In this document: in pieces, positions 1 through 28,198 of the stretch
Numbering within the stretch: position 1 is the first letter of the stretch
Layout of the letters: each line of letters starts with the position of its first letter
IMG/VR virus record: IMGVR_UViG_3300009139_000007
Span: 1 to 28,198 of that record
Strand: one strand, 5' to 3'
Origin: a virus
DNA length: 28,198 nt
Position numbers and translations under genes: made by a program
The notes under the pieces: model-generated
Seen by the model: only the letters and a program-made list of their open reading frames with translations
Databases searched by the model: none
Told to the model about the DNA's origin: nothing

Positions 1-1
1 G

Positions 2-2179
2 AAGTCGGGCGCTCCATCGGTCGAGGCTGACCCGGCGGGTCTCTCGATGGTGCTGGGTGACGCACTGCGCGATGTGGCGACCGCAGTTATCGCAGCGGCA
101 GGGACTGGGTATGCCGCGCTGGAGGTGTTGACTGTCGCCACGGGCACGGTGGTTGCTGGCAACACGGCCGCAACGATCCGGGTGGATACCGTGGGTGGAA
201 GCGGTGAGATTCTGACCTCTACGCTGACCGATGGCGGCGGCTATTCGATTGATGCCTCCTCGCCAGATACGGTCTCGGGTGGAGGGGGTTCGGGTGCTAC
301 GTTCACGCTCACGTTTGCAGCGATCCCGAATCGCATAGCCTTTGCAACAGGCGGCCAGGACAACTTCGGATTCTTCTTCCAGGGCTGGTCGAGTTTCCGG
401 CTGAACCTCGCAGACCTGCCATCCAATACGCGGGTGCTGACGGGTGTCCTGGCTGACCTCGCTCCAGAGATCATTGTCGACCTTGGCTACGGTGGAGACT
501 TCCCTGGCAAGGCGGCTGGTAACGCAGACAACGTCGGTTTTGACGTGCTGCGCTACGTGGACAACGCCGACCCGGCGCTGCTGATCGAAGGGGGCGCTAC
601 AGGTGATCGAGGCACGTTCCAGGAGATCGTCACCGAGGACGAAGACAGCAACAACGCCTGGGGTATCGCACGGATCCTGATCGCTGGATCCAAGGCGTTT
701 GAATTGCAGTTCGGGCTCCAGATCGGCTCGCTCGACTCTGATGCGTGGTTCGAGGACTCGGACTTCCAGCTCTACCTGAACGGGGACATCCCCGATGCCG
801 GCGCCGGGATCACCGCCGGCTCGATGGACATCGATTGCGTGGGCGACTCCGGATCCACCAACGTGGTCAACTTCGACAACTTCTTCATCCAGTCAGTGGG
901 CACGGTCGCCAACTGGACGATGAGTGCGGATCTCGATGAGGGTCAGTGGACCAACGGCCAGTTCGTTGACTGCGGTACGTTCGTCTTTCCCGCCCAGGAC
1001 GTCGGCCAGAAGTTCGTCAACGACGTCATCTTCGTCAACTGTGGCCAAATCACTTTCCTGTCGATGGACGCGGATGGTTGCATCTTCAACGGCACCACCG
1101 ATCCGCTGGGCGCGATCCTCTGGACCGCGAGCTCGGTCGAGGAGAACCAGGACAACTTCTCGTTCACCTCCGACGGAAGCGGGCACGCGATCGAGATCGC
1201 CCTGAACACGGCCAGCCTGACCACCTTCAACATCTCGGGCTACTCGGTGTCGGGCTACGAGACCGCCTCTGACGGCACGACCGGCAACACGGTGTTCATC
1301 GTGGACAATGCCCTGGACGGGGACGTCACGATCAACGTCACCGACGGTGAGGGCACCTTCAGCTACGAGCGTGCGGCCGGCTACACCGGCACAGTCTTAG
1401 TGATCCAGACGGTCAGCGTGACCCTGAGCGGCGTGACGGAAGGCACCCCCGTGAGTGTCATCGCCAATGAGAGCGTGGGCGGCGTCACTGACGGTGACGT
1501 GCTCGATGAGTCCTTTGCCGACGTCAACGGCCAGACCGGATTCAGCCACAACTACGAAGGCGACCTGGACGTGCTGATCAAAGCGCGCAACCAGGGTGTT
1601 GCGGTCGCGGCTATTGCGGATGACGGCGGCGTCTTCACCGACGAGACCCTGGAGGCCTCCGAGCCCACGGCCGACGACGTCAACATCTTCCCGGCCACGC
1701 CAGCCGATGACGATGCCTTCTACTTCGGCCACACCGAGAGGTTCAACCGGGTCAAGGTCGACATCACCGACGCCAACGGCGTGGGCTCCGTGGTGCAGTG
1801 GGAGTACTGGACTACCAATCCCGTGCCCAACTGGGTAACGATTAGCCTGAACAACGTCACCGGCAACATCCAATACGAGAACCTGGGCAACCTGATCATC
1901 GACTTCGGCACGATCCTTCAGATCGCGCAAAAGACCGGGCTCGCTTCAATGGCCCTCACCACGGTCAATGGCCAGGGACCGTTTTACTACGTTCGCTCAC
2001 GGCTCGCAGACTCGACCAACTCGAACCAGACTCGCGGGCGCACGATTACAATCGACGCAACACGCTATTTGGCCTTCCCTCAAGAAGGGGTCGCCGTCCG
2101 AACCATCATTTCTACAGGTCTAGCGGAGACAATCCCTTGGACTATCGATTCAATCTCAAAATTCGATCCAAGTGATTAG
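2..2179 (+). CDS. Large beta-rich virion protein, 5' end cut by window
   Basis: The frame is already open at base 2 with no stop before the first ATG at 47, so the gene probably begins outside the window. At least 710 residues are visible. I do not recognise a named family, but three regions can be described. Counting from the ATG at 47, residues about 30-90 are a Gly/Ser/Thr-rich segment of a type common in phage structural proteins. The middle (about 250-440) is a long run of short alternating beta-strand motifs rich in Asn, Asp and Gly, compatible with a beta-helix. The last 150 residues contain an Ala-Phe-Tyr-Phe-Gly-His motif followed by a WEYW...WVTIS...GPFYYVRSRL pattern that I associate with beta-sandwich modules of virion surface proteins. 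The next gene starts 12 bases downstream. A virion surface or fibre-like protein is an inference; no enzyme motif is visible. Confidence 0.8.
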   Translation, partial: KSGAPSVEADPAGLSMVLGDALRDVATAVIAAAGTGYAALEVLTVATGTVVAGNTAATIRVDTVGGSGEILTSTLTDGGGYSIDASSPDTVSGGGGSGATFTLTFAAIPNRIAFATGGQDNFGFFFQGWSSFRLNLADLPSNTRVLTGVLADLAPEIIVDLGYGGDFPGKAAGNADNVGFDVLRYVDNADPALLIEGGATGDRGTFQEIVTEDEDSNNAWGIARILIAGSKAFELQFGLQIGSLDSDAWFEDSDFQLYLNGDIPDAGAGITAGSMDIDCVGDSGSTNVVNFDNFFIQSVGTVANWTMSADLDEGQWTNGQFVDCGTFVFPAQDVGQKFVNDVIFVNCGQITFLSMDADGCIFNGTTDPLGAILWTASSVEENQDNFSFTSDGSGHAIEIALNTASLTTFNISGYSVSGYETASDGTTGNTVFIVDNALDGDVTINVTDGEGTFSYERAAGYTGTVLVIQTVSVTLSGVTEGTPVSVIANESVGGVTDGDVLDESFADVNGQTGFSHNYEGDLDVLIKARNQGVAVAAIADDGGVFTDETLEASEPTADDVNIFPATPADDDAFYFGHTERFNRVKVDITDANGVGSVVQWEYWTTNPVPNWVTISLNNVTGNIQYENLGNLIIDFGTILQIAQKTGLASMALTTVNGQGPFYYVRSRLADSTNSNQTRGRTITIDATRYLAFPQEGVAVRTIISTGLAETIPWTIDSISKFDPSD

Positions 2180-2191
2180 GAGTTACGCACA

Positions 2192-4801
2192 ATGACCACC
2201 CTCGACCTACTGGGAGGCGACTGGAAGATCTCGTTCGATGACGAGAAAGTGAACCCGCAGAGCGGCCAGGCCGGATTGCGCATGCTGGAGTACATCTCCG
2301 GGCCTGTGCGAACCACCAACGAGGTCTACTCAGACTTCGCGGCCAACTCGGACTTCTTCCAGGCGATGACCTTCAAAAACGGAATGACGCCAACGACGCC
2401 GAATGCGTACGTCATGGCGAACGACTACTTCATCTCGCGTACCTCGACGGAGTTCCTGAAGGAAGGAGCGCTGAACGCGGCCTGGTCGATGAAGACCGTC
2501 GGCGCCGACTCAGATACGGCCGGGCACGGTGTGCTCAAAGTGGCCTACTCGGGCGGCACCAACTTCAATGCCGGCGACATCGGTCGCAGGGTCACCCAGG
2601 GCGACTCGGGTGATGAAGGCACGCTGCTTGAGTTCGACCTGGATCCCGATGGCACTACCGTGGCCTGGATCCGACCGGACGATTCGACACCCAGCACGGG
2701 TGACACGTTCGACGGCACGGGCACGCTGGTCGCACTGGCGGGTACCGGCAGCACCACCAACTCCACGCCTGGCGTCTCGGGTGACACCCAGTTCTCCGCC
2801 ATCCAGGCGATTGGTGCCGTACCGACCGCGACCGAGGTCTACGTGATCCAGAACCGGGTCAAGCTGGCCGACGCCGCTACCGGCACGTTCCAATGGTGGG
2901 ACACCGATCAGGACGTCTCGCTGGGGATCATCTCGATCCTGGTGATGGTGCAGGACTCCGGTTCGCTGATCGCGGATGCTGACCTTGAGGTGTTCGCGCG
3001 GCGCTACACGGCGTTGTACGACAACTTCCAGTTGAACGTCGCCGCAGGGGGTTTCCAAGCCCTGCCGTTGGCCTCAAGCCCGGACCTGAACAACACGACA
3101 GGCTACCGGACCACAGGCACCCTGACGGGCGTCACGGGCACCTTCAATGTCGGTAATGGCATCTATGTCGGCGGCACCTGGGACACGGCCACGGTCAAGG
3201 GAGTGATCACCGAGACCAACGGCAACACCGACCTTGAGTACTACCTGGTTGGGGATCTGACCGACTTCTCGAACACCCAGGCGATCCAGGAGTACGACTT
3301 CGTCCTGGCCGCCGACGGTGACGCGGATGCCACGACCGGCACCGTCGCGGATAACCTGACCGGGCCGACAGACGGAGCTAGCGGAGAGGGCGCGACAGTC
3401 ACCCTCGCCCTGGGCCCGGTCACCAACGTCGATTTCGACGGGGATGGCGCGTTCGAGAACTACTCGATCACGGTCGATGCCCAGTCCGACGTGGGATTCG
3501 GCAAGGTCTACGAGCGCTTCAAGTACGTCACGCGCAGGGGTGCGGATGCGGCGGATCTATTCGGCGCGGGCACCAACGTACCTGGCGAGACGTTTCGTGG
3601 CCTGGAGGGCACCTTCGAGTACGACGCCAATACCGGCGCCATGGTCGACGGCGACGATGTGAGCATCACCGCCCGATCCGGGTTCTCGGCGCGAATGGTC
3701 GCGCAGTTGGACACACCAGCCGATTCGGTGGACACCCACATCACCTTGATGGACATCCAGACGTCGCTGACTTCCAGCCAGCCGGCCAATGATGACCTGA
3801 TCTCTGGTGAGGGTGGTGACGGCGTTGAGGACATTACCGTCCATGGCGCTGGCACCCTGGGGATCCAGCGCTTCACGGTCTCCAAGCAGTCGCCTCTGGG
3901 CACTTCAACAGGTACGGCGGTGTTCCTGACTCGGGGGGTGATCATCATCAATCCCGCGTCGGCCGACACCCAGGCCTACACGGCAACGCCGAATAACTCG
4001 GCCACGCCGCTCAACCCACCCAACACGATCAGCATCGGCTTCTCGAACACACGAGCAGGCGATAGGCTGATGATCGCCAGGGACGATGGCACGGCCGGCG
4101 TGATCGACCGTGACAAGTACGGTGGCATCGAGGCGCCTGGTGGCGCGTTCAACTCCCAGGACGACGTGATCATCCGGGTGGCGGGCACGATCGACTCGGA
4201 AGTGGTCCTGGCCAGCGTAGTACGGATCGTGGAAACCACACTCCTGGAGGAGCATCGCTACTACTACGATTCGGTCACCAAGGTCTCCAACGGTGAGTTC
4301 TCACTGACGGTACCGACGTCTGCGACGGGGACGGCGACATCGAGCTCGTCCACTCAGTTGATCGACACGGGGCAGTCGTTTGACGGCGCCACGCCGGTCG
4401 AGGTCGGGATGATGATCCGCAACACCTTCGGCGGTAAGACCACTCACGTCTGGGAGGTCACCGAGGTGGTGGACAGCGAGACGCTGAACGTCCGGGCGCT
4501 GTACGGCGGTGCTGACGACTGGGATTCGGGTGACACCTACATCATCAACGCGCTGATCCAGACCTACGCGACTGGCGACAACCTGTTCGACCTGATCCTC
4601 GACGTTGAGGAAGACATCGGGACCGACGGTTCGCCGGGAGTGGAGGGCAACACCTTGATCAAGATCACGTCTTCGCCCTGGGACGTCGCCGCAACCGCCC
4701 GACAGGGCAAGGTGATCCTGCCGTTCGAGATCAACCAGGCGGTCGGTGACAACTCGGTGACGATCACCGTGGTTCGTCAGGACGACACCATCGCAACGTA
4801 G
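2192..4801 (+). CDS. Large structural protein of unknown function (869 aa)
   Basis: A clear Shine-Dalgarno AGGAG overlaps the stop of the previous gene and lies nine bases before this ATG, which supports the start. The protein is acidic, almost free of Cys, and rich in Thr, Gly, Asp and Val throughout, as expected for an extended beta-structured virion protein. The N-terminus (MTTLDLLGGDWKISF) and the VFARRYTALYDNF segment near residue 270 resemble, from memory, a large uncharacterised family encoded close to terminase in environmental phages. Residues about 395-420 contain a DFDGDGAFENY run, similar to an Asp-rich calcium-binding loop; metal binding is untested. No transmembrane segment or signal peptide is seen. 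The position between another large beta-rich gene and the terminase block suggests a minor virion component. Confidence 0.85.
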   Translation: MTTLDLLGGDWKISFDDEKVNPQSGQAGLRMLEYISGPVRTTNEVYSDFAANSDFFQAMTFKNGMTPTTPNAYVMANDYFISRTSTEFLKEGALNAAWSMKTVGADSDTAGHGVLKVAYSGGTNFNAGDIGRRVTQGDSGDEGTLLEFDLDPDGTTVAWIRPDDSTPSTGDTFDGTGTLVALAGTGSTTNSTPGVSGDTQFSAIQAIGAVPTATEVYVIQNRVKLADAATGTFQWWDTDQDVSLGIISILVMVQDSGSLIADADLEVFARRYTALYDNFQLNVAAGGFQALPLASSPDLNNTTGYRTTGTLTGVTGTFNVGNGIYVGGTWDTATVKGVITETNGNTDLEYYLVGDLTDFSNTQAIQEYDFVLAADGDADATTGTVADNLTGPTDGASGEGATVTLALGPVTNVDFDGDGAFENYSITVDAQSDVGFGKVYERFKYVTRRGADAADLFGAGTNVPGETFRGLEGTFEYDANTGAMVDGDDVSITARSGFSARMVAQLDTPADSVDTHITLMDIQTSLTSSQPANDDLISGEGGDGVEDITVHGAGTLGIQRFTVSKQSPLGTSTGTAVFLTRGVIIINPASADTQAYTATPNNSATPLNPPNTISIGFSNTRAGDRLMIARDDGTAGVIDRDKYGGIEAPGGAFNSQDDVIIRVAGTIDSEVVLASVVRIVETTLLEEHRYYYDSVTKVSNGEFSLTVPTSATGTATSSSSTQLIDTGQSFDGATPVEVGMMIRNTFGGKTTHVWEVTEVVDSETLNVRALYGGADDWDSGDTYIINALIQTYATGDNLFDLILDVEEDIGTDGSPGVEGNTLIKITSSPWDVAATARQGKVILPFEINQAVGDNSVTITVVRQDDTIAT

Positions 4802-4808
4802 GAGGTGA
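4800..4808 (+). promoter_or_regulatory. Ribosome binding site overlapping the previous stop
   Basis: AGGAGGTGA is a full-length match to the anti-Shine-Dalgarno sequence. It overlaps the TAG stop of the 869-residue gene and sits four bases (from AGGAGG) before the ATG at 4810. It fixes the start of the downstream gene. Confidence 0.85.
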
Positions 4809-4809
4809 C

Positions 4810-5400
4810 ATGAGCAAGGAAAACAAAGGGATTCGTGGTCCTGCGTCCATGCGGTTCCGGGGTCGAAAGATCTCGGAGCTGCCGCTTGGCCAGGCCAACG
4901 ACATCGCTGAAGGGGTTCAGGCGTTCATCCAGCAGGAACGGATCAACAGGGTCAACGCCATCACGGCGCGTTATCCGCGCGCCACCAAGGAACAGTACGA
5001 CAGTCTGATCCGGGCCTGCGAGGCCAACATCGAGGGGTTCAAACGCCACCGCTTCGAGACCCTGAAGAAGATGGACGAGTACCAGACGCTGATGCGCAAC
5101 AACACCGGCAAGACCATGGTGGATCTGGAACCGGCGATCGATGCGGTGGCGCTCAATTCCGATCTCACGCTGGAGGAGAAGATGGCCGCCATCCATGAGA
5201 TCAAGGAGGAGCTCGCGCCGTTTGACGGCCAGGGTCTGTGGAAGCAGATCAAGCAGTTCCGGATGGACGTGGAGCGCTACGACGAGACCATCGATCAGGA
5301 GCGAAACTCGATCCACGATTTGAGGGAAGGCCTGCTGCTGATCGCAGAGCGGGACCGTCGTATCAGCCAGGCCATGAGCGAGCCGATCCCGGTCGAATAG
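4810..5400 (+). CDS. Helical coiled-coil protein with internal duplication (196 aa)
   Basis: The start is fixed by an ideal ribosome binding site. Unlike its beta-rich neighbours, the protein is predicted by eye to be almost all helix, with many Glu, Lys, Arg and Gln and few Gly. After a basic N-terminus (residues 1-20), residues about 43-97 and 123-182 align without gaps over their first part: Arg/Lys-Ile/Met at the start, Ile at a fixed distance, then a Pro-containing turn, then Ile, Ile/Val-Glu and Phe/Tyr at matching positions. This suggests two copies of a helical hairpin. I recognise the N-terminal stretch (IRGPASMRFRG, LPLGQANDIAEG) as a conserved phage hypothetical type with no known function. 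It lies two ORFs upstream of the large terminase, where a small terminase subunit is often found. That role is possible, but no DNA-binding helix-turn-helix is evident. Confidence 0.85.
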   Translation: MSKENKGIRGPASMRFRGRKISELPLGQANDIAEGVQAFIQQERINRVNAITARYPRATKEQYDSLIRACEANIEGFKRHRFETLKKMDEYQTLMRNNTGKTMVDLEPAIDAVALNSDLTLEEKMAAIHEIKEELAPFDGQGLWKQIKQFRMDVERYDETIDQERNSIHDLREGLLLIAERDRRISQAMSEPIPVE

Positions 5401-5401
5401 C

Positions 5402-6145
5402 ATGACGAGCCGCACCGACATCCTCCAGGAATTCCAGACGGATCCGCGCATCCAGACGGTGGAGGCGCCGTCGGTGTCGTACCTGGTGCAGGACATCGTC
5501 GACACCTCGCGCGTCATCGAGGAGCAGTTCGACGCCACGACCTTCGGTCGCCTGGTGGACGCGGGCGGCAAGGAGGATCTGGGCGGCGGCCTGGAGGTAG
5601 CGATTACCGCGACCTTCCAGAACAACCTGGTGGAGTTCGAGGCGCGGCGCACGCCGGCTGAAACCGGCACGATCACGACCCAGGGCCTGACCGATGCTCG
5701 CGGCTTCGTCCAGTTGATCGATTCGGCGGCGGATTTCGTCGCGGCTGGGGTGGCGCCGGGTTCGTTCGTCATCAACTTCAGCGACGGGTCGATCACCGAC
5801 GTGCGCCGGGTCATCGGCACCGATCAGTTGGAGTGCAAGGCGCTGGTCAACGGATCCGGAAATACCTTCGAGGTGGGTGACGTCTACGAGGTCTTCAACA
5901 TCATCCAATGTACGGTGGATGGTGGGAACCTGGTGGCGGTCGATGAGTTTGGCGCCTCGATCAGCCCGATCCTGCCCAGCGCGTTCACCCAGGTGGTGCT
6001 TGCGCGCGCCGCCGCCGGCACGAGCGCGACCGACGTTGCGGGTGCGGTCTGGGATGCGCAGCGCAGTGACCACGTGGAGTCGGGTTCGTTTGGTGAGTGG
6101 GTCGGCCGGAAGCTGCTGACCTTTGCACAGTTCTTGCTGGGGTGA
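5402..6145 (+). CDS. Virion-associated protein, unknown function (247 aa)
   Basis: The ATG is one base after the previous stop, so translation is probably coupled. Residues 1-40 look helical; about 45-200 look beta-rich. The C-terminal 40 residues carry a motif of the form DVAGAVWDA...DHVESGSFGEW followed by a short hydrophobic helix (LLTFAQFLLG). From memory, this short C-terminal motif recurs at the ends of phage structural and tail proteins, where it appears as a separable tag-like module. The rest is not recognised. The gene ends inside a GTGA overlap with a very small ORF that leads into the terminase gene. Confidence 0.8.
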   Translation: MTSRTDILQEFQTDPRIQTVEAPSVSYLVQDIVDTSRVIEEQFDATTFGRLVDAGGKEDLGGGLEVAITATFQNNLVEFEARRTPAETGTITTQGLTDARGFVQLIDSAADFVAAGVAPGSFVINFSDGSITDVRRVIGTDQLECKALVNGSGNTFEVGDVYEVFNIIQCTVDGGNLVAVDEFGASISPILPSAFTQVVLARAAAGTSATDVAGAVWDAQRSDHVESGSFGEWVGRKLLTFAQFLLG

Positions 6146-6246
6146 AGGGTGAACGAAATGAATGGCCAGGGATCCTTGTTCTTCTCGGCGTGGTGTTGCT
6201 GGTGATGTACGCGATCCCTGATCTCGTGGCTTGGATCTCTCAATGA
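6142..6246 (+). CDS. Very small single-span membrane protein (34 aa)
   Basis: A GTG start at 6142 overlaps the preceding stop as GTGA, and the ORF's own TGA overlaps the terminase ATG as ATGA. Two such junctions make translation of this 34-codon frame plausible. The peptide has a charged N-terminus (KGERNE) followed by about 20 hydrophobic residues (WPGILVLLGVVLLVMYAI), enough for one membrane span, and a short C-terminus ending WISQ. Small single-span proteins in phages include holins, antiholins and spanin-like or regulatory peptides, but nothing here decides between them, and no lysis enzyme lies nearby. It could instead exist mainly to couple translation of terminase to the upstream gene. 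The ribosome binding site is weak, so expression would depend on coupling. Confidence 0.5.
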   Translation: MKGERNEWPGILVLLGVVLLVMYAIPDLVAWISQ

Positions 6247-7880
6247 GTGACCTGGCCCAGGCTGTCGAATACGACCGGACCTACACGCTGGTCGCGGCCG
6301 AGAACATGCGCCGCGAGATGCGTCGGTTCGTCAAGGGCGCCTGGCCGATCGTCGAGCCCGGAGCTCCGTTCGTCAACGGCAAGCACATCGACGCGATCTG
6401 CGATCACCTGACGTTTGTGTCCCTGGGCGACATCGACGACCTGATCATCAACGTACCGCCACGGCACTCGAAGTCGACTATCTGCGCGGTCATGTGGCCG
6501 GCCTGGGAGTGGACCTGGCAGCCGCACATCCAGTGGCTGTTCGCGACCTACGCCCTGGACCTGACCCTGCGCGACTCGGTCAAGTGCCGCCGCCTGATCC
6601 AATCACCCTGGTACCAGGAGCGATGGGGCCACGTGTATCACCTCTCGGGTGACCTGAACCAGAAGAAACGATTCGACAACACCTCCAACGGATACCGGCT
6701 CGCGACCGCCGTGAAGGGTACGGCGACCGGAGAAGGGGGCGACAGGATCGTGGTCGACGATGCCCATAACATGAACGAGATCGAATCCGATCTGATCCGT
6801 GGATCGGTGATCAACTGGTGGCGGAACACCATGTCCACCCGGGCCAACAACCCCAAAAAGGCCGGCCGGGTCATCATTGCCCAGCGCGGTCACCACGTGG
6901 ATCTGCCCGGGCACTGCCTGGCCACCGGGGGCTGGGTTCACCTGAACATGCCGGGCTACTACCGCACCAAAACCAAGTGCCAGACCCATGCGCTGAAAAC
7001 CGGCCCGGCACGCGACCTGGAGCTCCAGCCGCCGGCCAACATCGCGCGCTTCACCCAGCCGCTCGAAGAAGATGAGCTGATCTGGGAGGACTGGCGGGAG
7101 CGCGAGAATCAACTGCTGACGCCGGCTCGATTCGGACCCAAGGAGATGAAGCGTCTCCAGCAGGAACTGACCGAGCGTGGCTTCGAGTCGCAGATCCAGC
7201 AGAACCCCTCCGCCGAGGGCGGCAACATCTTGAAGTCAAAGCACTGGCGCAAGTGGGAGGACGCCGGCAACATGCCGTCCTGCGAGATGGTGGTCCAGGT
7301 CTACGACACCGCGTTCGAGGAGGACGAGGAAGCCGATTACAGCGCCCGGACCACCTGGGGTATCTTCGAGTGGGTCGAAGGTGTCGAGTCCATCAAGGAC
7401 ATGCCCTGGCACCTGCGCTACAACAACCAGCCGCGCCTGTGCGCGATCATGCTGGAACGGATGGAAGAACGACTGTCGTTCCCTGACCTCCGCGAGGAGG
7501 CCAGGAAATCGTACGAAGAATGGAAGCCAGACCGGATCCTGATTGAGAAGAAAGCATCCGGACATTCCCTGGCCCAGGAGCTGCGTCGGGCGGATCTGCC
7601 CGTGACGCGGATCAAAGTCACCGATTCCAAGCACGCGCGCGCGCACGCCGCTGCCCTGGTGCTGGAGCGGGGATGTATCTGGTACGTGGATCGTCAGTGG
7701 TCACGTGATGTGATCCGCCAGTGCGGGGAGTTCCCCAGCGGCGAACACGATGATGTATTCGACACGGTGGTCATGGCCCTGCTGTGGCTGCGCCGACGCT
7801 GGGAGACTGAGTTCACCGATGAGGAAGATCCCAACGAGCTGAACCTCATGCCCAAGCGAACGAAACCAATTTACGGGTGA
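6243..7880 (+). CDS. Terminase large subunit (TerL)
   Basis: This is the DNA-packaging motor: an ATPase that drives DNA through the portal, joined to a nuclease that cuts the concatemer. I chose the ATG at 6243 (545 residues) because it forms an ATGA overlap with the upstream small ORF; a TTG four codons earlier is in frame but less likely. The ATPase domain has a Walker A-type motif VPPRHSKST at residues 71-79, a Walker B motif IVVDDAHN at 169-176 and a coupling-type motif IIAQR near 211. The segment SQIQQNP...GGNIL (about 316-330) is a linker signature of the phage terminase group typified by psiM2 ORF9. The RNase H-like nuclease follows, with likely catalytic acids Asp355, Glu435 and the Asp cluster 503-507 (EHDDVFD). 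All expected motifs are present, so it looks functional. Confidence 0.95.
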   Translation: MSDLAQAVEYDRTYTLVAAENMRREMRRFVKGAWPIVEPGAPFVNGKHIDAICDHLTFVSLGDIDDLIINVPPRHSKSTICAVMWPAWEWTWQPHIQWLFATYALDLTLRDSVKCRRLIQSPWYQERWGHVYHLSGDLNQKKRFDNTSNGYRLATAVKGTATGEGGDRIVVDDAHNMNEIESDLIRGSVINWWRNTMSTRANNPKKAGRVIIAQRGHHVDLPGHCLATGGWVHLNMPGYYRTKTKCQTHALKTGPARDLELQPPANIARFTQPLEEDELIWEDWRERENQLLTPARFGPKEMKRLQQELTERGFESQIQQNPSAEGGNILKSKHWRKWEDAGNMPSCEMVVQVYDTAFEEDEEADYSARTTWGIFEWVEGVESIKDMPWHLRYNNQPRLCAIMLERMEERLSFPDLREEARKSYEEWKPDRILIEKKASGHSLAQELRRADLPVTRIKVTDSKHARAHAAALVLERGCIWYVDRQWSRDVIRQCGEFPSGEHDDVFDTVVMALLWLRRRWETEFTDEEDPNELNLMPKRTKPIYG

Positions 7881-7883
7881 TAT

Positions 7884-10325
7884 ATGGCTGAAGTAGTGCA
7901 TCGATCGTCAGAGATGGTGGCCGACCCCGACCAGGGGATGGAGACCACGATCAACGGCGTCAAGATCTCGCGGCGAGGGCAGAATGCCGTTGTCGATTTC
8001 AACCCTGGCATGGATCGGACCTCGATGGAGGACTCCGACGAACACCAGGCCAACATCGCGGATGAGCTGTCCGAGCACGAGCAGGTGCTGATCGTCGCCA
8101 CGATGCTGGAGCAGTTCAAGGCCGACCTTGAATCACGCAGCTCCTGGCAGAACCGGAACGACCAGGCCATGGAGCTCCTTGGTCTGCGCAACGAGCCGCT
8201 CGACGACCTGCCCTTCGAGGGCGCCTCTGCGGTCACCTACCCGCTGATCGGAGAGGCCTGCGTGCAGTTCCAGGCCCGGGCGATCGAGGAGGTGTTCCCC
8301 AGTGGCGGGCCCTGCAAGACGCGGATCGTGGGCGAGAAAACCGATGAGAAGGTCGAGCAGGCCGAGCGCGTAGCGCAGCACATGAACTACCAGATGATGG
8401 ACCAGGACAAGGCCTATTTCTGGCACGTCGATCAGATGTTGTTCTGGCTGCCGCTGGCTGGATCCTGCTTCAAAAAGACCTACTACGATCCGATCTCCGA
8501 CATGGTGGTTTCGCGCCTGGTGCATGCCGGCGATTTCATCGTGCCGTACATGTGTACTGACCTGCGCACCGCTTCGCGCTACACCCACCGGATGTATCGG
8601 CCCGAGGAGGACATGAAGCGCCTGATGGCTTCCGAGTTCTATCGCACGGTGGAGCTGGAGAAGCCGGCCAACGCGGAGATCGATTCCGACGACATGCTCG
8701 ACTCCTCCCGGGAGATGGTGGACGAGGCCGACGATCGCCAGCCCAGCTTCCACGACGACGATTTCATCTACGAAGTGCTGGAGATGCACTGCGACCTCGA
8801 ACTTGAGATGGACCAGAAGACCTATCTGGACGACAAGGACGTGGTCGATATCGGTTTGCCGATGCCCTACATCGTGACCGTGGACAAGACCTCCGAGCAG
8901 TTGCTCTCGATCCGCCGCAACTGGCACGAGGACGACGAGCTGTTCACCAAGCGGATGTGGTTCACGCACTACAAGTACCTGCCTGGCTTGGGTTTCTACG
9001 GATTCGGCCTGCTGCACCTGATCGGATCGATCGCAGAGGCATCGACGGGCACCTTGCGCGCGCTCCTGGACGCGGCGGCCTACGCCAACCTCCAGGGCGG
9101 GTTCATGTCCGACGAGGCGCGGATCAACCCCGAGGACGCGACCATCACCCCGGGAACCTGGAAGCAGGTGAAGATGAGCGCCGAGGAGCTCCAGAAGGCC
9201 TTCTACACGCCACCGTTCAAGGAGCCCTCCGCAGCCCTGTCCCAGTTGTTTGGGATCTTGGTCGATACCGGGCGCCGGTTCGCGTCGATCACCGAGGAGA
9301 ACGTCGGAGACGCCCCCAACACGGGCCCAGTCGGCACGACCCTGGCGCTGATCGAGCAGGCCGGCAAGGTCTTCTCGGGCATCCACAGACGCCTGCACGT
9401 AGCCCAGGCGGAGGAATTCGAGCTGCGCGCCGAGCTCAATTTCGATTTCCTGGACGACGAGTACCCGTACCAGATCGAGAACAAGGACGTGGTGATCGCC
9501 AAGGCCGACTACGACGGGGCGGTAGATGTGATCCCGATCTCGGATCCCAACATCTTCTCGAACACCCAGCGCATCGCGCAGATCCAGACCGTGCTGGAGG
9601 TGGCCAAGGAATTCCCTGGCGAGGTGGATGTCCCGAAAGCGATCGACCGGCTGTTCCGCGCACTGAAGATCCCGGATCACGAGGAGCTCCTCCAGGGCAA
9701 GAGCGAGCAGCACCGGATGGATCCGATCGCGGAGAACATGCGCATGCTGACCATGGGCGGCGCCAAGGCCTACGTCGAGCAGGACCACGAGGCTCACATC
9801 GCGGTCCATATGAACTTCCTCCAGGGGCTCAACGAGGATGCGCTCAACGTCATGGGCATGGTGATGCAGGCCCACCTGGCCGAGCACTACGCCTACAAGT
9901 ACTTCAACGAAATGAACGCGCTGGCCGACGGTCAACTGCCACCGCCGACGTTCATGGACGGCGAGATGACGGAGGAAGATGAGCTGGATCCCGAGATGGA
10001 AGCGATGATCGCTCAGTTCGCGGCCCAGGCTCCGCCGATCCAGATCATGCCGCCTGACGAGGAAGGGCCCGACGAGGAGCAGAAGTCCTTCGATGCGGAG
10101 GAGAGTCGCAAAGAGCAGTCGTTCCACAACGAGGAGGCCCGCAAAGAAGCCGAGTTCGATGGAGATCAGCGCCGCACCAATCGCAGCGGTGAGCTCGACA
10201 ACCAGCGCAAAAATACCAGCTCCACAAATGAGGAGAGTCGCAAAGAGACCAGCGCGGCGGAGGAGCGTCAGCGCAAACGACGAGACGAGCGGGAGGCACG
10301 TCTGGCGAAGGACAGGGGTGAATAG
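7884..10325 (+). CDS. Portal protein with charged coiled-coil C-terminus (813 aa)
   Basis: Portal proteins form the dodecameric channel at one head vertex, through which terminase packs DNA and to which the tail attaches. The identification rests on the position immediately after TerL, the length typical of P22-like large portals, and recognisable core segments: NDQAMELLGLR...LPFEGASAVTYP near residues 90-120, WLPLAGSCFKKTYYDP near 190, and RYTHRMY near 230. The C-terminal 85 residues are almost entirely charged, with repeated EESRKE/EEARKE units, and are likely a long helical barrel or coiled coil. A GGGTGAT ribosome binding site precedes the ATG. The stop shares one base with the next GTG start. 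A 664-residue antisense frame over this gene is a codon-bias shadow. Confidence 0.93.
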   Translation: MAEVVHRSSEMVADPDQGMETTINGVKISRRGQNAVVDFNPGMDRTSMEDSDEHQANIADELSEHEQVLIVATMLEQFKADLESRSSWQNRNDQAMELLGLRNEPLDDLPFEGASAVTYPLIGEACVQFQARAIEEVFPSGGPCKTRIVGEKTDEKVEQAERVAQHMNYQMMDQDKAYFWHVDQMLFWLPLAGSCFKKTYYDPISDMVVSRLVHAGDFIVPYMCTDLRTASRYTHRMYRPEEDMKRLMASEFYRTVELEKPANAEIDSDDMLDSSREMVDEADDRQPSFHDDDFIYEVLEMHCDLELEMDQKTYLDDKDVVDIGLPMPYIVTVDKTSEQLLSIRRNWHEDDELFTKRMWFTHYKYLPGLGFYGFGLLHLIGSIAEASTGTLRALLDAAAYANLQGGFMSDEARINPEDATITPGTWKQVKMSAEELQKAFYTPPFKEPSAALSQLFGILVDTGRRFASITEENVGDAPNTGPVGTTLALIEQAGKVFSGIHRRLHVAQAEEFELRAELNFDFLDDEYPYQIENKDVVIAKADYDGAVDVIPISDPNIFSNTQRIAQIQTVLEVAKEFPGEVDVPKAIDRLFRALKIPDHEELLQGKSEQHRMDPIAENMRMLTMGGAKAYVEQDHEAHIAVHMNFLQGLNEDALNVMGMVMQAHLAEHYAYKYFNEMNALADGQLPPPTFMDGEMTEEDELDPEMEAMIAQFAAQAPPIQIMPPDEEGPDEEQKSFDAEESRKEQSFHNEEARKEAEFDGDQRRTNRSGELDNQRKNTSSTNEESRKETSAAEERQRKRRDEREARLAKDRGE

Positions 10326-10636
10326 TGGCCATTGGTAACCGGCAGGTCCGTGCCGCCCGTGAGTTCCTGCGCAAGCGGGGAATCAGAGGGATATCGCCGC
10401 GCCTATTTGTTCAGGGCTCCCAGGAGACTGGACTCAACTTTCGAGAACTGCTCGAATTTCTAGCAGAGGTAGCACACACGCATGACGACATTGACGGAGT
10501 TCGTACGGGACTTTCAAGGGGTCTGCGGGCAAGTCCAGGAAGACTTCGCCCGGAAGCTCGCCACCCGGAAAATCGGATCCTGGGAGGAGTATCAGCATAT
10601 GACCGGGCAAATCGAGGGGCTTCGTTTGGCGGCTGA
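10325..10636 (+). CDS. Small conserved-looking protein after the portal (103 aa)
   Basis: The GTG start shares one base with the portal stop (TAGTG) and has AGGGGTGA just upstream, so initiation is well supported. Residues 1-55 look like a real, mostly helical protein: basic N-terminus, a GIRGISPRLFVQGSQETGL stretch, then an amphipathic FRELLEFLAEVA helix. From about residue 57 the frame overlaps the next gene in another frame for 155 bases, and its composition turns Arg/Gly/Ser-rich, resembling a shadow reading. The functional part is therefore probably the first half, with the remainder tolerated or only loosely constrained. Function is unknown; a head-vertex accessory role is suggested only by position. 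Confidence 0.6.
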   Translation: MAIGNRQVRAAREFLRKRGIRGISPRLFVQGSQETGLNFRELLEFLAEVAHTHDDIDGVRTGLSRGLRASPGRLRPEARHPENRILGGVSAYDRANRGASFGG

Positions 10637-10814
10637 TTTGTCCTATCAACTGATGAAAAACAAGGACATGGCAGACGACGGCCTGGGTGACGGGAAAGAG
10701 CTGGGAGGTGTCGACGGCACGCCAGCGGGCGGCAAACCGCCACCACCACCTCCTCCACCTACCGGGGGTGGCAAGGGAAACAAGGGGAACAAGCGTGCGA
10801 GGGCGCGTTCATGA
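10482..10814 (+). CDS. Small helical protein with octaproline tract (110 aa)
   Basis: The in-frame TAG at 10461 leaves the ATG at 10482 as the only reasonable start; a weak AGAGG lies upstream. Residues 1-70 look helical and are well formed (LTEFVRDFQGV, WEEYQHMTGQIEGLRLAADLSYQLM). The last 40 residues are low-complexity: Gly/Asp-rich, then eight consecutive prolines encoded by bases 10737-10760, then a Gly/Lys/Arg-rich basic tail. Runs of proline stall ribosomes unless EF-P helps, which could slow translation just before the downstream co-chaperonin start; that link is inference. The TGA overlaps the next ATG as ATGA. The family is not firmly recognised; a small head or neck accessory protein is plausible from position. 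Confidence 0.75.
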   Translation: MTTLTEFVRDFQGVCGQVQEDFARKLATRKIGSWEEYQHMTGQIEGLRLAADLSYQLMKNKDMADDGLGDGKELGGVDGTPAGGKPPPPPPPPTGGGKGNKGNKRARARS

Positions 10815-11185
10815 CCGAGACCAAGTTCATACCGCCAGAGCGCGACCTGGTCATCCAGATGCCCAAGCCACTGATGTGGAAGATCCTGGTGCGTCCCTTC
10901 AAGACGCCGAGAAGGTCCGACGGTGGCATCGAGTACACCGACGAGACGATCGAAGGTCAGAAGTGGCTGACGGTTGTGGGGCAGGTCGTGGACATGGGCG
11001 AGCAGGCCTACCAGTCACCGAAACTGGCTGATAGCTTCAACCCGGGCCTGGAATCGTGGGTGCTGTACGGCAAGTACGCCGGGCAGCGAATCTTGCTGTC
11101 CGACGGCCGTGAATTCGTGATCATGAACGATGATGACGTGCTCGCGGTGGTCGACGATCCAAAGATGTATCACCGAGTGGGGTAG
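10811..11185 (+). CDS. GroES/Cpn10-like phage co-chaperonin
   Basis: The 124-residue product reads as a chaperonin-10 fold. Residues 22-31 (MWKILVRPFK) match the first core strand of GroES. Residues 31-55 (with SDGGI at 36-40) occupy the place of the mobile loop that docks onto GroEL. VVGQVVDMG (55-63) matches the GEVLAVG strand. Residues 82-115 (SWVLYGKYAGQ, EFVIMNDDDVLAVV) follow the conserved core of bacterial co-chaperonins closely, including the terminal DDDVLAVV. Such proteins, like T4 gp31, cap host GroEL so that it can fold the capsid protein. Here the gene lies between the portal and scaffold genes and starts inside an ATGA overlap, fitting that role. The mobile-loop tripeptide reads Ile-Glu-Tyr rather than the hydrophobic Ile-Val-Leu of E. 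coli GroES, and the protein is about 25 residues longer than host GroES. Confidence 0.85.
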   Translation: MTETKFIPPERDLVIQMPKPLMWKILVRPFKTPRRSDGGIEYTDETIEGQKWLTVVGQVVDMGEQAYQSPKLADSFNPGLESWVLYGKYAGQRILLSDGREFVIMNDDDVLAVVDDPKMYHRVG

Positions 11186-11239
11186 TTGCCACTGAAAGGT
11201 GGGAAGGACATACTCCGCGCAACATAGGACTGAGCCAGC

Positions 11240-12301
11240 ATGCCAAGAGAGCACCTGGAAGAAGAAATCGTCTTTGAGGATCTCCGTGGAAACGCGGAAG
11301 ATGCCCAGACCGTTGTAGAAGTGGACCTCGATGCCGATGGCGATCCTGCCATCACTCGACGTCCGGCACGCATCGATAGCGGTGGCGACGATGACAACGA
11401 TGATATGTGGGGAGACGACGACGAGTCTCGTCGCAGAGCCCCCAAATCAGACGACTCCCGCGATGACGATCCCGATGACGACGCTGATGGTCGTGACCGG
11501 GAAGACGATTTTCATGCGAAATTCGATAAGCGACTGAAGCGGGAGCGCCGCGCCAAAGAGGCGGAACGCACCCGTGCCGATGAAGCTGAGAAGCGAGCCG
11601 TGAAAGCCGAGCGCGATCTCAAGAAAGCCAGATTGGCCGACAGCGGAACGAATTTCGACAAGCAGATCAGTGACCTTGAGGGCGAGCTCGAACAGGCAAT
11701 CGAGGACGGGGATACGAAGAAGCACGTGCGCCTCACGTCGCAACTTCAGTCTCTGAACGCCGAAAAGGTAGCTGCGAAGTACGTGGTAGATGATGACGAT
11801 GACGATCCCGCAGATCGCACGCCGACTCCGCCGCGAGCCGATCCGGAACGAGTGGCTATGGCCAACGACTGGAAGTCAGAGAACCGGAGCTGGTATCAGC
11901 GCCGTGGCTTCGAGCGTGCGACCAGAATCGCGAACGAACTGGACGACGACGTTCACGCCGAGGGTTTCGACGCCCGAGACGAGGACTACTACGAGGAGCT
12001 GGACAAACGGGTTCGCGAACGCCTACCCGAATTGTTCGATAAGAGTGGCGATCTGAAAACCCCAGGACGTCGGGGCCGCAACCAGAAACGAAAGGACCGG
12101 GGCCGGACCCCCGTTGCTGATACTGGTGATGGTGCTGACCGGGGTCGACGTCGCCGCTCTGCTTCCTCCTCTCGCGTTGAATTGGACTCAGACGATTTCG
12201 CCAACATGGAACGGTTCGGGCTCAACTCCCGCGACCCGGAAGTGCTGAAGGAATACGCGCTGAACAAGAGACAACGCATGCAGGAGGAAGCTGATGCCTG
12301 A
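11240..12301 (+). CDS. Putative scaffolding protein (353 aa)
   Basis: The product is extremely charged and nearly without hydrophobic core in its first half. Residues 1-90 are Asp-rich, about 90-180 form a predicted coiled coil (KRLKRERRAKEAERTRADEAEKR region), and a DDDDDD cluster lies near 190. The C-terminus alternates basic runs (GRRGRNQKRKDRGR, RGRRRR) with a final helical segment ending NKRQRMQEEADA. An acidic, coiled-coil protein with a basic C-terminal patch just upstream of the capsid gene is the classic profile of a phage scaffold, which binds the inner face of the capsid protein during assembly and then leaves. No serine protease motif or separate prohead protease gene is visible. 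AGGA lies about ten bases before the ATG. Assignment is by composition and context, because scaffold sequences are poorly conserved. Confidence 0.75.
   Translation: MPREHLEEEIVFEDLRGNAEDAQTVVEVDLDADGDPAITRRPARIDSGGDDDNDDMWGDDDESRRRAPKSDDSRDDDPDDDADGRDREDDFHAKFDKRLKRERRAKEAERTRADEAEKRAVKAERDLKKARLADSGTNFDKQISDLEGELEQAIEDGDTKKHVRLTSQLQSLNAEKVAAKYVVDDDDDDPADRTPTPPRADPERVAMANDWKSENRSWYQRRGFERATRIANELDDDVHAEGFDARDEDYYEELDKRVRERLPELFDKSGDLKTPGRRGRNQKRKDRGRTPVADTGDGADRGRRRRSASSSRVELDSDDFANMERFGLNSRDPEVLKEYALNKRQRMQEEADA
12282..12287 (+). promoter_or_regulatory. Ribosome binding site inside the end of the scaffold gene
   Basis: AGGAGG lies six bases before the ATG at 12294, within the last codons of the scaffold-like gene. 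It decides between the 186-residue frame starting there and a competing shadow frame at 12307. Confidence 0.8.
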
Positions 12302-12854
12302 ATGGAATGAGTCAAGACTCTCGCCGCGTAGAAGCGCTGAGAGCACTCACGAGACTGAGTCTCGCGAGCACGTCTCGCATGTGGATGCGACGACGGAGGA
12401 ACGTGCCACCCACCGAGAACGTCCGACTGGTCCTTGGATCAGAGCAACCAGCCTCGAAGCCCCTCCCGCCCGGGACGGGTACGAGCAGCGCTGGATTCGG
12501 ATTTCGATTCGAGGTGAGGATGACCCCAGAAACGTCAATATGCGCATGAGAGAAGGCTGGCGCCCCCGTGACATCACTACGATCGGGGACGAGTGGCAGA
12601 TTCTCGCAGTACGTGCCGACGCGAAAGGGGGTCACTTCGTCGTGGATGACCTCATGCTTTGCGAGATGCCGATGGAATTGTTCCAGGCCCGTCAGGACTA
12701 CTACAGTGAGCTTACTGAGTCCCAGATGGCAGCCGTGGAGCATGACCTCGAAGACGCGCAGGTAGATGGTCACCGCATCCAGAGACAACATAGGTCTTCG
12801 GTGTCCCATCCCGCGCGAGTAGTTGGTCGCAGGGTAGAGGCCCGCAATGACTGA
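12294..12854 (+). CDS. Conserved phage protein between scaffold and capsid (186 aa)
   Basis: The start overlaps the scaffold stop by eight bases and has a strong AGGAGG. Residues 1-65 are polar, Arg/Ser/Glu-rich and probably disordered. The core is residues about 75-155: NVNMRMREGWRPRD, a short GDEWQILAV strand, HFVVDDLMLCEMP, then an ELFQARQDYYSEL helix. From memory, this order (a line stating a residue range, a gated 'motif-MP' strand and an 'ARxxYYxEL' helix) is typical of a conserved hypothetical type found next to capsid genes in many environmental phages, with no known function. It is probably a head-assembly or virion protein by context. Confidence 0.8.
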   Translation: MPEWNESRLSPRRSAESTHETESREHVSHVDATTEERATHRERPTGPWIRATSLEAPPARDGYEQRWIRISIRGEDDPRNVNMRMREGWRPRDITTIGDEWQILAVRADAKGGHFVVDDLMLCEMPMELFQARQDYYSELTESQMAAVEHDLEDAQVDGHRIQRQHRSSVSHPARVVGRRVEARND

Positions 12855-12872
12855 TTTTCGAGGCACTATCTC

Positions 12873-13457
12873 ATGGCTAACACCGACGCACCGTTTGGGT
12901 TCCGCCCAAACTCGCATCAAGCCGGTGGTACCCCTGCTCGCGTAGGCGGATATAACATCGCGTTTGATTACGCGACCGCGATCTTCTCTGGCCAGCTTGT
13001 CCGTAGTTCGGGCAGCGCACGAGAGATCATTTCCGTTCCTGACGAGGCAGACGACTTCCTGCTGGGTATCTTCGCTGGCTGCCAATACGTCAACGATGCC
13101 AACGACATCATCTGGAGCCAGTTCTGGCCCGGTGTGGCGCTGGCTGACTCGAACACGATAGTCGAGTGCTGGGTCTACGACGATCCGCAACTTGAGTATA
13201 TCGCTCAGATCAGCACCCTCCTGGAGGCTGATATCGGACTGCTCTATGCGATCGACCAGACTGCCACGCCAGGCAATACACGGACAGGTCGCTCCGGGGC
13301 ATTCATCGACCACGCCGTCACCTCAACTCCCAAGGTCCGTATCACGGGTCTGGCGGAGAACATCGGTGGCATTTTCCCGTCCGAGTACGGGGCGTTCGCG
13401 AAGGTGCGGTGTGTACCGCTCCAGCACGAGCGAAACAACTACGTAACTGCGATCTAA
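12873..13457 (+). CDS. Putative capsid decoration or head protein (194 aa)
   Basis: The N-terminus MANTDAPFGFRP followed by a Gly-rich turn is a recognisable opening of small head proteins that sit immediately upstream of HK97-fold capsid genes in many phages. The body is beta-rich, with LLGIFAGCQYV, QFWPGVAL and ECWVYDDPQLEY segments at regular spacing; only two cysteines are present. A decoration, cementing or capsid-associated role is the usual guess for this family but has not been shown here. A GAGG lies upstream of the ATG. The downstream capsid gene starts 15 bases after the stop, so the two are likely made together in high amount. Confidence 0.75.
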   Translation: MANTDAPFGFRPNSHQAGGTPARVGGYNIAFDYATAIFSGQLVRSSGSAREIISVPDEADDFLLGIFAGCQYVNDANDIIWSQFWPGVALADSNTIVECWVYDDPQLEYIAQISTLLEADIGLLYAIDQTATPGNTRTGRSGAFIDHAVTSTPKVRITGLAENIGGIFPSEYGAFAKVRCVPLQHERNNYVTAI

Positions 13458-13472
13458 GGGGGATAGGCGAAT

Positions 13473-14381
13473 ATGGCTGTAATGAATCGATCTACCTTCC
13501 GGCGGCAGTTGCAGGAAGGCCTGAACACGGTCTTTGGGATGGAGTACAAGCGCTACTCACGCGAGTGGGCGCCCGTCTTTGAGGTCACCAGGTCACGCAA
13601 AGCGTACGAGGAGGACGTGCTGTTGGCAGGTCTGGCAGGAGCGCCAGTCAAGCCAGAGGGCGCGCCGATAACGTACGACAGCGGTGGAGAGGCATACACC
13701 TCACGGTACGTGCATGAAACCATCGCGCTTGCGTTCTCGCTCACCGAGGAGGCCGAGGAGGACAACCTCTACGGCGACATCGGTGCCAAGTATGCCCGCG
13801 CCCTGGCACGCTCCATGGTTCACACCAAGGAAGTCAAAGGCGCAGCGGTCCTGAACAACGGCTTCGACACTGCCTTCCCAGGTGGTGACGCGGAACCGCT
13901 GTACTCGACTGGTCACCCTCTCTGGGGTGGCGGTACCCAATCGAACCGTTTCGCCACGGCAGCGGATCTGTCGGAGACATCGTTGGAGGAGGCGTCCATC
14001 GCCATCTCCAAATTCGTGGACGAGCGTGGTATTCCAACCGCGATCTCGGCCATGAAGATGATCATTCCGCCGGATCTCTGCTTCGTCGCGGAGCGGATCC
14101 TGAAGTCCCAGTACCGACCGGGTACGGCAGACAACGACATCAACGCCCTGCGCTCAAAGGGCAAGATTCCGGGTGGAGCTCACGAAAACCACCGTCTGAC
14201 CAACCCCGACAACTGGTTCCTCATCACCGACTGCATGGACGGCCTGAAGCACATGATTCGGGTCAACATCCAGCGCGGTGTCGAGGGCGACTTCGAGACA
14301 GGCAACATGCGATACAAGAGCCGGGAGCGTTACAGCTTCGGGTGGTCTGACTATCGCGGAAGCTACGCCTCCGGATCGTAG
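13473..14381 (+). CDS. Major capsid protein, probable HK97 fold
   Basis: The 302-residue product carries segments I recognise from a large capsid family of environmental phages: SLTEEAEEDNLYGD near residue 90, ALARSMVHTKEVKGAAVLNN near 110, STGHPLWGGGTQSN near 145, and MIIPPDLCFVAERILKSQ near 195, followed by a TNPDNWFLITD strand. The pattern of an E-loop-like N-terminal region, a long spine-like helix and beta-strands fits the HK97 fold. It has no long N-terminal delta domain, which agrees with a separate upstream scaffold and with the absence of a visible prohead protease. A GGGGGA element precedes the ATG. The co-chaperonin two kilobases upstream is likely needed for folding this protein (inference). 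Confidence 0.92.
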   Translation: MAVMNRSTFRRQLQEGLNTVFGMEYKRYSREWAPVFEVTRSRKAYEEDVLLAGLAGAPVKPEGAPITYDSGGEAYTSRYVHETIALAFSLTEEAEEDNLYGDIGAKYARALARSMVHTKEVKGAAVLNNGFDTAFPGGDAEPLYSTGHPLWGGGTQSNRFATAADLSETSLEEASIAISKFVDERGIPTAISAMKMIIPPDLCFVAERILKSQYRPGTADNDINALRSKGKIPGGAHENHRLTNPDNWFLITDCMDGLKHMIRVNIQRGVEGDFETGNMRYKSRERYSFGWSDYRGSYASGS

Positions 14382-14402
14382 ATCCAAGGCAACCAACTGG
14401 TG

Positions 14403-14424
14403 AGGGGGTCGATCTCGGCCCCCT
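14403..14424 (+). terminator. Strong hairpin after the capsid gene
   Basis: Bases 14403-14410 (AGGGGGTC) pair with 14417-14424 (GGCCCCCT) to make an 8-base-pair stem with one G-T wobble around a six-base loop, 21 bases after the capsid stop. There is no following T-run, so it is not a textbook intrinsic terminator. It could partly terminate transcription or protect the 3' end of the capsid messenger from decay. It lies in the longest gap between genes in the window (88 bases). The stem is read directly from sequence; the function is inferred. Confidence 0.45.
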
Positions 14425-14469
14425 GGCCAACTCACCCCTGACGACGCGAAAGCGACTGGAGACAGACAG

Positions 14470-14928
14470 ATGGGAACGAGAAGCACTTTCAAGGGCTACC
14501 TGAGATCTCAGGGAGTCGATGGCGGGTCCAAGCGACCGCCAGCAGCAGCAAGTATCGGCGTCATGCCGATCGTTGTTCACGTTACCGTAGATGCTGCGGA
14601 TTCAGCAGCCACACTCACTGGCGAGGCACTCCCGAAAGGGGCGATCGTCCTGGGCGTGGCGGTGGTTTCAACCCACGTGACCGGCTCCTCTCCACTCCTG
14701 GACGTTGGTCTAGGTGCGGATGGTGACGCGCTGGTAGACGGGATCGATGCCAACGTCGATGTCACCACAGTGATTGGCGATGGCGCCACGGCAGGTGCCG
14801 ACCTGGGCGTAGAACTGACCGAGACGACCGAGATCTCAGCCGGCACAGGCGGCGGCACCCCGGGCACGGGTACGTCGGAGGTCTATATCACCTACGTGAT
14901 GGCCGACGACGGCAAGTTCGCAGACTAG
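14470..14928 (+). CDS. Small beta-rich structural protein (152 aa)
   Basis: The gene follows the capsid gene after an 88-base gap and has GGAGA a few bases upstream of the ATG. Residues 1-30 are basic and Ser-rich; the remainder is a compact series of beta strands with Val/Thr/Ala/Gly composition (IVVHVTVDAAD, GAIVLGVAVVSTHV, EVYITYVMADDGKF). No Cys, no hydrophobic helix and no enzyme motif are seen. Size, composition and position suggest a head decoration or completion protein of the beta-sandwich type, but I cannot name a family. Confidence 0.75.
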   Translation: MGTRSTFKGYLRSQGVDGGSKRPPAAASIGVMPIVVHVTVDAADSAATLTGEALPKGAIVLGVAVVSTHVTGSSPLLDVGLGADGDALVDGIDANVDVTTVIGDGATAGADLGVELTETTEISAGTGGGTPGTGTSEVYITYVMADDGKFAD

Positions 14929-14937
14929 GGGTAGCGC

Positions 14938-15291
14938 ATGAGTGGTCAAGCATCACGCCCCATTATTCGAGAAGTAACCGATACGGGAGTCATCTACGTC
15001 CCGCTCGCCCGCGAGCGACATCGGATGACGATCCAGATCACCGCTGGTGGTCTGACCGGGGTCGAAGTGGCCTACACGAACGACAACATCCTTCGCGGGC
15101 CGACCAGTTCGTATGACGTCATCGACGCGCCGCAACGTCTGTTCGCGCCGGGCGATGCGGAATGGACGATCCTGGAGGCCAATGCGATCACCAACGCGCA
15201 GGAAGGTGTGGCGCTTCAGGCCTTCGCGTTGCGGTTGACGGGCACAGGGACAGGGACGGCTCGTATCGTCATCACGCAAACGGAGGAGTAA
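14938..15291 (+). CDS. Small beta-rich structural protein (117 aa)
   Basis: It starts nine bases after the previous stop and has AGGGG upstream. The sequence is a single small beta-sandwich-like domain: GVIYVPLARERHRMTIQI, VEVAYTNDNIL, AEWTILEANAIT and a final TARIVITQTEE strand. It resembles its upstream neighbour in size and strand content, though not clearly in sequence. A head or neck accessory protein is likely from context. The specific function is unknown. Confidence 0.75.
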   Translation: MSGQASRPIIREVTDTGVIYVPLARERHRMTIQITAGGLTGVEVAYTNDNILRGPTSSYDVIDAPQRLFAPGDAEWTILEANAITNAQEGVALQAFALRLTGTGTGTARIVITQTEE

Positions 15292-15294
15292 TCC

Positions 15295-16005
15295 ATGCCG
15301 ACCAGTGGAACCTATCTCTGGTCGCCGGATCTCGCTGAGTGTGTAGATGATGCGTTTGAGCGGTGCCGGATAGATCCCGGCACTCTCGACGTCAAGCACA
15401 TGATCAGTGCCCGCCGGTCGATCAACTTCATGCTGTCGGACTGGGCAGCCGACGACAATCAGTCGATGAGAATCGATCGCCTGGTGATTCCGCTCGTTGA
15501 GGGTACGCAGGAGTACATCATCGATCCGGACACCGACGGCCGGATCATCGACGTCAACCAGGTCGCGCTGACTCGCGACAACACCGACACCTCGATCTAC
15601 CCGATGTCTCGGCAGGAGTGGCTCGATATCCCGAACAAGGATATCGAGGGCCGTCCCAGTCGGTACTTTGCTGACAAGCGCCAGGGCAGCGTGGTGGTGT
15701 CGTTGTGGACGGTCCCTGAGAACAGTACCGACACGCTGCTCATGGACTGCATGCGCAGATTCCAGGACGCGGGCCTGGGCGGGCAGAGCGAGCCCGACAT
15801 CCCGTTCTACATGCGCGAGGCCTTTGTCTCAGGCTTGGCCTGGTGGCTTGGCCAGAAGTTCGCGCCAGAGCAGATCCTGGAGCGGTTGAAAGGCACCTAT
15901 GACGAGGCCTTCGAGAAGGCAAACGGAGCACAGCGGGTCCGAGGCGACCTGGTGATCGTTCCGGCGTCCAACACCAGGCTCCGCCGGGGTGGCAGGATCC
16001 GGTGA
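15295..16005 (+). CDS. Head-to-tail adaptor, gp4-like connector (236 aa)
   Basis: Adaptor proteins bind under the portal ring and extend the channel to the tail. The pattern fits: an N-terminal helical part (LAECVDDAFERC, ARRSINFMLSDWA), then a beta part (LVEGTQEYIID, IIDVNQVALTR), then a GRPSRYF turn followed by a VSLWTVPE strand, then a helical C-terminus (ALAWWLGQKF-like, LERLKGTYDEAFEKA) and a basic tail. From memory, this matches the connector or tail-accessory proteins of short-tailed environmental phages that fill the role of P22 gp4. A GGAGG site precedes the ATG. A second protein of similar plan is encoded at 19184-19861. The stop overlaps the next gene's GTG start as GTGA. Confidence 0.8.
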   Translation: MPTSGTYLWSPDLAECVDDAFERCRIDPGTLDVKHMISARRSINFMLSDWAADDNQSMRIDRLVIPLVEGTQEYIIDPDTDGRIIDVNQVALTRDNTDTSIYPMSRQEWLDIPNKDIEGRPSRYFADKRQGSVVVSLWTVPENSTDTLLMDCMRRFQDAGLGGQSEPDIPFYMREAFVSGLAWWLGQKFAPEQILERLKGTYDEAFEKANGAQRVRGDLVIVPASNTRLRRGGRIR

Positions 16006-16925
16006 GCGCGCCTCGCCATCGGCGCCGGCGCTACGCCAAAGGGCGTAACGCGATCGCTGAGTGCCAGCGCTCCGGACAGAAGATGCGCTACCGCGACCTG
16101 GTCGAGGACGGTCATGTCCCTGGCCTGCTGGTTCACCCGGACTGGTACGAGGAGCGCCATCCCCAGGAGCTGCCGATCGACGCCTCTGACGCCGTGGCCA
16201 TCTACCGGCCGGCGCCGGAGCTCTCGGTCAACGAGGGCGAGTTCGACGTGCGCTCGCAGTGGGACGACTGGATCGAGACCAACTGTCCATCTTCGCCGCT
16301 GAATCTCCGGTTCTTCGAGTCCACCTTCGTGGCCAACAAGACGATCGTCGCGGGTGACCGACTTATCCCGGTCGAGGACGCGGTCAATTACTCGATCGGT
16401 GAGTGCTACTACGTCGAGCTCGATGGTGGCGGCTGGTTCATCGGCATCGTCGATACCGAGACGCGGATCCACGACACCCGATGCTTCCTCGTTTACTCGC
16501 TGAATGACTTCCGGGGCGGGGTCGCCTCGCCAGGCAACCAGGTATTTATCGGCATCAAGGGATCCAAGGCCCCACTGATGTCCGTGGCCTGGGACAACCT
16601 GACCGACTCCATCACGATCGATCCAGGAGACGCGCTCCCGGCCCTATTCACCGCAGAGGTGACGCTGGGCACTGGGCCCTTCACGTTCACCAACTTCGCC
16701 AGCGTCGGTTCGTCCGGCCTGGTGGCGGTAGTCTCGGGTGCGAATGACGAGGAGATGTCGTTCAACAGCGACGCAGCGCAGCCAGGCGGCACGTACCTGG
16801 TGACCCTGACCCCACGGGTCACTGACTCGCTGACGGACACTGTGGTGGGCCCACTGGCGGTCTACACGGTCACGGTCAACCCGATCGTGGCGGCCTGGGA
16901 CACCGATCCGCTGGTCATTCCCTGA
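16002..16925 (+). CDS. Degenerate zinc-ribbon-like N-terminus fused to Ig-like domains
   Basis: The GTG start forms a GTGA overlap with the adaptor gene. Residues 1-65 resemble a short stand-alone phage protein type with a CxxC...CPxC zinc ribbon followed by HPQ, but only Cys21 remains: the other ligand positions read Ser24, His45 and Trp48, while the trailing HPQ (53-55) is kept. Residues about 70-190 are a beta-rich region. From about residue 195 there is an Ig-like or cadherin-like domain (VAWDNLTDSITI...YTVTVNP), and a second copy begins at AAWDTDPLVI just before the stop. The stop and the next ATG overlap as TGATG. The domain appears to continue in the next gene, so this ORF may be half of a split protein. 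It is probably a virion surface or neck protein. Confidence 0.75.
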   Translation: MSAPRHRRRRYAKGRNAIAECQRSGQKMRYRDLVEDGHVPGLLVHPDWYEERHPQELPIDASDAVAIYRPAPELSVNEGEFDVRSQWDDWIETNCPSSPLNLRFFESTFVANKTIVAGDRLIPVEDAVNYSIGECYYVELDGGGWFIGIVDTETRIHDTRCFLVYSLNDFRGGVASPGNQVFIGIKGSKAPLMSVAWDNLTDSITIDPGDALPALFTAEVTLGTGPFTFTNFASVGSSGLVAVVSGANDEEMSFNSDAAQPGGTYLVTLTPRVTDSLTDTVVGPLAVYTVTVNPIVAAWDTDPLVIP

Positions 16926-19183
16926 TGGAGCAGGATGCGTTATCCGCTGAAGTAGCCACGCTGGACGTCGCCTCTGGTGGAGCGCTGCCCCGCACCTTCC
17001 GGTTCGACTGGCAGGCCGGCTCACCTCCGACGCCAGGACTGTCGATCGAGCAGGCCGGTGGCCCGACCGACAACTCGATCCAGATCCGCACGTCTGGCGA
17101 CTGCACACCAGGTTCCTATCTGGCCAATATCGTCGGCACGGTGATCGACGCCAACGGGTACACGGTCAATCGCGTCCTGGAGGTGCAGGTCGAGGTCGTC
17201 GGGATCCGGGACTGGGCGTACGACCTGCTGAATCTCAGCGCGCTGACGGACGAGGAGACTCCCACGACCAGCGATTCGGCGACCCTGGGTGGCGGCACGG
17301 GCGGAGTGTCACCCTATACGTTCACGCACGGGTTTTTCAGCCAGCCGGCCTCTGGCCTGGGTCTGTTGATCTCGGGTGGTGACGGCGAAAGCGTGGCCGT
17401 TACCGTGGACGTTAGCGTGGACGTCGGTACGCACGTAGGCACCATTCGCGGGATCGTCGAGGATGCCGTGGGCACCAAGTTCGAGACGTTCCTGAACTAC
17501 AGCGTAGAAGTCACCGAGGTGGCTCAACTGATTTCCACGATAGGCGTCCAGTGGGACAGTGCGCATGCCGGAAAGACGCTCAGTACGGGCTCCGAGATTG
17601 AGGTCGAGCAACTCAAAGCCTCCCACACGCCCTTCGGTGGGTCATTCCATGTGCTCCAGTTCTGCCTGGCTGGGAACCGGAATCTTGCCAGTGACGTTGC
17701 TGACATCACCCTCGATGGGACTTCGCTGGAGGAGGGCAACGAGTACGCGAATTACTTCGTCTACACCAAGTACGGGAACTTTGGTGCGCAGCATATGACG
17801 ACGTTCCTGTTCGTGGTGCGGGACAACGACCCGGCTTTCGCCGGTTCCGATCCTCGCGGGCCCTGGACCTGGGTGGTGTCCTTTGCGGGCGGGTTCGATG
17901 GCACGGCGGTAGCTCGTTCGAGCAGTGGTTCGTACATGCCTATTGAGGGGAATCCGGTAGATCACTGGAACATTGTCGAAATAGGAAGTGACGGCTTCCC
18001 CACCCAAATGGATGACAACGTCTTCGATATCGCTACGTCTCCTGATGAATTTTGGATTCCACTCGGTGGCATCGAGGGCGTTGGAGGTGGAAATTTACTG
18101 GCAGGCTACGCGCTGCACATGCAGGGGGTCGAACAGGTTATTTCGGGCAATCTGCCGAACATGGTCACGCCGGATGATCAAGGCTTTCAGGAGCTTAACG
18201 TCAGTTCGTTGAGGCCCGTCGGCATCCTGTCACGACTCATCAACCTGTACCGAAGCTCCAGAAGTATAGATGCCGCACTCGAACAAGCCGCTCCAGCGGA
18301 TGCAGACAGTGTCATCTTCAAAGGTTCGGCGGTGAACGTGGGCTCGAATGGCGCATGGACGTGTACCGTCATTCCGCCGTTGCTGGTGGCAGACGATACG
18401 TGGACGCCACTGATGGAGGCATTGAACCCGGATCACTGGTGGCGTTTCCAGACCCGGCAGGTTCCGACCACCACCCACATTCCAGATGACGGAAGCGGTG
18501 GCGAGGATCTTCAGGATGGGTTCACCGCCTTTGATGCCGATCACCACAATGTCGCGGGTTTGGACGTCGCGACGGAAGGACTTTCAGGCGCGCTGGATAT
18601 GGAAGACGGCGCGGGCAGGTACTTCATCACTGGCTGGACGCCTCCGGCAGCGGCCACGGGCACCATCCTGATTCTGTTCAGGCATCCGGTGGGTGCTCCT
18701 CCGACCAACAACGATGGCTACTCAGTGATGTGGAGCTACGGTCGGCAGGGCAACTCCGGCTCGTGTTTCCAGCTCCAGATCAACGGTCTGGACGGCTTGG
18801 AATTTCGGACGCTCAACCAGCCCCCGCAGGATACGGATTTCGAGTTCGTTCGCACCTACGACATGAGCGACCTGGGCAACGCCACGGGGTTCCATCTGGC
18901 GGCAATGGTCAAATCAAATGACAGCGAAGTAGCCACGCTCTTTATCGATGGCGGTCGGATCACGAGCTTCTCCGATGTAGAGGGTGTCAGCTCAAACAAA
19001 GGCATGTGGTTTGCCGACGTCCCCAGCAGCCCCGGATGGTTCGTGAAGTCTGCCTCAGTTACCGACGCTGGCTGGGACGGAACCATCGACGAGCTAATCA
19101 TGTTCAGGACTCAAGAGCTGACCCAGCTAGAAATTCAGCAGTTGACCCTTAGCTTGGGTCTGCCGATCAGAGGAGACGGATAG
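16925..19183 (+). CDS. Ig-like and LamG/ConA-like virion protein (752 aa)
   Basis: Translation starts inside the previous stop (TGATG). Residues 1-95 complete an Ig-like repeat whose first strand is at the end of the previous ORF; residues 96-200 are a further copy (RDWAYDLLNLSAL...YSVEVTEV). The middle (about 205-490) is not recognised and uses somewhat more A/T-ending codons. Residues about 499-745 look like a LamG/concanavalin-A-like jelly roll: HWWRFQ at its start, a GAGRYFI strand, a FHLAAMVKSND...TLFIDGG pattern typical of the LamG 'ligand-side' strands, and a final WDGTIDELIMFRTQELTQLEIQQL segment that is the classic LamG ending. Such domains bind glycans or proteins, so a host-surface or virion-decorating role is likely. 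Its position between two adaptor genes suggests attachment to the neck or tail. Confidence 0.82.
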   Translation: MEQDALSAEVATLDVASGGALPRTFRFDWQAGSPPTPGLSIEQAGGPTDNSIQIRTSGDCTPGSYLANIVGTVIDANGYTVNRVLEVQVEVVGIRDWAYDLLNLSALTDEETPTTSDSATLGGGTGGVSPYTFTHGFFSQPASGLGLLISGGDGESVAVTVDVSVDVGTHVGTIRGIVEDAVGTKFETFLNYSVEVTEVAQLISTIGVQWDSAHAGKTLSTGSEIEVEQLKASHTPFGGSFHVLQFCLAGNRNLASDVADITLDGTSLEEGNEYANYFVYTKYGNFGAQHMTTFLFVVRDNDPAFAGSDPRGPWTWVVSFAGGFDGTAVARSSSGSYMPIEGNPVDHWNIVEIGSDGFPTQMDDNVFDIATSPDEFWIPLGGIEGVGGGNLLAGYALHMQGVEQVISGNLPNMVTPDDQGFQELNVSSLRPVGILSRLINLYRSSRSIDAALEQAAPADADSVIFKGSAVNVGSNGAWTCTVIPPLLVADDTWTPLMEALNPDHWWRFQTRQVPTTTHIPDDGSGGEDLQDGFTAFDADHHNVAGLDVATEGLSGALDMEDGAGRYFITGWTPPAAATGTILILFRHPVGAPPTNNDGYSVMWSYGRQGNSGSCFQLQINGLDGLEFRTLNQPPQDTDFEFVRTYDMSDLGNATGFHLAAMVKSNDSEVATLFIDGGRITSFSDVEGVSSNKGMWFADVPSSPGWFVKSASVTDAGWDGTIDELIMFRTQELTQLEIQQLTLSLGLPIRGDG

Positions 19184-19861
19184 ATGCCGCTCAACACATT
19201 CACCGACTTGTCCCAGGGTCTCCAGGACTGGATCGAGGACGACGACAACGAGTTCGTTGCTTCGATCGAGGATGTCATCGACCTGGGCGAGAAGCGCCTG
19301 CTGCGAGACATTGATCTCGCGATCTTCCGCAGACTCGACAACTCGGCCACGATGAGCGTCGGGGTCGCAACGGTCACCAAACCGACGATTACCCCACCTG
19401 ACTTGCTGATCGCGACCAAGAACATCTTCCTGTCCGGCGGAGCACTGGGGGGCGATACGTTCCTTGAGACGCGCTCGCAGGAGTACATCCGCGACTACAA
19501 CGCAGGCGGCGCAAACGGCACGCCTAAGTACTACGGCGAGGTGGATGAGGACAACTGGATTTTCGGGCCCCTGCCCGACGCCACCTACGCGGTGAACGTG
19601 GTCTTTCTGTCCCGACCGGATCCGCTGACGGCAGGCAACCAGACCAACTGGTTGAGCGACAACATCTACGACATTTTGTTCAAGGCCTGCCTGGCCGAGG
19701 CCGAGGGCTTCGTGAAGTCTGACGATCGGATTGCGATCTGGAACGAGCAGTACATCCAGGCGCTACCGGCGGCCAAGCGTGAGCTCTACAACCTGTACGG
19801 CAATCAATATGACCATCTGAGCGCCGTGCCCGTGCCGCAAGCACCGAGGAGTGCAACATGA
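19184..19861 (+). CDS. Phage adaptor / tail connector protein, SU10-adaptor type (225 aa)
   Basis: The N-terminal pattern TFTDLSQGLQDWI...FVASIEDVIDLGEKRLLRDIDL is characteristic of a connector family known from phage SU10 and many environmental short-tailed phages: a first helix, then 'IxxxIxLxExRLxRDL'. It is followed by a Pro-Pro-Asp-Leu-Leu strand, a GTPKYYGEV turn, a FGPLPDATYAVNVVFL strand and a helical C-terminus (YDILFKACLAEAEGF, IWNEQYIQAL). Length (225) is usual for the family. It would form a ring below the portal. AGAGGAGA precedes the ATG, which directly follows the upstream stop. The stop overlaps the next ATG as ATGA. It shares its general plan with the adaptor at 15295-16005. 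Confidence 0.85.
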   Translation: MPLNTFTDLSQGLQDWIEDDDNEFVASIEDVIDLGEKRLLRDIDLAIFRRLDNSATMSVGVATVTKPTITPPDLLIATKNIFLSGGALGGDTFLETRSQEYIRDYNAGGANGTPKYYGEVDEDNWIFGPLPDATYAVNVVFLSRPDPLTAGNQTNWLSDNIYDILFKACLAEAEGFVKSDDRIAIWNEQYIQALPAAKRELYNLYGNQYDHLSAVPVPQAPRSAT

Positions 19862-20697
19862 CCAATTATTCGACCCGGCTGCGGCTGGCGCTCCAGGAGA
19901 CTGGCGAGAACGACGGCTCGTGGGGGCAGGTGCTCAACACGGGCGTGTTCGACCTGGTCGACGATGCGGTGGCCGGCCGGATCGGGGTGGTGGCCAACTC
20001 CTCCCCCAGGACGCTGACGACATCCAACGGCGCCAACGACGAGGCGCGCTACATGATCCTGGGCGTCACGGGAGCCCCTGGCGTGGATCTGGATCTGAAC
20101 ATCCCGGCCCAGTCGAAGACCTACCTGGTCGACAACCAGCTCTCGGGCGGATTTACGATCAACATCGGTGTGGCCGGAAACTCGCGCGCAGCGGTCACCA
20201 ACGGCCTGTCGGTGTTTGTCTGGTGTGACGGGAGCGACACCATGCTGGTCGAGGTGGGGCAAGCGGAGAACGCGGCTACCGCGACCCTGGCCACGGACGC
20301 GAACCAGCTTGGCGGTGTGGCGGCGGCTCAGTACGCGCGCCTGGATGTCGTCCAGGGGTTCACCGTGGCGCAGGACACTGGGCGAGCAGCGGCACTCAGC
20401 GAGTCGGGCAGCAACGTCGCGTTGAACGCGGCCCTCTCGAATGCCTTCTACGTGGATTGGGCCGGTAACTGGAATCTCCAGAATCCAATCAACCCAAGCG
20501 ACGGTCAGACCATACGCATCATCTTCGAGCAGAGCGGTGGCGGGCCCAACACGATCACCTGGGGCAGTCAATATCAGTTCCCAGGCGGGGTCAAACCAGC
20601 CCTGTCGATCGGTGACAGCAAGATCGATTACGCCGGGTTCGAGTATCACCTGCTGAAAGGCAAATGGCTCGGAAACATGGTCAAGGACATGTCCTGA
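19858..20697 (+). CDS. Tail fibre-type structural protein (279 aa)
   Basis: The N-terminus MTNYSTRLRLALQETGENDGSWGQVLNTGVFDLVDDAVAG, read in parts, is a well-known opening of phage tail fibre and tail accessory proteins: 'LxLxxTGxxxGxWGxxxNxxxxxLdxAiaG'. The central part is a beta-rich domain (KTYLVDNQLSGGFTINIGV, FVWCDGSD). The C-terminal third (NVALNAALSNAFYVDWAGNWNL; GQTIRIIFEQSGGG; ITWGSQYQFPGG) matches the usual closing domain of such proteins. It begins inside an ATGA overlap and ends inside a TGATG overlap with the glycine-rich adhesin-like gene, suggesting joint expression. It probably attaches to the tail hub; the precise place on the virion is unknown. Confidence 0.78.
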   Translation: MTNYSTRLRLALQETGENDGSWGQVLNTGVFDLVDDAVAGRIGVVANSSPRTLTTSNGANDEARYMILGVTGAPGVDLDLNIPAQSKTYLVDNQLSGGFTINIGVAGNSRAAVTNGLSVFVWCDGSDTMLVEVGQAENAATATLATDANQLGGVAAAQYARLDVVQGFTVAQDTGRAAALSESGSNVALNAALSNAFYVDWAGNWNLQNPINPSDGQTIRIIFEQSGGGPNTITWGSQYQFPGGVKPALSIGDSKIDYAGFEYHLLKGKWLGNMVKDMS

Positions 20698-21557
20698 TGC
20701 CCTGGAATTTATTGATTCCGCTGTTTTCCGATCGGCCAGGCTTTTCGATCGTGATCAGCACCGATCAGCAGGACTTCAACCTGTATACCGCGCTGGGTTC
20801 GCCAACGGGGGTGGCAGACGTGAACGTGCTGATCGACTCGAACGCGGATATCAGAACCATGACGCTGGGCAACTGGGCCACCGGCAGCGTCATCAACCTG
20901 ACCTTGAGCGAGAACGCCAGGATCATGGGTCGTGGTGGTGCGGGCGGTGATGGCGGTGAGACCGTTCCCTACGGCAACAACGAGAACGATGGCCAGGACG
21001 GCCATAACGGGTTCGCGGGTAGCGCTGCGCTCACGATCCCCACGGCAATCACCCTGAACCTCGACATGGATACCGGGTTCATCTTCGGCGGCGCTGGCGG
21101 TGGTGGCGGTGGTGGTGGTACTGGCGGTACTGACGGCAACCCGAACCACAACGGTGGGGGCGGTGGTGGCGGCGGTCAGGGCTGGGACGTCAACCTCGGC
21201 GGCATTGGCGGCACCGACCAGTCTCGCGATGGTGATCCAGGAACGAACGGCGGCACCGCATCTCCTGGCTTCGGCGGTAATTCAGGTCGGTTGAATCAGA
21301 CTCCGGGAGAACCCGACCCGAACGGGCTCGGCGGAGACGGCAGAAGCTGGGGCCTCGCTGGCTTTGACGGCGCCGACTGTTTCCAGTTCACCCCGGTCCC
21401 GTTTGCATTCAACAACAACCCGGGCGGCGATGGCGGTGTGGCAGGTGCATCCATCCAGGGCGTGACGGCCACGGTCAACTACGTGGGCTCGTTAACTGAA
21501 AACCAGTTGACGACCGATCCTGCCTCACAACGTGGACCCAGGAACACGCTGCCATGA
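20697..21557 (+). CDS. Glycine-rich adhesin-like tail protein (286 aa)
   Basis: I chose the ATG at 20697, which overlaps the previous stop as TGATG, over an in-frame start 33 bases upstream. Residues 1-75 form a beta-rich attachment region (MPWNLLIPLF, FNLYTALG, NVLIDSNADIRTMTLG, INLTLSENARIMGRGGAGG). From about 80 to 245 the protein is dominated by Gly runs and Gly-Gly-X units, including stretches of eight glycines, interrupted by Asn, Asp and Thr. The C-terminus returns to beta structure (SIQGVTATVNYVGS). Glycine-rich motifs of this type form polyglycine-II helix sandwiches in the gp38 adhesins of T-even-like phages, where loops between them bind the host receptor. A receptor-binding role here is inferred from that parallel and from context. 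No homology to gp38 is claimed. Confidence 0.78.
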   Translation: MPWNLLIPLFSDRPGFSIVISTDQQDFNLYTALGSPTGVADVNVLIDSNADIRTMTLGNWATGSVINLTLSENARIMGRGGAGGDGGETVPYGNNENDGQDGHNGFAGSAALTIPTAITLNLDMDTGFIFGGAGGGGGGGGTGGTDGNPNHNGGGGGGGGQGWDVNLGGIGGTDQSRDGDPGTNGGTASPGFGGNSGRLNQTPGEPDPNGLGGDGRSWGLAGFDGADCFQFTPVPFAFNNNPGGDGGVAGASIQGVTATVNYVGSLTENQLTTDPASQRGPRNTLP

Positions 21558-24055
21558 GCAAAGTTAAACGCACACTGGATCTGCCGATCGAGGCGGGGGT
21601 CTACACCGAACAGACCGCGCGCGGTGCGACAGGTCGTTGGAAGGACGCTGACAAGGTTCGCTTCCGGTACGGCCTGCCTGAGAAAATGGGCGGATGGTCC
21701 CAGGTGGTCACGTCGGAAATGATCGGCCTCGCCAGGAAGATCTGGGACTGGGCCAGTCTCGACTCGAAGCTCTGGGTGGCACTCGGAACCGAGTCGAAGC
21801 TCTACCTCTGGCAAGGGGGTTTCCTTTACGACATGACGCCGATCCGTCGTGTGATCACGCTGGTGGATCCGTTCGATACCGACTCGGGCGAGTCGCTCGT
21901 CAACGTCTTTGATACCAGCCATGGCGCCCAGGAAGGCGATTACGTGATCTACACGGGCGGGAACCCGGTTGGCGGTCTCGACCTGAATGGTGAATTCAGG
22001 GTGCAGGAGGTGGTCGACTTCGAGAACTACACCATCGACGCTGGATCCGACGCCGGCTCGACTGCATCAGGTGGTGGGACCGTGCAGACTCAATACCAGA
22101 TCAGTGTCGGTCTATCGACCAGCGCGTTTGGCCTGGGGTATGGAACAGGCCCGTACGACGGCGAGGCCTACAACACGCCGCGAACCGTTTCGAGCGCCGT
22201 CCTGGCCTTGAGGATCTGGAGCCTCGACAACTGGGGTGAGGATCTGCTCTCGGTGCCGCGCGGTGGAGCAATCTACTGGTGGGACCGTGGCTCTGGTACG
22301 GGATCCCGGGCCGCCTTGTTGCCGAATGCGCCGCGCAACGTGAACTACATGATCATCTCCCAGAGAGATCGGCATGTGTTTGCGCTGGGTTGCACCGATC
22401 TGTTCACCAACAAATTCGATCCGCTCCTGATTCGCTGGTGCTCGAAGGAGGACTTTGGCGATTGGGAGCCGACGTCGGTCAACACGGCAGGCGATCTGCG
22501 GCTGTATCGGGGATCTAAGATCCAGGCGGCCGTCCGGACCCGAGGTGAGATCCTGGTCTTCACCGACGTCTCGGTACACCAGATCAACTACCTGGGCGGG
22601 TTCGCGGTTTACGGCCTGCAAACGGTGGGTGAGAACGTCTCGATCCAGTCACCCAACGCGGCGATCGAGGTCGATTACCGTGTGTATTTCATGGCCGAGG
22701 GCGACTTCTACATTCACGACGGTGTGCTCCGGGTGCTGCCCTGCGATGTGCGCAATTTCGTGTACGAAAATTTGAATCCGGCCCAGCGGGACAAGATCCA
22801 TGCGGGGCTGAACCGCGAATTCAACGAAGTCTGGTGGTTCTACCCTGGCAAGGATGCTGCCGTCTGGGTCGAGACGGATTTTACGACTAGCGCCAAGGAA
22901 AGCGAATACGCCGTTCAAAGGTGGGCCGGCGGCGTGAAGTACATCGTGGGTTTCAACGCGGGGGGCTACACCGAGATCACCACAGATGTGACGACGAACT
23001 ACGACCTGGTCTGGCTTCGTCAGAACACGGCAACCATCGAGACGCCGCTGGACATGGATTTGGAGGTCACCTTCAAGACCAACAACGGGCTCGACAGTCG
23101 CTGGTTCGGTGCGATCCTCAACGCCAAAGACGTCGACGGTGGAGAGAACACATCTGGAGACAACGTCACCGGCCTCACCGTTGGGATGAATGTAGGGCTC
23201 AATTTCATCAGGCTATACCAGCGCCGCAATGGCTCAGACGAGATGCTGTCGAGCGGGGGTTTCGGGATCGACCTGTCCACTCTAACCACGCCAGTCACCT
23301 TGCAAGACGATACGGTGTACGGGTTGACCATCACCCGAACAGCCGATCGCTTGAAGTCCACGTTGTATGACCCGGTCACCGACACCAAGCAGATCGTTCA
23401 GGACATCCTGCTGAATCAAAACGAGATCGATGATTACCCCGACGCTGGCTACGGACCCAATCTGGGGGAAAAGGGAATCGTTACCGACTATTCCGGCGTC
23501 ATGCAACTGATCGGGTTGCGGGCGGCCCCTGCAAACGTGTTGACGGCGCAACCTGGAACCGGCGTCACCACAGAGGTAAATCGTTATGTGATCTACAACT
23601 ACGAGGAGGAGACCTGGACGATCGGAGCTCTGGTGCGTACGGCCTGGCATGACCGCTCTCCGATCTTCAACAAGCCCTACGCGGCCGGCGAGGACTCGTT
23701 CCTGCATATCCACGAAACGGGGACCGATGACGATGGCACGGCCATGGTCGCGTTCATCGAGAGCTACGACATGGAGATCCCGGAGGCTGGCGAGGATCTC
23801 ATGCACGTCGATCAGCTCATCCCGGACTTCGTCACGCTGGATGGGTCGGTGGATATCACCCTGAAAGGCAAGAAGTACCCAGCGGCGGATTACGTCGTCA
23901 AGGGTCCGTACAACACCACGTCGGAAACCAACAAGCACTCCACCCGGATCCGGGCACGCCAGATCGCCATACGCCTGGAGAGCAGCGCGCTTGGAGACAA
24001 GTGGCGGATGGGCACGATGCGCGCGCGAGCTCGACCACACGGGAAGCGCGCCTAG
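21554..24055 (+). CDS. gp10-like tail hub / DNA stabilisation protein with inserted domain (833 aa)
   Basis: The core resembles the beta-propeller-like hub proteins that plug the portal-adaptor channel in P22-type phages (gp10). Diagnostic segments: LPIEAGVYTEQTARGATGRW...KVRFRYGLPEKMGGW at residues 5-50, SKLWVALGTESKLYLW near 75, SLDNWGEDLLSVPRGG near 225, TDVSVHQINYLGG near 340 and GDFYIHDGVLRVLPC near 380. A small beta module of the 'HGAQEGDYVIYTGG...FENYTI' kind sits at about 117-176. Between WWFYP (427-431) and RYVIYNYEEETW (677 onward), which normally lie close together, there is an insertion of about 245 residues. The insertion is beta-rich and may be ConA-like. The C-terminus (IRARQIAIRLESSALGDKWRMG) is again typical. 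The ATG overlaps the previous stop (ATGA). Confidence 0.85.
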   Translation: MSKVKRTLDLPIEAGVYTEQTARGATGRWKDADKVRFRYGLPEKMGGWSQVVTSEMIGLARKIWDWASLDSKLWVALGTESKLYLWQGGFLYDMTPIRRVITLVDPFDTDSGESLVNVFDTSHGAQEGDYVIYTGGNPVGGLDLNGEFRVQEVVDFENYTIDAGSDAGSTASGGGTVQTQYQISVGLSTSAFGLGYGTGPYDGEAYNTPRTVSSAVLALRIWSLDNWGEDLLSVPRGGAIYWWDRGSGTGSRAALLPNAPRNVNYMIISQRDRHVFALGCTDLFTNKFDPLLIRWCSKEDFGDWEPTSVNTAGDLRLYRGSKIQAAVRTRGEILVFTDVSVHQINYLGGFAVYGLQTVGENVSIQSPNAAIEVDYRVYFMAEGDFYIHDGVLRVLPCDVRNFVYENLNPAQRDKIHAGLNREFNEVWWFYPGKDAAVWVETDFTTSAKESEYAVQRWAGGVKYIVGFNAGGYTEITTDVTTNYDLVWLRQNTATIETPLDMDLEVTFKTNNGLDSRWFGAILNAKDVDGGENTSGDNVTGLTVGMNVGLNFIRLYQRRNGSDEMLSSGGFGIDLSTLTTPVTLQDDTVYGLTITRTADRLKSTLYDPVTDTKQIVQDILLNQNEIDDYPDAGYGPNLGEKGIVTDYSGVMQLIGLRAAPANVLTAQPGTGVTTEVNRYVIYNYEEETWTIGALVRTAWHDRSPIFNKPYAAGEDSFLHIHETGTDDDGTAMVAFIESYDMEIPEAGEDLMHVDQLIPDFVTLDGSVDITLKGKKYPAADYVVKGPYNTTSETNKHSTRIRARQIAIRLESSALGDKWRMGTMRARARPHGKRA

Positions 24056-27000
24056 ATGGCCCTCGAAGTAAAGGAACGCCTGCCCGACTGGCACCAGGAG
24101 AACTTTGAACGGTACCGAATGAACCAGTTGACGCAGATCCTGGAGCGTCGGTTCCTGACGATCGAGGAGGCGTTGAACGATATCGAGGTCGTGAATCGCG
24201 GCCTCTTTGGCAACCAGAACTTCGCGCCGACTGATCATACGCACGGCGAAATCGAAATCACCGATCTGGGCGAAGGCGAATTTTACCTGTCGCAGGACTT
24301 CCTCACCAACGTCATGCGCATCAGCGACATCTGGGACGTCAATGACTCGGGGATCCAGAACAACTACATCCTGAAGTGGGCTGCCTCTGCGAATGGCGGT
24401 ACGGGCGGCTGGATCGTTTCTGACGTAGCCACGATCAGTGCTTCCCTGGCTGGGTTGTCCGACACCGATATCAGTACGCCGATCCTGGATGGATCGTTGC
24501 TGGTCTATGACCAGGGGAGCAACCAGTGGGTCAACGCCGGCCAGGGCTCGCTGCCCTTCGTGCAGAAGTCTGGCGACACGATGGAGTCCCTGGGGCACCT
24601 GAACTTCCCGTCGAGCACTGAGACACGCTACGGAGATTCCTTGCAAGGCCGGATCGTCCATGACGGGATCTTCCGGATGATCAGCGCGTCGGGTGGCGGT
24701 GGCTTCCAGGTGCTCACGAACGATATCGATCTCCAGATCGATGTGGCGAATGTCGGGCCCGTGAGACTGGGCTACAGCGGAGACCAACGGTTCTCGACGC
24801 TCCTGGCCGGCATCGAAATAACTGATGGTACGGACGTCGCGACTCTCGACTACACGACCGGCGACTTGCGCCTGGCCAGTGACGCAACCAGCGGGCTGGT
24901 GGAGTTGTACGGTGCAGACTCGGGTGATGTCGTGACCCCACTGGCGGTCTTCGATCCCGATGGTTCATCACAGTTGTATTTCAACGGCGACGTCAAGCTG
25001 GAGACCTTCATCGAGGGGATTGAAGTTCGGGGCGACCTGAACAACGCGATCAACCAAGACCAAGACGCGACCTTGGATTTCTATCGACAGGACGGCACGT
25101 TGCTGATCGGCAAGCTGGGTTGGACGGGTGATGGTGCTGCACAGAGCAGACACCTGACCATTGAGAACCTACTCAGCAACGGAGAACTGCATCTCGCGGC
25201 AACGAGCGCGGGCGGGCTTCGACGGACCTTGGTCGAGTTGCGTGGCGGTGGGCCGGTGGTGATGAGATACCAAGACGGAGATCGCTTTGCGACTACTCCG
25301 CAAGGCATCGAACTCATGGGCGATTCGTTCCGTACCGAACTCACGTTCTCCCACCAAAACACGGTGGGTGATCAGAACCCGCAGTTCTACATCGAGACCG
25401 ACAACACGATAGCGGATGAGTCAGTCGACTTCTTCTCCTTCGAGGATGACGCGCAGTTCCGGTTCCATGGGCAGGACAGCGGTGGCGCTCAGTCCATTCT
25501 GGCGCTCATGGACCCCAACGCATCAGTCGATTTGTTTTACGACGGCACGCTTGCGTTCAGCACTAGCGCACGTGGAGCGCTTGTTACTGGGTCGTTGGAT
25601 GCTGACGACCCGACTCTGTTCTTCCGAGAAGGTTCGGATGACCGGGCGATGATGTTCTACGACATTGGAGCCAATGCACTCGTTGCCCAAACGATTGAGC
25701 CCCTCTCTGGATTTCAGATCATCCTTCGCTCGGCATCCGATAACCCTGAGTTCGGGGCTCTGTGGGTCGCGGATGGCGCGTTCTTCCTATACCACGATGG
25801 CCAACTCAAGATTGAGTCCAGAGACGACGGGATCAATGTCTACGGAAGCATAGACACCGTACCTACCGCTGGCGGGGCCCAAGACACCTACATATCGTTG
25901 CTCACCAGACTCGGAGCGGATGCTGGGTACCTCGGGTTCCTGAACGAGGAGCCGCTGACCCTTCGGAGCAATGTCTGGGGCGGCGACTTCCACATCGAAG
26001 CCACAAAGGCCGCTGGCTCAGTCGCATCTCTCCTGTTGGGTGATCCCGATCTTGGGGTTACGACGTATCACAACGGCAGCGCAGTGGCGCGCACTCTTGC
26101 TGCTGCTTCGGGTGGCTTGGAGGCAAACAACACCTCAACAGGTGCTGGCTTTGAGCGTGTCCTGACCACGAGCGACCTTAGCGGTGGTACCGGAGATGCT
26201 ATCTCAGACGCTGATGGTGATACACAAATTCAAGTAGAAGAAACAGCCGACGAGGACATCATTCGATTCGATCTCGGTGACAACATCACTGGCTTCCCAG
26301 CACTGGCGAACGCGCTACTTTTTTCTGCTGGTCAATTCACCTTGGGTCTTCCTGCTGCCGATGTGGCAACAACAATCGGTGGCCCGATCAGTTTGACATC
26401 TGGTGCGGGTAACACGACTGGGCTGGGTGGCGATATCAATATACTTACTGGCGACGGTGGACAGGTGTCCGTTGCAGGTGGTGACTTTATCGTAGAAGTT
26501 GGTACGGGCGCTGGCACAGGCGCAAGCGGAAACTTCTTTATCAATACCCTAACTGGTGCTGGCCCTCAAGGAGGGTCGGTACAGTCCACAGAATCAGCCG
26601 GACTTGTAGCAATATACGGTATTAACTCGGTCGCCAATCCAGCAGGAAATGTTGAACTTTGGGGAGGGTACGCCTCTGCTGGCGGTGGAGTAGGTGGTGA
26701 TCTAATCCTTTGGGGTGGAGGCGGGGGTGGGGCTGCCATTGCTGGTGACGCCATACTTATTGGTGGCGGAGCTACTACTACACCCGGCGATGCCATGGTC
26801 CTTGGTGGCGCTGCCTCCACAGTTGGAGTTGGCGGGGAGGCAGTTATAACTGGAGGTGCGGGTAGCGGAGCTGCTCGTGGCGGTCATGTAGTTATTACAG
26901 GTGGCCCTTCAGGCGCTGGAGCAACTGGCATTGGTGGTTCTGTCTTCATTACTGCCGCAGATTCATCTGCTACAAATGACGACGGTGGCGATATCCTCCT

Positions 27001-28198
27001 GACACCGGGTGCTGGAGCTGGATCAGGTGATGATGGCGCAATTATCATTGGTCAAACAACAGAGCCATTAGCCCCCCTAACAAACAAACTTTACAACCTT
27101 GCAGGCGCACTCACTTGGAATGGCACTGACTTGACGGCCAGCGTCATCCCAGACCCCCTGACCCTTGGTCAAATCATCCTTACCAGCAACAATGTTCTTG
27201 ATCTGACTGACACTGACATTGCGCTCAACGTCGGCGCAGCAGACCCGGACGCTGACGACCACATTGAGTTTGGGCTGTTCTCTGGTGCCGGGTTGGGTAT
27301 TCAGGCGAAGGCAACCGACTCGACAGTTCAGACGCTGAATATCCAGCCGTTGGGTGGAACTGTGAACATGGGGCCTCGTGCATCTGCGACTGTGGCAGGG
27401 GGTTCCGTTCTCCGACATGCCAATGGTTCGGGTGATGGTGGCAACATCATCGAGACGACGCTCGAAGGGATGATCCTTGAAGGTCGGGCTGGAACAAACA
27501 CCATTTTCGATTTCCATACGGCGTCCGGTGGTGCCCTCGCCATGCGGATGATCAAATTCGGTGCGTTCTTCCACTTCGAGGGGGAGACGCCCGGTCTGGA
27601 GTTCAAGTTCATATCGAAGAACAACGGTGGCAATACGCGACAACTGCTGCACATGGACCCCGACTTCAACACCCAAATTTATCACGCACAGAGTCAGGCT
27701 ATCGTCATTGAGACGCACACGCCTGCAACGGGTGGCGCATTCGTCAACAACACCGAGACTGGTGCAGGGCTGGAGCGCGTCCTGACCACGAGCGATCTGG
27801 GTGGTACTGCTGCGCTCGACGATTTGACCGACGTCACGCTTGCGGCTGAAGCGACTGGCGACATGCTCTACAAGTCAGCGGGCGACTGGTTGAACACGGC
27901 GAAGCTGTCGTGGAATGACGCAGGCTCGATCCTGACGATCAACCACACGTCAGGCAACGATCCGACGCTGGAGTTCAACGAGGCCGGGGTCGAGGTCGCG
28001 TCGATTCTTTGGGAGGGTGGATTCAACCAGCTCTGGATTCAGACAGAGACCGCAGACGATGAGATCGCATTCTTTGTGGGTGGGCAGACCCAGGCGCAGT
28101 TCGGCAGACCCAACGGGGAACAGCTTCTTTATCACGACGGCGCGCAGGTGTTCAACACCATCCCCGAGGGTATAGAGCTTCGCGGCACCGTCGCCACC
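24056..28198 (+). CDS. Giant repetitive tail fibre protein, 3' end beyond window
   Basis: The ATG directly follows the hub stop (TAGATG). I read the frame through to the last base without meeting a stop: 1381 codons, incomplete. Residues 1-60 are helical and likely attach to the virion. A THGEIEITDLGE motif and a KSGDTM motif (both common in fibres) follow. From about 240 to 690, modules of 70-100 residues repeat, each ending with a 'LYxDGxxxxxTxxxGIxVxG' signature (seen near bases 24770, 24971, 25261, 25532, 25787, 26063 and again at 28127). Near 26200 comes an ISDADGDTQIQVEE motif, then a Gly-rich beta-solenoid (residues 778-999). After it, non-repetitive and module-type sequence resumes. 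No chaperone domain or enzyme motif is visible so far. It is the main candidate for host recognition. Confidence 0.9.
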   Translation, partial: MALEVKERLPDWHQENFERYRMNQLTQILERRFLTIEEALNDIEVVNRGLFGNQNFAPTDHTHGEIEITDLGEGEFYLSQDFLTNVMRISDIWDVNDSGIQNNYILKWAASANGGTGGWIVSDVATISASLAGLSDTDISTPILDGSLLVYDQGSNQWVNAGQGSLPFVQKSGDTMESLGHLNFPSSTETRYGDSLQGRIVHDGIFRMISASGGGGFQVLTNDIDLQIDVANVGPVRLGYSGDQRFSTLLAGIEITDGTDVATLDYTTGDLRLASDATSGLVELYGADSGDVVTPLAVFDPDGSSQLYFNGDVKLETFIEGIEVRGDLNNAINQDQDATLDFYRQDGTLLIGKLGWTGDGAAQSRHLTIENLLSNGELHLAATSAGGLRRTLVELRGGGPVVMRYQDGDRFATTPQGIELMGDSFRTELTFSHQNTVGDQNPQFYIETDNTIADESVDFFSFEDDAQFRFHGQDSGGAQSILALMDPNASVDLFYDGTLAFSTSARGALVTGSLDADDPTLFFREGSDDRAMMFYDIGANALVAQTIEPLSGFQIILRSASDNPEFGALWVADGAFFLYHDGQLKIESRDDGINVYGSIDTVPTAGGAQDTYISLLTRLGADAGYLGFLNEEPLTLRSNVWGGDFHIEATKAAGSVASLLLGDPDLGVTTYHNGSAVARTLAAASGGLEANNTSTGAGFERVLTTSDLSGGTGDAISDADGDTQIQVEETADEDIIRFDLGDNITGFPALANALLFSAGQFTLGLPAADVATTIGGPISLTSGAGNTTGLGGDINILTGDGGQVSVAGGDFIVEVGTGAGTGASGNFFINTLTGAGPQGGSVQSTESAGLVAIYGINSVANPAGNVELWGGYASAGGGVGGDLILWGGGGGGAAIAGDAILIGGGATTTPGDAMVLGGAASTVGVGGEAVITGGAGSGAARGGHVVITGGPSGAGATGIGGSVFITAADSSATNDDGGDILLTPGAGAGSGDDGAIIIGQTTEPLAPLTNKLYNLAGALTWNGTDLTASVIPDPLTLGQIILTSNNVLDLTDTDIALNVGAADPDADDHIEFGLFSGAGLGIQAKATDSTVQTLNIQPLGGTVNMGPRASATVAGGSVLRHANGSGDGGNIIETTLEGMILEGRAGTNTIFDFHTASGGALAMRMIKFGAFFHFEGETPGLEFKFISKNNGGNTRQLLHMDPDFNTQIYHAQSQAIVIETHTPATGGAFVNNTETGAGLERVLTTSDLGGTAALDDLTDVTLAAEATGDMLYKSAGDWLNTAKLSWNDAGSILTINHTSGNDPTLEFNEAGVEVASILWEGGFNQLWIQTETADDEIAFFVGGQTQAQFGRPNGEQLLYHDGAQVFNTIPEGIELRGTVAT
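26126..26194 (+). repeat. Fibre direct repeat, copy 1
   Basis: This encodes NNTSTGAGFERVLTTSDLSGG inside the fibre gene (read as two parts: NNTSTGAGFE and RVLTTSDLSGG). It shares the 9-base start AACAACACC and a 17-base identical core (GTCCTGACCACGAGCGA) with the second copy 1620 bases downstream. It ends the upstream modules and immediately precedes the lower-GC cassette. Confidence 0.85.
26387..27052 (+). repeat. Glycine-rich beta-solenoid repeat region inside the fibre gene
   Basis: The encoded residues 778-999 form about 14 short repeats of roughly 14-18 residues. Each has a 3-5 residue hydrophobic strand followed by a Gly/Ala/Ser/Thr-rich turn and usually Gly-Gly-Asp or a similar step: ISLTSGAG, INILTGDGG, LILWGGGG, AILIGGGA, AMVLGGAA, AVITGGAG, VVITGGPS, VFITAADS, ILLTPGAG. 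This pattern predicts a stacked beta-solenoid shaft. The DNA is lower in GC than the flanks (29 of 60 bases are G or C at 26581-26640, hand count) and favours T- and A-ending codons (ggt, gct, act, ctt). Confidence 0.8.
27746..27811 (+). repeat. Fibre direct repeat, copy 2
   Basis: This encodes NNTETGAGLE followed by RVLTTSDLGGTA. It is in the same frame as copy 1 and exactly 1620 bases (540 codons) away. The following sequence (LDDLTDVTLAAEATGDMLYK) is a typical fibre linker and leads into a new module. Confidence 0.85.

Follow-up and report, generated by a model that had tools for sequence, protein, structure and literature searches.

We found that the open reading frame at positions 10811-11185 (plus strand, 124 aa) is a phage-encoded co-chaperonin of the GroES type (Cpn10), that it lies inside the head-building module, and that its linkage to one lineage of major capsid proteins (MCPs) is near-strict, fraying below 36% MCP identity. 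The window, i.e. the whole stretch of DNA analysed (28,198 nt), matches a section of a 74,480-bp viral contig at 99.96-99.99% identity. The protein probably serves as a phage-specific lid for the GroEL of the host and thereby supports the folding of phage head proteins.

The family match was far above chance. Pfam Cpn10 (PF00166) was hit with an E-value of 1.2e-7 and 32.1 bits (cut-off 21.1), the match covering the whole domain (residues 19-114 of the protein, positions 3-93 of 93 in the profile), and PHROG 3188, 'co-chaperonin GroES', with an E-value of 4.7e-11. Solved co-chaperonins were matched both by the single sequence (best E-value 1.5e-9, a Cpn20 chain) and by the profile (best E-value 8.5e-15). 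The Cpn10 identity and its core motifs had been predicted from the sequence alone; KILVRPF (residues 24-30), GKYAG (87-91) and DDDVLAVV (107-114) were all found, and the profile search that had been proposed as a check was significant.

An AlphaFold2 model of the protein (41 sequences) reached a pLDDT of 86.8 and a pTM of 0.76. When the model was compared with the PDB by Foldseek, all 33 matches at E <= 0.001 were Cpn10 or Cpn20 co-chaperonin chains; for 8wuc, the GroES of H. thermoluteolus bound to GroEL, the Foldseek E-value was 1.2e-6 and the VIA Z-score 10.8. The original prediction had named the lack of a GroES beta-barrel and mobile loop as grounds for its rejection, and the contrary was obtained, namely a predicted fold of the GroES type. 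T4 gp31 was also among the structural matches (Z 8.2 for gp31 in the GroEL complex, and 7.7). Alcohol dehydrogenase and quinone oxidoreductase domains appeared in the VIA list as well (Z about 6-7). A GroES-like fold is known in these enzymes, and it is this fold that was matched, so they do not represent a rival assignment.

All genes of the head module described here are encoded on the plus strand. The terminase large subunit (6231-7880; PHROG 38, E 1e-71; Pfam Terminase_6C) is followed by a portal protein of 813 aa (7884-10325; PHROG 1216, E 1.3e-31), and two small overlapping ORFs lie between portal and Cpn10. For the 110-aa ORF called immediately upstream of Cpn10 (10482-10814), Pfam and PHROG searches gave nothing above cut-off. 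Downstream, an acidic and highly charged ORF of 353 aa (11240-12301; pI 4.7, 28% Asp+Glu; PHROG 28737) occupies the scaffold position and would encode the scaffold protein. It is followed by an ORF of 186 aa (12294-12854; PHROG 36003, E 3.9e-14) and one of 194 aa (12873-13457). The latter had no sequence-family match, and its AlphaFold2 model (pLDDT 85.5) gave no Foldseek E-value below 0.001; the best structural matches of the model were capsid cement or stabilising proteins (HFTV1, TW1, T1, Sf11, Pam3 and lambda gpD), which makes it a probable cement protein of the lambda gpD kind. This cement-like ORF directly before the MCP is also kept in relatives. The MCP itself (13473-14381, 302 aa, 33.4 kDa) was recognised by Phage_capsid_4 (E 4.2e-10), by PHROG 371 and by alignment with annotated MCPs; no solved relatives were found by sequence with the MCP profile.

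The original prediction placed the gene in the head operon and had it overlapping its upstream neighbour. Both points held: Cpn10 has the portal gene upstream and the scaffold-like, cement-like and MCP genes downstream, and its start shares an ATGA of 4 nt (10811-10814) with the stop of the preceding ORF. As for the claim that it stands directly before the scaffold and capsid genes, this is true of the scaffold-like ORF, which adjoins, but the MCP follows only as the fourth gene after Cpn10, at a distance of about 2.3 kb. The position in the operon suggests late expression of Cpn10. Promoter or terminator patterns above chance were not detected around the gene, nor were Rfam matches in the 28,198-nt window.

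Two side observations concern the surroundings. Two phages (L003, 8361-9323; L008, 8400-9287) have the scaffold-position ORF labelled as 'kinesin-like' or 'kinesin motor domain-containing', probably as an artefact of coiled coils. The window also has very large ORFs of structural appearance (725+, 869 and 1381+ aa), located at 2-4801 and 24056-28198; a PHROG search of the 869- and 1381-aa ORFs gave no match, and the last one (1381+ aa) contains many repeated segments and may encode a tail fibre or other appendage.

Relatives were gathered via the MCP, because the single Cpn10 protein, short and divergent as it is, found only its identical copy when used as a query. This retrieval yielded 80 viral contigs, of which 45 extended upstream of the MCP for 3.2 kb or more, and Cpn10 was present in every one of these 45, its stop codon located 2.2-2.5 kb before the MCP. 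Among phage records, 13 contained a detectable Cpn10 homologue, always below 60% identity. An MCP homologue of at least 36% identity was present in 18 phage records; Cpn10 was seen in all 15 of those inspected, a set without three Caulobacter phages close to phage GB2A (RW, RLK and KcrB). In eight annotated loci with flanks, GroES was followed by ORFs of ~280-350, ~155-175 and ~180-220 aa and then by the MCP, with the portal upstream of GroES wherever it was annotated. This arrangement is common to HTVC023P-type pelagiphages, roseophages CRP-901/902 and freshwater cyanophages.

In annotated phages, Cpn10 was found upstream of the MCP down to 36-45% MCP identity. Carriers include Alcaligenes phage QDWS535 (45%) and Caulobacter phage GB2A (42%), a cultured phage whose gp089c (L131, 5311-5742) is labelled 'hypothetical', matches PF00166 with an E-value of 3.5e-9 and occupies the same head-module position as Cpn10 of the window. 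At greater distances the pattern frays: no Cpn10 was detected within the 16 kb examined of MW202601, a distant MCP relative, and in vir526 (27% MCP identity) groS is located upstream of the terminase, outside the portal-to-MCP interval. With Methanomicrobiales given as its host, vir526 is presumably an archaeal virus; it has a homologous MCP as well as groS (L134, 1027-1383).

The linkage to one MCP family throughout the lineage makes a role in the folding of head proteins plausible. The main rival explanation is a general takeover of host GroEL, in which the lid would replace GroES and either help many phage proteins or redirect GroEL, with no dedicated client in the head; the position in the head operon would then give nothing more than late expression. 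The exceptional location of groS in vir526 would fit such a takeover, and so would the ability of T4 gp31 to replace GroES in general folding (PMC6318259). Moreover, among the head proteins only the portal clearly exceeds the size of the usual cage, and it would not fit at all. However, the constant position of Cpn10 ahead of the MCP in 45/45 contigs, and the persistence of this linkage to 36-45% MCP identity, speak against a general takeover, and we regard it as improbable.

The codons of the mobile-loop region, from Val27 at the strand end to Gly57, span 10895-10978 (29 residues, versus 25 in cellular GroES), and those of Gly-Gly-Ile-Glu-Tyr, the GroEL-contact part (E. coli G23-L27) according to alignment with E. 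coli GroES and relatives, span 10922-10936, both on the plus strand. On E. coli numbering, the tripeptide of the window is thus I25-E26-Y27. In 51 phage sequences, the window included, position 25 was always aliphatic or Met (Ile 47, Leu 2, Val 1, Met 1), and this contact Ile together with the preceding Gly-Gly is among the most conserved positions of the phage family. Position 26 varied freely (Val 14, Ile 12, Glu 11, Ala 8, Leu 4, His 1, Tyr 1), while position 27 was Leu, Ile, Val, Phe, Tyr or Met in 44 sequences and Thr, Lys or Arg in seven. Glu in the tripeptide is therefore not peculiar to the window phage, as IEL, IEV, IEM and IEY together account for 11/51. No Glu was found at position 26 in 31 Desulfobacterota GroES sequences (III or IYI), a control that comprises one phylum plus E. 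coli.

In E. coli GroES, I25D or L27D abolish the interaction with GroEL while V26D does not, and I25A and L27A likewise abolish it (PMC5575113). Because V26D does not abolish binding, Glu at 26 falls at a site that tolerates an acidic side chain in E. coli GroES, and the key Ile is kept. Reading Gly-Gly-Ile-Glu-Tyr as the mark of an altered contact or of a divergent host chaperonin, as originally proposed, is consequently weak. As a counterpoint to the lid reading, position 27 is Tyr here, and Thr, Lys or Arg in seven of the 51 sequences, while L27A and L27D abolish binding by E. coli GroES (PMC5575113). Measured from V12 to G38, the loop region had 25 residues in each of the 32 cellular GroES and 28-30 in 50/51 phage copies; the one exception is a gut sequence outside the Cpn10 family of the window. 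With 18 residues, the roof region of the window Cpn10 equals that of cellular GroES; many relatives have a longer one.

In a lesser rival explanation, the Cpn10 fold would have lost its work with GroEL and would serve instead in the structure or assembly of the procapsid or of the portal vertex. The position in the head module is compatible with such a role, as are the N-terminal extensions, the family-specific C-terminal tail, which runs past the point where GroES ends (11156-11182 in the window) and in which one Pro hardly varies (47 sequences; Pro117 in the window protein), and Lys, Arg or Thr at position 27 of some tripeptides. In addition, Gly-Gly-Ile is lost in one distant relative: Cpn10 of QDWS535 (L130, 3531-3872) has a strongly altered loop, possibly with Leu-Gly-Ile-Asp-Leu in its place. 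Against this, a protein independent of GroEL would not need the conserved contact Ile and Gly-Gly. The mobile loop is also kept and lengthened in 50/51 copies, and this explanation appears the least likely of those considered.

The dN/dS ratios of Cpn10 in eight close pairs were 0.11-0.30, and therefore the gene has been kept by purifying selection. Distances of Cpn10 and MCP were correlated (Mantel r = 0.79, 0/2000 permutations), which shows long joint inheritance and is not a proof of physical dependence; the co-variation may reflect only linkage and shared descent. Fifty phage Cpn10 copies formed one clade versus 32 cellular GroES (support 0.997), the cellular sample being narrow (31 of one phylum, Desulfobacterota, and E. 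coli).

A Desulfuromonadales MAG (L097, L098, L099) includes a 65-kb contig with a relative of the window phage (MCP 77% identical); the same MAG holds a bacterial groES-groEL pair. Phage contigs are not reliably assigned to bins, so Desulfuromonadales is no more than a weak hint as to the host of the window phage. The 74-kb contig contains no tRNA that could point to a host.

To return to the lid for host GroEL, we infer heptamer formation, GroEL binding and the identity of the client as follows. The co-chaperonin would be made together with the head proteins, its heptamer would act as a lid with the mobile loop binding host GroEL, and GroEL capped in this way would fold phage head proteins, the likeliest client being the MCP (33 kDa) or another head protein encoded next to Cpn10 or the MCP. 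GroEL of the host would be needed because no match to Cpn60 (PF00118) was found on the 74,480-bp contig, which may be incomplete.

Phages with their own GroES are known, and among the clients the capsid protein of T4 is the best established. Cpn10 of the window is a divergent new member of these already reported genes. Three points are added here: across a wide range of hosts the gene is linked near-strictly to a single MCP lineage, the longer loop with a free middle position occurs throughout the family, and a cultured Caulobacter phage has an unrecognised Cpn10; in a limited literature search, we found no earlier statement of the MCP-lineage linkage, the longer loop or the GB2A copy. Phages of this Phage_capsid_4/Mu gpT-like MCP lineage infect SAR11, Roseobacter, cyanobacteria, Caulobacter and Alcaligenes. 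More speculatively, the lineage might be obligately dependent on a dedicated co-chaperonin despite an MCP of ~33 kDa, Cpn10 having been remodelled into a client-specific lid by a loop four residues longer, the free middle position and the conserved C-terminal tail; we put this forward tentatively, as a possibility that is somewhat doubtful. Cpn10 goes with one small-MCP lineage across distant hosts, and if this linkage reflects need, cultured models such as GB2A could be used to learn why some coats require a private co-chaperonin without the 'larger cage' reason.

When compared with bacterial GroES, the window Cpn10 shares the beta-barrel fold, the Gly-Gly-Ile loop and the closing DDxLAVV-like strand. 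It differs by Trp-Lys/Arg instead of Asp-Arg near the N-terminus, by extensions at both ends, by the loop region of 29 rather than 25 residues and by its separate clade. In HTVC023P-type pelagiphages, GroES has been reported as one of 13 core genes (PMC9599517), and CRP-901-type genomes have it marked as well (PMC10149686). The GroES proteins of these pelagiphages and of roseophages CRP-901/902 (PHROG 3188) are homologous to that of the window (32-37% identity), and the gene order is the same, i.e. GroES, charged ORF, two ORFs and MCP, downstream of the packaging genes. Their tripeptides are LIL, VIL, ILF and ILL versus IEY in the window protein, whose N-terminal extension is shorter than in the pelagiphage copies.

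The likeness to T4 gp31 that had been proposed is supported: both are phage co-chaperonins of the Cpn10 fold with a lengthened loop (in gp31, a mobile loop of 22 residues versus 16; PMC6318259), no phage Cpn60 found and a head protein as the proposed client. Identity is only 6-8% in structural alignments, and the roof region is kept in the window Cpn10, unlike in gp31, which is without roof loops (PMC6318259). The explanation offered for gp31 is that gp23, at about 56 kDa, is slightly too big for the normal cage (PMC6318259). As a further counterpoint to the lid reading, this 'larger cage' reason fails to carry over to the window phage, because its MCP has only 33 kDa.

Follow-up and report, generated by a model that had tools for sequence, protein, structure and literature searches.

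The large fibre-type structural gene at the end of the window (the whole 28,198-nucleotide stretch of viral DNA that was analysed) is probably a chain of exchangeable modules, into which a 320-codon module from a lower-GC pool is likely to have entered behind the first copy of a recurring joint peptide. The limits of this module, its homologues, an empty site, the base composition, and the uncoupling of fibre sequences at the joints can each be read from the DNA and its translation. In the course of events that we propose, the fibre would consist of exchangeable modules linked by a conserved joint peptide of ~25 residues, and a module with a conserved head, variable glycine-rich coils, and a conserved tail would have entered in frame right after joint 1, separating it from the DPLTLGQ segment that is its usual downstream neighbour. 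The module would have originated in a lower-GC phage gene pool, and the direction was presumably insertion here rather than loss elsewhere.

The fibre-type gene (24056 to 28198, plus strand, as are all fibre features below) has 1,381 codons in the window and is cut by the window end. A second assembly of this virus (L002; record IMGVR_UViG_3300024060_000001, 74,480 bp) includes the full gene of 1,886 codons, at L002:10001-15661. There was 1 mismatch in 16,645 nt between the window and L002/L053, at position 25048, outside the cassette, which is identical in the two assemblies of the virus. The gene is located 3' of a gene for a PHROG virion structural protein (21554 to 24055), and its genomic position, length, and repeat architecture make it a fibre candidate, with no confident structure and no family match (0 matches in PHROGs, Pfam, and NCBIfam). 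A search of INPHARED with the whole fibre returned only a weak match (21%), in cyanophage P-SSP10. Relatives identified by a neighbouring gene were unusable as a before/after comparison: the sequence of L054 (72% in the neighbouring gene) stops before the fibre, and the part in common with L055/L056 is mainly the fibre N terminus.

A glycine-rich gene at 20664 to 21557, with runs such as GGAGGGGGGGGTGG, has a sub-threshold match to the Pfam GP38 adhesin family (E 0.034), and may encode an adhesin or tip protein of the polyglycine type. Immediately 3' of the fibre gene, L002:15702-16265 encodes a GNAT-type acetyltransferase (Pfam Acetyltransf_1, E 1e-4), a homologue of which, 52% identical, is found in L055. 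A very large open frame downstream (L002:18376-25200, 2275+ aa) matches DUF7178 (E 9e-28) and includes a GGDEF-like stretch seen by eye (VIAIDVDSLGWVNKQMGSPRGDELL...HKSGDEFFV) that was unreported by Pfam.

The composition step in the fibre gene, first pointed out in the initial annotation, is real and very strong. A change-point fit of GC3 gave values of 0.36 inside and 0.69 outside the tract, with an LLR of 59.5, compared to a best LLR of 8.1 in 20 synonymous shuffles that served as the control. The best-fit limits of the tract are 26177 and 27127; the left edge coincides with joint copy 1, the right edge is ~600 nt before copy 2, and the interval from repeat to repeat fits worse (LLR, 42.5 versus 59.5). 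The drop in mean GC is modest (0.55 versus about 0.60), and the signal sits in third codon positions: GC3 is about 0.7 across the fibre outside the module and 0.79 in the other genes, and it falls to 0.37 within the module. When amino acid content is taken into account, GC3 remains low (z about -15 for the glycine-rich part), and in 60-codon windows other genes are at most 0.35 below expectation versus about 0.47 here. A second, shorter GC3 dip (0.51 to 0.56) is found past the window end, just before the third joint (L002:14321-14680, residues 1441 to 1560), and may be another imported module.

The low-GC3 tract fits one module, located at 26192 to 27151 (residues 713 to 1032, exactly 320 codons, GDAISDADGDTQIQVEE ... 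TNKLYNLAGALTWNGTDLTASVIP), which immediately follows joint 1 and leaves 594 nt between its end and joint 2. It opens with GDAISDADGDTQIQVEE...IRFD-x-GDNxTGFPA, continues with glycine-rich coils, and closes with TNKLYN-x-AGALTWNGTDLTxS. The coil region (26366 to 27055) is 30% glycine with a hydrophobic period of 16 residues, and the end block TNKLYNLAGALTWNGTDLTASVIP (27080 to 27151), which is common to other carriers, has 69% amino acid identity to L003 over 59 residues. Because of the glycine content, the 16-residue period, and a number of coils that differs widely among homologues, we infer that the module may be a shaft or spacer of the fibre that changes its length or reach. AlphaFold2 modelled both the module and the joint region at low confidence (mean pLDDT, 44 and 56, respectively), and no credible sequence relative of the module was found in the PDB. 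A 26-residue motif, DADGDTxIxVEExADEDxIRFD (residues matching 716 to 741), was found in L007 to L049 and L214 to L268; it is very widespread in phage fibre-like proteins, far wider than the glycine module.

Homologues of the module were detected in L003, L004, and L005, and partial homologues in L006 and L213. Three copies of the module head are present within one ORF of L004, two of which sit behind a module tail (...WNGTDLTAGGGGDAIADAD..., ...WNGTDLTAGAGGALADADG...), and L005 has the module in several ORFs. These carriers, which otherwise have little or no similarity to the window virus, have a genome GC of 54% (L003), 47% (L004), and 48% (L005). The GC3 of the module in L004 and L005 (0.24 to 0.30) is near that of their own genes (0.36 to 0.44) and far below the 0.79 of the window; in L003, it is 0.30 versus 0.60 for the genome. 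Because the GC3 of the module falls short of the genome value in L003 and lies nearer the background in L004 and L005, a lower-GC third source is suggested. The GC3 step and the homologues in lower-GC phages support the view in the initial annotation that a foreign, lower-GC, in-frame cassette is present in the fibre gene.

In L003, L004, and L005, the module has a lower GC3 than the genome around it, which would also be consistent with low GC3 being intrinsic to glycine-coil repeats, through codon choice or repeat-driven evolution, rather than a result of transfer. This explanation is unlikely, however. The other glycine-rich gene of the same phage (20664 to 21557) has a GC3 of 0.69, the head of the module is low in GC3 even though it is not glycine rich, GC3 is not depressed in the module of L213, and a head that is 96% identical to that of L003 needs DNA transfer in any case. 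Still, the module may by its nature contribute to the low GC3, or there may have been a third donor.

The comparison with L003 provides insight into how recently the module was acquired. In fixed register, identity is at background before 26191, reaches 15/15 bases there, and falls off after 26301, giving a 110-nt patch in the module head (26191 to 26301) that is about 96% identical to L003. At the right edge, background is followed by 15/15 identical bases exactly at 27152, where a 23-nt identity begins that matches a different place of L003; both edges of the module are abrupt identity breaks against L003. In the head (residues 713 to 750), 32 of the 35 positions with identical amino acids are also codon identical (91%), compared to 37% (maximum, 61%) under random pairing. 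Codon identity is 30 to 62% in all other pairs of module heads, and therefore DNA-level constraint is not the cause of the high value. The next block after the head is at background (11/26). Outside the fibre, a blastp comparison of the genes, which replaced a tblastx search that had returned short pieces only, detected one gene with 31% amino acid identity between the window and L003 and a weak match in another. Thus, a high-identity fragment with flanks at background, the 110-nt head, is shared by otherwise unrelated fibres.

The 91% codon identity of the head against a protein background of ~31%, together with the drop after the head, makes a recent DNA exchange involving the head a well-supported interpretation. 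The whole module is not a recent copy of that of L003, nor is L003 its donor, because codon identity past the head is at background. A recent exchange of the cassette, as first proposed, is consequently shown for its first 110 nt only, the rest having diverged to background codon identity.

The initial annotation had proposed that the cassette was bounded by two in-frame direct repeats. Both repeats were confirmed, at 26126 to 26185 and 27746 to 27805, with 47 of 60 positions identical (78%) and a distance of 1,620 nt, or 540 codons, as were the identical blocks of 9 nt (AACAACACC) and 17 nt (GTCCTGACCACGAGCGA) within them. Copy 1 encodes NNTSTGAGFERVLTTSDLSG, at the end of an upstream repeat module of ~90 amino acids, and copy 2 encodes NNTETGAGLERVLTTSDLGG, at the end of the module that starts at 27152 and not of the low-GC module. 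The stretches around the two repeats match each other (E about 1e-12 to 1e-14), and therefore the repeats are not due to chance; spacing by a multiple of three is expected automatically for any repeat within one reading frame. A third copy of the joint, DNQATGAGFERVLTIADLGS, is found beyond the window end in L002, 326 residues after the second, and the full gene thus has three copies, not a unique pair of repeats. In L134, amino acid identity to the window is 67% over 160 residues up to and including joint copy 2, and the downstream part differs.

The segment beginning DPLTLGQIILT (27152 to 27745), which follows the low-GC module in the window, is directly behind the joint in relatives. Behind the joint, L003 (joint at L003:4190-4260) reads ...GGGFERVLTTADLGGVADPLTLGQIILT and L150 reads ...GAGFERVLTIGDLFTLADPLTIGQIII, and this direct passage from the joint to a 27152-type segment is the empty site. 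L135 and L163, which have the same segment behind the joint and differ in its first few residues, are close equivalents. The protein encoded by 27152 to 27805 is 62% identical to L135 533-760 and 56% identical to L150 447-661. The distance from joint to joint is 216 amino acids in L150 and 540 in the window, or about 216 + 320. Because of these lengths and the homology of the 27152 segment to L135 and L150, the interval between the repeats consists of two modules, the foreign low-GC module and another that goes with copy 2; the 594 nt before copy 2 are part of this other, host-like module.

A cassette delimited by the two 60-nt repeats, with an interior that is lost or exchanged by recombination between the copies, is therefore improbable. 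In its favour, the repeats are real and in frame, joints mark swap points between fibres, and two joints of L150 enclose a whole unit. Against it, the low-GC tract and the homology to other carriers stop at 27127 to 27151, well short of copy 2, which contradicts the proposed boundaries; the sequence from 27152 to 27745 forms a module of its own; the joint has a third copy; and the interior is the same in both assemblies. There is a similarly low probability that the window virus kept an ancestral module that disappeared from behind the equivalent joints in L003, L150, L135, and L163. Although no formal outgroup fixes the direction, such a history would require the module to be lost on separate occasions, and it would account neither for the jump in composition nor for the occurrence of the module in lower-GC phages.

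The repeats belong to a large family of joints, with the peptide consensus GG-x-E-x-NN-x-x-TGAGFERVLT-x-x-DL. A search with the joint alignment recovered 76 loci, and a motif scan of the loci identified 109 joints in 81 ORFs of 73 loci, with one to four joints per ORF that were 83 to 576 residues apart. In 63 non-redundant ORFs, pairs with homologous sequences in the 60 residues upstream were compared over the 60 residues downstream. At the joints, 252 of 288 such pairs (88%) were unrelated downstream, in a set of loci gathered with the joint as the query and with pairs that are not independent, compared to 321 of 871 pairs (37%) at random sites and 39 to 79% when the test position was slid by 120 to 250 residues. 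Among the most similar upstreams, 76% were uncoupled at the joint versus 13 to 55% elsewhere. This position-controlled protein test replaced a weak first test of DNA breakpoints, in which 27% of the raw breakpoints lay no more than 60 nt from a joint versus 15% expected, a mild concentration only. L136, L147, L153, and L154 are 83 to 90% identical in DNA over the first ~153 residues, to the first joint, and then have differing module orders. Because of the greater uncoupling at joints than at shifted or random positions, the joint is a swap point between fibre halves, in agreement with the suggestion that the repeated peptide marks such points.

The exchange most probably proceeded by in-frame illegitimate or relaxed homologous recombination between the fibre genes of co-infecting phages, assisted by short conserved DNA blocks at the joints and at the module heads and tails. 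RecT, ERF, Rad52, RecA, resolvase, and tyrosine integrase were not detected in the 74-kb contig, and the recombining enzyme may be that of the host or of the partner, belong to another family, or be encoded on missing sequence. It is extremely improbable that a diversity-generating retroelement or an invertase, for which fibre genes are usual targets, produces programmed variation here: the 74-kb contig, which is possibly incomplete, has no match to a reverse transcriptase (RVT_1) or to a serine or tyrosine recombinase, and no inverted arrangement was seen.

In T-even phages, shuffling of long tail fibres and gp38 adhesins involves conserved glycine-rich or joint motifs that alternate with exchangeable segments. 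The fibre studied here resembles them in that alternation, but no sequence relationship of the fibre or module to them was found. Phage Rad52-like recombinases use short, diverged homology in relaxed homologous recombination (De Paepe et al. 2014, PMC3945230), which could explain an exchange via the 78%-identical 60-nt joint, but no Rad52-like recombinase family was detected in this contig. Exchange of tail-fibre modules is already known: recently emerged domain mosaicism has been described in phage receptor-binding proteins, the only proteins in which recent mosaicism across families was found (Smug et al. 2023, PMC10684548). As in that study, high-identity protein fragments are common to otherwise unrelated tail fibres; unlike in that study, there is a conserved peptide joint and a visible empty site, with no match in PHROGs, Pfam, NCBIfam, or INPHARED. 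The joint family, the module, and the empty-site evidence appear to be undescribed, because there was no fibre match in Pfam, PHROGs, or NCBIfam, a search of INPHARED with the joint and the module gave 0 matches, and a literature search found no mention of the joint letters.

How uncultured phages exchange tail-fibre modules is usually deduced from patchwork similarity alone; the joint, with its pair of empty and filled sites, offers a concrete, searchable case. More tentatively, and on balance we doubt it, the TGAGFERVLT joint could be a dedicated adapter, kept at both the DNA and protein levels, that allows arbitrary modules to be plugged in frame across lineages and gives phage families a common module pool. 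Were this the case, metagenomes could be mined, with the joint as an anchor, for the repertoire of modules and the rates at which they are swapped. In one scan of bacterial and archaeal genomes, the joint was found in two MAG contigs only, from Acidithiobacillales and Planctomycetota (L270, 7346-7477; L271, 8001-8165). It is possible that these contigs are prophages or stray phage contigs that hint at hosts.
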